Origin: Deefgea piscis
GTDB taxonomy: Bacteria > Pseudomonadota > Gammaproteobacteria > Burkholderiales > Chitinibacteraceae
Length of the DNA: 64,000 nt
Assembly (NCBI RefSeq): GCF_013284055.1
Contig: NZ_CP054143.1
Coordinates: 3,038,001-3,102,000 of the forward strand
Direction of reading: 5' to 3'
The position numbers and the translations under genes were made by a program. Positions 1-64,000 of this stretch are shown in pieces. The stretch's first letter is position 1; each line of letters begins with the position of its first letter. The notes under the pieces were generated by a model that saw only the letters and a program-made list of their open reading frames with translations, did no database searches and had not been told where the DNA came from.

Positions 1-155
1 TCGTGGTCATAAGTATTTCCTAAAAACATTTAAATTAAACAATGACCTAGAGTCTGTTGACATCTGACTTGCCAAAGCCAGCAAACCCTTAGTCGATTGA
101 ACTCAATCAGTCGCCAGCACCTAGCTGAGTCAATTTTAAGCGGGTAAACCCATTT

Positions 156-1349
156 TTATTTTTCTAATTGCGCTGCGTCGTACAAACGGGTGATATGCGC
201 GATAAGTTTGCGTGCAATGTCGATTTTAGGTGCGCGCGCTAAACGCGTTTCACCGCTGTCATCCAGCAACACAATTTCATTATCATCATGCCCCATCGCC
301 GTCTGCACTAAATTGGCCGCCAACAACGGCAGTTTTTTTCGTTTACGTTTGGCTTCGGCGTATTCCAATAGATTTTCAGATTCAGCGGCAAAACCGACGC
401 AAAATGGTGGATTTTCTTTGGCGGTCATATTGGCCAAGATATCCGGATTGGGCGCGAGCTCTAGCGTTAAAATATGCGCGTCTTTTTTGATTTTTTGCTC
501 AGATGGATTGAGCACGTAGTAATCAGCCACGGCGGCCACCGCGATAAAGATATCCGCCGCAGCCACTTCGGCCTCAACCGCAGTGAGCATTTGCTGCGCA
601 CTCAAGACATTAATACGCCGCGTCCCTATCGGTGTTGGCAACGCCGTTTCACCCGACACCAACACCACCTCAGCGCCCGCTTCCGCCGCTGCGCGCGCAA
701 TCGCGTAGCCCATTTTGCCTGAGCTGCTATTGGTAATACCGCGCACCGCATCAATTCGCTCAAACGTAGGCCCTGCAGTGAGCAGCACCCGTTTACCGAG
801 TAAACGTTTCGGCTGCAGACTGGCTTCGAGTAATTCAAAAATTTGCGCCGCTTCCAGCATCCGGCCATCACCGACCTCGCCACACGCTTGCTCACCGGAG
901 CCCGGCCCCAAGATGGCCACGCCATCGGCACGCAATTGCGCCACATTGCGCTGATTGGGGGCGTTTTCCCACATTTGCTTATTCATTGCCGGTGCAACGA
1001 GCAATGGGCAAGTCCGCGCCGCGACCAAGGTCGACAATAAATCATCACAATGCCCTTGCGCGATTTTGGCCAACATATCGGCCGATGCCGGCGCAATCAA
1101 TACCGCAGCCGCGCCACGGGTTAAATCAATATGCGCCATATTATTGGGCATACGCGCATCCCACTGATCCACAAACACTGGATGGCCTGACAATGCTTGA
1201 AACGTCACAGCGCCAACAAAATGCGTTGCCGCCTCGGTCATAACCACATGGATTTGATAACCGGCCTTGACCAACAGCCGCGTTAATTCTGCCGATTTAT
1301 ACGCGGCAACGCCGCCGGTAATGCCCAATACAATTTTTTTATGACTCAC
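156..1349 (-). CDS. coaBC: Bifunctional phosphopantothenoylcysteine decarboxylase / phosphopantothenate-cysteine ligase
   Basis: CoaBC carries out two successive steps of coenzyme A synthesis in the cytoplasm: it joins cysteine to 4'-phosphopantothenate, then decarboxylates the product to 4'-phosphopantetheine. The N-terminal flavin-dependent CoaC half (about residues 1-180) shows the active-site His73 in MAHIDL, the substrate-recognition motif PAMNKQMW (about 120-127) and Cys156 in GEQACGEVGDGRM. The CoaB half follows from about 185, with TAGPTFERIDAVRGITN and the NSSSGKMG loop. The 397-residue length is normal. The start is GTG; GAGG lies about 8 nt upstream. It is divergent from radC with only 50 bp between. 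No clear terminator is visible in the 155 bp after the stop. Confidence 0.96.
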   Translation of the reverse strand: MSHKKIVLGITGGVAAYKSAELTRLLVKAGYQIHVVMTEAATHFVGAVTFQALSGHPVFVDQWDARMPNNMAHIDLTRGAAAVLIAPASADMLAKIAQGHCDDLLSTLVAARTCPLLVAPAMNKQMWENAPNQRNVAQLRADGVAILGPGSGEQACGEVGDGRMLEAAQIFELLEASLQPKRLLGKRVLLTAGPTFERIDAVRGITNSSSGKMGYAIARAAAEAGAEVVLVSGETALPTPIGTRRINVLSAQQMLTAVEAEVAAADIFIAVAAVADYYVLNPSEQKIKKDAHILTLELAPNPDILANMTAKENPPFCVGFAAESENLLEYAEAKRKRKKLPLLAANLVQTAMGHDDNEIVLLDDSGETRLARAPKIDIARKLIAHITRLYDAAQLEK

Positions 1350-1399
1350 AGTGTAAGCCTCTGCTATAGCGAATATCCGAAGTTTACCAAGAAACGCCG

Positions 1400-2074
1400 A
1401 TGTCTATCACCGATTGGCCTGCAGATTCTCGTCCACGGGAAAAATTACTTCGCCATGGCGCAGTGGCACTTAATGACGCTGAATTACTGGCGATTTTTTT
1501 ACGCGTGGGGATTGCCGGTAAAAGCGCCGTCGATTTAGCACGTGATTTGCTACAGCATTTCGGCTCATTACAAGCTTTATTTCAAGCCAAGCTCGATGAT
1601 TTTGCGCACATTAACGGCATTGGCGATGCCAAATATGCCCAATTACAAGCGGTACTCGAAATGAGCCGCCGTGCGCTATGTGAAGAACTCAAAGCGCGCG
1701 ATACGCTGAGTAGCCCCAGTGCAGTGCGGGATTTTTTAAAGCTGCGGCTGCGCGGCCTCAATCATGAAGAATTTCATGGCTTATTTTTAGACAACAGCCA
1801 CAAACTGATTGCCGCCGAGATTTTATTTAAAGGCACGCTCACCGAAACCCGCGTTTACCCCCGAGAGCTGGCGCGGCGCGCGTTAGAGCTCAATGCCGCT
1901 GCGCTGATCGTCGCGCACAATCATCCTTCAGGCCACGCTGAGCCCTCACCGGCTGACATTTTACTCACCAGCCAATTGCAACACGCTTTGGCGCTGCTGG
2001 ACATCAAACTACTCGATCACTTTATCGTCGCCGCCCACCGCGTAGTGTCTTTGGCCGAACTGGGCCATTTATAG
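1400..2074 (+). CDS. radC: RadC/MPN-domain JAMM-motif protein
   Basis: RadC-family protein of 224 residues. A helix-hairpin-helix-like N-terminus (about 20-95, including [13 protein letters not shown]) precedes an MPN/JAB domain with the metal-binding JAMM motif [15 protein letters not shown], giving His173, His175 and Asp186 as predicted zinc ligands. The family was named for radiation sensitivity in E. coli, but that assignment was later withdrawn and the cellular role remains unsettled; a role linked to DNA or replication restart is often assumed. The gene stands alone, divergent from coaBC, the common arrangement in gamma- and betaproteobacteria. The Shine-Dalgarno sequence is weak. Confidence 0.94.
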
Positions 2075-2459
2075 CGCCGACGCTAAACCCCAACCACCGG
2101 TAACGGGCTTCGTAGCAAAAATGCAACATGCATTCAAACAACCATTTTAAAAATAAACACCACTCCCGAGCCTAAACTGCACGTCCCCAAACCCGAAAAT
2201 CCATCACCCGCAACACGCCTCAAAACACCGCAGAACGTAGCTATCTGGCGTATTTCTTTCAATTAACAAACAAACCAGCAATGATTGACTCGCTCCTAGC
2301 AACTGTCACCCCTACAATATGTAAGAACTGTTGCGGTCGAGATACAGGAAAACACTGATTTCTAGTCGCTGATTGCGAAAGCAAGATTGATTGCCTTTAA
2401 ATGGCAATAGTACCCAAACAACCGTAATTAATAACAACACCCAATCTCGGAGATTCACG
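2075..2459. other. Intergenic region between radC and the LivJ-like gene
   Basis: This 385-bp stretch shows no convincing gene on either strand. It is AT-rich towards its right end and presumably contains the promoter of the substrate-binding protein gene. A TTGACT...TACAAT pair near 2285-2320 is spaced about 22 bp, too far for a standard sigma-70 promoter. No radC terminator with a T-tract was seen. The GGAG at 2449-2452 belongs to the downstream gene. Confidence 0.5.
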
Positions 2460-3701
2460 ATGACCATCGCTCGCCTCAGCCTCATCGCTGCCGCTATTTT
2501 GTCGATTACTGCCTGCGGCAAACAACAACCGGCCGACACGGCCAGCGCCCCAGCATCTGCACCCGTTACGGTTGAAGTGGAAACCGACATCATCAAAATT
2601 GGTCAAGCCTCGCCAATGACCGGCAATATCGCCCACTTAGGTAAAGACAACGAACATGGCGTGCAAATGGCCATCGACGAAATCAACGCCGCTGGCGGTG
2701 TGGATATTGCTGGCAAAAAAATGAAAATTGAATTGGTGTCAGAAGACGACCAAGCCGACCCGAAAACCGCCACCACCGTCGCTCAGCGCTTTGTTGACCA
2801 AAAAGTCAGCGGCGTGATCGGCCACTTGAACTCAGGCACGACCATTCCAGCGTCAAAAATTTATAACGACGCCGGCATCGTACAAATTTCGCCATCATCC
2901 ACAGCCGTTGCCTACACCGCACAAGGTTTCCCAACCGCATTTCGCGTGATGGCCAATGATGCACAGCAAGGTGTGGTATTGGGTGAGTTTGCAGTTAAAA
3001 AACTCAAAGCCAAAAAAATCGCCATCATTGACGATCGTACTGCCTACGGCCAAGGCTTAGCTGATGAATTTGAAAAAGCCGCTAAAGCCGCTGGTGCTGA
3101 AATCGTAAAACGTGAATTCACCACCAACCAAGAAACTGACTTCAACGCCATTCTGACCAATATCAAAGGCGCGAAACCAGATTTGATTTTCTACGGTGGT
3201 ATGGATGCACAAGCCGCACCATTGAAAAAACAAACCAAAAAACTCGGCATTCCAGCTACCGTAATGAGTGCTGACGGCACCCAAACTGGCGAATTTATCA
3301 AATTGGCCGGTACCGATGCCGAAGGCACTTACGCATCTAGCCCAGGCAAATCTTTGGAAGACATGCCAGGCGGTAAAGAATTTAAAGAAAAATTCAAAAA
3401 TAAATTTGGCGTAGAAGTTCAGCTCTATGCACCATATTGCTATGACGCAACCAAAATGATGGTCGCTGCAATGCAAAAAGCGGGCTCTGCCAACCCAGCA
3501 AAATACTTGCCAGTCCTAAAAACCATGGAATACCCAGGTTTGACGAGCACCATCACTTTTGACGAAAAAGGCGACGTTAAAAATGGTGCCATCGGGGTTT
3601 ATGTGGTTAAAAATGGCAAATGGGAAATCGTTGAAGTGGTAGGTGGTGCCCCAGCGACAGCCGCATCGGCTACGGCATCGGCGCCAGCTCCGGCTAAATA
3701 A
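2460..3701 (+). CDS. Branched-chain amino acid-type ABC transporter substrate-binding lipoprotein
   Basis: Periplasmic binding protein of the LivJ/LivK (type I fold) family, expected to capture a branched-chain amino acid or similar small ligand. A lipoprotein signal ends in lipobox ITAC with Cys19, so the mature protein should be membrane-anchored. The body begins IIKIGQASPMTGNIAHLG and contains the family signature VSEDDQADPKTATTVAQRF. The C-terminus has a short Ala/Pro/Ser-rich tail. The ATG at 2460 was preferred over an upstream ATG at 2391 because it has GGAG 7 nt before it and gives a proper signal peptide. No LivHMGF permease or ATPase genes lie nearby, and a terminator follows, so it is an orphan binding protein; its ligand cannot be read from the sequence. 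Confidence 0.9.
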   Translation: MTIARLSLIAAAILSITACGKQQPADTASAPASAPVTVEVETDIIKIGQASPMTGNIAHLGKDNEHGVQMAIDEINAAGGVDIAGKKMKIELVSEDDQADPKTATTVAQRFVDQKVSGVIGHLNSGTTIPASKIYNDAGIVQISPSSTAVAYTAQGFPTAFRVMANDAQQGVVLGEFAVKKLKAKKIAIIDDRTAYGQGLADEFEKAAKAAGAEIVKREFTTNQETDFNAILTNIKGAKPDLIFYGGMDAQAAPLKKQTKKLGIPATVMSADGTQTGEFIKLAGTDAEGTYASSPGKSLEDMPGGKEFKEKFKNKFGVEVQLYAPYCYDATKMMVAAMQKAGSANPAKYLPVLKTMEYPGLTSTITFDEKGDVKNGAIGVYVVKNGKWEIVEVVGGAPATAASATASAPAPAK

Positions 3702-3720
3702 TTAGCCGCACTTAAAAAAA

Positions 3721-3745
3721 GGGAAGCATCCGCTTCCCTTTTTTA
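3721..3745 (+). terminator. Rho-independent terminator of the binding-protein gene
   Basis: Perfect 7-bp stem GGGAAGC / GCTTCCC with loop ATCC, followed by seven T residues. It lies 20 bp after the stop codon at 3701 and is preceded by an A-run, so it may also work weakly on the other strand. Confidence 0.92.
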
Positions 3746-3781
3746 TTGTTCACCCCAAACAGACAACCGCCATCGCCAAAT

Positions 3782-4786
3782 ATGGACGACTACGTTAAGC
3801 GCATTCATTTAGCCATCGAGTACATTTACCGCCACTTCGATCAACATATCGTCCTCGCTGATTTAGCCCAAGCCGCGCATTTTTCACCCTATCATTTTCA
3901 CCGTGTATTTACCGCGATTCAGCAAGAGACCCCCAACAACTATCTACGCCGGATTCGCATAGAGCGCGCCGCCAATTTGCTGCTGATTAATCCCCCCTTC
4001 CCCATGCAGCAAATTGCACTTGATTGTGGCTTTAAATCACAAGCCTTATTTTCTCGGGCATTTCGCACGCACTTTGGTATGACGGCCAGTGACTGGCGTA
4101 AAGGCGAGCAATGGACTTTAGACGGTTTAAGTTATAACTGGCGTCAGCAATCTCACAGAAATAATGAAAAGATCTTGCAAGATAGCAAGAATTGCAAAGT
4201 ATCCCATACCGATAAACCCATAGAATCAATACCTGACACACAACGATCAGTCGCACTGGCAGCGGCCAGAAACGGCGCATTACCAAAGCAAATTTCAGCA
4301 CTTAAATTCGAAAAAATGCCGAGCTATCGTTGGGTGTATTTTTGGCAAAATGGCGTTGAGCTAGAACAAATGTTTACCCTTTGGCAACGTGTTGCCCGCT
4401 GGGGACAAGCCCATGGCTTAACGAACACCAATAGTCGCTGCGTATCGCGGATGCTGGACAATCCCAACGTCACCGACCATCAGCGCTGCGCCTACGCCGT
4501 TGGCTTGCTGGTTGATGCGACGTTTCAAACCGAACGCAATATCCTCGTCGCCGACATTGCCGCGGGGCAGTATTTAGTCGTCGACTTTTGCGGCACCGTC
4601 GCCGACTCAATGATTCTGGCCGAGTACGTATTTGGCTATTACTTGCCACACAGTAAATGGGAATTGGACGAAACACGCCCCGGCCATACGCTTGGGCCAA
4701 TTAAAGACCCACAAGAGACGCTGCTGGCGACAACCCAATTTACTTATCAGCTTTGTGTACCCGTAAAGCAACGGCGAGCGAAATAA
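3782..4786 (+). CDS. AraC-family regulator with GyrI-like effector domain
   Basis: Transcription regulator of about 334 residues with the DNA-binding domain at the N-terminus. Two helix-turn-helix motifs lie within the first 110 residues (VLADLAQAAHFSPYHFHRVF and IALDCGFKSQALFSRAF). A linker of about 50 residues leads to a C-terminal GyrI/Rob-like small-molecule-binding domain (about 165-330). This architecture resembles Rob/SoxS-type multidrug or stress regulators. A TTG start at 3746 is possible but would lie in the terminator T-run, so the ATG at 3782 is preferred; no strong ribosome site precedes it. The next gene, on the same strand, is a serine hydrolase 64 bp downstream, so the regulator may control that cluster, but this is inference. 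Confidence 0.88.
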   Translation: MDDYVKRIHLAIEYIYRHFDQHIVLADLAQAAHFSPYHFHRVFTAIQQETPNNYLRRIRIERAANLLLINPPFPMQQIALDCGFKSQALFSRAFRTHFGMTASDWRKGEQWTLDGLSYNWRQQSHRNNEKILQDSKNCKVSHTDKPIESIPDTQRSVALAAARNGALPKQISALKFEKMPSYRWVYFWQNGVELEQMFTLWQRVARWGQAHGLTNTNSRCVSRMLDNPNVTDHQRCAYAVGLLVDATFQTERNILVADIAAGQYLVVDFCGTVADSMILAEYVFGYYLPHSKWELDETRPGHTLGPIKDPQETLLATTQFTYQLCVPVKQRRAK

Positions 4787-4850
4787 TACGATGTATTTAA
4801 CTACAAACCTTAATCAATAACAGGCTCAAGCCAATACCCAAGGATACTGT

Positions 4851-6386
4851 ATGCAATATCGTCTGATTAGCGTCGCCATCGCGCTGAGCCTGAGCTTAAG
4901 TCAAGCCGCAACTAGCGACTTACCCAGCTCACCCACCACACAAGCCACGGCATTAGTCCAGCGCGCCACACCCGAATCAGTGGGGTTAGATTCCACGCAG
5001 CTCAGCAAAATGCTCAACTACCTGCAAACACCCGGCTTTGCCATGGAAAGCATCATTATCGCCCGCCATGGCAAGGTGGTACTCGAAGCCTATGTTGCGC
5101 CATTTCACGCAGGCATTCCGCATCAAGTCAACTCAGTCACCAAAAGCTTTATGGCGACCTTGATTGGCATGTTGATTAGCGACGGCAAGCTCAAACTAAC
5201 CGATACCGTCGCCGATATTTTGCCGCAATACGCCGACTTGCCCAATGCCAAACTGATTACTGTTGAACAATTGCTGGGGATGAAGACAGGATTGTTGTGG
5301 CAAGAGTGGCGTGGTGATGATTTTGGTGATTTTGATGAGCTAAAACGACAACCCGATATCGATATCGTGAAGTTTGTACTCAATCGCTCGATTGAACCCG
5401 ATCAGGTCAATAATTTTAACTACAACAGCGGTGGTTCGGATTTGCTTGGTGTTTTGGGTGAAGCGGCATTGGGTAGTTCATTGGTCGATTACGCCGAACA
5501 ACGTTTGTTTAAACCACTCGGTATTAGCAATACACGCTGGATCAATAGCGACCAACAAGACCATCTTGCTGGTGGGCGTGGGCTTTATATCATGCCGCTC
5601 GACATGCTAAAACTCGGGGAACTGTATCGGCAAAATGGCGTTTGGCTAGATCAACAAATCGTGCCCGCTAGCTGGGTGCAATACGCCACAGCGCCAATGT
5701 TAAGTATCAGCTCAGGCTCTCATTACTATGGCGCACAATGGTGGGTAGGAAAAAACCGAGAATGGTATAGCGCATCGGGTTATGCAGGGCAATTTATTGC
5801 CGTTTTTCCGCAAGATGACATCACTGTGGTGATGACCTCACGCAACCAAGAACAATCCGATTTTGGCCTCAGTGCGCTGCGCGAATACTATTTAAAGCTT
5901 AAAGATCAGCGCGCTGAAAACCCCATCGCCCATACCGCATTACAAGAAAAAATCAAGCAGCTAGCCACCCCAACAGCCACGTCAAAACTGCGCTCACCAC
6001 TGGAAAAAACGCTCCATCAACGCAAAATTGATCTTGCTAACCCTGAATTTTGGGTAAGCCAGCTACAACTTGAATTCAATAATGATATTGCCACCATCAC
6101 GGTGTCGCCACGCAACCCCAGTAACAAGCCCTTCATTATTCAAGCCAGTTTGAATGATGCTTGGCGATACAGCCCCGTAACACCCATCGACAATCGTTGG
6201 CAAAAATCTGGGCCAGAATCAATGCGCGCCGCGCGAGCGCAATGGCTGGACAAACAGACGTTACAAGTAGAGTCGATAGATTTAGATGAAACGTGGGAAT
6301 TCAGTTCCAAAATCAAATTCAAAGGCAATAAAGCCACCCTACTGAATATGAACGACTCAATCGCCAGCCAAGGCATTCTCCGCTAA
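4851..6386 (+). CDS. Beta-lactamase-family (class C-like) serine hydrolase, copy 1
   Basis: Exported serine hydrolase of the PF00144 beta-lactamase/esterase/DD-peptidase family, 511 residues. An N-terminal signal peptide (about 1-20, ending SLSQAA) points to the periplasm. The catalytic Ser-x-x-Lys is S95-V-T-K98. A Tyr-Asn element sits in FNYNSGG (about Tyr191), and a Ser-Gly motif in SASGYAGQF (about 307-315) replaces the usual K/H-S/T-G. A C-terminal region of about 150 residues beyond the catalytic domain is of unknown role. AAGGA precedes the ATG. A paralogue follows 46 bp downstream. The family includes esterases, D-amino acid peptidases and nylon-oligomer hydrolases, so the substrate is open and antibiotic resistance should not be assumed. 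Confidence 0.9.
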   Translation: MQYRLISVAIALSLSLSQAATSDLPSSPTTQATALVQRATPESVGLDSTQLSKMLNYLQTPGFAMESIIIARHGKVVLEAYVAPFHAGIPHQVNSVTKSFMATLIGMLISDGKLKLTDTVADILPQYADLPNAKLITVEQLLGMKTGLLWQEWRGDDFGDFDELKRQPDIDIVKFVLNRSIEPDQVNNFNYNSGGSDLLGVLGEAALGSSLVDYAEQRLFKPLGISNTRWINSDQQDHLAGGRGLYIMPLDMLKLGELYRQNGVWLDQQIVPASWVQYATAPMLSISSGSHYYGAQWWVGKNREWYSASGYAGQFIAVFPQDDITVVMTSRNQEQSDFGLSALREYYLKLKDQRAENPIAHTALQEKIKQLATPTATSKLRSPLEKTLHQRKIDLANPEFWVSQLQLEFNNDIATITVSPRNPSNKPFIIQASLNDAWRYSPVTPIDNRWQKSGPESMRAARAQWLDKQTLQVESIDLDETWEFSSKIKFKGNKATLLNMNDSIASQGILR

Positions 6387-6432
6387 GCATTTGCTCTAAT
6401 TCATCACCAGCCAAATCAACAAGGGTATCAGC

Positions 6433-7935
6433 ATGCGCTTAAAATTTTGTAGTTTGCTACTGCTAATGGCGAGTGGTTTGACTTCTGCCAACAGCACCAA
6501 TGATTTACCCACCAGCTCGCCCGAGGCGCAGGGGATCGACTCGGCTCAGCTGAATATGGCACTGAAAGAGATTCAAAAATCAGGCACACCCATTGATAGC
6601 ATCTTAATCATGCGCAATGGGTATATCGTACTAGACAGCTATTTCTATCCTTATCAGCCCAATACCCTGCACGACCTGCGTTCAGTCACCAAAAGTGTGA
6701 CTTCAACGATGCTGGGGATTTCAATTGAGCAAGGCAAACTTAAAGAGCTGGATCAGCCGATGCGGCCTTTTTTTGCCGAGCAACTGAAAGGTGATATTGA
6801 CCCACGCAAGGCCGCGATTACGCTCGGTAATCTGGTCGACATGCACTCGGGGATTGCTTGGTATGAAATACCTTACAATTCTCAGTCCAGTATTTATCAG
6901 ATGGTCAACAGCGCCGATTGGAATCAATACGTTTTGCAGCAAGCCATGGACGATGAACCAGGCCGAACCTTTAATTACAACGGTGGCAATATGAATTTGC
7001 TGTCCGCAGTGATTGAACAGGCGTGGAATATGCCGATGCAAGAAGTTGCCGCCCTGCAACTCTTTAAGCCGCTTGGCATTCAAAACTTTTATTGGCAAAA
7101 AGATCCTTCTGGTCACACCATTGGCGAAGCTAGCTTGGCTCTTGCACCGCATGATTTAGCCAAGCTAGGACAATTTTGGCTGCAAGATGGCGTTTGGCAA
7201 GGCCAGCGACTATTGCCAGCCGGGTGGATAAAAAATCTATTTGAAGATACAAGATCAGCGCAAAGCGCAGGCTATCGCCGTGGTTTCTGGGTGGATTTAA
7301 GTCAAAAACACGTTCAAGCGTCGGGGCGACACGGGCAATTTATTCGCATTGACCCGCAACAACAATCCGTCATCGTCATCACTAGTAAAATGGCTGACCA
7401 AAACACGGATGATTTCGCACTCAACCTCATCAGCCAAGTGATAAAAAATAGCGCACCACGATCTGAAAATAGTGCCGCTCAAGCTCAATTGGCTGCAACA
7501 ATACAAGCCATCGCCTTGCCTGCTAGCAACGCAAAAAACACCCGTGAATTCGGTAACCATTGGTACGGTAAAACATGGCGTTTCGCGAGCAAGCCGTGGG
7601 GAATCGAAGCCATTAGCCTCAAACTTGACCCACAAGATGCAGGTAGCTTAATTTGGGAGGTGGATTCAATCAACGGCAAAACCAGTTGGCCGGTTGGTCT
7701 GGATGGCGCATATCGTCGCCAAGCCGATGCGCATTTTTTCAATCTAAATTTATATGCCAAGGCGCGATGGAAAAATACCAATACGCTAGAGATCAAAACC
7801 CTATACGCAGAAGGGGCAACTTCTTGGCATTACTCATTCAAGTTCAATAAAAACAATCTCGAATTGAGCTATGCCGACAATGAATCATCGAGCGGCCAAG
7901 CCACAGGCCATTTAGTCACAATCACAAAGGATTAA
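6433..7935 (+). CDS. Beta-lactamase-family serine hydrolase, copy 2
   Basis: Second exported PF00144 serine hydrolase, 500 residues, paralogous to the preceding gene along its whole length. A signal peptide occupies about residues 1-20. The catalytic S-x-x-K is S84-V-T-K87, the Tyr element is in FNYNGGN (about Tyr182), HSG occurs at about 138-140, and SGRHGQFI near 300 matches the SGYAGQFI region of copy 1. AAGGG lies upstream of the ATG. The divergence between the two copies suggests an old duplication with possible substrate specialisation. The small membrane protein gene starts 6 nt after the stop, so the genes are probably cotranscribed. Confidence 0.9.
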   Translation: MRLKFCSLLLLMASGLTSANSTNDLPTSSPEAQGIDSAQLNMALKEIQKSGTPIDSILIMRNGYIVLDSYFYPYQPNTLHDLRSVTKSVTSTMLGISIEQGKLKELDQPMRPFFAEQLKGDIDPRKAAITLGNLVDMHSGIAWYEIPYNSQSSIYQMVNSADWNQYVLQQAMDDEPGRTFNYNGGNMNLLSAVIEQAWNMPMQEVAALQLFKPLGIQNFYWQKDPSGHTIGEASLALAPHDLAKLGQFWLQDGVWQGQRLLPAGWIKNLFEDTRSAQSAGYRRGFWVDLSQKHVQASGRHGQFIRIDPQQQSVIVITSKMADQNTDDFALNLISQVIKNSAPRSENSAAQAQLAATIQAIALPASNAKNTREFGNHWYGKTWRFASKPWGIEAISLKLDPQDAGSLIWEVDSINGKTSWPVGLDGAYRRQADAHFFNLNLYAKARWKNTNTLEIKTLYAEGATSWHYSFKFNKNNLELSYADNESSSGQATGHLVTITKD

Positions 7936-7941
7936 AATCAA

Positions 7942-8280
7942 ATGCGCGAACTTTTTCTCGATTACATCATGCCATTTTTAGTACTCAGTGGTCTGCTAGG
8001 TGGTTTGGTGTATCTGGCGTGCTCGCATGCGCTCTACACTTATTTGAAAGAAAACTACAGCGATGCCCTGCCGCCTCGCCTAGAGCTGTATATGCACGAC
8101 GCAGAGGCAATGGGTGGTTTTCTGGATGGCATACGGTATGCAGCTAAAACAGGCAACTGGAAACGCATAGAGAGCAATACATGGCGCAGGCTATTTATTT
8201 GCAATCATGCACTCGGCTATTTTGTGGTGTTTTGCTGCGCTGCACTCTGCGCGGCATTTTTATTCTGGCCTAAGTCTTAA
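7942..8280 (+). CDS. Small membrane protein of unknown function
   Basis: Unrecognised 112-residue protein with two predicted membrane segments: about residues 8-30 (YIMPFLVLSGLLGGLVYLA) and about 87-109 (GYFVVFCCAALCAAFLFW). They are separated by a soluble part of about 55 residues rich in charged residues (LELYMHDAEAMGG, WKRIESNTWRR). It starts 6 nt after the second serine hydrolase stop, which implies cotranscription. A frameshifted relative of the same gene lies at 9599-9926, next to the intact thiD, just as this gene lies next to a thiD fragment. The duplication supports this being a real coding sequence. No function can be assigned. Confidence 0.75.
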   Translation: MRELFLDYIMPFLVLSGLLGGLVYLACSHALYTYLKENYSDALPPRLELYMHDAEAMGGFLDGIRYAAKTGNWKRIESNTWRRLFICNHALGYFVVFCCAALCAAFLFWPKS

Positions 8281-8361
8281 TTAACATGAATGAGCAATAA
8301 TTTGATTACCGCACGAGCATCGTTTGTGCGGCAATCCGTCTACTTCGCACTCACTCACCAA

Positions 8362-8578
8362 CTACCACCACTGATGAAAGTGATGCACAGGGCCGATGCC
8401 ATGGCCGACTTCGAGGCGTTCGGCCTCAGCAATCGCGAGCAACAGCCATGACTTGGCTTTAGCCACCGTCTCCGGCCAATCAGCGCATTGCGAGCGTAGC
8501 GCAGTGAGCGCTGCCGACAAGGTGCAGCCGGTGCCATGCGTAGCCGTGTGGCAATGTGCGCCGCAGGAAAGCATCATG
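8362..8578 (-). pseudogene. Truncated thiD 3' fragment
   Basis: The minus strand here encodes the last 60 or so residues of ThiD (HGTGCTLSAALTALR through GPVHHFHQWW and the stop), closely matching the intact thiD at 10165-10962. Similarity at DNA level runs from the shared ACCACCACTGATGAAA near the stop up to about 8578 and then ends abruptly. A one-base deletion relative to the intact gene (GCGTAGCC against GCGTATGCC, near 8540) also shifts the frame. The substrate-binding N-terminal two thirds are absent, so it cannot be a working kinase. It is a relic of a segmental duplication. Confidence 0.88.
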
Positions 8579-8652
8579 GATCTGGGCGCTAGTGCCGCCG
8601 TGTTGGCCGAGGTTTCAGTTGTCGTGATTTTTTGCGTTGGCTTAAATCATAA

Positions 8653-8680
8653 AAAATGGCACCCAAGGTGCCATTTTCAT
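8653..8680 (-). terminator. Terminator of the PEP-CTERM gene
   Basis: Perfect 11-bp inverted repeat AAAATGGCACC / GGTGCCATTTT with a 3-nt loop. Read on the minus strand the stem is followed by a run of T residues, and it sits 20-45 bp after the stop of the PEP-CTERM gene. Confidence 0.85.
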
Positions 8681-8699
8681 GCTGCTTAAATCAATCGAA

Positions 8700-9296
8700 T
8701 TAAGCTTGTTTAGCTTTACGACGCCGCGCCGCCATCAAACCCAACAAACCCATCCCCATCAAAGCGTAGGTTTCTGGCTCTGGGACTGGGGCGACATTGG
8801 CTTGCAATGTATTCACGGCAAATAACCAGTTATTAGAGCCGGTTGTACCATTGTTGAATTGAAGTCCAGCAATGCCAGTCGCGGCGAGCGAAAAGCTACC
8901 ACCGGCACCCACAAATCCAGTTTCAATTGCTGTGCCTAATTGATTGAATGCGGTGTAAAACGTATGGCCTCGACCTGAAGAAGACGAACCATAGTTGTCA
9001 AATTTAAACTTGACGTTATTCGCTAAGCCATCAAATTTGATATCCAAAATTGATGCCGTAGGGTATTCGCCAGAGGCGCTGTTGCTTAGACCTTTTCCTG
9101 ACCAAGATGTGCCGTTAATCACGGGAGAGCCAGCCGTTGAACCTGTACCTTGTAAGCTAAATGATACATATGGAATCTGCGTGCTAAATACAGTTCCATA
9201 AGCATAATTCGTAAAATCAATATCAACGATGGCAGCTTGTGCGCTTGATACGGCGAGTGCTGCAGTGATTGCAAGTGCTAAGTGCTTGAGTTTCAT
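8700..9296 (-). CDS. PEP-CTERM sorting domain protein
   Basis: Exported 198-residue protein. The signal peptide (about 1-21, ending SSAQAA) is followed by a Ser/Gly/Asn-rich, low-charge body likely to be beta-structured. The C-terminus carries the PEP-CTERM sorting signal: VPEPETYALMGMGLLGLMA and the basic tail ARRRKAKQA. In Gram-negative bacteria this signal directs proteins to an exosortase (EpsH/XrtA-type) that processes them during export, often with exopolysaccharide. AGGGAT lies just before the ATG, and a terminator follows. No exosortase or exopolysaccharide genes are in this window. It lies between the two halves of a local duplication. The role of the body domain is unknown. Confidence 0.88.
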   Translation of the reverse strand: MKLKHLALAITAALAVSSAQAAIVDIDFTNYAYGTVFSTQIPYVSFSLQGTGSTAGSPVINGTSWSGKGLSNSASGEYPTASILDIKFDGLANNVKFKFDNYGSSSSGRGHTFYTAFNQLGTAIETGFVGAGGSFSLAATGIAGLQFNNGTTGSNNWLFAVNTLQANVAPVPEPETYALMGMGLLGLMAARRRKAKQA

Positions 9297-9598
9297 AATT
9301 ATCCCTATGTTTTGTTTTGAATGCCTTGCGGCAAGTAAAGTCTACTCGGGAAAATGCTGCACACATACTTTAACTTATGCTTGTGTTTGTTATTTGTATT
9401 TTTAAGGAAAGTATTTGTTATTTTAATGAAAGATTGCCGGGGTTTAAATTTAATTGGATGGCATTGTTATGGACTTGGTCGCGACAAGTAATAAGGTCGA
9501 TCTCGCCGTCGAGATCTTCCCAAGCTGGGCGGCGCTCAATCAACAACTGGCCAAGCCACGGGCTGCCTAACTCAACCTTAACCAGCAGGATTCACGCA
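9297..9598. other. Intergenic region upstream of the PEP-CTERM gene
   Basis: About 300 bp, AT-rich on the left, which should contain the PEP-CTERM promoter on the minus strand. On the plus strand a 33-codon reading frame (9469-9570, MDLVATSNKVDLAVE...) is open but has no clear ribosome site or recognised family; it may be chance or a gene relic. No repeat or RNA gene was seen. Confidence 0.4.
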
Positions 9599-9926
9599 GT
9601 GCGTGAATTTTCCCTCCATTACAGCTTGCCGTTTCTAGTCGTTGGCACGCTGGATGGCGGGTTTCTTTACCTGCTGTGCAGTCATGCGCTGCATACCTAT
9701 TTGAAAGAAAATTACGGCGACGCCCTAGCGACTCGACTTGAGCTATATATGCACGATCAAGCAGCAATGGGGGCTTTATGCGGTTAGGTATACGGCCAAG
9801 CATGGCGGCTGGGAACGCATAGAGAGCAATACATGGCGAAGATTTTCATCTTTAACCATGCACTGGGTGATTTTGTGGGTTTTTGCTGCAGCGCACTGTG
9901 TGCCGCGTTTATTTTCTGGCCCACTT
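9599..9926 (+). pseudogene. Frameshifted copy of the small membrane protein gene
   Basis: Clear relative of the gene at 7942-8280. The first frame reads from a GTG at 9599 (VREFSLHYSLPFLVV, then LLCSHALHTYLKENYGDAL and RLELYMHDQAAMG) and stops at TAG within CGGTTAG near 9785. Similarity resumes in other frames: ERIESNTWRR (near 9815-9840) and NHALGDFVGFCCSALCAAF (about 9855-9912). Several small indels around 9770-9840 break the frame, and the original stop is lost. The intact gene's ATG is replaced by GTG. It lies next to the full thiD, mirroring the intact gene next to the thiD fragment. It is most likely non-functional. Confidence 0.85.
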
Positions 9927-10164
9927 CAATCGACGACTTACATCAACATTCTGGGCCTGCTTTAGGGCCATTCTTTTTCATAGCCACATCCAAACGACAT
10001 TCACCCGAGGGCTGGCCGGCGAAATCCCTGTTGACCGCAGCAGGGACTGCAGACCAACAGCGCTTTCGCAGCCAGCTGGCAGCGATCAATCAGCAGCGGT
10101 TTTAATCATGCGCCGGCGTTCAAGCTCGCATCCAAGCGAGGATGCAAAACAACGCATGCGCTTT
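9927..10164. other. Non-coding stretch between the pseudogene and thiD
   Basis: About 240 bp with no supported gene. One frame stays open from the pseudogene to 10105 but shows no recognisable domain. A 6-bp hairpin GCATCC / GGATGC at 10128-10145 lies 20 bp beyond the thiD stop but has no T-tract on either side, so it is not a convincing terminator. Confidence 0.4.
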
Positions 10165-10962
10165 TTACCACCACTGATGAAAATGATGCACCGGACCAAT
10201 GCCGTGGCCCACTTCGAGGCGTTCGGCCTCGCTAATCGCTAGCAATAACCATGCTTTAGCTTTGGCGACGGTTTCTACCCAATCAGCACATTGCGGGCGC
10301 AGCGCGGTGAGCGCCGCTGACAAGGTGCAGCCGGTGCCATGCGTATGCCGTGTGGCAATGCGCGCGGCAGGGAAGCAGACTTCATCATTAGGGGTAATCA
10401 ACCAATCAGGGCAAGATTCGCCGCCTAAATGTCCGCCCTTCATCAATACGGCTTGCGCGCCTGCGGCGATTAATTCGCGACCTTGTTGCCGCATTTGCGC
10501 TTCTGATTGCGCTTCCGCACAAGCAAGCAATGCCGCCGCTTCCGGTAAATTCGGCGTAATGATGCTGGCCATCGGCAATAATTGCTCGCGCAGCGCATTC
10601 ACCGCCGCCGGATCGAGCAGCGCATGACCGCCCTTCGCAATCATCACCGTATCGAGCACAATGATTGGCGGTTGATAATGCGCCAAACGCTCAGCCACCA
10701 CCGCAATCGTCGCCGCATTGCCAAGCATGCCCATTTTGACGGCGTCAACGCGAATATCGCTAAACACCGCATCGCATTGCGCAGCGATAAATTCCGGGGA
10801 GACCACCTGTACGCCGTGCACGCCTTGGGTGTTTTGGGCGGTGAGCGCGGTAATCACGCTCATGCCGTAAGTGCCAAGCGCTGAAAAAGTCTTTAAATCA
10901 GCCTGTATCCCTGCGCCGCCGCCAGAGTCTGAGCCAGCAATGGTTAAAGTATGAATGGTCAT
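10165..10962 (-). CDS. thiD: Hydroxymethylpyrimidine/phosphomethylpyrimidine kinase
   Basis: ThiD phosphorylates 4-amino-5-hydroxymethyl-2-methylpyrimidine and then its monophosphate, supplying the pyrimidine diphosphate for thiamine phosphate synthase. The 265-residue protein shows the ribokinase-fold start TIAGSDSGGGAGIQADLKTF, the VKMGMLGN segment, and the anion-hole motif HTHGTGCTLSAAL with its catalytic aspartate region replaced by Cys, as is typical of ThiD. It is the last gene of thiM-thiE-thiD; its ATG overlaps the thiE stop by 4 nt. Expression should follow the TPP riboswitch upstream of thiM. A truncated duplicate of its 3' end lies at 8362-8578. Confidence 0.96.
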   Translation of the reverse strand: MTIHTLTIAGSDSGGGAGIQADLKTFSALGTYGMSVITALTAQNTQGVHGVQVVSPEFIAAQCDAVFSDIRVDAVKMGMLGNAATIAVVAERLAHYQPPIIVLDTVMIAKGGHALLDPAAVNALREQLLPMASIITPNLPEAAALLACAEAQSEAQMRQQGRELIAAGAQAVLMKGGHLGGESCPDWLITPNDEVCFPAARIATRHTHGTGCTLSAALTALRPQCADWVETVAKAKAWLLLAISEAERLEVGHGIGPVHHFHQWW

Positions 10963-11630
10963 TTCGTGCCTCCCTTTGCGGCATGAATTTCAGCCAAGAG
11001 ACCTTGCGTTGCGCCAGCGATATCGGCTTGGCCGCAAATCGCTGAGACCACGGCAACCCCATCAAAGCCCTGCGCCATCAAGTGGGCCACTTTCCCTGCC
11101 TGAATGCCACCAATAACCACCGCTGGCAAGATGCGGTTTTGCAACATGGCGGCCACTTCGTCCACGGCGATCACTGGCGAAGCATCTTTTTTCGTTCCTG
11201 TAGGGTATACCGGCCCAACCCCAACATAATCGATGATGCCAGCCTGATACATCGCTTCGGCCTCATGAAATTGCGCCAAACCATTGGTTGATAAACCAAC
11301 GATTTTATTTGGCCCCAATAATCGCCGTACTTCACTAGCGGGCAGATCTTGTTGGCCAACGTGCACCCCATCGGCATCCATCGCCAGCGCAATATCGAGT
11401 TGATCGTTAATAATCAGTGGCACATGGTACGGCGCCAGCACGGTTTTTAACGCTTGCGCGGCCAGCAACCATTGGCGTTTTTTCCATTGCGGCGCGCGCA
11501 ATTGCACTACGGTGGCGCCGTTTTGCGCGGCTATTTTCGCGGTGCTGACCATTTCGTCCAGTCCACCACACAAATCCGGGTCGAGCACTAAATACAAACT
11601 TAAATCGATGGGATTCGCTGTCGTCGTCAT
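10959..11630 (-). CDS. thiE: Thiamine phosphate synthase
   Basis: ThiE couples HMP diphosphate with hydroxyethylthiazole phosphate to give thiamine monophosphate. The 223-residue TIM barrel carries VVQLRAPQWKKRQW, LIINDQLDIALAMDADGVHVGQQDLP (in pieces: the IINDQ and DGVHVGQ motifs), GLSTNGLAQ and the phosphate-binding GVGPVYPTGTKKD, followed by VVIGGI. The family usually has GxSTH; here the histidine is Asn. The gene overlaps thiM upstream and thiD downstream by 4 nt each, so translational coupling is likely. Confidence 0.95.
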   Translation of the reverse strand: MTTTANPIDLSLYLVLDPDLCGGLDEMVSTAKIAAQNGATVVQLRAPQWKKRQWLLAAQALKTVLAPYHVPLIINDQLDIALAMDADGVHVGQQDLPASEVRRLLGPNKIVGLSTNGLAQFHEAEAMYQAGIIDYVGVGPVYPTGTKKDASPVIAVDEVAAMLQNRILPAVVIGGIQAGKVAHLMAQGFDGVAVVSAICGQADIAGATQGLLAEIHAAKGGTK

Positions 11631-12463
11631 TCGCTATAGCTCCGTAATTGCACTGGATGAATCACGTGTAAAGCGTCTAAAAACGGCGCAACAAATGTGC
11701 CCGGGCCATCAGAGCACTCTACCGCCCGCTCGCCAGCAATCGCCATCACGGCGCAGGCTGCGGCCACGGCATTGAGTCGATTGGGGGCATCGGCCAAAAA
11801 GGCCGCCACCACGGCCGACAATGCACAACCCGTGCCCACCACGCGCGTCATCATTGGGTGACCCCACGGCACCGCCCATGTTTGCTCGCCATCGGTGATG
11901 TAATCGGTCGCGCCCGTCACGGCAACAATCGCGCCAGTGGCGCGCGCCAACTGCTGCGCGGCGCTCAATGCCGACATTGAGCTCATCGTACTATCAACGC
12001 CTTTACCACCCGCTATCGCCTCAGCATTCAAAGCCAAGGCAGCCGCCAAAGCCAAAATCTCTGAGCCATTGCCGCGAATTGCCGCTGGTTTTTTCGCCAA
12101 CATCGCAAGCGCTGCATCGCGGCGGTATTGCAATACGCCAACAGCCACCGGATCGAGCACCCACGGCGTTGCCGCGGCGTTAGCGGCATCAATCGCTAAG
12201 TTCATCGCTTGTAGTCGGACTGGGTAAACGGTGCCGATATTAATCAGCAGCGCATCGGCAATCGCCGCAAAATCAGCGACCTCTGCTTCGGCCACAATCA
12301 TCGCTGGCGAAGCGCCAATGGCAAGTAGGGTATTGGCAGTAAAGCATTGCACGACCTCATTGGTCAGCACATGCACTAGGGGGGTATTAGCGCGTAAGCG
12401 TTCTAGCTCATCGGCAACTAAATGAAATGGCAGTTCAGCAATTGTAAGATCAACTTGAGACAT
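11627..12463 (-). CDS. thiM: Hydroxyethylthiazole kinase
   Basis: ThiM phosphorylates the thiazole alcohol THZ, a salvage step that supplies ThiE. Motifs include PLVHVLTNEVVQCFTANTLL near the N-terminus, WVLDPVAVG, IRGNGSEILALA and the catalytic VVGTGCALSAVVAAF. The start at 12463 (MSQVDLTIAEL) is preferred over an ATG at 12511 because AAGGAA lies 7-8 nt before it, the 278-residue product is of usual length, and the longer version would run into the TPP riboswitch. It is the first gene of the thiM-thiE-thiD operon. Having ThiM points to thiazole salvage. Confidence 0.95.
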   Translation of the reverse strand: MSQVDLTIAELPFHLVADELERLRANTPLVHVLTNEVVQCFTANTLLAIGASPAMIVAEAEVADFAAIADALLINIGTVYPVRLQAMNLAIDAANAAATPWVLDPVAVGVLQYRRDAALAMLAKKPAAIRGNGSEILALAAALALNAEAIAGGKGVDSTMSSMSALSAAQQLARATGAIVAVTGATDYITDGEQTWAVPWGHPMMTRVVGTGCALSAVVAAFLADAPNRLNAVAAACAVMAIAGERAVECSDGPGTFVAPFLDALHVIHPVQLRSYSE

Positions 12464-12508
12464 CGCGATTTCCTTGTAAAGCGCAGGAAGTCGCCAAGTC
12501 GCAGCAGA

Positions 12509-12633
12509 CATCCCTACGCCAGTATGATCTGGATCAGGTACAACGGGTTTCTCTCAGCCGGCTCGACCTGTTGACGTTGGATTTCCCAGTTGGCAAACCA
12601 CACAGCAACAGACCCTCACGGCACCCCGAGTCT
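12509..12633 (-). promoter_or_regulatory. TPP riboswitch (THI element)
   Basis: On the minus strand the conserved THI-box blocks appear in order: CTCGGGGTGCC, GGCTGAGA, ACCC, ACCTGATC and CTGGCGTAGGGA. They lie directly upstream of thiM. The segment between GGGGTGCC and GGCTGAGA is about 60 nt, much longer than in the E. coli thiM element, and contains a 6-bp CTGTTG / CAACAG pairing, so it has an enlarged P3/P3a arm. Binding of thiamine pyrophosphate is expected to repress thiMED; no separate terminator hairpin is obvious, so control may be at translation initiation. Confidence 0.95.
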
Positions 12634-12758
12634 AGTGGCTATTGTACCGTCTCAGCGCAGGCGCGGTGCGGCACTAGATCAAACTTTTTGCCTAAGTTCA
12701 CCTGTAGTTGGTGGCTGCAAAGCTGAGTTCGCAATCCGCGCCAAGTCCGATTCTGCAC

Positions 12759-13916
12759 TCAAAAGTCCCGCAAAATCTGCGCTAAGCGCGCAATCCCAAT
12801 TTGAATTTGCTCGGGATTGGCATGACTAAAATTGAGTCGAATCGCCCCATCATCTTGATTTGACGCCATAAACGCCACGCCCGGCATAATCGCCAGTTTT
12901 TGCGCCAAAGCGGCGCGCATCAGCGCTAAAGTGTCATCGACTGTGTTGAGTTTGACCCAAAAAAACAAACCGCCACTCGGTAAGGACCACGTGGCATAAG
13001 GGCTTAAATGCGTTGCCAAGGCATTGGCCATTGCATCACGGCGTTGTCGATACAGCGGCAATACGGCGGCTAAATGCGGATCGAGCTGATCATTCGCCAA
13101 TATCTGCGTCACAATCAATTGACTTAAACGATTGCTATGCAAATCAGCCGCTTGCTTTAAGCGCACTAAATGCGGCATTAAATCTGGATGTGCAATCAAA
13201 TAGCCCAAGCGTAAGCCCGGCGCCAAAGTTTTGCTGAACGAGCCTTGATACACCCAAGGCGCGGATGTTAAATGACTCACCAAGGGTGCGGGTGCAGGGG
13301 TATCGTATGCTAGCTCGCGATAGGGGTCGTCCTCAAACAAACACGTACCGTGGGTATCGAGCAGCGCGGCCACTGCTTGCCGCTCTGCTTGGCTGTAGCA
13401 ATAGCCCGACGGATTTTGAAACGTCGGCGTTAAATACGCCATGGTCACTTCTGGCAAGCGCTCGGCCAACGCCTTCAAATCAACGCCATCAGCAATCGGC
13501 AACGTGCGTAAGTCCGCCCCCAATAAACGGAAGGATTGTAAAGCGGCCAAATACGCTGGTTCTTCGACCAAGACTGGGGTGCCCTCGTCGATCATTAATT
13601 TACTGACGAGATCAATACCTTGTTGCGAGCCATTTAGAATCAAGACTTGCGCGGCGCTGCAGTCCAAACCGATAGCTTGCATTCGCTGAGCGATCAATTC
13701 GCGCAACTGCGTCTCGCCCTCGCTCGGGCCATATTGCAGGGCACTTTTCACCACGTCGGCAGGCAATGCGGCTAAATCGAGCGACAACAAAGCTTCGCTA
13801 GCGGGCAAGCCACCGGCAAATGAAATCACCCCAGGCTGTTGCGCGACCGCTAAAATATCGCGAACCAATGACGAAGTTAAACGTTCAATTCTTCTAGCTA
13901 GCATAAGATACGCCAT
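12759..13916 (-). CDS. PLP-dependent aminotransferase class I/II (2-aminoadipate/MocR-type family)
   Basis: Fold-type I aminotransferase of about 385 residues, without an attached GntR domain. Visible are ISFAGGLPASEALL near the N-terminus, LQYGPSEGETQLRELIA, LTPTFQNPSGY, FEDDPYRELAYD, and the PLP-lysine motif GSFSKTLAPGLRLGYLI. These match the LysN/2-aminoadipate transaminase-type group, which acts on varied amino acids; the substrate is not determined. Start choice is uncertain: TTG at 13925, ATG at 13916 and ATG at 13904 are in frame and none has a good ribosome site. It is divergent from a MarR gene, with an inverted repeat between them, so it is the likely target of that regulator. Confidence 0.88.
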   Translation of the reverse strand: MAYLMLARRIERLTSSLVRDILAVAQQPGVISFAGGLPASEALLSLDLAALPADVVKSALQYGPSEGETQLRELIAQRMQAIGLDCSAAQVLILNGSQQGIDLVSKLMIDEGTPVLVEEPAYLAALQSFRLLGADLRTLPIADGVDLKALAERLPEVTMAYLTPTFQNPSGYCYSQAERQAVAALLDTHGTCLFEDDPYRELAYDTPAPAPLVSHLTSAPWVYQGSFSKTLAPGLRLGYLIAHPDLMPHLVRLKQAADLHSNRLSQLIVTQILANDQLDPHLAAVLPLYRQRRDAMANALATHLSPYATWSLPSGGLFFWVKLNTVDDTLALMRAALAQKLAIMPGVAFMASNQDDGAIRLNFSHANPEQIQIGIARLAQILRDF

Positions 13917-13917
13917 A

Positions 13918-13938
13918 TAGGTCAATTAAGTAGACCTA
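13918..13938. promoter_or_regulatory. Probable MarR operator between divergent genes
   Basis: Perfect 6-bp inverted repeat TAGGTC-N9-GACCTA at the 5' end of the aminotransferase gene and about 30 bp upstream of the MarR ATG. MarR-family proteins typically bind 16-20 bp palindromes placed like this in a divergent intergenic region. It could mediate autoregulation and control of the aminotransferase. Confidence 0.55.
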
Positions 13939-13969
13939 AATCATGCCCATCAAGGAAAATTAAGTCAAT

Positions 13970-14404
13970 ATGATTGACCAAAAAATTGAAGCCGATATTG
14001 AACTCTTGTTTTATGGCTACCGTGCCTTTACCGCACAAGCGGACGCTTTACTGGCCGAACGCCAATGGGGACGCGTTCATCATCGAGTGTTGTATTTTGT
14101 TGCCAGAAATCCTGGCGTTGCCATTCACCAACTATTAAGCAAACTTGGTGTAAGCAAACAGGCATTACACGGCCCACTCAAAGCTTTGCAAGCCGCGCAA
14201 TTGGTTGTCAGTCAAAGTGATGAACATGACAAACGAGTGAAAAACCTATATTTGACGCCACTTGGTCAGCAATTAGAGCATGAGCTCACCAGCCCTCAGC
14301 GCGAACTACTGCGACGCATTGAATCAGAGCTAGGCCCCGAGGTCACCACGGCATGGCGCCAGATGATGTCTACGCTAAGCCAACAAATCACATCAAAATC
14401 TTAA
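13970..14404 (+). CDS. MarR-family transcriptional regulator
   Basis: Winged-helix regulator of 144 residues. The HTH region (about 45-75: AIHQLLSKLGVSKQALHGPL) is followed by the wing with SDEHDKRVKNLYLTPLGQQL, the usual MarR D-x-R-x-K-x-L-x-L-T pattern, and helical dimerisation segments at both ends. AAGGAAAA lies upstream of the ATG at a rather long spacing of about 12 nt. It is divergently arranged with an aminotransferase gene and probably binds the inverted repeat between them. Its inducing ligand is unknown. Confidence 0.9.
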   Translation: MIDQKIEADIELLFYGYRAFTAQADALLAERQWGRVHHRVLYFVARNPGVAIHQLLSKLGVSKQALHGPLKALQAAQLVVSQSDEHDKRVKNLYLTPLGQQLEHELTSPQRELLRRIESELGPEVTTAWRQMMSTLSQQITSKS

Positions 14405-14488
14405 AACAAGCTTTTGTTGATTAGGCTCACATTCCCATTGCGTTCTAGCCGCTAAGATGAATTTAATCGTCTTTAGGGAGCCATTATC

Positions 14489-15436
14489 ATGCCCAATTTA
14501 GCTACAACATTTTTAGATCTACCTCTGAACAACCCACTGATGAATGCCTCAGGGGTTTGGTGCAGCGTGGGCTCACAACTCGAAGCACTGCAAGAATCAG
14601 AAGCGGGCGCCATGGTGACCAAAAGCTGTACTTTACAGCCGCGCGATGGCAATCCCGAGCCGCGTTACCGCGTTCTCAACGGGGATAAGCCGTGGGGCAG
14701 TATTAATTCGATGGGTCTACCCAACGAAGGCTTTGCTTATTATTTGCGCTATACCGAGCGCCATGATTATGAGAGCAAGCCTTTATTTATTTCGATTTCG
14801 GGTCTTACGCTGGATGATAATTTAGCGATGATCGACAGCCTAAAAGACGCGGTCACACCGGCGATCTTAGAAATCAATTTGTCCTGCCCGAATGTACCGG
14901 GCAAAGCGCAGCTGGGTTATGATTTTGATGCCATGGATACTTTATTGGCTGAAGTCACCTCCGGTTACGGGCAACGTGCTTTAGGCGTTAAATTACCACC
15001 GTATTTTGATATTGCACATTTTGACGAAGCCGCTGCGATTTTAAATCGCTACCCAAGTGTTGCTTTCGTAACTTGCATTAATTCAATTGGGAATGCGCTG
15101 GCGATTGATATTGACAGCGAATCGGTCATCATCAAACCGAAAGATGGCTTTGGTGGCTTAGGTGGCGACTATGTATTGCCGACTGCACTGGCCAATGTGA
15201 ATGCCTTCTATCGCCGCTGCCCAGAAAAAGCCATCATCGGCTGCGGTGGCGTGAAATCAGGCCAAGAAGCCTTTATGCACATTTTGGCGGGTGCGACTTT
15301 GGTACAAATGGGCACGGCGCTATACGAAGAAGGCCCGAGCATTTTTGGCCGAGTAAAAGCCGAACTCAGTGAAATCATGGAAAAGAAAGGCTATTCAAGC
15401 TTGTCACAATTTCATGGCAAGCTCAAAACCTTGTAA
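14489..15436 (+). CDS. pyrD: Dihydroorotate dehydrogenase, class 1A-like
   Basis: Flavoenzyme that oxidises dihydroorotate to orotate in pyrimidine synthesis. The 315-residue protein lacks the N-terminal membrane-binding extension of class 2 enzymes. It closely resembles the fumarate-dependent class 1A type of Lactococcus: MNASGVWC, MVTKSCTLQPRDGNPEPRY, SINSMGLPN, active-site Cys133 in NLSCPNVPGK, GVKLPPYFD, VIIKPKDGFGGLGG and the C-terminal FHGKLKTL. GGGAG lies just before the ATG. No pyrK, the partner of class 1B enzymes, is adjacent. It is expected to be soluble and to use fumarate, which is unusual for a betaproteobacterium. The phasin-like gene ends one base after its stop on the other strand. 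Confidence 0.93.
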   Translation: MPNLATTFLDLPLNNPLMNASGVWCSVGSQLEALQESEAGAMVTKSCTLQPRDGNPEPRYRVLNGDKPWGSINSMGLPNEGFAYYLRYTERHDYESKPLFISISGLTLDDNLAMIDSLKDAVTPAILEINLSCPNVPGKAQLGYDFDAMDTLLAEVTSGYGQRALGVKLPPYFDIAHFDEAAAILNRYPSVAFVTCINSIGNALAIDIDSESVIIKPKDGFGGLGGDYVLPTALANVNAFYRRCPEKAIIGCGGVKSGQEAFMHILAGATLVQMGTALYEEGPSIFGRVKAELSEIMEKKGYSSLSQFHGKLKTL

Positions 15437-15901
15437 TTAATCGTTCTCTTCCCGCAACCGTTCTGCATTTTCAGTGGTTCGTTTATGCACTGGATGCAGA
15501 ATGGCATGCGCCATATCGGCGCTGGCTTGTGTGAGTAGCTCAGGACTGAGCAACTGATAAGAATATTGTTGCTGTGCGGCCAATGCCTCCTGCGGTGAAG
15601 TCATACTGGCGGTCACCATAGCAATTGCCGCTTGATTTTGCTGCAAAGCTTTGGCCCACAAAGCTTGCTGCATGGCACCGATTTGCTGCAAAGCAGCGAC
15701 AGAAGATTCACCCACCGCTTCGAGTTTTTCCATCCCCATCTGCGTCATTTCAGCTTGTTCGGCCGCATTCGGATTCATCCCCGCTTGCGCGAGCATTTGC
15801 GTGCGCTGTGAAAAGACAAAGGCAGAATCGAGCCACATTTCTTGCGTTTTTTGTGCCAACTCATGCCATGTAGCAAACGGGTCTTGCGTTAATTGAGTCA
15901 T
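15437..15901 (-). CDS. Phasin-family protein
   Basis: Alpha-helical protein of about 154 residues, rich in Gln, Ala and Met with few Gly or Pro after the first 20 residues, typical of phasins that coat polyhydroxyalkanoate granules. Segments such as FATWHELAQKTQEMWLDSAF and SVAALQQIGAMQQALWAKAL look amphipathic. The ATG at 15901 is chosen over an upstream TTG at 15916. It is convergent with pyrD with no space between stops, and 24 bp downstream of the DNA glycosylase start region on the same strand. No PHA synthase is in the window, so the granule role is inferred from composition and family resemblance. Confidence 0.7.
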   Translation of the reverse strand: MTQLTQDPFATWHELAQKTQEMWLDSAFVFSQRTQMLAQAGMNPNAAEQAEMTQMGMEKLEAVGESSVAALQQIGAMQQALWAKALQQNQAAIAMVTASMTSPQEALAAQQQYSYQLLSPELLTQASADMAHAILHPVHKRTTENAERLREEND

Positions 15902-15925
15902 ATCATTTCTTATCAAAGAACAGCA

Positions 15926-16552
15926 TTAATATTCGACCGGAACTGGGTCTAAACTGCGCCACAGATACCACGTGGCCACACTACACCACGGCTGCCACGC
16001 TGCGGCAAGCTCAATCAACGCAGCACGCGGTAAACGCTCACCTGCGTGGTAATGCAGTGCAATGGCTTTGATCAAACCAATATCCGCCAGCGGCAAAACA
16101 TTGGGGCGCAATAAATAAAACAATAAAAACATCTCCGCCGACCAGCGCCCTATTCCGCGGATGGCGATCAAAGCTTGAATAATCGCCCCATCATCCCAGT
16201 CCACCCAAACGCTAGGGTCTAAGCGCCCCGCTTGATGCTGCGCGGCCAAATCGCAGAGGTATTCCACCTTTCTGGCCGACAAGCCACAGGCGCGTAGTGC
16301 CTCTGGATCTTGCTGCAACACGGCGGCGCTTGATACATCCCCCAGCGCCGCGCAGAATCTTGCCCAGACTGTATCAGCGGCTTTAACCGAGATTTGTTGC
16401 CCAACAATGGCTCTGGCCAAGGTATGAAAAACATCCCCTCGGCTTTGCAAACTCACCGCAGGATGCGCTGCAATCAGCTTGGCCATGATGGGGTCTTGCG
16501 CCGCCAAATGTCGGCAAGCTTGTTGCCAATAAGCGGGAAGCTGCGAGGTCAT
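15926..16552 (-). CDS. DNA-3-methyladenine glycosylase II (AlkA-type, HhH-GPD)
   Basis: Base-excision repair glycosylase of 208 residues that removes alkylated purines. It has the HhH-GPD fold: AIVGQQISVKAADTVWARF (about 49-67), the helix-hairpin-helix ALIAIRGIGRWSAEMFLLF (about 127-145) and catalytic Asp157 in PLADIGL. It corresponds to the compact AlkA form that lacks the N-terminal domain of the E. coli protein. Its ATG overlaps the stop of pmbA by 4 nt, so the two are cotranscribed, though no functional link is known. Confidence 0.92.
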   Translation of the reverse strand: MTSQLPAYWQQACRHLAAQDPIMAKLIAAHPAVSLQSRGDVFHTLARAIVGQQISVKAADTVWARFCAALGDVSSAAVLQQDPEALRACGLSARKVEYLCDLAAQHQAGRLDPSVWVDWDDGAIIQALIAIRGIGRWSAEMFLLFYLLRPNVLPLADIGLIKAIALHYHAGERLPRAALIELAAAWQPWCSVATWYLWRSLDPVPVEY

Positions 16553-17880
16553 TCACCGGCCACGGTCATTTTTTCGATCAAAATCGAGCCAACATGGCGA
16601 CTACTTGAGCGCAAACCGTCATCACCCACGGCAATAATTTGCTGGTACATCTCGCGCAAATTACCGGCAATGGTGATTTCTTCAACCGGATATTGAATCA
16701 CGCCATTTTCAACCCAAAACCCAGCCGCGCCACGCGAATAATCCCCGGTGACCATATTGGTGCCATGCCCCAGTAATTCGGTGACCAATAAGCCCGTTCC
16801 CATCAAACCCAATAGACTGGCCGCATCGATCGTGGGCGCCACCAATAGATTATGTGGGCCACCGGCATTACCCGTGGTATCCATCCCTAGCTTGCGCGCT
16901 GAATAGCTACCAAGGAAATACCCTTGCTGCACACCGGCATCCACCACAGTACGCGCCACGGTGGCAACGCCTTCGGCATCAAAAGCCCCGCTGGCAAAGC
17001 CGCGCTTTAAAAATGGATCTTCAGTAATCGTTACGCACGGCGAAAACACCGATTTGCCTAGGCTATCGACCAAAAAGCTCGATTTTCGATACAAACTTGC
17101 GCCACTGACCGCTGCAATCCAATGTCCGATCAAAGAGCTGGCCACGGGCGCTTCAAACAGCACCGGGTATTCGCCAGTTTTTAGCCGACGTGCGCCCAAT
17201 CGGCGAATCGTGCGCTCGCCAGCGCGTTGACCAATTTTCTTGGCCGAATCTAAATCGGTCTCGGCGCGCGCCGAGCTATACCAGTAATCGCGCTGCATGC
17301 CGCTTTCATCTTCGGCAATCACTGCTGCAGAAATACTGTAGCGCGTACTGGTACCCGTGCCCATAAAGCCCAAGGAATTGGCGTACACCCAGCGCGAGCC
17401 AGACGTCGATACCGTGGCACCATCAGAATTATTAATTCGCGCATCCACGCCCCGAGCGGCCGCTTCACACTCTCGCGCCAACTCAATAGCGCCTTCGACC
17501 GATAAAGGCCAAGGGTGGTATAAATCCAAATCGGGAAAGTGCGTACACAAGCGCGCCGGATCGGCCTGACCGGCAAATTCATCGGCTGCGGTGTATTTGG
17601 CAATACTTAACGCTTTATTGACCGTTTCAGCTAAAGCGGCAGTCGAAAAGTCGCTACTACTGGCATGCGCTTTTTGCTGCCCCAGATAAACGGTAACATT
17701 CACACCTTTATCTCGGTTGTATTCAATCGTTTCGATTTCGTCCAAACGAGTCGATACATTTTGGCCCGCGCCTTCGGAAACCTCAACGTCGCAAGCGGTT
17801 GCGCCTTGTTTTTGCGCCTCTTGTAACACTTGCGCGGCTAAATCACGCAGGTTTTGTTCACTAAAACTAAATTCAGACAC
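16549..17880 (-). CDS. pmbA: Metalloprotease subunit PmbA/TldE
   Basis: PmbA (TldE) pairs with TldD to form a zinc protease that trims peptides such as microcin B17 precursor and CcdA. The 443-residue protein has the family features GVNVTVYLGQQKAHASSSDF and the C-terminal half with LGMDTTGNAGGPHNL, LLVTELLGHGTNMVTGDYSR and FWVENGVIQYPVEEITIAGN. PmbA itself lacks the HExxxH metal site, which is in TldD at 39545-40984. The GTG at 17880 is preferred: GGGAA lies 7 nt before it, and an ATG at 17943 would leave only 14 bp to the divergent darP. The E. coli protein is of similar length. Confidence 0.94.
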   Translation of the reverse strand: MSEFSFSEQNLRDLAAQVLQEAQKQGATACDVEVSEGAGQNVSTRLDEIETIEYNRDKGVNVTVYLGQQKAHASSSDFSTAALAETVNKALSIAKYTAADEFAGQADPARLCTHFPDLDLYHPWPLSVEGAIELARECEAAARGVDARINNSDGATVSTSGSRWVYANSLGFMGTGTSTRYSISAAVIAEDESGMQRDYWYSSARAETDLDSAKKIGQRAGERTIRRLGARRLKTGEYPVLFEAPVASSLIGHWIAAVSGASLYRKSSFLVDSLGKSVFSPCVTITEDPFLKRGFASGAFDAEGVATVARTVVDAGVQQGYFLGSYSARKLGMDTTGNAGGPHNLLVAPTIDAASLLGLMGTGLLVTELLGHGTNMVTGDYSRGAAGFWVENGVIQYPVEEITIAGNLREMYQQIIAVGDDGLRSSSRHVGSILIEKMTVAGE

Positions 17881-17957
17881 AGAAGTTTTCCCAGAAGAAC
17901 AATCAGTAACAGGGTTTCGTTTGGTATCATACTGCTTTTGCACAAGTTCTTGACACC

Positions 17958-18533
17958 ATGACCAACCTAAATCAATACGACAGCGATGAACCCGTTGGCA
18001 TCATCAGCAAGTCACAAGCCAAACGTGACGCCATTGCGTTACAAGAATTGGGCGCGACTTTGCTGGAATATACGCCAAAACAACTCGCCCCTTTGAACCT
18101 ACCAGAAAACATCTTGGATGCGGTCAAAGAAGGTCGGAAAATCACGGCCAATGGTGCCACCGCTCGCCAGAAGCAGTATATCGGCAAATTGATGCGAAAT
18201 ATCGATCCAGCACCAATTTATGCGTTTCTTGATGCGCAAAAAGGCATTTCAAACACGCACAATATTTGGCTACACCAAATTGAGCGTTTGCGCGAAAAAA
18301 TGCTCACCGATGTAAAAACCGTTGAAACCTTTATCGCTGACTACCCTGAAGTTGACATTCAACACCTGCGCCAACTGATTCGCAATTCAATCAAAGAGCG
18401 CCAACAACAAGAAGCCGGCAAACACGTACCGCCAAAAGCCTTCCGTGAATTATTTCAATTAATGAAAACATTCATCAAAGAGCCGGCAACCGGATACCAA
18501 GACCCAGAAGAAGAAGCCCCAACCAAGGATTAA
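17958..18533 (+). CDS. darP: Ribosome-associated protein DarP/YjgA
   Basis: Small basic/acidic helical protein of 191 residues matching the YjgA/DarP family, which associates with the maturing 50S ribosomal subunit. Typical stretches are SKSQAKRDAIALQELG, LPENILDAVKEGRKIT, RQKQYIGKLMRNID and the helical C-terminus with RQLIRNSIKER and KAFRELFQLMK. It is divergent from pmbA, the conserved arrangement in many proteobacteria. The HAD phosphatase gene starts 3 nt after the stop, so the two probably share a transcript. Confidence 0.94.
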   Translation: MTNLNQYDSDEPVGIISKSQAKRDAIALQELGATLLEYTPKQLAPLNLPENILDAVKEGRKITANGATARQKQYIGKLMRNIDPAPIYAFLDAQKGISNTHNIWLHQIERLREKMLTDVKTVETFIADYPEVDIQHLRQLIRNSIKERQQQEAGKHVPPKAFRELFQLMKTFIKEPATGYQDPEEEAPTKD

Positions 18534-18536
18534 TTT

Positions 18537-19202
18537 ATGCACCCCGATTCAGCTCCGATTCTTAGCGCGCAGGGTTTCTTATTTGATATGGATGGCACTT
18601 TGGTTGACTCAACGCTTTGCATTGAAAAAATCTGGCGCAATTGGGCTGAACGTCATCAAATCGATTTCTCCGCCATATTAAAAGTCATGCATGGCCGACG
18701 TGGCGAAGAAACCATTGCCTTAGTTGCACCCCATTTAGATGCTCAAGCAGAAACAGCACAGTTGATTGCTGAAGAACTACTAAGCCTAGATGGCTCGGTA
18801 GCGATTGCAGGGGCGAAGGATTTTCTTGAATCACTCGATCTTGATCAATGGGCAGTGGTCACCTCGGCACCACGCGAACTGGCGCTGGCAAAACTGGCTT
18901 TTGTAGGCCTACCGACGCCCAAACACTTAATTGGCGCAGAAGATGTAACTTTGGGTAAGCCCAATCCAGCGCCCTACTTACAAGGCGCCGCATTACTGCA
19001 GCTCAATGCTCGTGATTGCATCGCATTTGAAGATGCAGCCGCGGGGATTCGTTCAGCGCACGCAGCAGGTTCTGTTGTTATTGCCATTAGCCATGCAGCA
19101 GGGGCAGATTCCACCAGCTTGGCGCAATTTAGCGTTCGCGACTTTACTGCACTGCAATTAAATCGCATGCCATCTTGCTTTACCTTGAGTATTTCCGCAT
19201 GA
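18537..19202 (+). CDS. HAD-superfamily sugar-phosphatase-like hydrolase
   Basis: HAD subfamily IA phosphatase of 221 residues. Motif I is FLFDMDGTLVDS (nucleophile Asp in DMDGT), motif II is VVTSAPRELA, motif III has GKPNPAPYL, and motif IV is FEDAAAGIRSA. It resembles E. coli HxpA/YfbT-type sugar phosphatases and 2-phosphoglycolate phosphatases; the substrate is not determined. It lies between darP (3 nt upstream) and mog (4-nt overlap), so it is in a three-gene transcript. Confidence 0.9.
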   Translation: MHPDSAPILSAQGFLFDMDGTLVDSTLCIEKIWRNWAERHQIDFSAILKVMHGRRGEETIALVAPHLDAQAETAQLIAEELLSLDGSVAIAGAKDFLESLDLDQWAVVTSAPRELALAKLAFVGLPTPKHLIGAEDVTLGKPNPAPYLQGAALLQLNARDCIAFEDAAAGIRSAHAAGSVVIAISHAAGADSTSLAQFSVRDFTALQLNRMPSCFTLSISA

Positions 19203-19780
19203 ATTCTGCATTAAAAATTGGGCTTGTTTCTATCTCTGATCGAGCCAGCAGCGGCATTTACGAAGACCAAGGCATCCCGGCACTTGGTGAGTGGCTAGCG
19301 CAAGTACTCACTACGCCATTCACACTAGAAACGCGCCTAATTGCCGATGAGCAATCGCTGATCGAGCAAACTTTAGTGGAACTGGTTGATGTCGCCGCTT
19401 GCCAACTCGTACTCACTACGGGCGGCACCGGTCCGGCTAAACGTGATGTAACACCGGAAGCGACGCGTGCCGTAATGGATAAAGAAATGCCTGGGTTTGG
19501 CGAGCAAATGCGGCAGATTAGCTTGCACTTTGTCCCGACCGCCATTTTGTCCCGACAAACTGCAGTCATTCGCGGCAATAGTTTAATTTTAAACTTACCA
19601 GGGCAACCCAAATCGATTAAAGAAACATTAGAAGGCTTAAAAAACGACCAAGGCCAAACACTTGTGCCGGGTATTTTCTCAGCTATTCCATATTGCATTC
19701 AATTACTTGACGGTCCATACATAGAAACAGACCCTGCAATTGTAAAATCATTCCGCCCAAAATCAGCAATACGGCATTAA
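19199..19780 (+). CDS. mog: Molybdopterin adenylyltransferase
   Basis: Mog adenylates molybdopterin before molybdate insertion. The 193-residue MoaB/Mog-type protein shows IGLVSISDRASSGIYEDQG at the N-terminus, LVLTTGGTGPAKRDVTPEAT (metal/nucleotide site), VIRGNSLILNLPGQPKSIKE and a C-terminal LLDGPYIET. The ATG at 19199 overlaps the HAD gene stop by 4 nt and is preferred to an in-frame upstream start at 19175. It is followed by a strong bidirectional terminator. Its presence implies that the organism makes molybdenum cofactor. Confidence 0.94.
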   Translation: MNSALKIGLVSISDRASSGIYEDQGIPALGEWLAQVLTTPFTLETRLIADEQSLIEQTLVELVDVAACQLVLTTGGTGPAKRDVTPEATRAVMDKEMPGFGEQMRQISLHFVPTAILSRQTAVIRGNSLILNLPGQPKSIKETLEGLKNDQGQTLVPGIFSAIPYCIQLLDGPYIETDPAIVKSFRPKSAIRH

Positions 19781-19789
19781 TTGACCCAT

Positions 19790-19820
19790 AAAAAATGGCG
19801 TGAATCTCACGCCATTTTTT
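19790..19820. terminator. Bidirectional terminator between mog and the PilZ-like gene
   Basis: Perfect 14-bp inverted repeat, AAAAAATGGCGTGA with its complement, around a 3-nt loop. The A-run and T-run at the ends allow it to terminate in both directions, fitting the convergent genes on each side. Confidence 0.93.
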
Positions 19821-19844
19821 ATGTACCGTATTCAGTTGCATTTA

Positions 19845-21560
19845 TTATGCTTGCCGCAACACATTCACTGTGACCCAAGCCCAATCAACCCCTTTTTCTA
19901 ACACTGTACCTAAACTGACCGAAAACTTTTTATCGCGTGCATTCACTTGATAAACTTTATCCAAGCCATAATCAGCCAAATTCATAATCAAAGTATTGAC
20001 ACTAGTGCCATTGATTTGGTGCGGTACATACAGCGCAGTACGAACATTAGGTAATTCAAGTCCTGCAGTAAAATTCAAATCAGCAACGGTAATTGTTTCT
20101 GCACGATCTTTTTGCAGTGACTTCATCCCAACCATTACCGGTGAGACACAAATAATTTGCACCCCCACAGAAACTTCATCATCACTCAAGCGCGCAATTC
20201 GACGCAAAATACCAATACGCCAATTGGCTTCATTATTTTCACGCGAAGCTAATAATAAACTAGGCCGTATCCATTCGTTTTCAGAAAACCGTAATGTCGC
20301 GCCAAAACCGTCAGCGCTTTCATTATCAATAGACCAACTATGCCAGTCCACTTCTTGCTTGGTATTATTGGTAAAACTATATGGATTGGCGGCTAGTTTT
20401 TCTTTGGTTCTTGAAGAAACAAATCCATACAAACGCATATCCATGATTTCATCATAATCAACCGTACCTTTAGCCTCAGCACCTTGTCGATTAAATTTAT
20501 CATTATCTAATTTTACATAGCGACAAATACGATCCAAACCATAAATAACATCTGCCGATTTACTAACCTTTTGTCTAGCGCTGCGTTTCACCTGACTATT
20601 ACGCATACACATGGTCCAAAATACATCCAAGTGTTTGAGTAAATCACTCACCGTTGAACCACGTGAATCGGAATTCAAGCCTAATGAGGCATAACTAGAG
20701 CCGGTCATTAATTTGCCCAATGTCTCTTGAATATGCCCAATTAAATCATTCAACCCCCAATAACGATAAGGCTCTCCCAATAAATCGTTATTGATCTTCT
20801 GCGGCCCTTGCGATTCTTGCAAATTGATACAGAAATGATGCTGCGTATCTTGATATTTTCGCCCGATCTGAATGAATTTAGACCATTGCTCTAGCCAGCC
20901 ATCAATCATGTCAATCTGGCGCACCGATAAATTATTATTCGATAAGGTATTGAGCATGAGCATTTGAATATATTCATCCGCACATGACGATACTTCATCT
21001 TTGCCATTTGAATAAAGCTCGAATGAATTACAATCAAAACCGCCGATTTCAGATAAGCGATACATTTGATGGGCTTGTAACCACAACTTTGGCGGCACTT
21101 TTTCAAAACGGAAGTAATGCCATTTGGCTTGAATCGCGAGATAACGCAAACTACGTGCCAATACAACAGGCATTAAAGCATCAAATGACTGTTGCGGGCT
21201 TTCACTGCCATCGGCTTGCACAAATCGCTGATAAGCATCCACCATATCGGTAGAAAAACTCACTACGGATTTCCAGAGCTGCTGCTCCATTTCTTTAGAC
21301 ATGCGTGGATTAGAAATATATTGGTAACAAACCGCGTCAAATGACTCTTGGATTTGTTCATCAATTAGCATTAAAGCTTGCAAGCGTTCAAATGAAACCT
21401 TATCCGCTGCAGCAATAAAATCTGTGACTAACTCGTGCACTTTATTACAACGAGATGCAGGATCTAATTGCAATATTTGTTTGCACCACTGCTGCGCAGA
21501 TTTTTGATTTGCTAGCGGTGATTTTTCACGCGAAAAAAGCGAACTAATTCGATCGAGCAT
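19845..21560 (-). CDS. Large protein with PilZ-like C-terminal region, function unknown
   Basis: Protein of about 571 residues, mostly helical and soluble with no signal peptide. I do not recognise the N-terminal 370 residues. The C-terminal part contains WSIDNESADGFGATL (about 413-427, counted from a TTG codon four residues upstream of this start), matching the D/N-x-S-x-x-G element of PilZ c-di-GMP-binding domains. It is followed by WIRPSLLLA, WRIGILRRIAR and VSVGVQIICV, which look like the PilZ beta-strands. An Arg-rich segment earlier (MRLYGFVSSRTK, about 379-390) could be the RxxxR side but does not fit well. c-di-GMP binding is thus possible, not shown. The ATG at 21560 has GGA about 7 nt upstream and is preferred. 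The SpoIIAA-like gene lies 47 nt upstream on the same strand. Confidence 0.72.
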   Translation of the reverse strand: MLDRISSLFSREKSPLANQKSAQQWCKQILQLDPASRCNKVHELVTDFIAAADKVSFERLQALMLIDEQIQESFDAVCYQYISNPRMSKEMEQQLWKSVVSFSTDMVDAYQRFVQADGSESPQQSFDALMPVVLARSLRYLAIQAKWHYFRFEKVPPKLWLQAHQMYRLSEIGGFDCNSFELYSNGKDEVSSCADEYIQMLMLNTLSNNNLSVRQIDMIDGWLEQWSKFIQIGRKYQDTQHHFCINLQESQGPQKINNDLLGEPYRYWGLNDLIGHIQETLGKLMTGSSYASLGLNSDSRGSTVSDLLKHLDVFWTMCMRNSQVKRSARQKVSKSADVIYGLDRICRYVKLDNDKFNRQGAEAKGTVDYDEIMDMRLYGFVSSRTKEKLAANPYSFTNNTKQEVDWHSWSIDNESADGFGATLRFSENEWIRPSLLLASRENNEANWRIGILRRIARLSDDEVSVGVQIICVSPVMVGMKSLQKDRAETITVADLNFTAGLELPNVRTALYVPHQINGTSVNTLIMNLADYGLDKVYQVNARDKKFSVSLGTVLEKGVDWAWVTVNVLRQA

Positions 21561-21607
21561 ATTTATATCCAAACTGCATGTTTTGTCGTCAACATAAAAT
21601 ACGACAT

Positions 21608-21967
21608 TTAGGCGGCAATATTCATATCTTCAAGCCACTGCTGTGCGCTCACAATATCGGCAAATACTTTTATTTCGGACTCAGAAATAACTTGATTTAA
21701 CCAAACTGACCAAACCACCCACTGATCATCACTCACCACGGCCACTCGATCAAAATTTTGCCGATTTTGTTTTGAAAATCGAATCTCTTCGAGTGCCATA
21801 TCGATGGTATAGCCATCCATTAATCTCAAATCGAGCAAAAGCCGGGTTGCCCCATGAAAACGAATGTCATACAAGACATTATCTTCGAACTCTTTATAGT
21901 CTTGCAGGGTAAATTGTTCAAATACCACCGCATGCGTATATTTAGCTTCGTGTGAAATACTAATCAT
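21608..21967 (-). CDS. SpoIIAA-like (STAS/SEC14-type) protein
   Basis: Small 119-residue protein resembling the SpoIIAA-like family: alternating strands and helices with HAVVFEQFTLQDYKEFED, LLLDLRLMDGYTIDMALEEI, RVAVVSDDQWVVW and a final FADIVSAQQWLED. Members are common in bacteria but mostly uncharacterised. The ATG at 21967 is chosen because AGGGG lies 6 nt before it; an in-frame start at 21991 has none. The PilZ-like gene follows 47 nt downstream, so the two may be cotranscribed and act together, which is inference. Confidence 0.8.
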   Translation of the reverse strand: MISISHEAKYTHAVVFEQFTLQDYKEFEDNVLYDIRFHGATRLLLDLRLMDGYTIDMALEEIRFSKQNRQNFDRVAVVSDDQWVVWSVWLNQVISESEIKVFADIVSAQQWLEDMNIAA

Positions 21968-22044
21968 GGCTATCCCCTCAAGTATGAACAACTAAGGTAA
22001 AACTGATCACCTAAAGATTCAGTTAGGCGTCTTCATGCTCACAA

Positions 22045-22782
22045 TTAACCGCAGCGCGCAGCCTGCATTAATGCCTTCATTTCGACAATTGCGGTTTTTA
22101 AACCGACAAAAATTGAATGCGAAATTAAAGCATGCCCAATATTAAGCTCTTCAATTTCAGCTATAGCGGCAATGGCTTGTACATTGTGATAATGCAAACC
22201 ATGCCCAGCATTAACCACCAAACCTAAAGATGCAGCATAAGTTGCCGCTTCTTTAACGCGTTCTAATTCAGATTGTTGCTCAACCCTATTTTTAGCATCA
22301 GCATAACGGCCAGTATGAATCTCAATCACTGGCGCGCCCAATTCATGGGCCATTTTAATTTGCGCGTGATCCGGATCAATAAAAATTGAAGTGCGAATCC
22401 CTGCGTCTTGTAATGTTTGAATATATCGACCGCAATGCGCTGGATTAGCTAAGACATCAAGCCCACCTTCGGTGGTCACTTCAGCACGATGCTCAGGCAC
22501 CAAACAAACGTCTTGCGGCTGAATGTCTAGCGCATGGGCCAGCATTTCTTCGGTTAATGCCATTTCTAAATTCATGCGCGTTTGCAATACCGCACGCACT
22601 AACCGGACATCTTCATCACGAATATGCCGACGATCTTCACGTAGATGCAAGGTAATTAAATCCGCGCCCGCCTGCTCAGCAAGTTGCGCTGCCAACACTG
22701 GCTGTGGATAAAGCGTACCACGGGCATTGCGTACCGTTGCAACATGGTCAATATTAACACCGAGTAAAATAGAGCGAGACAT
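22045..22782 (-). CDS. pdxJ: Pyridoxine 5'-phosphate synthase
   Basis: PdxJ condenses 1-deoxyxylulose 5-phosphate with 3-amino-2-oxopropyl phosphate to make pyridoxine phosphate, the last ring-forming step of the DXP-dependent vitamin B6 route. The 245-residue TIM barrel has [67 protein letters not shown] and the C-terminal [16 protein letters not shown]. The start at 22782 is at the family's normal position. It is the distal gene of the era-recO-pdxJ cluster, the usual proteobacterial order. Confidence 0.97.
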
Positions 22783-22856
22783 GTGCAAATTAATCCTATT
22801 AATTAAGGTATAAGCCAGCAACATAGCAATAGTATGCGCTAGTAAAGCATACCCTA

Positions 22857-23588
22857 TTATAACTTCTGCAAATCAATCAGCAATTGTCGCGTGTGCAATA
22901 CGGAATCACCCAAAACTGCAGCAATCGATTGTCGCATCCACATTTTGGCCCATGGCAAAACGTTTCCGTCGGTAAAATCTCCCGCAGCAAATGCCAAAAT
23001 CAGCGTTGCAGGACAAGCTGTAGCACTTTGACTGGGCACTAAACCAACGCCATATTCAAACTCATACCGTTCACGCAAATTGAGCGGTTGATCAGATCGG
23101 GCGATACGCTGCCAATCAATACCATAACCCAAGCTATCGAGTAATTGACGTTCAAACAAGCGCAAAATAGGTTCAACCGCACGCTGATCCGTGCCGAGTT
23201 TGCCTAAAGCTTGAATTGCAGAAAAATAAGCGGTAAATAAGGCGGGATTGGCCTCTTCTTTAGGACATAAACGCTGCAACAGCTCGTTCATATAAAAACC
23301 ACACAACAGCGGCAAGCCGCTTAACTGGGGCAAGCCAGGCTGCCATTGTGCAGCATGCAGTGTTTTTAAATCCCCGCCCCCAAACCATGACAACAACAAT
23401 GGTTGAAAACCCAGCAAAACACTGCGAATTTGCGACCCTGGTCGCTGCACGCCACGTGCGTAGAGCGTTACACGACCATGATCTCGAGAAAACACATCCA
23501 ACAAGCGGCTCGTTTCACGATACGCATACTGGTGCAGAACAAAAGCAGGCTGCAAATTAATCCGCAGCTTACTTGACGAACGCGTCAT
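22857..23588 (-). CDS. recO: DNA repair protein RecO
   Basis: RecO helps load RecA onto SSB-coated single-stranded DNA in the RecFOR gap-repair pathway. The 243-residue protein begins with the OB-fold domain ([32 protein letters not shown] in pieces: [11 protein letters not shown] and [13 protein letters not shown]) and continues into the helical domain with [13 protein letters not shown] and [12 protein letters not shown]. The zinc-binding cysteines of some RecO proteins are not apparent, as in many betaproteobacteria. It starts 3 nt after the era stop. Confidence 0.95.
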
Positions 23589-23591
23589 ACT

Positions 23592-24524
23592 TTATTCGTA
23601 ACCGAATTGACGCACCAAACGGGTGTCATCAGCCCAACCACTTTTTACTTTGACCCAAACCTCTAAATGCACTTTGGCATCAAACAATTTTTCCATATCA
23701 ATACGGGCATCGGTAGCGATTTTCTTTAATTTGGTGCCATTTTTACCAATCAAAATCGGCTTTTGATTTTCTCTATCCACCAAAATCGCTGCATAAATTC
23801 GACGTAATTCACGGCCATCAGCCAGTGTTTCTTCTTCGAATTTTTCGATTTCTACTGCCATTACATAGGGCAATTCTTCGCCCATCATGCGGAAAATTTT
23901 CTCACGAATAATTTCCGAAGCCAAAAATCGCTCGTTACGGTCGGTAATCTGATCTTCACCAAACATCGGCACTGACTCTGGTAGCAACGGTTCGATCGCC
24001 GACACCAAGACATCTAATTTCAAGCCTTTTTGGGCCGATACCGGCACAATTGCGGCAAAGTTAAAACTCTGAGCAACTTCTTCAATAAACGGGAATAACG
24101 CCGACTTATTGGGCAGCATATCGACTTTATTAATCACCAAAATAACCGGACGATCTTTAGGCAATAACTCAAGTACCGCTTGATCTGCAGGACCAAAACG
24201 CCCAGCTTCAACCACAAATAAAATCGCGTCAACATCGGCTAACGTTGTCGTTACACTACGATTCATCGCTTGATTGAGCGCATTTCTAAACCGCTTTTGA
24301 AACCCTGGCGTATCTACAAAAACAAACTGTGCAGTCTCAGAGGTTAAAATCCCAGTAATACGATGACGGGTAGTTTGTGCCTTACGCGACGTAATACTTA
24401 ATTTTTGACCAATCAAATGATTCATTAACGTTGACTTACCAACGTTAGGTTGACCAACAATGGCAACAAAACCACAGCGAAAACCGTCGCTTACTGCACT
24501 TTCTTTATGTATTAAATCATTCAT
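23592..24524 (-). CDS. era: GTPase Era
   Basis: Era is an essential GTPase that binds the 3' end of 16S rRNA and checks 30S assembly. The 310-residue protein has the GTPase domain with G1 [16 protein letters not shown], switch region [11 protein letters not shown]3 DTPGFQ and G4 NKVDML, then a KH domain from about residue 210 ([33 protein letters not shown]). Its ATG overlaps the rnc stop by 4 nt, the conserved rnc-era arrangement. Confidence 0.97.
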
Positions 24525-25231
24525 TTTCGTACAACCTTTTTGCCTGGAAATTGCTCACGCAATTGATGGAGTACTGCGCCAGCAGCAAGCTGCTCTGCGG
24601 CTCGCCGGCTAGTACCTTCTGCTTTTGCGCTGACTTTTAATTCAGCAATGGTGCAACTTACTTCAAAAATTTGGTCAGGTGAATCACCCTGCTGCCGTTC
24701 AATCACGTAGTTAGGCAATTCAACTTTGCGAGCTTGTAACCACTCTTGCAATGAGGTTTTTGGATCTTTCATTGCTTCTTCAGGATTAACCGCAGCAATA
24801 CGCGCAGCAAACAACTGATTTAATACCGCCTCTACAGCGGCAAAGCCGCCATCGAGCCAAATCGCGCCCAAAATCGCTTCGAGTGCATCTGCCAAAATAC
24901 TCGGGCGACGATGACCACCGCTTTTTAACTCCCCTTCGCCCAGCGAAAGGTAATCACCCAGCTGCAATTCACTGGCAATCACCGCCAATGACTCTTGCCG
25001 AACAAAATGCGCACGCAAACGTGACAAATCGCCTTCACTCAACTGTGGGAAAGCAAAATACAAGCTACGCGCCACAATTGAGTTCAAAATACCATCGCCA
25101 ACAAACTCAAGCCGCTCATTGTGTTTCGATGAGAAACTACGATGCGTCAATGCTTGCTTTAGCAGCTTAGGCTCAGAAAAAACATAACCGAGCGTTTTTT
25201 GCAAACGCTCGGCGGGTAAGACGACTGACAA
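24521..25231 (-). CDS. rnc: Ribonuclease III
   Basis: RNase III cleaves double-stranded RNA, including rRNA precursors. The 236-residue protein has the signature [17 protein letters not shown] (about 38-54), [17 protein letters not shown] with the second acidic cluster, and a C-terminal dsRNA-binding domain ([35 protein letters not shown]). The start appears to be TTG, preceded by GAGGGA about 10 nt upstream. The gene lies between the DUF4845 gene and era, as is usual. Confidence 0.96.
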
Positions 25232-25248
25232 ATTAAATATCCCTCAAA

Positions 25249-25614
25249 TTATTGAACACTCGTGCCGGAAGACTGCTCAATTTGAAAATCAAACAAAAGA
25301 CTCACATTAGCGACTAAAGGTACAACCTTTTCATAACTAGCTGCGATTGTCGTCACACCACCAACTTGGGTAATCGACAAATCTTTACCCGTCACGTCCG
25401 TGATGTAACCGATTGCGGCATCTTTATCAAAAGACTCACGAATCGCATCTGGACTTTGTCCGGCACTATTTTTTGCTAACTTCTGAACTGTATTTTGTAT
25501 AGAAAAAAACTGGGTATACGTTGGAACGACTTTAAAGCCGACAATCAAAGCCATGGCCACCGCCATCGCGACAATAATAAAACCAAAAAAAGATAGCCCT
25601 AATTGCTTTTTCAT
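25249..25614 (-). CDS. DUF4845 membrane-anchored protein
   Basis: Short protein of 121 residues. One N-terminal membrane segment (about 6-28: GLSFFGFIIVAMAVAMALIV) resembles a type IV pilin-like helix, followed by KVVPTYTQFFSIQNTVQKL and a small soluble domain. It matches the DUF4845 family, regularly found between lepB and rnc in beta- and gammaproteobacteria, where its role is not established. The start at 25614 (MKKQLGLSF) was chosen because it leaves a basic N-terminus ahead of the membrane helix. Confidence 0.88.
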   Translation of the reverse strand: MKKQLGLSFFGFIIVAMAVAMALIVGFKVVPTYTQFFSIQNTVQKLAKNSAGQSPDAIRESFDKDAAIGYITDVTGKDLSITQVGGVTTIAASYEKVVPLVANVSLLFDFQIEQSSGTSVQ

Positions 25615-25624
25615 TGCCACACCC

Positions 25625-26584
25625 CTATTTAATAGCAGTACCAATACGATCAAAATGTTTGAAATTCATCCAAACAAAAAACGCTTTACCAACAATATTT
25701 TCGCTAGGAACAAAACCCCAATAACGGCTATCAGCGCTATGATCCCGATTATCGCCCATCATAAAGTACTGACCTTGAGGCACCGTACATTTAAAGCCTG
25801 AATCATCGTAGCTACAATTTTCTCTAAACGGGAAGTCACCCACTTCACGCAAATTGAGCGCCGGCACTTCGGCCATATTTAATGTTTTATATTGCTTCTC
25901 ATCGAGTTGCTCAACAAATTGTTGGTTATTGACCAAATAAACGCCATTCTCAACATATTGGTGCTCGCCTTGAGCTGTCGTTTTGACCGGCTTACCATTA
26001 ACCGTTAGTTTTTTACCGTGATATTCAATTACATCACCGGGCAAACCAATAACCCGCTTAATATATTGAATTTTCGGATTATCTGGATAATCAAACACCA
26101 TCACATCCCCACGCTCAGGCTCACCTACTGGCACGATCACTTTATTCAAGATCGGCAAGCGCAGTCCGTAAGAAAATTTATTCACTAAAATAAAATCACC
26201 TACGACCAATCCTGGACGCATAGAAGAAGATGGAATTTGAAACGGCTCAACAATAAACGAGCGCAATACAAATACCGCTAAAATAACCGGGAAAAATCCA
26301 CGCGCGTACTCAACCCAATCAGCGATTTGTTTATCGCCGCGTGTTTTACCCCAAACAAATTTATCCATTGCCCAGACCACACCGGTCAGAGCAACAAAAA
26401 TCAACATGGCGGCACTAATACTAAAAAACTGCACCAACAAAATAAACAAGCCAACAACAGCCAATAAATAGCCGTATTGCACCAACTGAGGTGGTTCATT
26501 ATTTTTTCGTTCGTGCTTAGCCCCTGCCATAATTAAAATCGGGCCTAACACCAAAGAAAGAATACCAATTACGAGCCAATTCAT
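25625..26584 (-). CDS. lepB: Signal peptidase I
   Basis: LepB cleaves Sec and Tat signal peptides at the outer face of the inner membrane. The 319-residue protein has two or three N-terminal membrane segments (about 1-20, 38-72) and a periplasmic catalytic domain with Ser121 in PSSSMRPGL and Lys176 in YIKRVIGLPGD. The conserved GDNRDHSADSRYWGFVP follows near the C-terminus. AAGGAA precedes the ATG. It lies 29 nt after lepA and just before the DUF4845 gene, the conserved lepA-lepB order. Confidence 0.97.
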   Translation of the reverse strand: MNWLVIGILSLVLGPILIMAGAKHERKNNEPPQLVQYGYLLAVVGLFILLVQFFSISAAMLIFVALTGVVWAMDKFVWGKTRGDKQIADWVEYARGFFPVILAVFVLRSFIVEPFQIPSSSMRPGLVVGDFILVNKFSYGLRLPILNKVIVPVGEPERGDVMVFDYPDNPKIQYIKRVIGLPGDVIEYHGKKLTVNGKPVKTTAQGEHQYVENGVYLVNNQQFVEQLDEKQYKTLNMAEVPALNLREVGDFPFRENCSYDDSGFKCTVPQGQYFMMGDNRDHSADSRYWGFVPSENIVGKAFFVWMNFKHFDRIGTAIK

Positions 26585-26613
26585 TGACTGTTCCTTTTAA
26601 CGAAGTCGTTTTG

Positions 26614-28407
26614 TTATTTGTCGCTAACTTGTAAAATTGCTAAGAAGGCTTCTTGTGGAATTTCCACATTCCCCACTTGCTTCATGCGTTTTTTACCGGC
26701 CTTTTGTTTATCTAGCAATTTACGTTTACGTGACACATCGCCACCATAACATTTAGCCAATACGTCTTTTCGCACGGCTTTAACCGTTTCACGCGCAATA
26801 ATATGACTACCAATTGCCGCTTGAATTGCAATATCAAACATTTGCCGTGGAATTAACTCACGCATTTTCGAAACCAATTCACGACCACGATATTGGCTAG
26901 TACTGCGGTGAACGATCAAACTCAGCGCATCAACGCGCTCGCTATTGACCAAAACATCCAACTTCACTAAATCGCCAACGCGGAATTCTTTAAAATCATA
27001 ATCGAGCGAGGCATAACCACGACTCACTGATTTGAGCTTATCAAAGAAATCCATCACCACTTCGGCCATTGGCATTTCATAGGTCAACATCACTTGACGA
27101 CCCATATATTGCATATTAATTTGCATACCGCGTTTTTGATTACACAAAGTCATCACGGGGCCGACGTAATCTTGCGGCACTAAAATCGTAGCAGTAATAA
27201 TCGGCTCACGGACTTCATCGTATTTTGATGGGTCTGGCAGCTTGGATGGATTTTCGATTTGCACCACTTCGCCGCCTTTGAGTACCAACTCAAAAACTAC
27301 GCTTGGTGCCGTCGTAATCAAATCCATATCAAATTCGCGCTCTAAGCGTTCTTGCACAATTTCTAAATGCAAGAGTCCTAAGAAGCCACAACGGAAACCA
27401 AAGCCCAAGGCTTGCGAAACCTCAGGTTCATAATGCAAGGACGCATCATTGAGCTGAAGTTTTTCTAAACTATCACGCAGCTTTTCATAATCATGACTTT
27501 CTACTGGATAAAGTCCGGCAAAAACTTGTGATTTAACATCCTTAAATCCCGGCAAGGCAGCTGCAGCAGGATGTTTAACGGTGGTGATGGTATCGCCCAC
27601 TTTGGCGCTGGCAATTTCTTTAATACCAGCAATGATAAAGCCAACTTCACCAGCACGAAGCGCATCGCGTTGTACTGACTTAGGTGTAAATACGCCGACT
27701 TGTTCACACAAGTGCTGTGCCTTGGTCGACATAAATAAAATCTTGTCTTTCGGGCGGATTTCACCATCAATAACGCGAACCAACATAATCACGCCAACAT
27801 AATTATCAAACCAAGAGTCAATAATTAGCGCTTTTAATGGACCATCTGGATCGCCTTTCGGACAGGGTATCTTGTTGACAACCTCTTCCAGAATGTCTTC
27901 GATACCAATACCCGACTTGGCCGAAGCATGAACCGCATTCACCGCCTCAATACCAATAATGTCTTCGACTTCTTGTGCAACCCGATCAGGATCGGCAGCA
28001 GGCAAGTCAATTTTGTTGAGCACAGTACGCACTTCAACACCGAGTTCAAGCGCGGTGTAGCAGTTAGCGACGGTTTGTGCCTCAACGCCTTGCGAGGCAT
28101 CAACCACCAACAACGCACCTTCACAGGCGGCCAGCGATCGGCTCACTTCATAGCTAAAGTCAACGTGGCCTGGGGTATCAATCAAATTGAGATTGTATAT
28201 TTTGCCGTCACGTGCTTTGTATTTTAAAGCCGCAGTTTGCGCTTTAATGGTAATGCCACGCTCTTTTTCAATATCCATGGAATCAAGGACTTGGGCGCTC
28301 ATTTCACGCATTTCCAAGCCACCACAAAATTGAATAAAACGATCAGCCAAGGTACTTTTACCGTGGTCGATGTGCGCGATAATAGAGAAATTACGAATGT
28401 GATCCAT
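26614..28407 (-). CDS. lepA: Elongation factor 4 (LepA)
   Basis: LepA/EF4 is a ribosome-binding GTPase involved in translation initiation or back-translocation. The 597-residue protein begins [19 protein letters not shown] (G1), with G3 [11 protein letters not shown] and G4 NKIDLP, and ends in the LepA-specific C-terminal domain ([20 protein letters not shown]). The start at 28407 is preferred over an in-frame start at 28473, since the longer version would translate a terminator hairpin at 28454-28470. It heads the lepA-lepB-DUF4845-rnc-era-recO-pdxJ series. Confidence 0.97.
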
Positions 28408-28446
28408 GAGTCCCGCAGCCACTAAGCTGTTACACAATTTGCGAAT

Positions 28447-28470
28447 AGAAAAAGGCACGCTGCGCGTGCC
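28447..28470 (-). terminator. Terminator of the sigma-E operon
   Basis: On the minus strand a 7-bp stem GGCACGC / GCGTGCC with loop GCA is followed by TTTTTC. It lies 24 nt beyond the glutaredoxin stop and 40 nt before lepA, so it ends the rpoE-rseA-rseB-rseC-glutaredoxin transcript and insulates lepA. Confidence 0.88.
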
Positions 28471-28493
28471 CATACTAGCGATAACCGCCTATT

Positions 28494-28733
28494 TTAACTG
28501 ATTTTTGCCAGGCTAGCATCCAAAGCCTGTTGATCAAGGTGGTAATGACAGATTTCAACACCATCAGAATCAAGCAAAACCGGCACCCACTCACCGTATT
28601 TTGCCTCTAATTCATCAATATCATCGATATCAATCCACTCAAGCTCAAATCGTCCAGCAGCTTGCGCCAACAACTGCGCTTGCATCTGTGTACATAGGCT
28701 GCAATAGGCGCGGCCATATAATTTTAATTTCAT
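28494..28733 (-). CDS. Glutaredoxin-family (DUF836-type) protein
   Basis: Small 79-residue thioredoxin-fold protein. It starts MKLKLYGRAYCSLC, with a C-x-x-C redox pair CSLC after the first strand, then ELEWIDIDDIDELEAKYGEW and the cis-proline region VPVLL. It resembles the YruB/DUF836 glutaredoxin-like group. The start at 28733 is preferred to 28781 because the family begins directly with the first beta-strand. It is the last gene of the rpoE operon, a position seen in several betaproteobacteria; its partner is unknown. Confidence 0.85.
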   Translation of the reverse strand: MKLKLYGRAYCSLCTQMQAQLLAQAAGRFELEWIDIDDIDELEAKYGEWVPVLLDSDGVEICHYHLDQQALDASLAKIS

Positions 28734-28784
28734 AAACCCTTTACGCGCGCTACTGCGCCCAATGCAAACCAGAAAAAACAACCA

Positions 28785-29252
28785 TTATTGCCGTCCCGCG
28801 CACATCGTAGAGCCTGATGTGGCTGACATAATTTCGACCACTCGCGGCTGAAATGCTTGCATTTTGGCATTACGCCAACGCAGCACTACAAACGCAATAA
28901 CAAAACCCAGCGCAGCACCCAACAAGGACGCCAACTCAGACCAAGCCGCTGGCGCAACCAACAAAGCCAATGCAGCCCCCAACAGCAACAACAACAAAGG
29001 CAAGCCATAACCCCACAGCGCACTTTGCAGCAACACCCCGTCATTTACCGCCACTTTTACCCAGTCGCTAGCCTTTGCCCCCAATTGATTTTGCACCGGA
29101 TAGCTCTCTTGCCCCTGCCCAAACAAGCGCGTAATCGCCACAGACTTGCAGCCATATTTTGGATCGCAATTACCACAAGGACTACGAGGCCGGATTTTGA
29201 CCCATGCCTGCCCACCTTCACAGCGCTCAACTTGCGCCTCTGTGATTATCAT
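28785..29252 (-). CDS. rseC: SoxR-reducing / RseC-family membrane protein
   Basis: RseC-family inner membrane protein of 155 residues. The N-terminal cytoplasmic part has a cysteine cluster CGNCDPKYGC (about 26-35), and two membrane segments follow (about 77-100 GYGLPLLLLLLGAALALLV and 105-124). In E. coli RseC belongs to the rpoE operon and helps reduce SoxR; its link to sigma-E itself is modest. Here it also sits in the rpoE operon after rseB. The cysteines could bind a metal or Fe-S cluster, which is inference. Confidence 0.88.
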   Translation of the reverse strand: MIITEAQVERCEGGQAWVKIRPRSPCGNCDPKYGCKSVAITRLFGQGQESYPVQNQLGAKASDWVKVAVNDGVLLQSALWGYGLPLLLLLLGAALALLVAPAAWSELASLLGAALGFVIAFVVLRWRNAKMQAFQPRVVEIMSATSGSTMCAGRQ

Positions 29253-29278
29253 TCTGAGATTAAACCTTATTCATTAAT

Positions 29279-30241
29279 TCAACGCAGCGTATACGCTTTA
29301 GCAAAACGCTCCACCGTCACGGCAGGCACTTCACCCAAGCAGCTCAATAAATATTGATCAACTTGCCGCGCATACAAATGAATCGCACCTTGATGCGCCA
29401 ACCCAAGGGGAATATTGGCATTCATCGGCTCAACAAACACCGACAGCGTTACCGCCCCATCACTAAATAAGTAGTGCACCACTTCGCGTGATTTATGCGG
29501 CAAGCTTCGGGTGCTTTTTTTGATCAGCTTAAAACCCGGCACAGTCGGCTTAATTCGCCATTTTTTATCTTCAGCCAGATCCAACACAGCGCCGTCATTC
29601 ACCTTTACGCTACGTAACGGATAAATGGGCTTTAGCAATTTTTGATTAATTTTGCCGCCAACCTGAATTTGGGTAAAGCTAAACGACTGCACCATTTCTT
29701 GGCGCATACCCATCATCAACCATTTCAAAATCAAACCACTTTCATCATCCACCCAAAAACGCTGCGGATAACGGTAAGCATCCAATGGATCAAGCTGATA
29801 AATCGTCGTCTCTCGACCAACAACCCGCTCACGCCCTACTTTAGAAACCCCGTAAGAATGCAGCAACTCGCTCACATCATCAGGCAAATGATTTGGAAAT
29901 AATTTAGAGGTATAGCGACGATCCAATTGCACAGCATAGCCTTGCGCCGGATACATGCTTACTTTATCACCCACTCGCAAATACTCACGCGGCTCACCAT
30001 CTAATAGCTCACGGTGCTCTGCGGCCACGCCATTCTCGATCGCATGACTGATTTTATAATTGGCAATATTCTCGCCTGATTGATAAATATAATTGCCCGT
30101 ATAGCTCACCGCCTCGGCGGCCGACGCAGATCGCGCCAACACACGCTGCGCTTCAGCTTTATCTAAAGGCGTGGCTTGCGCGCTAAAGGCGCATAAACAT
30201 CCCAATATAACCACAATTTGGCAATACACTTTCACCACCAT
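29279..30241 (-). CDS. rseB: Sigma-E modulator MucB/RseB
   Basis: RseB is a periplasmic protein that shields anti-sigma factor RseA from proteolysis and senses envelope lipids or lipoproteins. The 320-residue protein starts with a signal peptide (about 1-24, ending AFSAQA) and shows the LolA-like N-terminal fold (ARSASAAEAVSYTGNYIYQSG), RVVGRETTIYQLDPLDAYRYPQRFWVD, and a C-terminal domain with SLPHKSREVVHYLFSDG. Its ATG at 30241 overlaps the rseA stop (TGATG), so translation is likely coupled. Confidence 0.93.
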   Translation of the reverse strand: MVVKVYCQIVVILGCLCAFSAQATPLDKAEAQRVLARSASAAEAVSYTGNYIYQSGENIANYKISHAIENGVAAEHRELLDGEPREYLRVGDKVSMYPAQGYAVQLDRRYTSKLFPNHLPDDVSELLHSYGVSKVGRERVVGRETTIYQLDPLDAYRYPQRFWVDDESGLILKWLMMGMRQEMVQSFSFTQIQVGGKINQKLLKPIYPLRSVKVNDGAVLDLAEDKKWRIKPTVPGFKLIKKSTRSLPHKSREVVHYLFSDGAVTLSVFVEPMNANIPLGLAHQGAIHLYARQVDQYLLSCLGEVPAVTVERFAKAYTLR

Positions 30242-30714
30242 CAATGCTGCTCTCCAACTTCAAAATGCGCTTGAGCAAATTGCTCAGAGGCCAAAGGATT
30301 TGAAAAGCCGTCCCGATGCGCAACCAAATAAGGGCTAATTTCTGCTGATTTTAATTCAATCGGTTTTTGCTGCGCCATCACATTAACAGGCAAAGCGCTT
30401 GGTAAAGTATATTGCCACGCGATCAAACCGACAAAAACCACGGAAGCAACCGCCGCCAATGGCACCCACGGTGTTTTCTTTGGTCGCAACTGGCGAGGCG
30501 CAATCACCACCGGCTCTTGCGCCAATCTGGCAGAAAATTTTTGCATAAATTCAGACGACGTCGTCAGATGCGGCTGCCCAATCGCATCTCGCGCCAAATG
30601 CCAACGACACCAATCCTCTTGCTGCTCTGCCGACGCAAGCAACTCATCCACTACAGCTGCAACATCTTGCGGCGCAACTTCACAATCCATTAAGGCTGAA
30701 ATTTTTTCACTCAT
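30241..30714 (-). CDS. rseA: Anti-sigma-E factor RseA
   Basis: RseA is a single-pass inner membrane protein that holds sigma-E inactive until DegS and RseP cleave it. The 157-residue protein begins MSEKISALMDCEVAP, the typical sigma-binding domain start, with CRWHLARDAIGQP. One membrane segment lies at about 84-104 (WVPLAAVASVVFVGLIAW), followed by a periplasmic tail of about 50 residues that ends without the YVF-type DegS signal, as expected since that signal belongs to outer membrane proteins. It lies 44 nt after rpoE. Confidence 0.92.
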   Translation of the reverse strand: MSEKISALMDCEVAPQDVAAVVDELLASAEQQEDWCRWHLARDAIGQPHLTTSSEFMQKFSARLAQEPVVIAPRQLRPKKTPWVPLAAVASVVFVGLIAWQYTLPSALPVNVMAQQKPIELKSAEISPYLVAHRDGFSNPLASEQFAQAHFEVGEQH

Positions 30715-30758
30715 ACTACAAACCCCTGTCTTTAACCGCCGCCATACGCCACGCCCGA

Positions 30759-31370
30759 CTACCAGCGTTTATCCTTGCCCACATCGCCCAGCAAAGGACG
30801 CAGGCGATTGGCAATCGCCTCCCGCGCGCGAAAGATACGCGAACGCACGGTACCTATCGGACAATCCATCGCCAAAGCGATTTCGTCATAACTCATCCCA
30901 TCCATCTCACGCAAAGTAATCGCTTCGCGCAATTCATCAGGCAAAGCATCAACCGCCTCATTGACTGTAGAGACAATCTGCTTATTGGATAGTTCAGTCT
31001 CTGGCGTATGAAAGTCTGGTACTAATGCAGCCGCATCGACGGTATCGCCATCCTCATCTTCATACTCCGCAGACAAAATCGGCCGGCGACCCAACGTCGA
31101 CAGGTAGTTTTTCGCGGTATTAATCGCAATGCGATACAGCCAAGTATAAAACGCACTTTCACCGCGAAAAGACGGCAAAGCCCGATAGGCCTTAATAAAA
31201 GCCTCTTGGGTTACGTCTTCGATTTCATTTTGATCACGAATCATTCTCGACAACAGTCGCACCACACGTCGCTGATACTTTACAACCAACAGTTCAAAAG
31301 CACGCTGGTCGCCATTTTGCGCCCGCAAGACCAATTCATGATCTAAATCGCGCTCACTGATTTTAAGCAA
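30759..31370 (-). CDS. rpoE: RNA polymerase sigma-E factor (RpoE/AlgU)
   Basis: ECF sigma factor for envelope stress, 203 residues. Region 2 shows DQRAFELLVVKYQRRV and DVTQEAFIKAYRALPSFRGESAFYTWLYRIAIN (in pieces: DVTQEAFIKAY and FYTWLYRIA); region 4 shows LPDELREAITLREMDGMSYDEI and GTVRSRIFRAREAI. It closely resembles E. coli RpoE. The start is TTG, with GGGAG about 9 nt upstream. The gene is divergent from nadB, as in E. coli, and is followed by rseA and rseB. Autoregulation is expected, but I could not point to a convincing sigma-E promoter. Confidence 0.96.
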   Translation of the reverse strand: MLKISERDLDHELVLRAQNGDQRAFELLVVKYQRRVVRLLSRMIRDQNEIEDVTQEAFIKAYRALPSFRGESAFYTWLYRIAINTAKNYLSTLGRRPILSAEYEDEDGDTVDAAALVPDFHTPETELSNKQIVSTVNEAVDALPDELREAITLREMDGMSYDEIALAMDCPIGTVRSRIFRAREAIANRLRPLLGDVGKDKRW

Positions 31371-31430
31371 GGGTAAAAACTCCCACAGTTAATTGCATTT
31401 ATTACATTTCAACCTTGATATATTGGGTTT

Positions 31431-31449
31431 GGCTTGAAAATTGCAAGCC
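31431..31449. repeat. Short inverted repeat in the rpoE-nadB intergenic region
   Basis: GGCTTG-N7-CAAGCC, a perfect 6-bp inverted repeat in the 153-bp divergent space between rpoE and nadB. A further related AAGCCAAGCC follows. It could be an operator, but no known regulator site was recognised. Confidence 0.35.
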
Positions 31450-31523
31450 ACATTGTTGTAAGCCAAGCCAGAGATCGTTCGCTCTGTTAATATTTGCCCA
31501 TCCATTTTTCGAAATAAATCACC

Positions 31524-33110
31524 ATGCGCACATTTGATGTATTGATTCTGGGCAGCGGACTCGGTGGCATGACCATCGCACTTCAATTGGCAAACCAACT
31601 TAAAGTCGGCCTCATTACCAAACGCGCGCTTCGCGATGGTGGCAGCGGATGGGCACAAGGTGGTATCGCCGCAGTACTCGACGGCTCCGACAGCAGCGAG
31701 CTACACATCAATGACACGCAAGTGGCTGGCGCAGGTTTGTGCGACCTTGACGCTACTCGATTTATCATCGAAAACTCCAAAGAAGCCATTGATTGGCTCA
31801 TCGAAATGGGCGTGCCTTTCACCAAAGACGACGAAGGCCAAACCAGCTACCACGGCTTTCATCTCACCAGAGAAGGTGGCCACAGTCACCGCCGAATCAT
31901 TCATGCCGCCGACGCTACAGGCGCGGCAGTGATTGACACGCTGGCTATCAAAGTAGCCGCACACCCGAATATTACCGTACTTGAAGAACATATCGCCGTC
32001 GATTTAATTACTGATAAAACCAGCGAAAATCGCTGCATCGGCGCCTATGTATACAACAAAATCGCCGACCAAGTTGAAACCATTCTTGCGCAACACACCG
32101 TACTCGCTACTGGCGGCGCTGGCAAAGTCTATCTGTATACCACCAATCCGGATGTGGCCACTGGCGACGGCATCGCCATGGGCTGGCGCGCAGGTTGCCG
32201 CGTTGCCAATATGGAATTCATTCAATTTCACCCAACCTGCCTCTACCATCCCCACGCTAAATCTTTTTTGATTACCGAAGCCGTGCGCGGTGAAGGCGGC
32301 ATCTTGCGTCTACCGGACGGCACGCGATTTATGCCCAATCACGATGAGCGGGCAGAATTAGCGCCTCGGGATATCGTGGCGCGCGCCATTGACTTTGAAA
32401 TGAAAAAAGGCGGCTTTGATTGTGTTTATTTAGACATTTCCTATAAACCCGCCGCCTTTGTTAAAGAGCACTTCCCCAATATTTACCTGCGCTGCCTTGA
32501 GCTGGGTATCGACATCACTAAAGAACCGATTCCCGTGGTACCCGCCGCGCATTATACGTGCGGCGGTTTAGTCACCAATCTGAACGGGCAAACCGACGTT
32601 GCCGGCCTTTACGGTGTAGGTGAAGTAGCTTGCACCGGTCTACACGGCGCCAATCGACTCGCCTCAAACTCCTTGCTTGAATGCATGGTTTTAGGCAAAT
32701 CGGCCGCCGAGCACATCTTACAACAAACCCCTCGCACCCTCCCTCACGTTGCCGAATGGGATGAAAGCCGCGTAACCGACCCTGACGAAGAAGTGGTGAT
32801 TTCCCACAACTGGGACGAGCTGCGACGCTTTATGTGGGACTACGTTGGCATCGTGCGCACCACCAAACGACTTGAGCGCGCACTACACCGGATTGAATTA
32901 CTCAAGAGCGAAATTCATGAGTTTTATCGCAATTTCCGCGTATCAAACGATTTAATTGAATTACGTAATCTGGTTATTACCGCCGAGCTTATCGTTCGTT
33001 GCGCCATGGCCAGAAAAGAAAGCCGTGGCCTACATTACAGCCGGGATTACCCAGACATGGCTCCGCAAGCCAAACCGACCATTCTTACGCCACAGTCTAA
33101 TAGAAAATAA
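31524..33110 (+). CDS. nadB: L-aspartate oxidase
   Basis: NadB oxidises L-aspartate to iminoaspartate, the first step of de novo NAD synthesis. The 528-residue flavoprotein has the FAD-binding start [41 protein letters not shown]-type substrate region ([17 protein letters not shown]), and [20 protein letters not shown] with [20 protein letters not shown], followed by a helical C-terminal domain ([12 protein letters not shown]). It is divergent from rpoE, as in E. coli, and no nadA or nadC lies adjacent. A terminator follows. Confidence 0.97.
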
Positions 33111-33144
33111 AAAAAGCGCCGCACTCACCGCGGCGCTTTTTTTC
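33110..33144. terminator. Bidirectional terminator after nadB
   Basis: Stem GCGCCGC / GCGGCGC with a 7-nt loop, flanked by an A-run on the left and T-run on the right. It lies between the convergent nadB and TauE-like genes and can serve both. Confidence 0.92.
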
Positions 33145-33153
33145 AGACAAAAA

Positions 33154-33810
33154 TCAAATCAGACTCAATAGTCGATACACCCCAAAAGCCATAATCACCA
33201 AACCAAAGCTAGGACGAACTCCAGGGTAATTTAATACGCGCATAAAGCGTGCGGCAAAAAACCCCATCAGCAACAAGTTCGGCAGCGTCCCCAAACCAAA
33301 CGCCAACATCACCGCCCCACCCTTGAATGCCGATGCCGTTGATAGCGCGGCCAAGCTGGCGGTATAAACCAGACCACAAGGAATCCAGCCCCATAAAAAA
33401 CCAATCAAAGGTGTATGCCATACCGAACGTATCGGTAAAAAACGCCGTAAAATCGGTTGAATCGCCCGCCAAAGCGGCTGGCCGACTTTCTCAACTTGAG
33501 TGAGCCACAACGACCAACCTGCAATATATAAACCCAAAACAATGAGCAATATATTGGCCAAAATAAATAAAATTGATTTTAATATCTGCAGCTGACCAAG
33601 GGCAGTAAAGCTCGCAATGCCACCCAATATTGCGCCTACAGCGACATACCCTGCTAAGCGGCCAAAATTAAAGCCCAAGTCGTACATCCACCTTGGGCCT
33701 TTGGGTAAATTGGCACTAAACGCTGCAACAATACCACCACACATCCCTGCGCAGTGACCGCCGCCGAGTAAACCTGCTAAAAATAACGCCAGCCAATCTA
33801 GTTCAAGCAT
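33154..33810 (-). CDS. TauE/DsbD-like membrane protein (cytochrome oxidase-linked family)
   Basis: Polytopic inner membrane protein of 218 residues with about six hydrophobic segments. Two Cys motifs are visible: GGGHCAGMCGG near the N-terminus (about 16-26) and GWIPCGLVY (about 141-149). These mark the DsbD-like/sulfite-exporter TauE group often found beside cbb3 oxidase, hemN and fnr genes, where related proteins affect copper or cytochrome oxidase maturation. hemN starts upstream on the same strand, 16 nt before it. The function here is inferred from context; true sulfite export is not supported. Confidence 0.78.
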   Translation of the reverse strand: MLELDWLALFLAGLLGGGHCAGMCGGIVAAFSANLPKGPRWMYDLGFNFGRLAGYVAVGAILGGIASFTALGQLQILKSILFILANILLIVLGLYIAGWSLWLTQVEKVGQPLWRAIQPILRRFLPIRSVWHTPLIGFLWGWIPCGLVYTASLAALSTASAFKGGAVMLAFGLGTLPNLLLMGFFAARFMRVLNYPGVRPSFGLVIMAFGVYRLLSLI

Positions 33811-33826
33811 ACCGCTTCACAAGCAA

Positions 33827-35236
33827 TTAAATCAGCTGAGAATACCTTGCTTTAGTCGCTTTTGTCCGTAAATACGCATCAAACACCATCGCAATCGAAC
33901 GAATCAACATCCGTCCTTTAGGCGTTACCACGATAGAATCCGCTTCCAACACCAACAAACCATCTGCAACAAAAGGCTTAAGCAGCTCAAGCTCTTCGGC
34001 AAAGTAGTCAACAAAATCAATCATGTAGCCAGATTCAAACGTCTGAAAGAATAATTCAAACTGACACATTAAAGCCTGAATCACCGCACGGCGCAGCGCA
34101 TCATCTCGATTCATGGTCAAGCCACGTTCAATCGGAAATTCATTTACGGCTAGCTTGGCGTAATACGCTTCTAATGTTTTCACATTTTGGTAGTAGCTCG
34201 CACCAACTTTACCAATCGAAGACACGCCAAATGCCAGCAAATCACAATCGGCATGCGTTGAATAACCTTGGAAATTTCGCTGCAAGCGGCCACGACGTTG
34301 CGCGACGGCCAAATCATCATTGGGTAGCGCAAAGTGATCCATCCCAATTAAGACATAACCGGCCTGAGTTAATTGCTCGATTGAATTTTGTAAAATATCG
34401 AGCTTCACTTCTGCCGATGGCAACTCATCGGCATTGATCCGACGTTGTGGCATAAATCGCTCGGGCAAATGCGCGTAGTTATATAGCGCAATACGATCAG
34501 GCTTGAGCAACAGCACGCGATCAATGGTTTCCGCCAGCGATGCCGCCGTTTGTTTTGGCAAACCATAAATCAAATCAACGCTGACCGAGCGAAAACCATA
34601 CATTCTAGCCGCTTCAATCACGGTGCGCGTTTCGGCTTCCGATTGCACGCGATTGACTGCAACCTGCACCTCGGGATTAAAATCTTGAATGCCAACACTC
34701 ATTCGATTAAAGCCAAGATTGGCCAAATGCTTAATCGTCTCTTCACCGACTTTGCGCGGGTCAATTTCAATTGAATACTCGCCATTTTCCAGCAAAGTAA
34801 AATGGGTATTGACCACATCCATTAAACGCTGCAGCTGAGCATGCGACAAAAAGGTCGGCGTGCCGCCCCCTAAGTGCAACTGGCTTACTTTAGGTCGATT
34901 CGGCAACAAATCACCGTACATCTTTACCTCTTGCGTGAGATAATCGAGGTATTCATCGGCTTTAGACTGATCTTTAGTAATAATTTTATTACAACCGCAG
35001 TAGTAACATATCGTATTACAGAACGGCAAATGGAAGTACAATGACAAAGGCATCGACAAAGCGCCAGGCATGCGCTGACTTAGGCAAGCCGAATGCGCCT
35101 CTTGGCTAAGGCCAGCAACAAATCGATCTGCGGTTGGGTAGGAGGTATATCGAGGGCCTTTGCCATCGTAACGCACGATTAACTCACGATCGAAATCAAT
35201 AGCTGGCGCAGTAATGTTAATTTTTTTCGAGATCAT
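33827..35236 (-). CDS. hemN: Oxygen-independent coproporphyrinogen III oxidase
   Basis: HemN decarboxylates coproporphyrinogen III without oxygen for haem synthesis under anoxic conditions. The 469-residue radical SAM enzyme has Cys73, Cys77 and Cys80 in CNTICYYC, then LHLGGGTPTFL, SIEIDPR, GFNRMSVGIQDF and VDLIYGLPKQT, with the HemN C-terminal domain. The length fits HemN rather than the shorter HemW. GGGAAAG lies 3-9 nt before the ATG. It is divergent from fnr, with a near-perfect FNR box between the two, so oxygen-responsive control is likely. Confidence 0.95.
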   Translation of the reverse strand: MISKKINITAPAIDFDRELIVRYDGKGPRYTSYPTADRFVAGLSQEAHSACLSQRMPGALSMPLSLYFHLPFCNTICYYCGCNKIITKDQSKADEYLDYLTQEVKMYGDLLPNRPKVSQLHLGGGTPTFLSHAQLQRLMDVVNTHFTLLENGEYSIEIDPRKVGEETIKHLANLGFNRMSVGIQDFNPEVQVAVNRVQSEAETRTVIEAARMYGFRSVSVDLIYGLPKQTAASLAETIDRVLLLKPDRIALYNYAHLPERFMPQRRINADELPSAEVKLDILQNSIEQLTQAGYVLIGMDHFALPNDDLAVAQRRGRLQRNFQGYSTHADCDLLAFGVSSIGKVGASYYQNVKTLEAYYAKLAVNEFPIERGLTMNRDDALRRAVIQALMCQFELFFQTFESGYMIDFVDYFAEELELLKPFVADGLLVLEADSIVVTPKGRMLIRSIAMVFDAYLRTKATKARYSQLI

Positions 35237-35294
35237 GGTCTTTCCCAGTAACTTTACTTTGGTCGCAGGATAAGATGGACCTGTAGAATAAAGT

Positions 35295-35308
35295 TTGATC
35301 TAAATCAG
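35295..35308. promoter_or_regulatory. FNR-binding site in the hemN-fnr intergenic region
   Basis: TTGATctaaATCAG differs from the consensus TTGAT-N4-ATCAA at only the last base. It lies 59 bp upstream of the hemN ATG and 89 bp upstream of the fnr ATG, so it could serve either promoter. FNR activation of hemN and autoregulation are known in other proteobacteria. Confidence 0.72.
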
Positions 35309-35396
35309 ATAAAATATAACATCCCTCTTTATAGATAGCTGATTTTGCTTTACAACAGCTGCTGAAATTATCATTCAAGCGTACATCGAGCCTTAT

Positions 35397-36143
35397 ATGA
35401 TTCAAAATATTCAAATACGCGAACTCACTCCTCGCCACCTTCGTCAATCATGTTCTAACTGCAGCTTGCGTGAACTTTGCCTCCCTATCGGTCTTAACCC
35501 CGAAGAAATGCAAGAGCTCGATGCCATTATCACGCAAGCCCGACCGATCAAACGCGGCGAAGCCCTTTACCGTGCAGGTGAACCATTTAAATCGCTGTTT
35601 GCCATCCGCGTTGGTTTTTTTAAAGCCAGTGTGATTTCCGAAGATGGCCGAGAACAAGTCACTGGCTTTCATATGTCAGGTGAATTAATGGGCATGGATG
35701 CGATTAGTTCAGACTTTCACACTTGCGACGCCATCGCACTCGAAGACAGTGAAGTATGTGAACTGCCGTTTGGCGAAATTGAAGAATTAGCCGGCGATGT
35801 ACCGCTCTTGCAGCGCCACCTATATAAAGTAATGAGCCGCGAAATCGTTCGCGATCATGGCGTCATGCTGCTATTAGGTAATATGAAAGCAGAAGAACGC
35901 TTGGCAGCCTTTTTACTCAATCTATCGCAACGCTTTGCCATTCGCGGCTACTCATCGACTAGCTTTCATTTGCGGATGACGCGTGAAGAAATCGGTAGCT
36001 ACCTCGGGCTCAAACTTGAAACCGTCAGCCGCACGCTATCAAAATTTCAAGACCAAGGTTTTATCAAAGTTCAAAATCGATTAATTGAAATCATTGATGG
36101 TGACAGTTTGAAAAAGCTGTTGAGCAACTGCCAAGGCGAATAA
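35397..36143 (+). CDS. fnr: Anaerobic transcription regulator FNR
   Basis: FNR senses oxygen through a [4Fe-4S] cluster and controls respiratory genes. The 248-residue protein has ligand cysteines Cys19, Cys22 and Cys28 (CSNCSLRELC) plus Cys121, matching the E. coli positions. The cyclic-nucleotide-like sensor spans about 35-150 and the HTH recognition segment ends LETVSRTLSKF, with the E-xx-SR residues (Glu208, Ser211, Arg212) that read TTGAT. A stop-proximal hairpin separates it from the next gene. The FNR box upstream suggests feedback. Confidence 0.96.
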   Translation: MIQNIQIRELTPRHLRQSCSNCSLRELCLPIGLNPEEMQELDAIITQARPIKRGEALYRAGEPFKSLFAIRVGFFKASVISEDGREQVTGFHMSGELMGMDAISSDFHTCDAIALEDSEVCELPFGEIEELAGDVPLLQRHLYKVMSREIVRDHGVMLLLGNMKAEERLAAFLLNLSQRFAIRGYSSTSFHLRMTREEIGSYLGLKLETVSRTLSKFQDQGFIKVQNRLIEIIDGDSLKKLLSNCQGE

Positions 36144-36152
36144 TCTCGCACG

Positions 36153-36179
36153 GGCTGCCCAATTCATCACGGCAGCCCA
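36153..36179 (+). terminator. Hairpin between fnr and the unknown gene
   Basis: Perfect 8-bp GC-rich stem GGGCTGCC / GGCAGCCC with an 11-nt loop, 10 bp after the fnr stop. There is no T-tract, and the next gene's GGAG begins 4 nt after the stem. It may be a pause or mRNA-stability element rather than an intrinsic terminator. Confidence 0.4.
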
Positions 36180-36190
36180 ATGGAGCTACA

Positions 36191-36859
36191 ATGCATTACA
36201 CCATCGTCGCGCCACAACCTCTACAAGCACTGCTCGCACATCGTCTCAAACATTTCGCGGCGATTGACTATCAATTTTGCGACAAAACCAACGCCCAATC
36301 GGCAATGATGTTTGTCCAAGCCAATCCACACGCGGCATCCAACACTTTCCACGCCGATATTGAACTACTCGCCCTGCCAGCACTACAAGCAGCCGATCAC
36401 GGCTTTATCTTTGCCGCAGCGGGCTCGATAACCGCACTACAAAGTGCGGCCCCGCTACTGGATGCACTCGCCCCGATTGCCAATGGTTGGCTGCATATTG
36501 GCGACTTTGGCGCGGCCAGCTTTGCACATCGCGCCTGGCAAATCATGACCGGCAACCCCTCACAAGAAAACCCCGCCTTTTGGCAAAACATCCCAAGCCT
36601 ACCCACACCCAATCCGCTCAACCAAGCACAGTTCATTGCCGAGCTCGCCCAGCAAATGGGTAAACAGCAACAACAATGCATCGCACTACAACAGCTTGCC
36701 AACGAATTTCTCAGCCAGCAGCCAGCACACGACTTCCAGCCCTACTCTCCATTACAACGCCAATTTTTTGGCCCATGGAGCCAAACTAATACTTCGCCAG
36801 CCCAACAATTAGCCAGCTTTATTTTACAAATCCCCACGCAATCTACGCCTAGCAATTAA
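36191..36859 (+). CDS. Hypothetical protein
   Basis: Unrecognised 222-residue protein, rich in Ala, Gln and Pro, with no signal peptide or membrane segment. A stretch LLDALAPIANGWLHIGDFGAASFAHRAW (pieces: LLDALAPIA, WLHIGDFGAASFAHRAW) weakly recalls the hinge of 3-hydroxyisobutyrate/6-phosphogluconate-type dehydrogenases, but there is no Rossmann GxGxxG at the N-terminus, so this is not an assignment. The C-terminal half is helical and Gln-rich. GGAG lies 7 nt before the ATG. It follows fnr by 47 bp on the same strand, so cotranscription is possible. Confidence 0.65.
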   Translation: MHYTIVAPQPLQALLAHRLKHFAAIDYQFCDKTNAQSAMMFVQANPHAASNTFHADIELLALPALQAADHGFIFAAAGSITALQSAAPLLDALAPIANGWLHIGDFGAASFAHRAWQIMTGNPSQENPAFWQNIPSLPTPNPLNQAQFIAELAQQMGKQQQQCIALQQLANEFLSQQPAHDFQPYSPLQRQFFGPWSQTNTSPAQQLASFILQIPTQSTPSN

Positions 36860-36869
36860 GCGCAAACAA

Positions 36870-36926
36870 AAATAGGTATTGCAATGCAGCGCTTATGGAA
36901 CAAAGCCTACATCGCAATACCTATTT
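36870..36926. repeat. Long inverted repeat before rlmB
   Basis: Perfect 13-bp inverted repeat AAATAGGTATTGC / GCAATACCTATTT at 36870-36882 and 36914-36926, with 31 nt between. The loop contains a further short pairing GCTT / AAGC. It lies between the convergent unknown gene and rlmB. No T-run follows on either strand, so it is not a standard terminator. Confidence 0.75.
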
Positions 36927-36979
36927 AATCATGCCAACTTTCAGTCAAGCACACCCAAACCCAACGCAGCGACTATGGC

Positions 36980-37723
36980 TTACTTGGCCATCACGCGCTG
37001 ACGACGGCTTTCAGACAAGACGATCCCTGCGGCTACCGAAACATTCAAACTTTCGACCGAACCATACATTGGAATCGATACCAAACTATCGCAAAGCTCA
37101 CGCGTCAAACGGCGCATGCCTTCACCCTCATTACCCAACACCCAAGCAATCGGACCTGTTTGGCCATAATGGAACAAATCGCACTGACCATCAGCCGCAG
37201 TACCCACCACCCAAATGCCACGCTCTTTTAAGTCGCGAATCGTTCGTGCCAAATTCGTCACCATCACATACGGCACGACTTCAGCGGCACCACACGCCAC
37301 TTTGGATACGGTCGCCGTTACGCCAACACATTTATCTTTCGGTGCAATCACCGCATGCACGCCCATGGCATCGGCCACCCGAAGGCAGGCGCCCAAATTA
37401 TGCGGATCGGTAATCCCGTCTAAGATCAATAAAAACGGTGGCTCATCTAAATCATCCAACACATCTTCAATCGACAAATAGCTTTTTTCAGTATCAATCA
37501 GCGCCGCAACACCTTGATGACGCACATGGCCAGCAATACCATCCAAACGCGCACCATCCACCTGAACCAGTTTTACATCTTGTAATTTCACGGTTTTCAG
37601 TAAGTCTTTCATCCGTGGGTCGCTACGTTCACTATTAACGTAAACCTCCAGCACAGAATCGGGAAAACGCCGCAAGCGCGATGTGACTGCATGAAACCCA
37701 TGAATAATTTTATTTTGCGACAT
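36980..37723 (-). CDS. rlmB: 23S rRNA (guanosine-2'-O-)-methyltransferase
   Basis: RlmB methylates the ribose of G2251 in the 23S rRNA P-loop. The 247-residue SpoU/TrmH-family protein has an N-terminal substrate-binding domain ([14 protein letters not shown]) and knotted SAM domain with [33 protein letters not shown] and [20 protein letters not shown]. The start at 37723 is preferred (AGGAA upstream) over 37756. It stands alone, convergent with the unknown gene downstream of fnr and divergent from the HDOD gene. Confidence 0.96.
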
Positions 37724-37899
37724 ACGCACATTTCCTAAAAAAGCCGAGATTCGCAATTTTACGGTGTTTATGCAAAAAAGACTGTAAATAAGACATTGTT
37801 AGCGCCAGAAAGCGCTTATTATTTTACAGCGAAGGCAACACACAGTTAAATACATACTATTCTTAAGCGACAACCATTATCAAATAGCCTCAGCATGCC

Positions 37900-38769
37900 A
37901 TGACCATGACAGCCACTGAAAACAAATCCAGCACTGAGCTCAGAGACCAATACCTCGCAATGCTAGAGGATATTGCCAAAGAGCTCGACGGCAATACGAT
38001 TTTTCCAGTTTGTTTTGATATTTCAATCCAAATTGGCGCGGCGATGAAAGACCCCAATGCTTCGATACAAAAAATCGCCAGCGAAGTAGAAAAAGATCCA
38101 CTCATCACAACCAAGCTACTTAAGCTCGCCAACTCTGCCAGCTACAACCCTTCAGGGCGCGCCATTGTAAATATCGAAAATGCCGTGATTCGCCTAGGCA
38201 TGGGGGTCGCACGTTCGGCTGCGCTAGCTTGTGCAATGGATCAACTATCACGCTCAGCGCAACTGGCGCCCTTTGAGGCGCAATCTCGCCTCTGGTGGCA
38301 ACATAGCCTCAAAACTGCCGCCGTCGCCCGAGTTCTTTGCAAACACCTCGCGCCGCGTCTCAACCCAGAAGTCGCTTTTTTAGCCGGATTGGTTCACGAT
38401 TTAGGTGCTTTCTTTATGCTCGATCGCGCCGGCAGAAACCCTGAACTTCTCGAAAGACCCAAAACTGTAGAATATTTAGTCGCGCAATGGCATGACAGCA
38501 TTGGCACCGTCTTGCTTGATACCTTATCGCTACCAGAAGAAATCATCGAAGCAGTCAGAGACAATGATTTGCCTCGGCCACCGACCACACAATTAAGACG
38601 CCTAACCGACGTGATTTATGTGGCCAATTTATTCGCCGGCGGGTTGGACGAAATCAACAAACAAGATCTGCCCGAAGCCTTTGTACCCACCGAGCTCAGC
38701 GACCCGCAATACACCAACTTGATCAACGAGATGAATGAAGCATGCCAAGAAATTCTGAGCGTGTTTTAA
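37900..38769 (+). CDS. HDOD-domain signalling protein
   Basis: HDOD proteins are a non-catalytic relative of HD phosphohydrolases that act in signalling or regulation. This 289-residue protein has no other recognised domain. Typical features are PVCFDISIQIGAAM, the KLANSASYNPSGRAIVNIENAVIRLGMG core (in pieces: LLKLANSASYN and NIENAVIRLGMG), and FLAGLVHDLGAFFML, where one HD remains (His133-type His-Asp in VHDLG). The ATG at 37900 is taken; 37906 is also possible. The stop overlaps that of the gene on the opposite strand by 4 nt. Its partner is unknown. Confidence 0.88.
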   Translation: MTMTATENKSSTELRDQYLAMLEDIAKELDGNTIFPVCFDISIQIGAAMKDPNASIQKIASEVEKDPLITTKLLKLANSASYNPSGRAIVNIENAVIRLGMGVARSAALACAMDQLSRSAQLAPFEAQSRLWWQHSLKTAAVARVLCKHLAPRLNPEVAFLAGLVHDLGAFFMLDRAGRNPELLERPKTVEYLVAQWHDSIGTVLLDTLSLPEEIIEAVRDNDLPRPPTTQLRRLTDVIYVANLFAGGLDEINKQDLPEAFVPTELSDPQYTNLINEMNEACQEILSVF

Positions 38770-39095
38770 GACTGATTAACTGCGCAAGGATGATTGATTA
38801 GCGAATCACCGTAAGATCGAACCACCTGAGCAATAATAACTTGATAACCAGACAACCATTGCGCGTAACGCTGCTTGGCTTCCAAATGCGCTGGATGCTG
38901 CATTAACGCCTTTAAGCCCGCCTCAGATTGCCAATAATACACATTGCAAAGCCGACCACTCGCTACATTCTGCCAAGCCTCTTCACCCAAATAACCCTCG
39001 GTTTCTTTGGCTGCTTGAGCAATTTGCTGGTCAAGCTGATGAAATTCAGCGTCAAATTGCTTGGTGTCAAAAATAAAAGTGGCAGAATAAATCAA
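38766..39095 (-). CDS. Antibiotic biosynthesis monooxygenase-like (dimeric ferredoxin-fold) protein
   Basis: Protein of about 109 residues resembling the dimeric alpha-beta barrel/ABM group: an N-terminal strand LIYSATFIFDTK, a helix with FDAEFHQLDQQIAQAAKET, GYLGEEAWQ and a central VYYWQSEAGLKALMQHPAHLEAKQRY, which is the usual W-x-S-x-E-A-x-x-x-x-x-x-x-x-x-H core. The probable start is TTG at 39095, which lies 5 nt after the GNAT stop with AGGG about 7 nt upstream; an ATG inside GNAT at 39173 would overlap that gene heavily. It likely shares the tldD-GNAT transcript. No enzymatic role is established. Confidence 0.72.
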   Translation of the reverse strand: MIYSATFIFDTKQFDAEFHQLDQQIAQAAKETEGYLGEEAWQNVASGRLCNVYYWQSEAGLKALMQHPAHLEAKQRYAQWLSGYQVIIAQVVRSYGDSLINHPCAVNQS

Positions 39096-39099
39096 TTCA

Positions 39100-39543
39100 T
39101 TACCCTTTTTGCATCGGCACAAAACGAATCCCCGACGGGCTGATTTGGTCGGCGCCGCTGGGCATAAAGCCATAGCGCATATACGCCATCACACTATTGA
39201 GGCTCGCATTCACCGTTTGTAGTGGCGCATCGTGCTCCGCCGCTTTGAGTAAAGCGCGGCCTACCCCGCGACTTTGCATTTCCGGCAATACAAACAGCAT
39301 GGCTATATGTTGCGACGACCTCACCTGCAATACGCCAATGATCACGTTTTGAATCAAAGCCACATACGTCACCGAGTGCCGCGCATCGCGACTGGCAATC
39401 TCATCGGCAGTCGACAAGCGGGTAAACGTTGCCACCCCAGCAGGGGGCTGATACTGCACCGCCAAATGCGCAAAAGTGGTTTGCACCACCTCTGAGGCAC
39501 GCTGATATTCATCGGCGACAATTTTTCGAATCACCAATGCCAT
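39100..39543 (-). CDS. GNAT-family N-acetyltransferase
   Basis: Acetyl-CoA-dependent N-acetyltransferase fold of about 147 residues. The core shows VTYVALIQNVIIGVLQV, ISMLFV-like strand IAMLFVLPEMQSRGVGRALL (the R/Q-x-x-G-x-G/A acetyl-CoA loop is QSRGVGRALL), and NSVMAYMRYGF near the C-terminus. The substrate is unknown. The ATG at 39543 follows the tldD stop by 1 nt, with GGGGG about 5 nt upstream, so it is translated from the tldD transcript. Confidence 0.88.
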   Translation of the reverse strand: MALVIRKIVADEYQRASEVVQTTFAHLAVQYQPPAGVATFTRLSTADEIASRDARHSVTYVALIQNVIIGVLQVRSSQHIAMLFVLPEMQSRGVGRALLKAAEHDAPLQTVNASLNSVMAYMRYGFMPSGADQISPSGIRFVPMQKG

Positions 39544-39544
39544 C

Positions 39545-40984
39545 TTAACCCCCAGTACCACCCACCGTTAAGCCGCCATCAATTCGCATCGTGGGCTGCC
39601 CTACACCAACGGGCACGCTTTGCCCGTCTTTACCGCACGTTCCCACACCGGGATCGAGCGACAAATCGTTACCCAGCATCGACACTTTAGTCAGCACATC
39701 TGGGCCATTACCAATCAGCGTTGCGCCCTTCACCGGATACAGCATTTTGCCGTCTTCAACCCACCATGCTTCAGCCGCAGAAAACACAAATTTGCCGCTG
39801 GTGATATCCACCTGACCACCACCGAAGTTCACCGCATACAAACCGCGTTTAATCGACGCAATAATTTCTTGCGGATCTTTATCGCCGTTTTCCATCAAGG
39901 TATTGGTCATGCGCGGCATGGTGATGTGCGCGTAACTTTCACGGCGGCCATTGCCAGTCACCGGCTGCCCCATCAAACGAGCATTGAGACTATCTTGCAG
40001 ATAGCCTTGTAAAATACCGTCTTCAATCAACACCGTGCGCTGCGTTGGATTGCCTTCATCATCAACATTGAGCGAGCCACGACGATCACCAATCGTGCCG
40101 TCATCGACCACCGTTACGCCCGGCGCCGCAACACGCTGACCAATTTTGCCAGCAAAAGCCGAGCTGCCTTTGCGATTAAAATCACCCTCTAAACCATGAC
40201 CAATGGCCTCGTGCAACAAAATACCTGGCCAGCCATTCCCTAACACCACCGTCATTTCGCCCGCCGGAGCCGGTCTAGCATCTAAATTGAGCACCGCCTG
40301 ATCAACCGCTTTTTTGGCGTAATCAAGCAAGACCATGTCGGTAAAATAGCCATAATCAAAACGACCGCCACCACCGGCACTACCTTGTTCACGCTTACCA
40401 TTGGCTTCGACAATCACATTAATCGACAAGCGCACCATCGGGCGCACATCCGCAGCACGATGGCCATCGTGACGCGCGATATACACCAATTCATACTCGC
40501 CCGCCAAGCTGGCCATCACTTGCACTACGCGAGGATCGAGACTGCGCGCCAATTGCTCCAGTTTTTCCAACATGGCCACTTTGGCCGCTTCATTCAAGCT
40601 AGAAATAGGATCAGTTGGGGTATAAAGCTGACGTGCATTATGTTTTGTGACATGGCGAGCAATACCCTCACCCCCTTGCCGACCAATCGCCCGAGTGGCA
40701 TAAGCGGCCTGCGTTAATGCGGGCAAGCTGATGTCGTCTGAATAGGCAAACGCCGTTTTCTCGCCTTGAATCGCCCGCACACCCACGCCTTGGTCAATGC
40801 TAAAGCTACCTGACTTTACAATCCCTTCGTCCAAACTCCACGCTTCAGAGCGGCTGTACTGAAAATACAAATCGGCGTAATCAATATTGTGCGTCATGAT
40901 GTCGCTAAAAACTTGGCTGAGCGCCGCCTCATCCAAATTAAATGGGGTTAGTAATTGCTGTTCAGCTAAGGCAAAAACGGTCAT
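39545..40984 (-). CDS. tldD: Metalloprotease TldD
   Basis: TldD is the zinc-bearing partner of PmbA/TldE in a peptide-trimming protease. The 479-residue protein carries the HEAIGH zinc motif at residues 258-263 (LLHEAIGHGLEGDFNR) and the family segments GVGVRAIQGEKTAFAYSDD, GSSAFAGKIGQRVA and the glycine-rich C-terminus VGVGQPTMRIDGGLTVGG. Its partner gene pmbA lies about 23 kb away in this window. It follows yhdP and a nitrilase gene, the E. coli-like yhdP-tldD neighbourhood, and precedes GNAT with 1 nt between. Confidence 0.96.
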   Translation of the reverse strand: MTVFALAEQQLLTPFNLDEAALSQVFSDIMTHNIDYADLYFQYSRSEAWSLDEGIVKSGSFSIDQGVGVRAIQGEKTAFAYSDDISLPALTQAAYATRAIGRQGGEGIARHVTKHNARQLYTPTDPISSLNEAAKVAMLEKLEQLARSLDPRVVQVMASLAGEYELVYIARHDGHRAADVRPMVRLSINVIVEANGKREQGSAGGGGRFDYGYFTDMVLLDYAKKAVDQAVLNLDARPAPAGEMTVVLGNGWPGILLHEAIGHGLEGDFNRKGSSAFAGKIGQRVAAPGVTVVDDGTIGDRRGSLNVDDEGNPTQRTVLIEDGILQGYLQDSLNARLMGQPVTGNGRRESYAHITMPRMTNTLMENGDKDPQEIIASIKRGLYAVNFGGGQVDITSGKFVFSAAEAWWVEDGKMLYPVKGATLIGNGPDVLTKVSMLGNDLSLDPGVGTCGKDGQSVPVGVGQPTMRIDGGLTVGGTGG

Positions 40985-41186
40985 TGGATTTCACTTTTAA
41001 TTAGGGTGTTTAAGTTGTCGTGGAGCAGCAAGTCGGCAAGGCCTTGCAATCAAAATTAACCCTGCACATTTTTACAACATTCAGTTACCGCGATTGTCCA
41101 TCAAAGACCAAAAAAAGTACGAACAATTTCATCGCGTCCGAACGGCAATTTAAAGCAAAGAAAACATCATCGCCATCGAGCGCCGG
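40985..41186. other. Intergenic region upstream of tldD
   Basis: About 200 bp between the nitrilase stop and tldD start on the minus strand, AT-rich with short A-runs. It may hold a separate tldD promoter. No hairpin, repeat or small gene was seen. Confidence 0.4.
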
Positions 41187-42008
41187 TTAGTCGCTTGCCG
41201 GCAATGACAGCACCCGATGCGACAAGGCGGGCAAACTACTGCGAACCCGCTGCATCTGGCTGGCCTTTAATTCGGCCACCACCAGCCCATCACCACTGGC
41301 TAGGCAGTTTAGCACCTGCCCCCAAGGATCAATAATCATGCTATGCCCATAGGTGGTTCGACCACTGGGATGTTCGCCACCTTGATCGGCAGCAATGACA
41401 AAACATTGATTTTCAATCGCCCGAGCACGCAGCAATACTTCCCAATGCGCGCGGCCGGTCGTTGCAGTAAATGCCGCCGGTAATAACCAAATATCAACAC
41501 CGTCCACTTGGCGAAACAACTCTGGAAAGCGCAAATCATAACAAATGGCCAAACCGACGCGGCCAAATGGCGTGTCAAACGTCACTACTGCATCGCCTGC
41601 AACAATGGTATTACTTTCACAAAACTGCTCGGTATCACTGTCAAAACCAAATAAATGAATTTTGTCGTAGCGCGCAATACACGCGCCAGCGGGGTCAAAT
41701 ACCAGACAGCTATTTTTAACCTTTGTGGCATGCTCAGAGCGCAATGCGATCGTACCGGCCACCAAATAAATGTCGTGCTCGCGCGCCGCTGCGGCCAGAA
41801 AGTCTTGGATCGGCCCAGCGCCAAAGGTTTCTTGTATTGCCAATTTGTCTTGATCTGTTTGCCCCATCATCGCAAAATATTCCGGCAACAGCACCAGCTT
41901 GGCCCCCGCCTGAGCAGCCTGAGCGATCAGCAGCTTGGCGCGCTGTAAATTGTCAGCCACCACCGGGCCAGAAATCATTTGAATCGCACAGACTTGAACT
42001 GACTGCAT
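41187..42008 (-). CDS. Carbon-nitrogen hydrolase (nitrilase superfamily)
   Basis: Nitrilase-superfamily amidase of 273 residues with the E-K-C triad visible as Glu43 (VLLPEYF), Lys116 (RYDKIHLFG) and Cys156 (LAICYDLRFPEL). Close families are Nit1/NitFhit-like deaminated glutathione amidases and omega-amidases; a house-cleaning role is plausible, but the substrate is not shown. The ATG at 42008 is chosen over 42047 because GAGGG lies immediately upstream and the family starts with this strand. It lies between yhdP and tldD on the same strand. Confidence 0.9.
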   Translation of the reverse strand: MQSVQVCAIQMISGPVVADNLQRAKLLIAQAAQAGAKLVLLPEYFAMMGQTDQDKLAIQETFGAGPIQDFLAAAAREHDIYLVAGTIALRSEHATKVKNSCLVFDPAGACIARYDKIHLFGFDSDTEQFCESNTIVAGDAVVTFDTPFGRVGLAICYDLRFPELFRQVDGVDIWLLPAAFTATTGRAHWEVLLRARAIENQCFVIAADQGGEHPSGRTTYGHSMIIDPWGQVLNCLASGDGLVVAELKASQMQRVRSSLPALSHRVLSLPASD

Positions 42009-42070
42009 ATTACCCTCGCCATGTATAGCCACAAAAGCCACATTCAATATTAACTACAGCAACATACCCA

Positions 42071-45000
42071 TTAGTTTAATTTTTTAACCTGTGGATCACG
42101 CATTGAACCGCTGATTTGATACTCAAACGAAACCAGCTCTCCCAAGGGATTTTGATCAAACAAGCGCTGCGCGGCAAAAGTCGCCAAACCCGCAATGGGA
42201 TTAATCGCCGCCACGCCCAAAGCCACTGCATCGCCCACTGCTGGAACGATACGCACTACGATGTCTTGCGTCCCAGCGACAAAATTGGCGTCGCCTTTAA
42301 AACGCACTTTGGCCGATGGCGCGTCAATCGTGAGGTTTTTAGTCTTAGCAACGCCCTGATTCATCGTGGCGTCCCCGGTGATTCGATCAAAGCCAAAGCC
42401 TTGTGAAATTAAATCTTCAAAATCGAGTTTTAAACGCCGTGGAATTGCTTGTAAATTCAGCACCGTTAAAAACCGTCCTGCGCCCGGATCAATTTTTAAA
42501 AACTGCCCCGCGCCCACATCAATCTTAAACTGACCTTGCATTGAATTGAGTTTGGGAGACCACGGTGGACCTTGCCATTCAACATTGCCGCCAAAATGCA
42601 GCGGCGCCATCGTCATCGCCTCTGGGTAGCCAAACCGAGTCAATAATCGCCCCAAATTGGCTGAAGTCAGTTGCACCTGCCCTTGAGTCAGATTTTTACC
42701 GTCTTTTTGCCGCCAGATTCCATTTAATGTTAAATCACCGTCGGTATTTTTTAACTGTAACTGCTCAATATTGAGCGCCGCGCCTTGCGGTACCGCCAAT
42801 ACATTTAACCGACCCAATTCAATCTGCTCATAGCGTAAATCAGCCACATCCAAATTCATTTGCGGCCAAGCACTTGGCTCGTCTAATGCATTATTTTGAA
42901 CCGGCCCAGTTAAACCCATCACGTGCGTCGGGGCTGCCTGCGACTCCATTGATAATGGCAACCATAATTTACTCAGTTTGGCATTCAGTTGCCGACTACC
43001 GGCCTGCCAGTTGATTCGGCCCGCCAACTCTTTACTCTCTAAATCAACCTGCCAATTTTGTGCTGCAGGCTTAGCGCTGATGGTGACGCCATTAAATAAG
43101 CGCCCCCATGCATTCACCTGCTTAAAACCCAGCTCTTTCACGGTAATTGCCGGCAGGCTATTGCTAGCGGCATTTGCCGAGCCACTCGATGGTCGCGGCA
43201 TTTTCTCAACAAAATCGAGCCAATTTTCAACATCTAGCGCTGGCCAATGCCCAGTCACTAGGACGCCACTTTCTGGTAACGCCCTCACTTCACTCCCTAG
43301 ACCAAGCACCATTTGCACTTTCGGTTCGGCGCTAGGGCTCGATTGCTTACTTTGCATTTTGCCGAATAATAATTGGCCTAAAGAAAACGTTAATTGATGC
43401 TGCAAAGCCCCACCGCTGGCTTTGACATTCAGCGCCCGGCTTTGCGCGGCATTTTTGCCCAAGGGCGCTGGCAGATTGACTTTAGCGCCCTGCAAATCAC
43501 TACTCACCGACAGATCAAATTGCTTAGGTGCGACTTTAAGCTGCGCTTGATACTGACTTTGCCCCGAAATCTGCGCTTGCAGTGCCGGCAAATAGGCGGT
43601 CGCAATCTGCCCCATTGCTGCGTCGCCGGTTAAATTCAATACCAAAGCGCCATTCACATCGTTCGAGCCCAATAATTTAACCGTACCGCCAAGCGCTTTG
43701 GCCTGAGCATAGGGCACTTTAATCGCCGATTCGGAAAACTCGACCTCGCCAGTCGCGGCATTGAGTACCGGAATCGCACCGCCAAAGCGCAATTGATTTT
43801 GCTTAAAGCGATAACGACCACTCACTTTGGTATTTTCAATATTGATCATGGGCATATCGAGTTTTAAATCCAGCGTGCCATCGCCTTCGGCCTCCAAAGT
43901 ATCTAAAAACCCTTGTGTGCTCTCCTTAACCGGACTATTGGCAACAAACGACAAAAAGTCATGCGTACGACCATTCACTTGACCGCTCACCAAGATATGC
44001 TGATCTTGTTCTAAATTCGGAATTTCAACCTGCACGCCACTTAAACGGGTTTTTGAGATTTCGCCAGCCGATGCATTAATTTTCATCGCCAAGCCTTCAA
44101 AAGCCAAATCACCATTGATATGGTCAATCATTGGCCAGCCTGGCACATAGTTCAGCGTCACATCCGCCGCTTTAGCATAAATTGCAAATTGGCCACGCGC
44201 CTCATCCGCCGAACCTTTATGATAAGGAAATCCCGCAACATCCCCCTGCCAAGTAATTCGCCCCTGACTGGCATCCCCTGCCAACAAAGCTTGTTTTAAC
44301 CAATCAAGGACATCATCGCCCAAAATTCGTGGCAAATAGCGATACGCCTGATTGGCCGACAGATGCGTAATATCTCCCGACACTTTGACCTTACCCAATC
44401 CTGAACTTGGCCCTTCATAGTGACCATCTAATTTCAACTGAATGGCTGGATTCATCATTGAGAAATTCAGCAAATCAAAGCGCCAGTTTTGCGCCTTCTT
44501 TTGCCATTCGATGCGGGTACTTAGCTCGTTGAGCAGCATGGGATCGACAAATTGTGCCGGGTAGTTAAACTCGGTATTACGTCCCCGTACATCAAGTCGT
44601 CCACCTTGTTCTTGCCACTGCCCCGTCAAATCAACCGGACCTAGATTCAAATCTGCATGGCGCAGCACCAGCGCTTGCGCATCAAAACGTCCTGCGAATG
44701 CCTTGGCGGCAGATAATGGGCCTTGCCAACTAAGCTCTGCCTCTTGAATCAGCCCGCCCACCTCAGCGGGGGCACTGCTCAATTGCGGCATCCTTGCTCT
44801 AGCCAAATAAGGCTTGAGTAACGGCAAATACGCATTTAAACCCGCAAGTTGCCACTGCTTTAACTGTAGAGCCGCCTCGGTCGTCGATTCGGTCTTGGTT
44901 TGGCTATATGTCAGATTACAAGAGGTACACAACACCCCAGACGGCGAGGCAATCTGCCGACCATTAATTTTTAAGGTTTTTCCCTTGGGGGTATCAGACC

Positions 45001-45946
45001 AGAAGACAACGGCATCAAGCCTTGGCAGCTGATACAGGGTGGCCGTAGCTTGATCACGCATTTGCCAATCACGCGCGCCCAAATCGGCCTCGATGGCTTG
45101 CAATTGGCCTTGTGCTAAATCAACACGCAAATTTAACTGCCCCACACCATGCTCAAGCAACAAAGTTTTAGGCATTAAGGCATTCAGCCACGGCATAAAC
45201 TTAATCAGATTACTTTCGGGCAATTGCAATTTAAGCCAGCCCGACCATTGCTGCAGCTGCGCAACATCTCGCCCTTTTAATCGCCCCTGCACTTGAATGC
45301 GCGGCCCCACACTGGGTGGTGGCGTTAAAGCCAAATTAAAGCGATGTGCGCCTAAAAATTGATCGGTAGAAAAGTCCACCTGACTGACCGTCAAACTAGG
45401 ATACTGGCCTTGTGCGTCACTAAACCGCACTTGCCCTTGCTCAATGACGATTTCATTTTGCGCCAATAACCAATTGAGCATACTGGCATCGCGGTGCTCG
45501 CTAGATTGTTGGCTTAATGCCACACCCCCCATCCACCAACGACCATCCATAGAGCGACTAATGTCGAGCAAAGGCGACTGAAGCACAATTTGATGAAATT
45601 GAATCCGCCCTAAAAATAGCGTGCGAATCGATAAAGTGGCACTGAGGGTCGCAAAGCGCAGGTCGGGCGCTTGGCGATTCTTACCTACAGCAAAATCGCG
45701 CACCATTAACTGTGGATAGCCCCCTTGCCAGCCGCCACTGACTTGCCCAATAAACACCGGCACACCCATCGCCTGTTCGAGCTGCGTCATCAGCCAAGGC
45801 CGATAATCATTCAATCGCGGCATAAACCAAAACTGCCAAGCACTCGCCACAATCAGCAACAGCAACAAAAAAGCCAGCACAAGACGCTTGAGCCAACGAT
45901 AGAGGCTGTGCGGAAGATGAAATAAAGCAAGTTTGATGCGGCGCAC
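42071..45946 (-). CDS. yhdP: YhdP/AsmA-like inter-membrane lipid transport protein
   Basis: Very large 1291-residue protein of the YhdP (TIGR02099, AsmA-like) family. One N-terminal membrane segment at about 18-40 (RLVLAFLLLLLIVASAWQFW) anchors a long periplasmic body made of repeating beta-strands with little charge clustering; the C-terminus shows VRIVPAVGDAVALGVAAINPIAG. In E. coli YhdP is one of several AsmA-like proteins that move phospholipids between the inner and outer membranes. The order yhdP-nitrilase-tldD is conserved. It is divergent from glnE with about 215 bp between. Confidence 0.92.
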   Translation of the reverse strand: MRRIKLALFHLPHSLYRWLKRLVLAFLLLLLIVASAWQFWFMPRLNDYRPWLMTQLEQAMGVPVFIGQVSGGWQGGYPQLMVRDFAVGKNRQAPDLRFATLSATLSIRTLFLGRIQFHQIVLQSPLLDISRSMDGRWWMGGVALSQQSSEHRDASMLNWLLAQNEIVIEQGQVRFSDAQGQYPSLTVSQVDFSTDQFLGAHRFNLALTPPPSVGPRIQVQGRLKGRDVAQLQQWSGWLKLQLPESNLIKFMPWLNALMPKTLLLEHGVGQLNLRVDLAQGQLQAIEADLGARDWQMRDQATATLYQLPRLDAVVFWSDTPKGKTLKINGRQIASPSGVLCTSCNLTYSQTKTESTTEAALQLKQWQLAGLNAYLPLLKPYLARARMPQLSSAPAEVGGLIQEAELSWQGPLSAAKAFAGRFDAQALVLRHADLNLGPVDLTGQWQEQGGRLDVRGRNTEFNYPAQFVDPMLLNELSTRIEWQKKAQNWRFDLLNFSMMNPAIQLKLDGHYEGPSSGLGKVKVSGDITHLSANQAYRYLPRILGDDVLDWLKQALLAGDASQGRITWQGDVAGFPYHKGSADEARGQFAIYAKAADVTLNYVPGWPMIDHINGDLAFEGLAMKINASAGEISKTRLSGVQVEIPNLEQDQHILVSGQVNGRTHDFLSFVANSPVKESTQGFLDTLEAEGDGTLDLKLDMPMINIENTKVSGRYRFKQNQLRFGGAIPVLNAATGEVEFSESAIKVPYAQAKALGGTVKLLGSNDVNGALVLNLTGDAAMGQIATAYLPALQAQISGQSQYQAQLKVAPKQFDLSVSSDLQGAKVNLPAPLGKNAAQSRALNVKASGGALQHQLTFSLGQLLFGKMQSKQSSPSAEPKVQMVLGLGSEVRALPESGVLVTGHWPALDVENWLDFVEKMPRPSSGSANAASNSLPAITVKELGFKQVNAWGRLFNGVTISAKPAAQNWQVDLESKELAGRINWQAGSRQLNAKLSKLWLPLSMESQAAPTHVMGLTGPVQNNALDEPSAWPQMNLDVADLRYEQIELGRLNVLAVPQGAALNIEQLQLKNTDGDLTLNGIWRQKDGKNLTQGQVQLTSANLGRLLTRFGYPEAMTMAPLHFGGNVEWQGPPWSPKLNSMQGQFKIDVGAGQFLKIDPGAGRFLTVLNLQAIPRRLKLDFEDLISQGFGFDRITGDATMNQGVAKTKNLTIDAPSAKVRFKGDANFVAGTQDIVVRIVPAVGDAVALGVAAINPIAGLATFAAQRLFDQNPLGELVSFEYQISGSMRDPQVKKLN

Positions 45947-46163
45947 TAAAAAACGTCCAAATTCAAAAGAGGGAAAGCGCCCAAACAGGCTCGGCTATGC
46001 TAGGGTTACGCACAAGAACGCTATTTTACCCTGATTCCAAAGCGGCATTCTGCTTCACTTGGCATTTCTCGCAAAGATTTGCCGCCGTCTATGCCCCGCA
46101 TCACACTAGACACCTTCAGGGAAAGCCCCATAGCGCCAATTGCCAATGCCTACGAGTGAGCCT

Positions 46164-48839
46164 ATGACCGATATCGCCTCCGCCAACCCTGCCATTCTTG
46201 CCGCACGCCAGCATAGCCGCTACCTTAATAATCTCTTTATGCGTCACCCCCACTTGATCGACACCACCATCGCGTCGCTCGAGCAAGTCTTTACTCGGCA
46301 AGCGATGCTCGATCAACTGGCGCAAGAGCCCATTGAAACCGAAGAACAACTCAGCCAACAATTACGTAATTTGCGCCAAGCGGTGATGGCCAGACTCATC
46401 TCCCGAGAAATCAGCGGTCGATCTGACCTCAATGAAGTAGTCACCACCACTAGCGATTTAGCTGAAGTGGCACTCAGCCACGCATTACAATTTTTAAGCC
46501 AAGCCACCGAACGCATAGGTCAACCCATTGGCGAAGACAGCGGCACGGTGCAAGAGCTGATTATTGTTGGCATGGGTAAATTAGGTGGCCGTGAGCTCAA
46601 TGTCTCATCGGACATTGATTTAATCTTTGTCTACCCCGAAGACGGCGAAACCAATGGCACTAAGCGCATCAGCAATCATGAGTACTTTGCCCAAATTGGC
46701 AAAAAGCTAATTCGCATCATTGGCGACACCACCGCCGATGGGTTTGTATTTCGAGTCGACATGCGCTTACGCCCCTTTGGTGACTCTGGCCCCTTGGTCA
46801 CCAGCTTTGCCGCTTTAGAAAACTACCTACTCACCCAAGGGCGCGAGTGGGAGCGATACGCGTGGATTAAAGGCCGCGCTTTAAGTGGTGACGCCGCTGG
46901 CTTAATGAGCTTAGTCACGCCGTTTATTTACCGAAAATACCTCGATTACGGCGCGTATCACTCTATGCGAGAGCTGCACAGCCAAATCCGCCGTGAAGTG
47001 GCGCGCAAAGATCGTTTTGAAAACGTCAAATTGGGCCCTGGCGGCATTCGTGAAATTGAATTTATCGGCCAAGTGTTCCAGCTCATCCGCGGTGGGCGCA
47101 CCAAGGCTTTGCAGCAAAGACCCACACAAGTCATTTTGAACGAGCTGGAACAACAAGGCACACTCCCTGTCGACATCGTCAATCAACTGCAAGCGGCGTA
47201 TGTGTTTTTACGCAATGTCGAACATCGAATTATGTATTTAGACGATGCGCAAACCCAAATGCTGCCAACGCAAAGCGACGATCAGGCGCGACTGGCACTC
47301 AGCATGGGGTTCGACAACTGGGCGCAATTTAAAGCCACGCTCGACATGCACCGCGCGCAAGTGACCGCGCAATTTGAACAAATTTTTGCGCTACCTGAGC
47401 ACAGTGCTCTCAATGCCAGCAATACCGAAACGCATATCGACCAATACCTTGACGAAGACACCAGCCAATTGAGCGCACTGGGTTTTGCCAAACCGCTGGA
47501 AATCCAACGTCGACTCAATGCTTTACATGACAGCAGCAAATATCGGCAAATGCCCGATCGCTGCCGACAACGACTCGATGCGATCTTACCGTCACTGATT
47601 ACCATCTCGGCCCAAGTGAGCAACCCCGACATTACGCTCACGCGATTACTTGACTTACTCGAAGCCATTGGTCGCCGCGAATCATACTTGGCACTACTAG
47701 CAGAACACCCACAGGCGTTAAAACGGCTCGCATCACTGTATAGCGCTAGCCCTTGGGTGTCTGAATACCTCACTCGCCACCCGATCTTGCTCGATGAATT
47801 ACTCGACTCACGCTTACTACATCAAGCGCCAGATTGGGGCAAATTAGGCGAGCAGCTGAGGCAAGACATTGGCCAGCTTAAAGACGACACCGAAGCCAAG
47901 ATGGATTGCTTACGGCACTTTCAACACACGCAGATTTTTCGCTTAGTTTCGCAAGACTTGGCCGACTTATTGCCTTTAGAAACGCTATCGGATCATTTAT
48001 CCGATCTTGCTGATCTCATTTTATCGGTCGCCATCGAAGAAGTTTGGCGCGAAATGCCCAATAAACACCTCGAAACGCCGCAATTTGCCATCATTGGTTA
48101 CGGCAAATTGGGGGGTAAAGAATTAGGCTACGCGTCGGACTTGGATCTGGTGTTTTTATACGAGGACGAGCACCCCAATGCGGGCGAAATCTACGCTCGC
48201 TTTGCTAAGCGGGTGGTCAACTGGCTCACCAGCATGACCTCGGCCGGTCAGCTGTACGATATTGATTTACGCTTACGCCCTAATGGCACATCGGGATTGC
48301 TGGTCTCTAGCATTGATGCTTTCGAGCAATATCAGCGCAATTCAGCCTGGGTTTGGGAGCATCAAGCCCTCACACGCGCTCGCTATTGCGCGGGGGATGT
48401 CGCCATCGGTCAAAAATTCACGCTCATTCGCAATGCGGTGATTTGCCTTGAGCGTGATATTGATTCGCTCAAAGCCGAAGTTAAAAAAATGCGCGAAAAA
48501 ATCCTTGAAACCCACCCCGCCAGCGCCGTGGATGTGAAGCATTTACGCGGTGGGATTGTGGATATTGAATTTATTATGCAATTTTTGATTTTGGCGTATT
48601 CAGCCACCATTCCGGCGCTCACTGCCAATTTGGGCAATATCGCCTTACTCGACACCGCCGCCCAACACGGCTTAATCAGCAGCCACGCTGCTGAGCACGC
48701 CCGCATTGCCTACCGCGCACTACGCCGCTTGCAGCATATCAATCGCCTCAACGGCACGCCGCTCACGCCCGATATGATTGCACCGCTGGAAAACGATCTG
48801 CAATCGGTGCAAGCCACTTGGCAAAATCTATTTGGATGA
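46164..48839 (+). CDS. glnE: Bifunctional glutamine synthetase adenylyltransferase/deadenylase
   Basis: GlnE adenylylates and deadenylylates glutamine synthetase in answer to PII, tuning nitrogen assimilation. It contains two nucleotidyltransferase domains, each with the G-[KN]-L-G-G...D-x-D pattern: GMGKLGGRELNVSSDIDLIF near residue 135 and GYGKLGGKELGYASDLDLVF near 645. RLRPFGDSGPL and RLRPNGTSGLL follow each site. The 891-residue length is normal. Start choice is uncertain: TTG 46140, ATG 46146 or ATG 46164. It is divergent from yhdP and followed by a terminator. Confidence 0.96.
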   Translation: MTDIASANPAILAARQHSRYLNNLFMRHPHLIDTTIASLEQVFTRQAMLDQLAQEPIETEEQLSQQLRNLRQAVMARLISREISGRSDLNEVVTTTSDLAEVALSHALQFLSQATERIGQPIGEDSGTVQELIIVGMGKLGGRELNVSSDIDLIFVYPEDGETNGTKRISNHEYFAQIGKKLIRIIGDTTADGFVFRVDMRLRPFGDSGPLVTSFAALENYLLTQGREWERYAWIKGRALSGDAAGLMSLVTPFIYRKYLDYGAYHSMRELHSQIRREVARKDRFENVKLGPGGIREIEFIGQVFQLIRGGRTKALQQRPTQVILNELEQQGTLPVDIVNQLQAAYVFLRNVEHRIMYLDDAQTQMLPTQSDDQARLALSMGFDNWAQFKATLDMHRAQVTAQFEQIFALPEHSALNASNTETHIDQYLDEDTSQLSALGFAKPLEIQRRLNALHDSSKYRQMPDRCRQRLDAILPSLITISAQVSNPDITLTRLLDLLEAIGRRESYLALLAEHPQALKRLASLYSASPWVSEYLTRHPILLDELLDSRLLHQAPDWGKLGEQLRQDIGQLKDDTEAKMDCLRHFQHTQIFRLVSQDLADLLPLETLSDHLSDLADLILSVAIEEVWREMPNKHLETPQFAIIGYGKLGGKELGYASDLDLVFLYEDEHPNAGEIYARFAKRVVNWLTSMTSAGQLYDIDLRLRPNGTSGLLVSSIDAFEQYQRNSAWVWEHQALTRARYCAGDVAIGQKFTLIRNAVICLERDIDSLKAEVKKMREKILETHPASAVDVKHLRGGIVDIEFIMQFLILAYSATIPALTANLGNIALLDTAAQHGLISSHAAEHARIAYRALRRLQHINRLNGTPLTPDMIAPLENDLQSVQATWQNLFG

Positions 48840-48864
48840 TGGTTTCAGCTGACTAAAAACAACC

Positions 48865-48897
48865 AAGCCCCAACGCCTTACAACGTTGGGGCTTTTT
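48865..48897. terminator. Terminator of glnE
   Basis: 11-bp stem AAGCCCCAACG / CGTTGGGGCTT with an 8-nt loop, followed by TTTTT. It lies 26 bp after the glnE stop and 22 bp before the stop of the convergent unknown gene. Confidence 0.92.
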
Positions 48898-48919
48898 ACC
48901 ATCGATGACCCATTAAAAA

Positions 48920-49414
48920 TTAAGCCGTGCCGACAAAATCAGCAAAATGAATCGCGCGCATGCCTTGCGGCAGGTATGTTTCTAGCCAGCGCATTTCTTG
49001 TTTTAAATGCCTGAGCAAAGCCACCACGTGCATCGGCTCAGTGTCATTATCAAACCAATATTCTTTGCGCCACACTGCATTTGGCAAGTCAAAAATATCA
49101 CCGCCAGGATGCAATTCATCAATCGACGCCGCGCGCTGCACATAACCCGTCAGTGATAAAACGCCATCCAAAGGCTGACTCACCTCGCTCACCTCAATCA
49201 CAAAAGCGGTCAAACTGGATGATAATTGCTGAAGATTAACGTAAACTTGCGGATTCAAATCTAAGGTTTGCACAATTTGCGTGCAGCAATTTGGGCATGG
49301 TAAGGTCATTGCTGACCAGCACAAAGTTTGTGAGTGATCATCCGCTTGCTGATAGGCTTCAAGCGGATGATGATGGCCACAAATGTAATGTGGCAATTGC
49401 TGAACCATAGACAT
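48920..49414 (-). CDS. Hypothetical protein with Cys/His clusters
   Basis: Unrecognised protein of about 164 residues. Near its N-terminus are YICGHHHPL and LPCPNCCTQIV, giving three or four cysteines and three histidines that could hold a metal. The rest has VNLQQLSSSLTAFVIEV, GYVQRAASIDELHPGG and a helical C-terminus (VVALLRHLKQEMRWLETYL). No signal peptide or membrane segment is clear. The ATG at 49414 follows GGGT at 5 nt. It is convergent with glnE, divergent from truC, and in no evident operon. Confidence 0.7.
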   Translation of the reverse strand: MSMVQQLPHYICGHHHPLEAYQQADDHSQTLCWSAMTLPCPNCCTQIVQTLDLNPQVYVNLQQLSSSLTAFVIEVSEVSQPLDGVLSLTGYVQRAASIDELHPGGDIFDLPNAVWRKEYWFDNDTEPMHVVALLRHLKQEMRWLETYLPQGMRAIHFADFVGTA

Positions 49415-49519
49415 GACGTACCCAAAACACATGCAGACAACCATTACATTAGCACATGCTGACTGATTTCGTCATAAACCAGCCAGTCTCATCAAAACCC
49501 CTCGCCACAAAGCAGCACT

Positions 49520-50308
49520 ATGCTCCCCATTTTGTATCAAGACGATCATCTCGTTGCCATTCACAAACCCAGTGATTTATTGGTTCACCGCAGTAGCTTA
49601 GACGCCTACGAAACGCGCTTTGCGGTGCAACTATTACGCGATCAAATTGGCCAGCATGTTTTTCCGGCGCATCGCTTGGACAAAGCCACTTCGGGGGTTT
49701 TATTGTTTGGCCTTAACTCAGACAGCGCCCGCGCCCTGTCGATGCAATTTGCCGAACGGCAAGTGGCAAAAAACTATCTTGCGGTAGTGCGCGGCTGGCC
49801 GGATGAGCAAGGCGAAATCGATCATCCATTAGAAATCCGTAAAGACGACGCCGAAGTGTTTGGTGGCATTGTTGAAAAAGCCGCGCAAGCCAGTCAAACC
49901 CACTATCGACGTATTGCCAGTGTCGAGCTGCCGTGGATGGTCGACAAATACCCCAGCAGCCGCTACGCCTTAGTCACGCTCGATCCAATTACTGGCCGCC
50001 GCCATCAAATTCGCCGCCACCTCAAACACCTAAGCCATCCAATTATTGGCGACACCACCTACGGCAAGGGTCGACACAATCGCGCCTTTGCGCAAGCTTT
50101 TGGCGTGAATCGCCTATTATTGGCGTGCACTCAGATGCAGTTTAAACACCCCATTAGCGGACAAATGCTCAGTATTACTGCGCCAGTCGCCGCCGATATG
50201 AGCTGGGTAATCCAAGAATTAGGCTGCTTAGCGGCTTTAGATACCCACCAAATCGAGTACCAAGCACCGCAACCGAGTACGTCACTGCAGCGCCAAATTT
50301 TTGTTTAG
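49520..50308 (+). CDS. truC: tRNA pseudouridine(65) synthase
   Basis: TruC makes pseudouridine at position 65 of tRNA. The 262-residue RluA-family protein lacks an S4 domain and shows ILYQDDHLVAIHKPS, VFPAHRLDKATSGVLLFGL with the catalytic Asp in HRLDKATSG, KNYLAVVRGW, LDPITGRRHQIRRHLKHLSHPIIGDTTYG (in pieces: TGRRHQIRRHLKHL and HPIIGDTTYG) and a C-terminal substrate domain. It aligns well with E. coli TruC, although other RluA-family members are possible. It is convergent with recD with 8 bp between stops. Confidence 0.88.
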   Translation: MLPILYQDDHLVAIHKPSDLLVHRSSLDAYETRFAVQLLRDQIGQHVFPAHRLDKATSGVLLFGLNSDSARALSMQFAERQVAKNYLAVVRGWPDEQGEIDHPLEIRKDDAEVFGGIVEKAAQASQTHYRRIASVELPWMVDKYPSSRYALVTLDPITGRRHQIRRHLKHLSHPIIGDTTYGKGRHNRAFAQAFGVNRLLLACTQMQFKHPISGQMLSITAPVAADMSWVIQELGCLAALDTHQIEYQAPQPSTSLQRQIFV

Positions 50309-50316
50309 CACTAATC

Positions 50317-52122
50317 TCACGCCAATAAACGCAGCGCCAAACCCGATTGCCGCGTAATGCCTTTGCGGCTGGCGCTGGTAATAATGCTTTCCTCACCCCA
50401 CAAGCTCACTTGCTGGCGCGCACGCGTAATCGCGGTATAAACCAGCTCCCGACTTAAAGCGCTCACGCTGCCATCACTTGGGCTGGGCAACAGCAACAAC
50501 ACATGCGCAAACTCCGAGCCTTGTGATTTATGCACCGTCATTGCAAACGCGGTTTCCACCGAGGGCAAGCGCGCAGGCGCAACTTTGCGTGTACCGCCAT
50601 TGCTATCGGGAAAATGCACCCATAACTTGCCGGCGTCATCCATCAAAGTCAGACCAATATCGCCGTTATATAGTGCCAAATCGTATAGATTTTGCGGCAC
50701 CAATACCGGTCGGCCGGCATACCAAACTTGGTCATTCATTCTTAAGCCTTGTTTGACCAATTGCGCCTCAATCAAATGATTCACACGCGACACACTGGCG
50801 GCGCCTTGTCGCACCGGGCTCAATACTCGAAACGCATCAAACGCCTTAAACACCTCGCTTGGCGCGGCATTGGCCGCCACTGCCGCAAAAAATGCTGCGT
50901 ATCCCGCCAGCAATGGCGCAGTTAAATCCTGACCGCTGGCAGCTGGATTGCTGGCATACCAAAGCAATGGCGCATCACTATTGACTGGGCTGGCAGCGGC
51001 CTGCAATAGCGTACTGATTGTGCGTAAATCGCCGCCATTAATCGCCTTGGCCAAAGCGCCAATCGCGCCAGAAAACCGATAGCTTTTATGCAACGTCAAC
51101 ACATGCTCGCCCAGTGCCGATGCGGAAAAGCTTGGCTCAACCACTTGGCCAGTTAAGCGCGATAATTTGGCAGCAAAGTCAGGCGAAAACCCACTTTCGG
51201 CACATAAATCCCCCATCACTGCGCCCGCTTCAACCGAAGCGAGCTGATCTTTATCGCCCAATAAAATCAGCCGAGCGTGTGGCGGCAAAGCATCGACCAA
51301 TTTACTCATCAAGGCCAAATCGATCATCGACGCTTCGTCCAGCACCAGCACATCGAGCACTAAAGGGCGCGCGGCATGATGGCGAAACTGCACTGAATTA
51401 AATTGGCTACCGAGCAAACGATGCAAAGTCGTGGCTTGATCGGGGATTTGCGCTGCCAACTCCGCGCTTAACAAGCCTTTTGCGGCTAAATCTTGCTTGC
51501 CCTGACTAATCGCCGCCTGCATGCGCATGGCCGCCTTACCTGTCGGCGCCGCCAGCGCAATATTGAGCACGCGATCGCTACTGATTTGCAGCAAGGTTAA
51601 TAATTTAATCAACGTGGTGGTTTTTCCAGTCCCGGGGCCACCGCTGACAATACTCAGTCGTTGATGCAGCGCAGCGGTCACGGCGATTTTTTGCCAATCG
51701 GGGTTTTCATGGCTGCCGGCAAAAAAAGTCTGTAAATGTGCCGCCAGTCGAGCTTCATCTGGCGCTGGCGGCGCATCAAGCGCCATGGCGCGCAATTGCA
51801 AGGCCAATCGCGACTCATACGCGTGATAACGCGCTAAATACAGCCGCTGATGCGAGGCAATTAAGGGCATAAAGTCCCCAGCCTCGCCCACCAAACCACT
51901 GGCTAGCCATGCCGCCAAATCGGTTTGCGCCGGAATATCCACACAGACATCGCCGCGCTCGCTGGCTTTAGCCAATTGTGCGGCAAGCCCCAATAAATCA
52001 GCGGGGGCGTTGGGGTTTTTACGCCGCAATAAATCCAGCAGCACGCTAGAAAAATCGATTTTTTCTACTGCGCTGGGATTCATCGCCGTCAATGGCGTGC
52101 TGGTTTCTACGGTATTACTCAT
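50317..52122 (-). CDS. recD: Exodeoxyribonuclease V subunit alpha (RecD)
   Basis: RecD is the 5'-3' helicase motor of RecBCD. The 601-residue SF1B protein has the Walker A motif VSGGPGTGKTTTLIK, motif II VLVLDEASMIDLALMSK, LILLGDKDQLASVEAGAVMG and C-terminal TVHKSQGSEFAHVLLLLP with YTAITRARQQ. The ATG overlaps the recB stop by 4 nt, so it is the last gene of recC-recB-recD. Confidence 0.96.
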   Translation of the reverse strand: MSNTVETSTPLTAMNPSAVEKIDFSSVLLDLLRRKNPNAPADLLGLAAQLAKASERGDVCVDIPAQTDLAAWLASGLVGEAGDFMPLIASHQRLYLARYHAYESRLALQLRAMALDAPPAPDEARLAAHLQTFFAGSHENPDWQKIAVTAALHQRLSIVSGGPGTGKTTTLIKLLTLLQISSDRVLNIALAAPTGKAAMRMQAAISQGKQDLAAKGLLSAELAAQIPDQATTLHRLLGSQFNSVQFRHHAARPLVLDVLVLDEASMIDLALMSKLVDALPPHARLILLGDKDQLASVEAGAVMGDLCAESGFSPDFAAKLSRLTGQVVEPSFSASALGEHVLTLHKSYRFSGAIGALAKAINGGDLRTISTLLQAAASPVNSDAPLLWYASNPAASGQDLTAPLLAGYAAFFAAVAANAAPSEVFKAFDAFRVLSPVRQGAASVSRVNHLIEAQLVKQGLRMNDQVWYAGRPVLVPQNLYDLALYNGDIGLTLMDDAGKLWVHFPDSNGGTRKVAPARLPSVETAFAMTVHKSQGSEFAHVLLLLPSPSDGSVSALSRELVYTAITRARQQVSLWGEESIITSASRKGITRQSGLALRLLA

Positions 52123-55100
52123 TGCGCCACTCCTTCACCTAGGGCACGATTGAGCGCCTCAATGAGTTTTAAAGGGGGTTTATCGTGCCAAACGCCACAA
52201 TTAGCGACTTCTGGCGACATACCTCGAATAAATAAATACAACACCCCACCAAAATCACGCGCATAGTCATAGCGCTCTCCCAAGCGCGCCAACATATGCC
52301 GATGCCAAGCGCAGCTATACAATAAATACTGTAAGTAATAATGCGAGTCGCTCATCACGTCACGCAATGCGGCAGGATCGTAATCGCTCAAGCGATCGCC
52401 CAAAAAGTTGGATTTGTAATCGGCAATAAAATACTGGCCTTGCCAGAAAAAAACCAAATCGACAAAACCATTTAAATAACCGACGAATTTTTCTGGCTTT
52501 AGCCGCTGGGCAGCGGCAATAAAGCGCGGCTCAACGCCAAACTCAGGCTGGGCCAATACGCGGCAAAAGGCGGCGATATCCACCGACTTACACCCCAATA
52601 AGAACTGCCATTCATTTAAGCGCTGGCGATGCGTTAATTGATTTAACCGCAACACACCCGTCGCCAGCTCAATGGGCGCGGCGAGCACGGCCAGCAACCA
52701 ATCGGCGACCTGAGGTGCGGCATCGAGCGCCAAGGCCAAGCCGGATTTTTGCATCGCTTGCGTCACCGTTTGCGCCAAGACTGCGGCATCGACTCGCGTA
52801 AAGTCAGTGTGCTCAAACACCGAATGCAATGTGGTACCGGCCCGACTACCGCGCATAAATCGAAAGCGCATTTCATCCGACAACGCTTCGCTATCCAAGC
52901 GAGGCACTTGCACCCCATCAGCGTCGTAATCCGTCCCCGCTTCAGCCACTGCATCGCTGGCGTAACTGCGCGTGAGCGAAGTAAAGCTGGCTAAGCGCCA
53001 CGGCGCAGCCAAACTCCACGGCGCGTAATCAAAGCGCTTAGAGCGCGCAGCCAATTGCAACTCAGGTAGTGCACGATCCGTGCCGGCATATCGCGTCCAC
53101 TCAGGTAGGCCACTCACCGACACGCGCGCATCTAAGCGCTTAAATGCGTCACTGAGCAAAGGCAGCGTGAGCGATTTGAGGTGTTCGCTAATGGCTTGAC
53201 CTGATTCCGTGCGCAATAAATGCGTTAACGGCGCATTTTTTAGTCCCGCCTGCGACTGCCAAGCGAGCTTTTCAAACGCCGGATACGCTAAATACAGCCG
53301 ATGCTTGGCGCGAGTGACGGCCACATACAACAGACGAATCTGCTCGGCATACGCTTCGTGCTCAGCTTGCGCCAGATGCGCTTCAAGCTCAGACGTGCCC
53401 ACATCAATCTGCAACGCATGCGCCGCGCTTGGTTGGTGAAACGACACCCATTGCGGGTTACGCACCAATTCCCCCTTGCCTTTCCATGCAAATGGGCAAA
53501 ACACAATCGGATATTCCAAGCCTTTGGACGCATGAATCGTCACCAAGCGCACACGATCAGCGTCGCTTTCTAAACGCATTTGCTGGCTTTCTGCGCCCTG
53601 ATTGGGCTCAGCAATTTGCCGCTCGAGCCACGCCAGCAATAAGGCCGGATTGGGGCGAGATCTGGATTCATGCTGCACCAGCTCCGCCACATGCAGTAAA
53701 TTGGTCAAGCGCCGCTCGCCACCGTCTTGCTTTAATACACGGCTGGCAATATCGGCCTCGACCAACCAGCGCCGAAACATCGGCATAAAGCCAAACTTGC
53801 GCCATTCATCGCGCCAACTTTGTAGGTTTTCGACTTCGTCTTGCCACGCTGCATCATCCAATTGCAGCGCCAATAATTGCGCCACGCTAATGCCCATCAC
53901 CGAGCTCACCAAGGCTTTACGCAGCAAACTGGTTTGCGCTGGCGCTTCAATCGCCGCCAGCATCGCACACAAGCCTTGCGCCTCACTCGAGGCAAAAACA
54001 CTTTCTCGGGTTTGCATCACCGCCGCCACGCCGCGCTCCGCCAGCGCATGGCGCATGGCGTGCGCTTGCCGATGGCTCGGCACTAAAACCGCAATATCTT
54101 TTGGACTTAAAGCGTTCCCACTTAGCGTGGCCTTGCCTTGGCTGGCGGCATTCAGTAAACCAGCAATTTCATCGGCCGTTGCCGCCAATAGCATTTTTTC
54201 CGCCGTGTCGGGATTACCACCATCAAACACAAAAGCGTGCACCGCGGCGCGATCATCGGCGCATTGCCATTTAGATTCACCGCTTTGCTTGGCGGCAATG
54301 GTGGGATGACTAATTTGCCGTTCAACAAAAGCATCTTTGGGCGCAAATAGCGCGTTCACAAATTCAACAATCGGCGCGTCAGAGCGAAAATTAGTCTCAA
54401 TCGAATAACACGCTTTAGCCTGCCCTCGCGCGCCCAAATAGGCATACACGTCGGCACCGCGAAAAGCGTAAATCGCTTGCTTCGGGTCGCCCACCATAAA
54501 AAACGGCGGCTCGCTACCGTCGCTTAAAGCATGACCAAACAAACGATCAATAATTTTAAATTGCAACGGATCGGTATCTTGAAACTCATCGACTAAGGCC
54601 GCGCGATATTTTTGATTGACCTTATTGGCTAAGTTTTGCGCCCGCACCGTATCGTCCAGTGCCGCAGCCAAGCAAGTAATGCTGTCATCAAACGACATTT
54701 TGCCGCTGTGCGCTTTGCGAAGCGCCAATTGCTCACGCACATAGCGCGCAAAATCCAAGCGCCAGTATTTGAGTTGCAAGGCCAAATCCGCGGCCATACT
54801 GTCGGCATTGGCCAATAAAGCCTCGGCGGCGGCAAAAAACTCATGTTGCGGCACCACCGGTTTAAATTCTTTTTTAGTCATTTTGAGCAAATGACTTTGG
54901 GTGAATTTTTCCCAGTCTTTACATAAAGACACGCTGGGCGTTGGGCTTTGCAATAAACGATTCACCGCTGCTAGCCCATCCTGCCATTTTTCGTTCGTCA
55001 GCTTATACGTGCCAGAAAAAATGCCGCCGGCTTGGGCATTGAGTAACAACGCGGCGATTTCGTCTTGATCCCACCAATACTGGCATTGTCGCCATTGCTC

Positions 55101-55901
55101 AGCATATTGCGCGCGGCGCTCATTCCGATACGTGGCCGATGGCAAATCAGGCAAAGGCAAAAAATACCCCGGATCAAGGCTTTTTACTTGACCAGCCCAT
55201 TGCTCTAAATACGGCACATCGATTTTTTGCTCGCGCAAATACGCCACCCACGCCATATCAGCCGCATACACCTGACTGCGCCAAAAATCATGGGTAATTT
55301 CAGCCAGTAACTCGCTTTCGTCCTCAAGCAATTGCCGATCAAAATCAAAGCCCGCCTCAAACGCTTGCTCCGTTAATAAGCGCTGGCAAAAACTATGAAT
55401 CGTCGAAATCGCGGCGCAATCGAGCGTCGCGAGCGCCAAGCGCAGTTGCCGCAATAAAGGATCGGGGTCCAACCCTTCGGCGATGACCCGCTCCCACACC
55501 TCGGCACAGAATGGCTCTGGCGCGCCGCCCACCATCACCGGCGTTTGCTCAACAAAGGTTTGCGTCAATTGCGCCAAGCGTAAACGAATCCGATCTTTGA
55601 GTTCGGCCGTTGCCGCCTTGGTAAACGTCACCACCAAGATACTCTCGGGGAGTAATCCTTTGGCTGCGTTATATGCTGGCTCGTCGGGAGCAATACCCGC
55701 GCCTAAAATCAAACGCGCATACAGGCCGGTGATATTAAAGGTTTTTCCGGTACCGGCCGAAGCTTCGATCAATACTCGGCCACCGAGTGCCACATCGTGC
55801 ACCATTAACGGCGCAAATTCAGGCAGGCCCGACTTGTCGGCGGCAGTACCCTCTACCACGCTGGCGTGCGCCATCGATCCATCCAATTGGCGTTCAGTCA
55901 T
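52119..55901 (-). CDS. recB: Exodeoxyribonuclease V subunit beta (RecB)
   Basis: RecB supplies the 3'-5' helicase and the sole nuclease domain of RecBCD. The 1260-residue protein starts with LIEASAGTGKTFNITGLYAR (Walker A), followed by LVVTFTKAATAELKDR, ALVDEFQDTDPLQFKIID (motif II), VTIHASKGLEYPIVF and YVAVTRAKHRLY. The C-terminal nuclease domain has FIADYKSNFLG (catalytic Asp and Lys near 1160). The ATG at 55901 with AAGGAG 7 nt upstream is preferred to GTG 55904, and it overlaps the recC stop. Confidence 0.97.
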   Translation of the reverse strand: MTERQLDGSMAHASVVEGTAADKSGLPEFAPLMVHDVALGGRVLIEASAGTGKTFNITGLYARLILGAGIAPDEPAYNAAKGLLPESILVVTFTKAATAELKDRIRLRLAQLTQTFVEQTPVMVGGAPEPFCAEVWERVIAEGLDPDPLLRQLRLALATLDCAAISTIHSFCQRLLTEQAFEAGFDFDRQLLEDESELLAEITHDFWRSQVYAADMAWVAYLREQKIDVPYLEQWAGQVKSLDPGYFLPLPDLPSATYRNERRAQYAEQWRQCQYWWDQDEIAALLLNAQAGGIFSGTYKLTNEKWQDGLAAVNRLLQSPTPSVSLCKDWEKFTQSHLLKMTKKEFKPVVPQHEFFAAAEALLANADSMAADLALQLKYWRLDFARYVREQLALRKAHSGKMSFDDSITCLAAALDDTVRAQNLANKVNQKYRAALVDEFQDTDPLQFKIIDRLFGHALSDGSEPPFFMVGDPKQAIYAFRGADVYAYLGARGQAKACYSIETNFRSDAPIVEFVNALFAPKDAFVERQISHPTIAAKQSGESKWQCADDRAAVHAFVFDGGNPDTAEKMLLAATADEIAGLLNAASQGKATLSGNALSPKDIAVLVPSHRQAHAMRHALAERGVAAVMQTRESVFASSEAQGLCAMLAAIEAPAQTSLLRKALVSSVMGISVAQLLALQLDDAAWQDEVENLQSWRDEWRKFGFMPMFRRWLVEADIASRVLKQDGGERRLTNLLHVAELVQHESRSRPNPALLLAWLERQIAEPNQGAESQQMRLESDADRVRLVTIHASKGLEYPIVFCPFAWKGKGELVRNPQWVSFHQPSAAHALQIDVGTSELEAHLAQAEHEAYAEQIRLLYVAVTRAKHRLYLAYPAFEKLAWQSQAGLKNAPLTHLLRTESGQAISEHLKSLTLPLLSDAFKRLDARVSVSGLPEWTRYAGTDRALPELQLAARSKRFDYAPWSLAAPWRLASFTSLTRSYASDAVAEAGTDYDADGVQVPRLDSEALSDEMRFRFMRGSRAGTTLHSVFEHTDFTRVDAAVLAQTVTQAMQKSGLALALDAAPQVADWLLAVLAAPIELATGVLRLNQLTHRQRLNEWQFLLGCKSVDIAAFCRVLAQPEFGVEPRFIAAAQRLKPEKFVGYLNGFVDLVFFWQGQYFIADYKSNFLGDRLSDYDPAALRDVMSDSHYYLQYLLYSCAWHRHMLARLGERYDYARDFGGVLYLFIRGMSPEVANCGVWHDKPPLKLIEALNRALGEGVAQ

Positions 55902-58900
55902 CACGCAGCTCCTTGTTCGGCTAACAAGCGGTTTAAATCATGATGCAAGGTTCGCTCCTCGACTGCAGCCAACATCGGCAACACAATTCGCGTCGCCCAC
56001 GCCGTAAATTGCACGCCGTTGGCACTATCGATTTGCAGCGGATCTTGCGGCCATAGCAATTGATTTTGTACTTCTAGCCATTCGCCATCGCGGTTAAAGC
56101 TCGGCAACCAACGCTTGATCGCCGCTGCCCAACGTAAGGCTTGGGTGTCTTCATCCTCGACCGTATCGCTTGGCAGCGCCTTACCCCACGCCAAAGCACT
56201 GTGCGGGAAAAACGGCAATGGCGCGGCCATTGCGGCTTGATATAAAGCCAAAATATCACTCAAATACGCTGTCGCTTGTTCCGGTGCAATCGGCGAGCAG
56301 TACAAAACACGCTCAGGCGACAGCCAACGGGTCACAGTTTGCATGGCGCTGGGCTGCATGGCGCACAGTAGTAAATGCTCAACCCACGCCCGAAACACAT
56401 CGCGCGGATAAATTTGGCTTTTTAAAACAATGCGCCCATCGGCATAACACGCATCTAACCAACCGGTAATTTGCACATCAGATGGTGATCGCGACCAAGA
56501 CGGCGACAAAGTCATTTGCACCATTTGCGCGGGCAACTGATCACTGCATTGATAGCGCGGCAAAGCGTCCAGCAGCGCACAAGCGGCAAACAGCTGCTCA
56601 TCCACCAGCATTTCACCCGGCACACCCAAAGGGGTATTACCTCGCGCAAAAGCCAGATCATGCGCTTCAAGCCCATACTTAAGGCCAAGATCGCGCACGG
56701 CATTATCGCGAAAATCTTTTAAATCAAACGCTTCATCGTCCTCTAAGCCGGCATCATTGGCACTAGGCTGAAAATGCAAATTCGCCCGATGCCGCAAAAA
56801 GTAAGCCGCTGGTTTGGCCAAACATTGCGCCAATTCATCCCAGCGCAAACTATTGGGCATGGCAAATGGCGGATATTGCTCGGCGGCGGCTAAATTGCTC
56901 GCGACTGCATCGTTCAGCGCATCGCTTTGCATCTGCTCACTCAATACCGCCTCACCCTCGTCTGCGCTCTTAGTAACGCTCGACACTCGCCCCATGGCCG
57001 CCAATGCAATTTGTTCGGCAGCACGGCACCACAGCGGATTAAACGACGCAATGGCATTTGCATTGTTTTCAGGGGTATGGCCAACAAAGTTTTGTAGGCT
57101 AAAGGGCTGCAAGGGATACTCAAGGGTTAAATGCTGCAATAAATTGGCTCGTCGCACTTCGATACTTGCGTCGATATCGCCCTCAAGGAAAAACCCTTGC
57201 GCCACACAATCGAGCACATCGCTCACCAATACCGAAGGCGGAAAATGCGCATCGTCTTTTAAGCTGCGCCCAACCCACGACAAATAGAGTTTTTCTCGTG
57301 CTGCCAATATCAAATCTAAAAACAAATACCGATCATCCAAGCGGCGCGAACGGTCGCCTAAGCGCGGATGCTGAGCAATTAAATCAAATCCCGCCGTGGG
57401 CGGATTGCGTGGAAAATCATTTTCATTCAAACCCAACACCGCCACCACCCGAAACGGCAAGCCACGCATCGGCACCATGGTGCAAAACGTCACCCCGCGC
57501 GACATAAAGCCCGAGCCACGGCTACTGTTTTCAAAGCGATGTTGCAACCAATCGCACACCACTTCGCGCGGCACGGGCTCAGTTAAACCGGCCAATTGCG
57601 CTTCATCGGCCAAATCCGCTAGCGTCGTGCGTATGGCTTCAGCCAGTTTGAGTTCGGCCTCGTCATGTTCGTCAAATAAAATAAAATTTTCGAGTAGCAA
57701 TAAAGCTGCATCGCGCCACTCCGGCAAAGTGCGCGCAACACTGAGCGCCGCCCGCCATTGCCCTACGGCGGTAATAAATGTGGTTAATTTGGCCAATAAG
57801 CTCGCTTGCGAGCCCTCCAAATCATCCCACGGCGCCAGCGCGGCTAATTCAGAAGTGTCCTCGCCCCACAGCGGTACTGCGTCACCGGCCAATGCATTGG
57901 GCAAGGCTAAACCCAACAGCAATCGATCTAAACCCAACTGCCAGGTATTGGCCGCGCCCATATCGGACAAATCAAACTCAGCCCGGTGCGCCGCATCTAA
58001 GCCCCAACGGATGCCGACTGCCGCAATCCAATGCCTTAGGGTCAATAGCTGATCGCTACTGATATCAAAGCGCGCCGCCACTTGCGGCGTTTCGAGTAAG
58101 CCATACATTTCATCGGCTTTGCAGCGGCTTTCCGGCAATTGCAAGAGCTGCATCAACACATCAACCGCCGGGCATTCTTGTTGCGTGGTTAAGTCGGCGA
58201 TATTAAACGGAATATTGGGTGCGCCAGAGGCTTTGGCATCGCCAAAAACCGCCTCAATCAGCGGGGCATACGGCCCCATATCGGGCAGTAACACGGCAAT
58301 TTCGGAGGCCAATAAACTGTCGTCATTGACCAGCATGGCGGCAATTTCATCATGCAAGATTTCAACTTCACGCATCGCGCTATGTGCGTTATGAAACGTT
58401 AGTGAGCGATCGTTCTTTGCGACTACTTGAGCGTTTAATACATCACGATTAAGTAAATTGAGCACATCCGATTGCAGCGTTTGCAATAGGCTTGGCGTGG
58501 CAATATGCTCGAGTGGATCATAAAACAACCACTGCTCACCGCCACCACTCCACGGGAAAGCCTCCGTTACCGCGCGATAAAAATCACGCCCCGCCTTACC
58601 CATCGAGGCCAATAAAGGATGACCAATATCGAGGTAGAGTGATTCTTGCTTGCGGTCTAACTCGCGGCGCGCAATCACTTGGGCACTGACAATCGCCCCC
58701 CATTCTTCGCGGCAAGGATTAAGCAAAAATAAATTCACGTCGATGTGCTCAGCCAAAGCGCCCAGCACGTCGATATACGCCGGCGGCATGCCGGCAATAC
58801 CAAACACGGTAATGCGCTCAGGCAAACGACTTGGCCCATCGTTTTGCCACGCATTAAATAGCTGCACAAACATATCGGCACGATGTGGCATGGCGCCAAA

Positions 58901-59437
58901 ATCGCCGTCGATACTGGCTTTCACTTCACGCCACAATGTGGCTTGCCACGCTTCATCGGGCCCCAAGCCCACTAACTGACCCGCTTCCCACGCTGCAATC
59001 CAATGGCTGCGAAACACCAAATACTGATCGAACACGTCGGCCAATTTACCCGCCAACGCCATTTGCCGCCGCGCGTCCCCCTCACTCAAATACGCCGCCA
59101 CAATCGGGCTAGCAGCGCGAGCGCCGGATGTTGGCAACACCCCAAATAAGCGCCAAGCCAGCGGGCTAGCGCTATATGGCGAATCAGCTTGTAAATGCGG
59201 TAATGCGTCTTTGAGCAAAGACCAGACAAAGCTGGCGGGCAGTTGAAAGTCTATCCCCGCGCAAATCCCAACGCGATCGGCCAATTTAAACCGCAGCCAG
59301 CGCTCCATACCTTTACTGGAAACAATGATTTTTTCGCTGGCAAACGGATCGCTCAAAGCGACGCCATACAGCGCTTGCAATAATTCGAACAGATTTTCGA
59401 GGCGATTGGACTGGTAAATATGCAGGCGGCTGGACAT
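55901..59437 (-). CDS. recC: Exodeoxyribonuclease V subunit gamma (RecC)
   Basis: RecC recognises Chi in RecBCD and has a dead helicase/nuclease fold. The 1178-residue protein starts LHIYQSNRLENLFELL and has KIIVSSKGMERWLRF, the PFNIADLTTQQECPAVDVLMQLL-type stretch (in pieces: IPFNIADLT and AVDVLMQLLQLP), VTFCTMVPMRGLPFRVVAVLGLNENDFPR (pieces: VTFCTMVPMRGLPF and LGLNENDFPR) and DRSRRLDDRYLFLDLILAAR. It heads recC-recB-recD, without the ptrA gene found between recC and recB in E. coli. Confidence 0.96.
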   Translation of the reverse strand: MSSRLHIYQSNRLENLFELLQALYGVALSDPFASEKIIVSSKGMERWLRFKLADRVGICAGIDFQLPASFVWSLLKDALPHLQADSPYSASPLAWRLFGVLPTSGARAASPIVAAYLSEGDARRQMALAGKLADVFDQYLVFRSHWIAAWEAGQLVGLGPDEAWQATLWREVKASIDGDFGAMPHRADMFVQLFNAWQNDGPSRLPERITVFGIAGMPPAYIDVLGALAEHIDVNLFLLNPCREEWGAIVSAQVIARRELDRKQESLYLDIGHPLLASMGKAGRDFYRAVTEAFPWSGGGEQWLFYDPLEHIATPSLLQTLQSDVLNLLNRDVLNAQVVAKNDRSLTFHNAHSAMREVEILHDEIAAMLVNDDSLLASEIAVLLPDMGPYAPLIEAVFGDAKASGAPNIPFNIADLTTQQECPAVDVLMQLLQLPESRCKADEMYGLLETPQVAARFDISSDQLLTLRHWIAAVGIRWGLDAAHRAEFDLSDMGAANTWQLGLDRLLLGLALPNALAGDAVPLWGEDTSELAALAPWDDLEGSQASLLAKLTTFITAVGQWRAALSVARTLPEWRDAALLLLENFILFDEHDEAELKLAEAIRTTLADLADEAQLAGLTEPVPREVVCDWLQHRFENSSRGSGFMSRGVTFCTMVPMRGLPFRVVAVLGLNENDFPRNPPTAGFDLIAQHPRLGDRSRRLDDRYLFLDLILAAREKLYLSWVGRSLKDDAHFPPSVLVSDVLDCVAQGFFLEGDIDASIEVRRANLLQHLTLEYPLQPFSLQNFVGHTPENNANAIASFNPLWCRAAEQIALAAMGRVSSVTKSADEGEAVLSEQMQSDALNDAVASNLAAAEQYPPFAMPNSLRWDELAQCLAKPAAYFLRHRANLHFQPSANDAGLEDDEAFDLKDFRDNAVRDLGLKYGLEAHDLAFARGNTPLGVPGEMLVDEQLFAACALLDALPRYQCSDQLPAQMVQMTLSPSWSRSPSDVQITGWLDACYADGRIVLKSQIYPRDVFRAWVEHLLLCAMQPSAMQTVTRWLSPERVLYCSPIAPEQATAYLSDILALYQAAMAAPLPFFPHSALAWGKALPSDTVEDEDTQALRWAAAIKRWLPSFNRDGEWLEVQNQLLWPQDPLQIDSANGVQFTAWATRIVLPMLAAVEERTLHHDLNRLLAEQGAA

Positions 59438-59576
59438 GCGGGCACCGAAGTAAGAAGCAAGACTTATTCTACCTTGTTAAGCTGACTTCAGTTGCCAGAA
59501 AAGGCGCACAAAGTAGGTTTTGAACCGCAATCGGCACGTCACGCTGAGCCAAAATTAAGGCCAGCACCAGCCAGAC

Positions 59577-59683
59577 GCGATTTTAGGGCATTGCATGCTT
59601 GGGCCGTTTTAGGCCATTCCCCTACTTGGGTTGTTTTAAGCCATTACCATGACTGGGGCGATTTAGGCCATTGCCATGCTGGG
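59577..59683. repeat. Degenerate 27-bp tandem repeat, four copies
   Basis: Four head-to-tail copies of about 27 bp (59577-59603, 59604-59630, 59631-59657, 59658-59683), sharing TTTTAGGCCATT and TTGGG/CTGGG blocks. A more degenerate fifth copy may lie at 59550-59576. The last copy contains the TAA stop of the DUF1631 gene (59663-59665, minus strand), whose last codons MAMA are encoded by the repeat. The units have no spacers, so this is not a CRISPR array. Confidence 0.8.
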
Positions 59684-62290
59684 CAATGCCGTTTCGGTAC
59701 TGGCCACTTGCTCGGCCGAGGCCAATAATTCGCTCATTGCCCGATCAAAGAGTGGTGCTTGCTCTAAAAAGCGCACGCGATCACGCGCAAACAAACGGCG
59801 AAACGCCCGCAAGCTCAATACTGCCGGCGCGTCTTGATCAGGCCAAGTCAAGACAATCGCATCGGGATGATTCGCTTGCCAGCTCAACTGGGCAATACGC
59901 GCGGTGCCAGCAAAATTAACCTCCACCGCCACGCCATTACTTAAACACGCCGTAAAATCTTCATCTACGCTGTCGATTTCAACTGCAGTTTGCGGCCCTA
60001 ATTCCGACTCTATCAATTGATCAATCAGATTGAGATTAACTTCTAAAGCATCGATCTCAGCTTGAATAAACAGTGGATTTAACGTGACCACGACCTCATT
60101 CTCGGTGATTTCAGTGCTATGCACCGCATCCAAAAACGGCGCAAAAGCCTCGTGCATCACTGACAAAGGCGGCGGCACAGCACTCAGCACCTGACTTGAG
60201 CCTGAGCGCATCGCCAAACGATGCGCGTCAACCAAGTGCAGATTTAATTCTTGTAATTGTTCGGCCGTCCAATTGAGCGTTAACACCCCTTCGCGCAAAG
60301 TGGCGATCATGGTTGGAATCAAACCCAATAAAATTTTGCATTCATCACGATCAACTTTTGGCGCCAAGCTCCAAATTAAATCGGGCACCAATAAGCGATA
60401 CTGCGTTGCTTTATGCGGCGCTTCGCGCCCCGCTAACTCAATCACTCGCGCCCAAGTGCTGACCAAAAAATCATACAAATACGGCTCAATGGTATAGGGC
60501 GATAAAGCGTCGGAAATCATCGCGGTAATACGCGCAAAATGTAATGTGCGCTGTTTGGCAGAATCCAAAACTTGCGTGGCGCTACTGGCCATTTTTTCAC
60601 AATGCGCTAATTCATTGGCGACCCACGCATCCAGCGCATCGAGCATTTGCACAAACAAGGCCAGATCTTCGTTTTCATCGGCCAAAATAATCGCCACAAT
60701 GCGGCAAATTTCGGTATTGACTCGGACGGCACTTTCACTGTTTTGCTGCATCCCCAGAGAGATCGAGCCAATTCGGTTAACCAACATGCGCGCCGGGTGG
60801 GTTTTTCTGGCAAATAGATTTGGATCTTGCAGCGCGATTTTTAATACCAAAAACTGCAAACGCCCTAGCTGCGCCCGAACTTCGGCCGGCACTTTATCGT
60901 CACGCAAAATAAATTCAAACAGCATGGCCACCACATCAATGGTCATTGCTTCATTGACATCGCTGGTGCTGGCACCCAATTGTTGGCGCTGCTCTAAAAT
61001 CAAATTGCGTAGCTTGCCATCGCCATTCCACATGGCTTCTGCCGTTGGCGTGGCGACTTCAATCAGACTTTGCAGTGATTGGCTCAGCGGCGCACTCACC
61101 GAACGCAGTTCCAGCGATGCGGCGTCATCCCACACCGGGGCTTGCCCCTGCGCACCTTGCTGCAGACTATGCCCACTAAAAAATTGCTGAATGCTGCGAC
61201 CCACCTGCCCAATATGACTCAGCCATGACGGTGCCCGCACCATGCTGGCGCGTGCCTCGTTACTCGACGCCATCAACGGCTCTGCCGCCGAATCCATCAA
61301 GCCAGAACCGCCAGAACCGCCAGACCCCATGCCTGCCACAGCATTCGGTACACTCGCTGGCGCAGCCCCTTGCAATGCAGCCTGCGATGCAGACGGTCTA
61401 GATTGCACAAAATCCAAAAATTGATCTTCCGAGCGTGCGCCCCACGGTGCTGCGGCTACCGAGCCCGCCGATGAACCCGTGGATGAGCCCGCCAAACGTG
61501 GGGTTGACGCGGCACGCGGCGACTCACTGCCTCGCGATGCCGGTTCGCTGTATTGCGCGTCGGGCGTTAATGCCGAGGGCGATTCATCCGGTAGATCAAG
61601 CAAATTGCCGGCCGCGATGGCCGCTGGCTCACTTTGTTTTCTGACCTTCAACTGCAATTGGGCGGCAATCCCATGCTGGGCCAGTAGCTGATTTAATGCC
61701 TCATACAGCGGCGCGATATGCGGGCACATTGATGTGGTGAGTTGCGCTAATAGCACAGGAATTAATTCATTATCGCTGGCGGTTTCGGCCACCGTTTCTT
61801 CTAAAGCATTGGCAATACTGCGCGAGATAATATAAGTACGAAACGGGTTTTCACGTTCTTTAATCACGTCTTGCTCAAGCAATAATGCAATACGAATATT
61901 TAAATCACGAATACCTTCTTCGGCCTCTTGCCGAAAACGCGTGGTAATTTGGTCAATATGCAATTCTTCTTCAAACGACGCCGATTCCACCAAGGACAAT
62001 GTGGCATTAAGCCCCTCGGTAAAGGACGGACGAAAATGGTTGTAAGCCGTTTGAAAACTGCGATGCAATAATTGCTCAACTTGACGCGATAGCTGCTGCT
62101 CCAACTTTTGATCGTGATTCATAATCAATTGCCGCGCAGCGAGTAAACGGCGTTGCTCAAGCATTGAGGTGGCCCGATCGGCCTGATTAAATAATTGCCC
62201 TGTCGAATGCGCCAGCACCATCGGCATTCTTTGATTAAATTCAGCCAAAAACACCGAGCGCGTCGCAATGAGTAAATCATTTCTATCCAT
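59663..62290 (-). CDS. DUF1631-family protein
   Basis: Large cytoplasmic protein of 875 residues in the DUF1631 family, uncharacterised and often annotated as putative thymidine phosphorylase without support. It is helical at both ends. About 225-380 form a low-complexity Ser/Ala/Gly/Pro-rich linker, including GMGSGGSGGSGLMDSAAEP. The N-terminal part contains LEQRRLLAARQLIMNHDQKLE and the C-terminal part VSFRRLF-like FRRLFARDRVRFLEQAPLFD. The ATG at 62290 has GAGGG about 9 nt upstream and is preferred over GTG 62305. Its stop lies in a tandem repeat. Confidence 0.86.
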   Translation of the reverse strand: MDRNDLLIATRSVFLAEFNQRMPMVLAHSTGQLFNQADRATSMLEQRRLLAARQLIMNHDQKLEQQLSRQVEQLLHRSFQTAYNHFRPSFTEGLNATLSLVESASFEEELHIDQITTRFRQEAEEGIRDLNIRIALLLEQDVIKERENPFRTYIISRSIANALEETVAETASDNELIPVLLAQLTTSMCPHIAPLYEALNQLLAQHGIAAQLQLKVRKQSEPAAIAAGNLLDLPDESPSALTPDAQYSEPASRGSESPRAASTPRLAGSSTGSSAGSVAAAPWGARSEDQFLDFVQSRPSASQAALQGAAPASVPNAVAGMGSGGSGGSGLMDSAAEPLMASSNEARASMVRAPSWLSHIGQVGRSIQQFFSGHSLQQGAQGQAPVWDDAASLELRSVSAPLSQSLQSLIEVATPTAEAMWNGDGKLRNLILEQRQQLGASTSDVNEAMTIDVVAMLFEFILRDDKVPAEVRAQLGRLQFLVLKIALQDPNLFARKTHPARMLVNRIGSISLGMQQNSESAVRVNTEICRIVAIILADENEDLALFVQMLDALDAWVANELAHCEKMASSATQVLDSAKQRTLHFARITAMISDALSPYTIEPYLYDFLVSTWARVIELAGREAPHKATQYRLLVPDLIWSLAPKVDRDECKILLGLIPTMIATLREGVLTLNWTAEQLQELNLHLVDAHRLAMRSGSSQVLSAVPPPLSVMHEAFAPFLDAVHSTEITENEVVVTLNPLFIQAEIDALEVNLNLIDQLIESELGPQTAVEIDSVDEDFTACLSNGVAVEVNFAGTARIAQLSWQANHPDAIVLTWPDQDAPAVLSLRAFRRLFARDRVRFLEQAPLFDRAMSELLASAEQVASTETALPSMAMA

Positions 62291-62469
62291 CTGGCACACC
62301 CTCACACATCGAATTAAGTCGGCTTAGCCGAAATTGCCTTGCGCTAAGTTGAGCAACATCACTCAACTCAAACTGCATAAAAACCGGATGATAACTGACA
62401 ATAGCCCGCGCTGCTTGCGACAGATTCGGTACAATCTAGCTATCCGAATGGCAGCAAGGCTCACTCTCA

Positions 62470-64000
62470 GTGTTTCGACTTTTTGAAAATATAGTTCACC
62501 CCTACCCTGAACAGCAAAACAAAACCTTACCTCATGATTTCAAATCATTTATATGGCGCTGTACAAAAGGACTACGCCCACTGATTTTTGGCATGATGCT
62601 CTGCACCGCCATCATTGGTTCTTTTGAAGCAATTTTGTATAGTTTGCTGGGGCATATTGTTGATTGGTTAGCTCACGTCGAGCCAAGTCAACTCTGGGCG
62701 CAAGAGCACTTTCGCCTTAGCCTGATTGCGGGGGTGTTATTACTCAGCCCACTGCTGGTCGGGCTGCAAACTTTGCTGAAACATCAAGCCTTAGCGGGTA
62801 ATTTCCCGATGTTGCTGCGCTGGGATTTTCATCGGCAAATGCTCAACCAAAGCATGAGTTTTTATCAAGATGAATTTGCCGGTCGCGTTTCAGCCAAAGT
62901 CATGCAAACGGCGTTAGCGGTACGCGAAACGGTATTTATCGTGACCGACATTATGGTGTTTGTCGCGATTTATTTTTTCACCATGCTGGCCGTTGCTGGC
63001 AGCTTTGATCTGTGGCTACTGGTGCCGCTCTTGTCATGGATGCTGCTGTATATTGGCGCGATGTTTTATTTTGTGCCGCGCCTAGGCAAAGCGGCGCAAA
63101 ACCAAGCAGACGCTCGCTCATTGATGACGGGGCGAATTACCGATGCTTATACCAATATTGCAACAGTAAAGCTGTTTTCGCACGGCCGCCGAGAAGCGGC
63201 ATTTGCCCGCAGCGCCATGCAAGAGTTTATGCATACCGTGCATGGGCAAATGCGTTTGGTCAGCAGCTTTGAAGTCGTCAATCACACCTTAAGCGTCGGC
63301 TTGATTATTGCCAGCGCTGGGACGGCATTGTATTTATGGAGCCACGGCCAAGTGACTGCGGGCGCGGTGGCGGCCTCATTGGCGATGGCACTGCGTTTAA
63401 ACGGCATGTCGCAATGGATTATGTGGGAAATCGCCGCGCTGTTTGAGCATATTGGTACCGTACAAGACGGCATCAACACCCTCACCACGCCACATGAAGT
63501 CAACGACGCCCCAGACGCCACCGCACTCACCGTTCCACGCGGAGAGGTGCAATTTCAACACGTTGATTTTGGCTACGAAGCAGATCGCTTGCTACTGAAA
63601 CAATTGTCGCTACACATTCGCGCCGGCGAAAAAATCGGTTTAGTCGGTCGATCCGGCGCGGGAAAATCAACGATTGTTAATCTATTGCTGCGCTTTTACG
63701 ATATTCAGGCGGGGCAAATCACGATAGACGGCCAAAACATCGCGCAAGTATCGCAAGACAGCTTACGCGCCCATATCGGCATGGTGACGCAAGACACGTC
63801 GCTATTACATCGCTCGGTGCGCGAAAACATCCTATACGGTCGCCCCAATGCCAGCGATGAGGAAATGATTGCGGCCGCCAAACGCGCCGAAGCGCATGAT
63901 TTTATTCTGAACTTAAGCGATCCTGCTGGCCGCACCGGCTACGACGCGCATGTGGGCGAGCGCGGCGTCAAACTCTCGGGTGGGCAACGCCAACGGATTG
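62470..64000 (+). CDS. ABC exporter, fused permease-ATPase (cut by window end)
   Basis: First 510 codons of an MsbA/MdlB-like half-transporter that joins a six-helix membrane domain and an ATPase domain. Membrane segments start near residue 38 (LIFGMMLCTAIIGSFEAIL), and further ones lie at about 85-100 and 155-200. The ATPase domain has the Walker A motif VGRSGAGKSTIV (near 393), a Q-loop IGMVTQDTSLLHRSVRENI and the ABC signature LSGGQRQRI near 502, where the window ends before the Walker B. The start is GTG at 62470 with AAGG about 11 nt upstream; no ATG lies near it. Export of a lipid, peptide or drug is typical; the substrate is unknown. It is divergent from the DUF1631 gene. Confidence 0.9.
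   Translation, partial: MFRLFENIVHPYPEQQNKTLPHDFKSFIWRCTKGLRPLIFGMMLCTAIIGSFEAILYSLLGHIVDWLAHVEPSQLWAQEHFRLSLIAGVLLLSPLLVGLQTLLKHQALAGNFPMLLRWDFHRQMLNQSMSFYQDEFAGRVSAKVMQTALAVRETVFIVTDIMVFVAIYFFTMLAVAGSFDLWLLVPLLSWMLLYIGAMFYFVPRLGKAAQNQADARSLMTGRITDAYTNIATVKLFSHGRREAAFARSAMQEFMHTVHGQMRLVSSFEVVNHTLSVGLIIASAGTALYLWSHGQVTAGAVAASLAMALRLNGMSQWIMWEIAALFEHIGTVQDGINTLTTPHEVNDAPDATALTVPRGEVQFQHVDFGYEADRLLLKQLSLHIRAGEKIGLVGRSGAGKSTIVNLLLRFYDIQAGQITIDGQNIAQVSQDSLRAHIGMVTQDTSLLHRSVRENILYGRPNASDEEMIAAAKRAEAHDFILNLSDPAGRTGYDAHVGERGVKLSGGQRQRI

Follow-up and report, generated by a model that had tools for sequence, protein, structure and literature searches.

A tandem repeat at the 3′ end of a Deefgea piscis gene contains the stop codon of that gene, which raises the question of whether the repeated copies matter to the encoded protein, to the gene that follows or to neither. 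The window, meaning the whole 64,000-nucleotide stretch analysed here, comes from a genome of 3.43 Mb (G000 in the comparisons below). On its minus strand the gene, which encodes a DUF1631 protein, is followed by a 225-bp spacer, a recC-like gene, a recB-like gene and a RecD-like open reading frame (ORF):

59663 to 62305, minus strand: DUF1631 gene, 880 aa from the listed GTG (Pfam PF07793.16, E 8.4e-90)
55901 to 59437, minus strand: recC-like gene (Pfam Exonuc_V_gamma and RecC_C), the first gene after the array
52119 to 55904, minus strand: recB-like gene, following the recC-like gene
50317 to 52122, minus strand: RecD-like ORF of 601 aa, named by eye, after the recB-like gene

A degenerate 27-bp array across the end of the DUF1631 gene

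The array consists of four head-to-tail units of 27, 27, 27 and 26 bp on the minus strand at window positions 59577-59683. It starts with the last six codons and the TAA of the DUF1631 gene and continues into the spacer before recC, the units running in gene direction from 59683 to 59657, 59656 to 59630, 59629 to 59603 and 59602 to 59577:

59657 to 59683, minus strand: unit 1, the last six DUF1631 codons (PSMAMA), the TAA stop and 6 bp
59630 to 59656, minus strand: unit 2, a non-coding copy with an in-register TAA
59603 to 59629, minus strand: unit 3, a non-coding copy with an in-register TAA
59577 to 59602, minus strand: unit 4, non-coding, 26 bp with a 1-bp deletion (gap position set by hand), its TAA out of register

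The first-pass annotation had placed the stop codon and last residues of the protein in the terminal unit, and the TAA at 59663-59665 lies with PSMAMA in the unit that comes first when the array is read in the direction of the gene. Its count of four, perhaps five, units held for four; the candidate fifth, 59550-59576, is off the consensus by eye, and the TRF call ends at 59581. The further in-register TAA codons that it described are present in units 2 and 3, with 8 codons between successive stops of units 1 to 3. They do not extend to unit 4, which its 1-bp deletion puts out of frame, and the following in-frame stop lies 17 codons further along.

The tandem array is real and not a product of chance. 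TRF called it at 59581-59684 with a period of 27, 3.9 copies, 73% matches, 2% indels and a score of 103; the best score in 100 simulated 64-kb sequences was 73, the simulations being first-order Markov sequences that preserve first-order composition only. The array was the top TRF row in the window, first of 3 rows at a score of at least 50 and of 18 at a score of at least 30. Self-matching at a lag of 27 reached 41 of 54 positions; across lags of 10-60, none of 20 simulations exceeded 33.

Pairwise identity between units is 18-21 of 26-27 positions (69-78%), so the array is degenerate and its copies are not near-identical. This level of divergence suggests that the array is probably old. Despite divergence elsewhere, an 11-bp core, AATG[G/C]C[C/T]TAAA, is present in all four units of the window.

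Gene ends and spacers in related Deefgea species

We compared the locus with those of six other Deefgea (G001-G006), one genome representing each species. The DUF1631 gene was present in all seven genomes, and DNA matching the array region was found in four, the window's own included; there was no match to it in other genera (43 genomes of the family, 11 genera). G003, G004 and G005 encode DUF1631 proteins 89-93% identical to that of the window, and their genes likewise end in ALP[S/N]MAMA-TAA. In the distant G006, G001 and G002 the protein is 64%, 64% and 63-70% identical (the last in two pieces), the C-terminus is different, and the array region has no DNA match. A DUF1631 gene tree of six genomes (G002 left out) joined G000 with G004 (support 1.000), then G005 (0.964) and then G003. 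The first-pass annotation had named, as what would refute it, identical copy number among strains and homologues that end before the repeat and lack similar units. For the homologues the outcome is mixed: the distant species lack a similar unit after the stop, whereas the close ones carry one.

Copy number differs between these lineages. Measured from the stop unit, inclusive, to the next shared sequence, the array region spans 115 bp in the window, 67 bp in G004, 86 bp in G005 and 89 bp in G003, with 6-bp repeats making up parts of the last two; the whole DUF1631-recC spacer is 225 bp in G000, 178 bp in G004, 212 bp in G005 and 197 bp in G003. Among the four close species TRF called a 27-bp array in G000 only, missing a two-copy case in G003 in which 22 of 27 positions are identical. 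In the window, G003, G004 and G005 alike, alignment with the unit consensus placed at least one diverged copy behind the stop, at a score that 0 of 500 mononucleotide shuffles reached in each; the aligner returns the best copy only, hence at least one. The consensus was taken by hand from the window, and its CCCAAG is similar to the 6-bp repeats of G003-G005, which helps those alignments.

The G005 spacer (locus L004) contains two perfect microsatellites, (CCAAGC)x5 and (CGTGC)x5.4, which are unrelated to the array and which TRF reported as a 6-bp repeat of 5.0 copies (score 60) and a 5-bp repeat of 5.4 copies (score 54). These two strong repeats show that products of slippage are tolerated in the DUF1631-recC spacer. 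Weaker TRF repeats were a 6-bp repeat in the G003 spacer (score 37) and a 14-bp repeat of 2.1 copies across the stop in G006 (locus L006, score 44).

The ALP[S/N]MAMA-TAA ending is common to all four closely related species, each represented by one genome, despite their differing array regions. These observations agree with the earlier suggestion that a change in copy number affects the 3′ spacer only. The accompanying suggestion, that it could alter the C-terminus, found no support, as all four C-termini are the same and the downstream stops have not been preserved.

The copies beyond the stop are poorly conserved. In the four-species alignment 127 of 147 columns of the coding tail of the gene and 48 of the 90 columns past the array were invariant; for the post-stop array columns the figure was 5 of 84, which depends on gap placement, as gapped columns were counted as variable and the array is hard to align. 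The downstream in-register stops are not kept either, and there is no conserved back-up. From the real stop, the distance to the following stop in the same frame is 8 codons in G000, 7 in G004, 16 in G005 and 48 in G003. In G005 this second stop is the TAA of the unit; in G004 the TAA of the unit is out of frame (by eye) and the stop comes from other sequence; in G003 the TAA reads CAA, giving 48 codons of read-through.

These positions bear on two explanations in which the stops themselves would matter. Back-up stop codons under selection, catching read-through, might be expected from the spacing of the TAAs in units 2 and 3, 8 codons apart, and from the in-frame unit TAA of G005; with the nearest stop of G004 drawn from other sequence and that of G003 so distant, we consider such selection highly improbable. 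The second explanation is a C-terminal switch, in which loss of a stop or a change in copy number would add 9-residue blocks to the DUF1631 protein. A 27-bp unit preserves the frame, and units 2 and 3 offer in-register TAA codons. However, the four close species, the window's included, share one C-terminus, the unit stop is altered in G003 and out of frame in G004, and unit 4 of the window is itself frame-shifted, which together make a switch extremely improbable.

The spacer upstream of recC

Between the array and recC lies a further feature:

59438 to 59504, minus strand: conserved block before recC, containing TAGAAT; across four Deefgea species 65 of its 67 alignment columns do not vary

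Within this block, GTCAG and GGTAGAAT are kept in all seven Deefgea. The block is probably the recC promoter and leader. A scan of 59400-59800 for promoter consensus sequences found no minus-strand site and one promoter-like site on the plus strand, at 59701-59729.

As a spacer of variable copy number, the units could in principle tune the recC, recB and recD-like genes that follow, their number changing the distance, the structure of the mRNA or the binding of proteins ahead of the recC promoter. The recC-like gene comes next on that strand, 225 bp away, a highly conserved block separates it from the array, and a correlative precedent exists in the repeats before fpg1 of Mycobacterium tuberculosis (PMC2734929). 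However, the conserved block does not include the array, the array sequence is scrambled from one species to the next, three other Deefgea have no match to the array region, and the region does not fold unusually. Its folding energy did not exceed that of shuffled sequences (z -1.02 and -0.33 for the two strands), 36 of 200 and 77 of 200 shuffles folding at least as well. We regard tuning of this kind as very unlikely, and the more specific proposal that the stop-containing units are a slippage-driven knob setting the expression of recC, and hence of RecBCD, as even less likely. Nothing found here points to an effect of the array on recC.

Minus-strand terminator-like matches in 59400-59800 numbered 5, compared with 0.7 in shuffles, and two overlapping matches lie just past the array at 59559-59574. 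This excess would favour a role for the repeats in ending the DUF1631 transcript, as a series of transcription terminators or RNA hairpins. Against such a role, none of the 5 matches falls within a unit, the region folds no more stably than expected from shuffles and the tail after the 59559 hairpin is altered in relatives, so that we hold this explanation to be highly doubtful. The units also lack the GC-rich hairpin and T run of an intrinsic terminator array (0 of 5 sites in units, fold z -1.02).

Other candidate functions were rejected. A search of Rfam with 59400-59750 gave no match near threshold, the only match up to an E value of 1 being to a nematode snoRNA (59719-59742, E 0.92), whose 16.9 bits fall below the gathering threshold of 50. 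A dispersed repeat family of the REP or MIRU type was set aside because the unit was found at one genome locus only: searched with at most 3 mismatches, a 24-bp pattern of the unit matched the genome 3 times, always in the array, and a 281-bp query had a single match in its own genome, also in the array, although strongly diverged copies could be missed by these searches. As a binding site, the core motif AATGSCYTAAA was likewise discarded, with 15 sites in the genome, 4 of them in the array, and 6 for a reversed-pattern control.

Origin of the array and comparison with other repeats

We consider it very probable that the array is a neutral, degenerate minisatellite born by slippage over the 3′ end of the gene, and in that sense ordinary. 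A segment of approximately 27 bp over the last DUF1631 codons and the stop would have been tandemly duplicated in the ancestor of the four Deefgea species, by replication slippage or unequal recombination, of which we infer the former, to yield one coding unit and one non-coding unit downstream. In the lineage of the window the array may then have grown to four units, which diverged by substitutions and the 1-bp deletion. The simplest reading would start from a common ancestor with two units, the number rising to four in the window's lineage, the alternative being loss in the relatives. Because the first unit retains its TAA, the protein stays unchanged and copies accumulate behind the stop; because the copied segment contains a stop, the in-register stops arise as a by-product. 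Retention of the core in four units, where 4 of its 15 genome sites lie, counts weakly against neutrality, but there are only four units and the core holds the coding end of unit 1.

Like bacterial minisatellites and VNTR loci, the array has head-to-tail units of tens of base pairs, lies in or next to a gene and varies in copy number between lineages. It differs in that its units are 69-78% identical and the array is probably old, and in that the comparison is across species, with one genome each. MIRU units of mycobacteria can overlap gene ends. According to PMC2734929, MIRU are scattered in 41 places; the Deefgea array occupies one locus with no dispersed family, by which it is set apart. 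The same source describes the rnc-fpg1 repeats of M. tuberculosis (ETR-F, or VNTR3239), which start 40 bp past the stop, are exact and vary between strains, and whose length correlates with expression of the downstream repair gene (PMC2734929). At both loci tandem repeats occupy a spacer that leads from one gene to a DNA-repair gene on the same strand, whereas in Deefgea the first unit holds the stop and the copies have diverged.

The significance of the array is little. It provides a clear, small example of a stop-spanning duplication that moves gene-end sequence into the spacer while leaving the protein unchanged, the array taking other forms in sister species, and it could serve as a Deefgea strain-typing marker if copy number varies within species.

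We also surveyed the ends of DUF1631 orthologues at 59 loci, of which 57 were evaluable (L038 and L052, with no C-terminus, were dropped), representing 46 distinct gene ends. Stop-spanning arrays with a TRF score of at least 30 were found at 2 of the 57 loci, namely L002 in the window's genome (score 110) and the 14-bp repeat of L006, a lower bound given that TRF misses the two-copy case in G003. Other weak TRF rows, with scores of 32-49, were found at L032, L051/L059, L054, L067 and L079. Simulated sequence yielded 179 TRF rows with a score of at least 40 in 6.4 Mb, and we therefore treat these rows, L006 and the G003 repeat as weak; the repeats in G003 and G006 could be due to chance.

Repeats of other kinds occur in the window. 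A 30-bp repeat of 1.9 copies with 82% matches at 42466-42523 encodes a repeated KID-x-GAG-x-FL peptide; when checked for a stop-spanning pattern it proved to lie inside a long minus-strand ORF of 1291 aa, with no stop there. The DUF1631 gene itself contains 9-bp tandem repeats at 60626-60644 (2.1 copies) and 61301-61324 (2.7 copies), the latter within a Gly/Ser-rich stretch. The same genome encodes a second, distant DUF1631 relative, L015 (G000:C1:2930997-2931941), with 28% protein identity.
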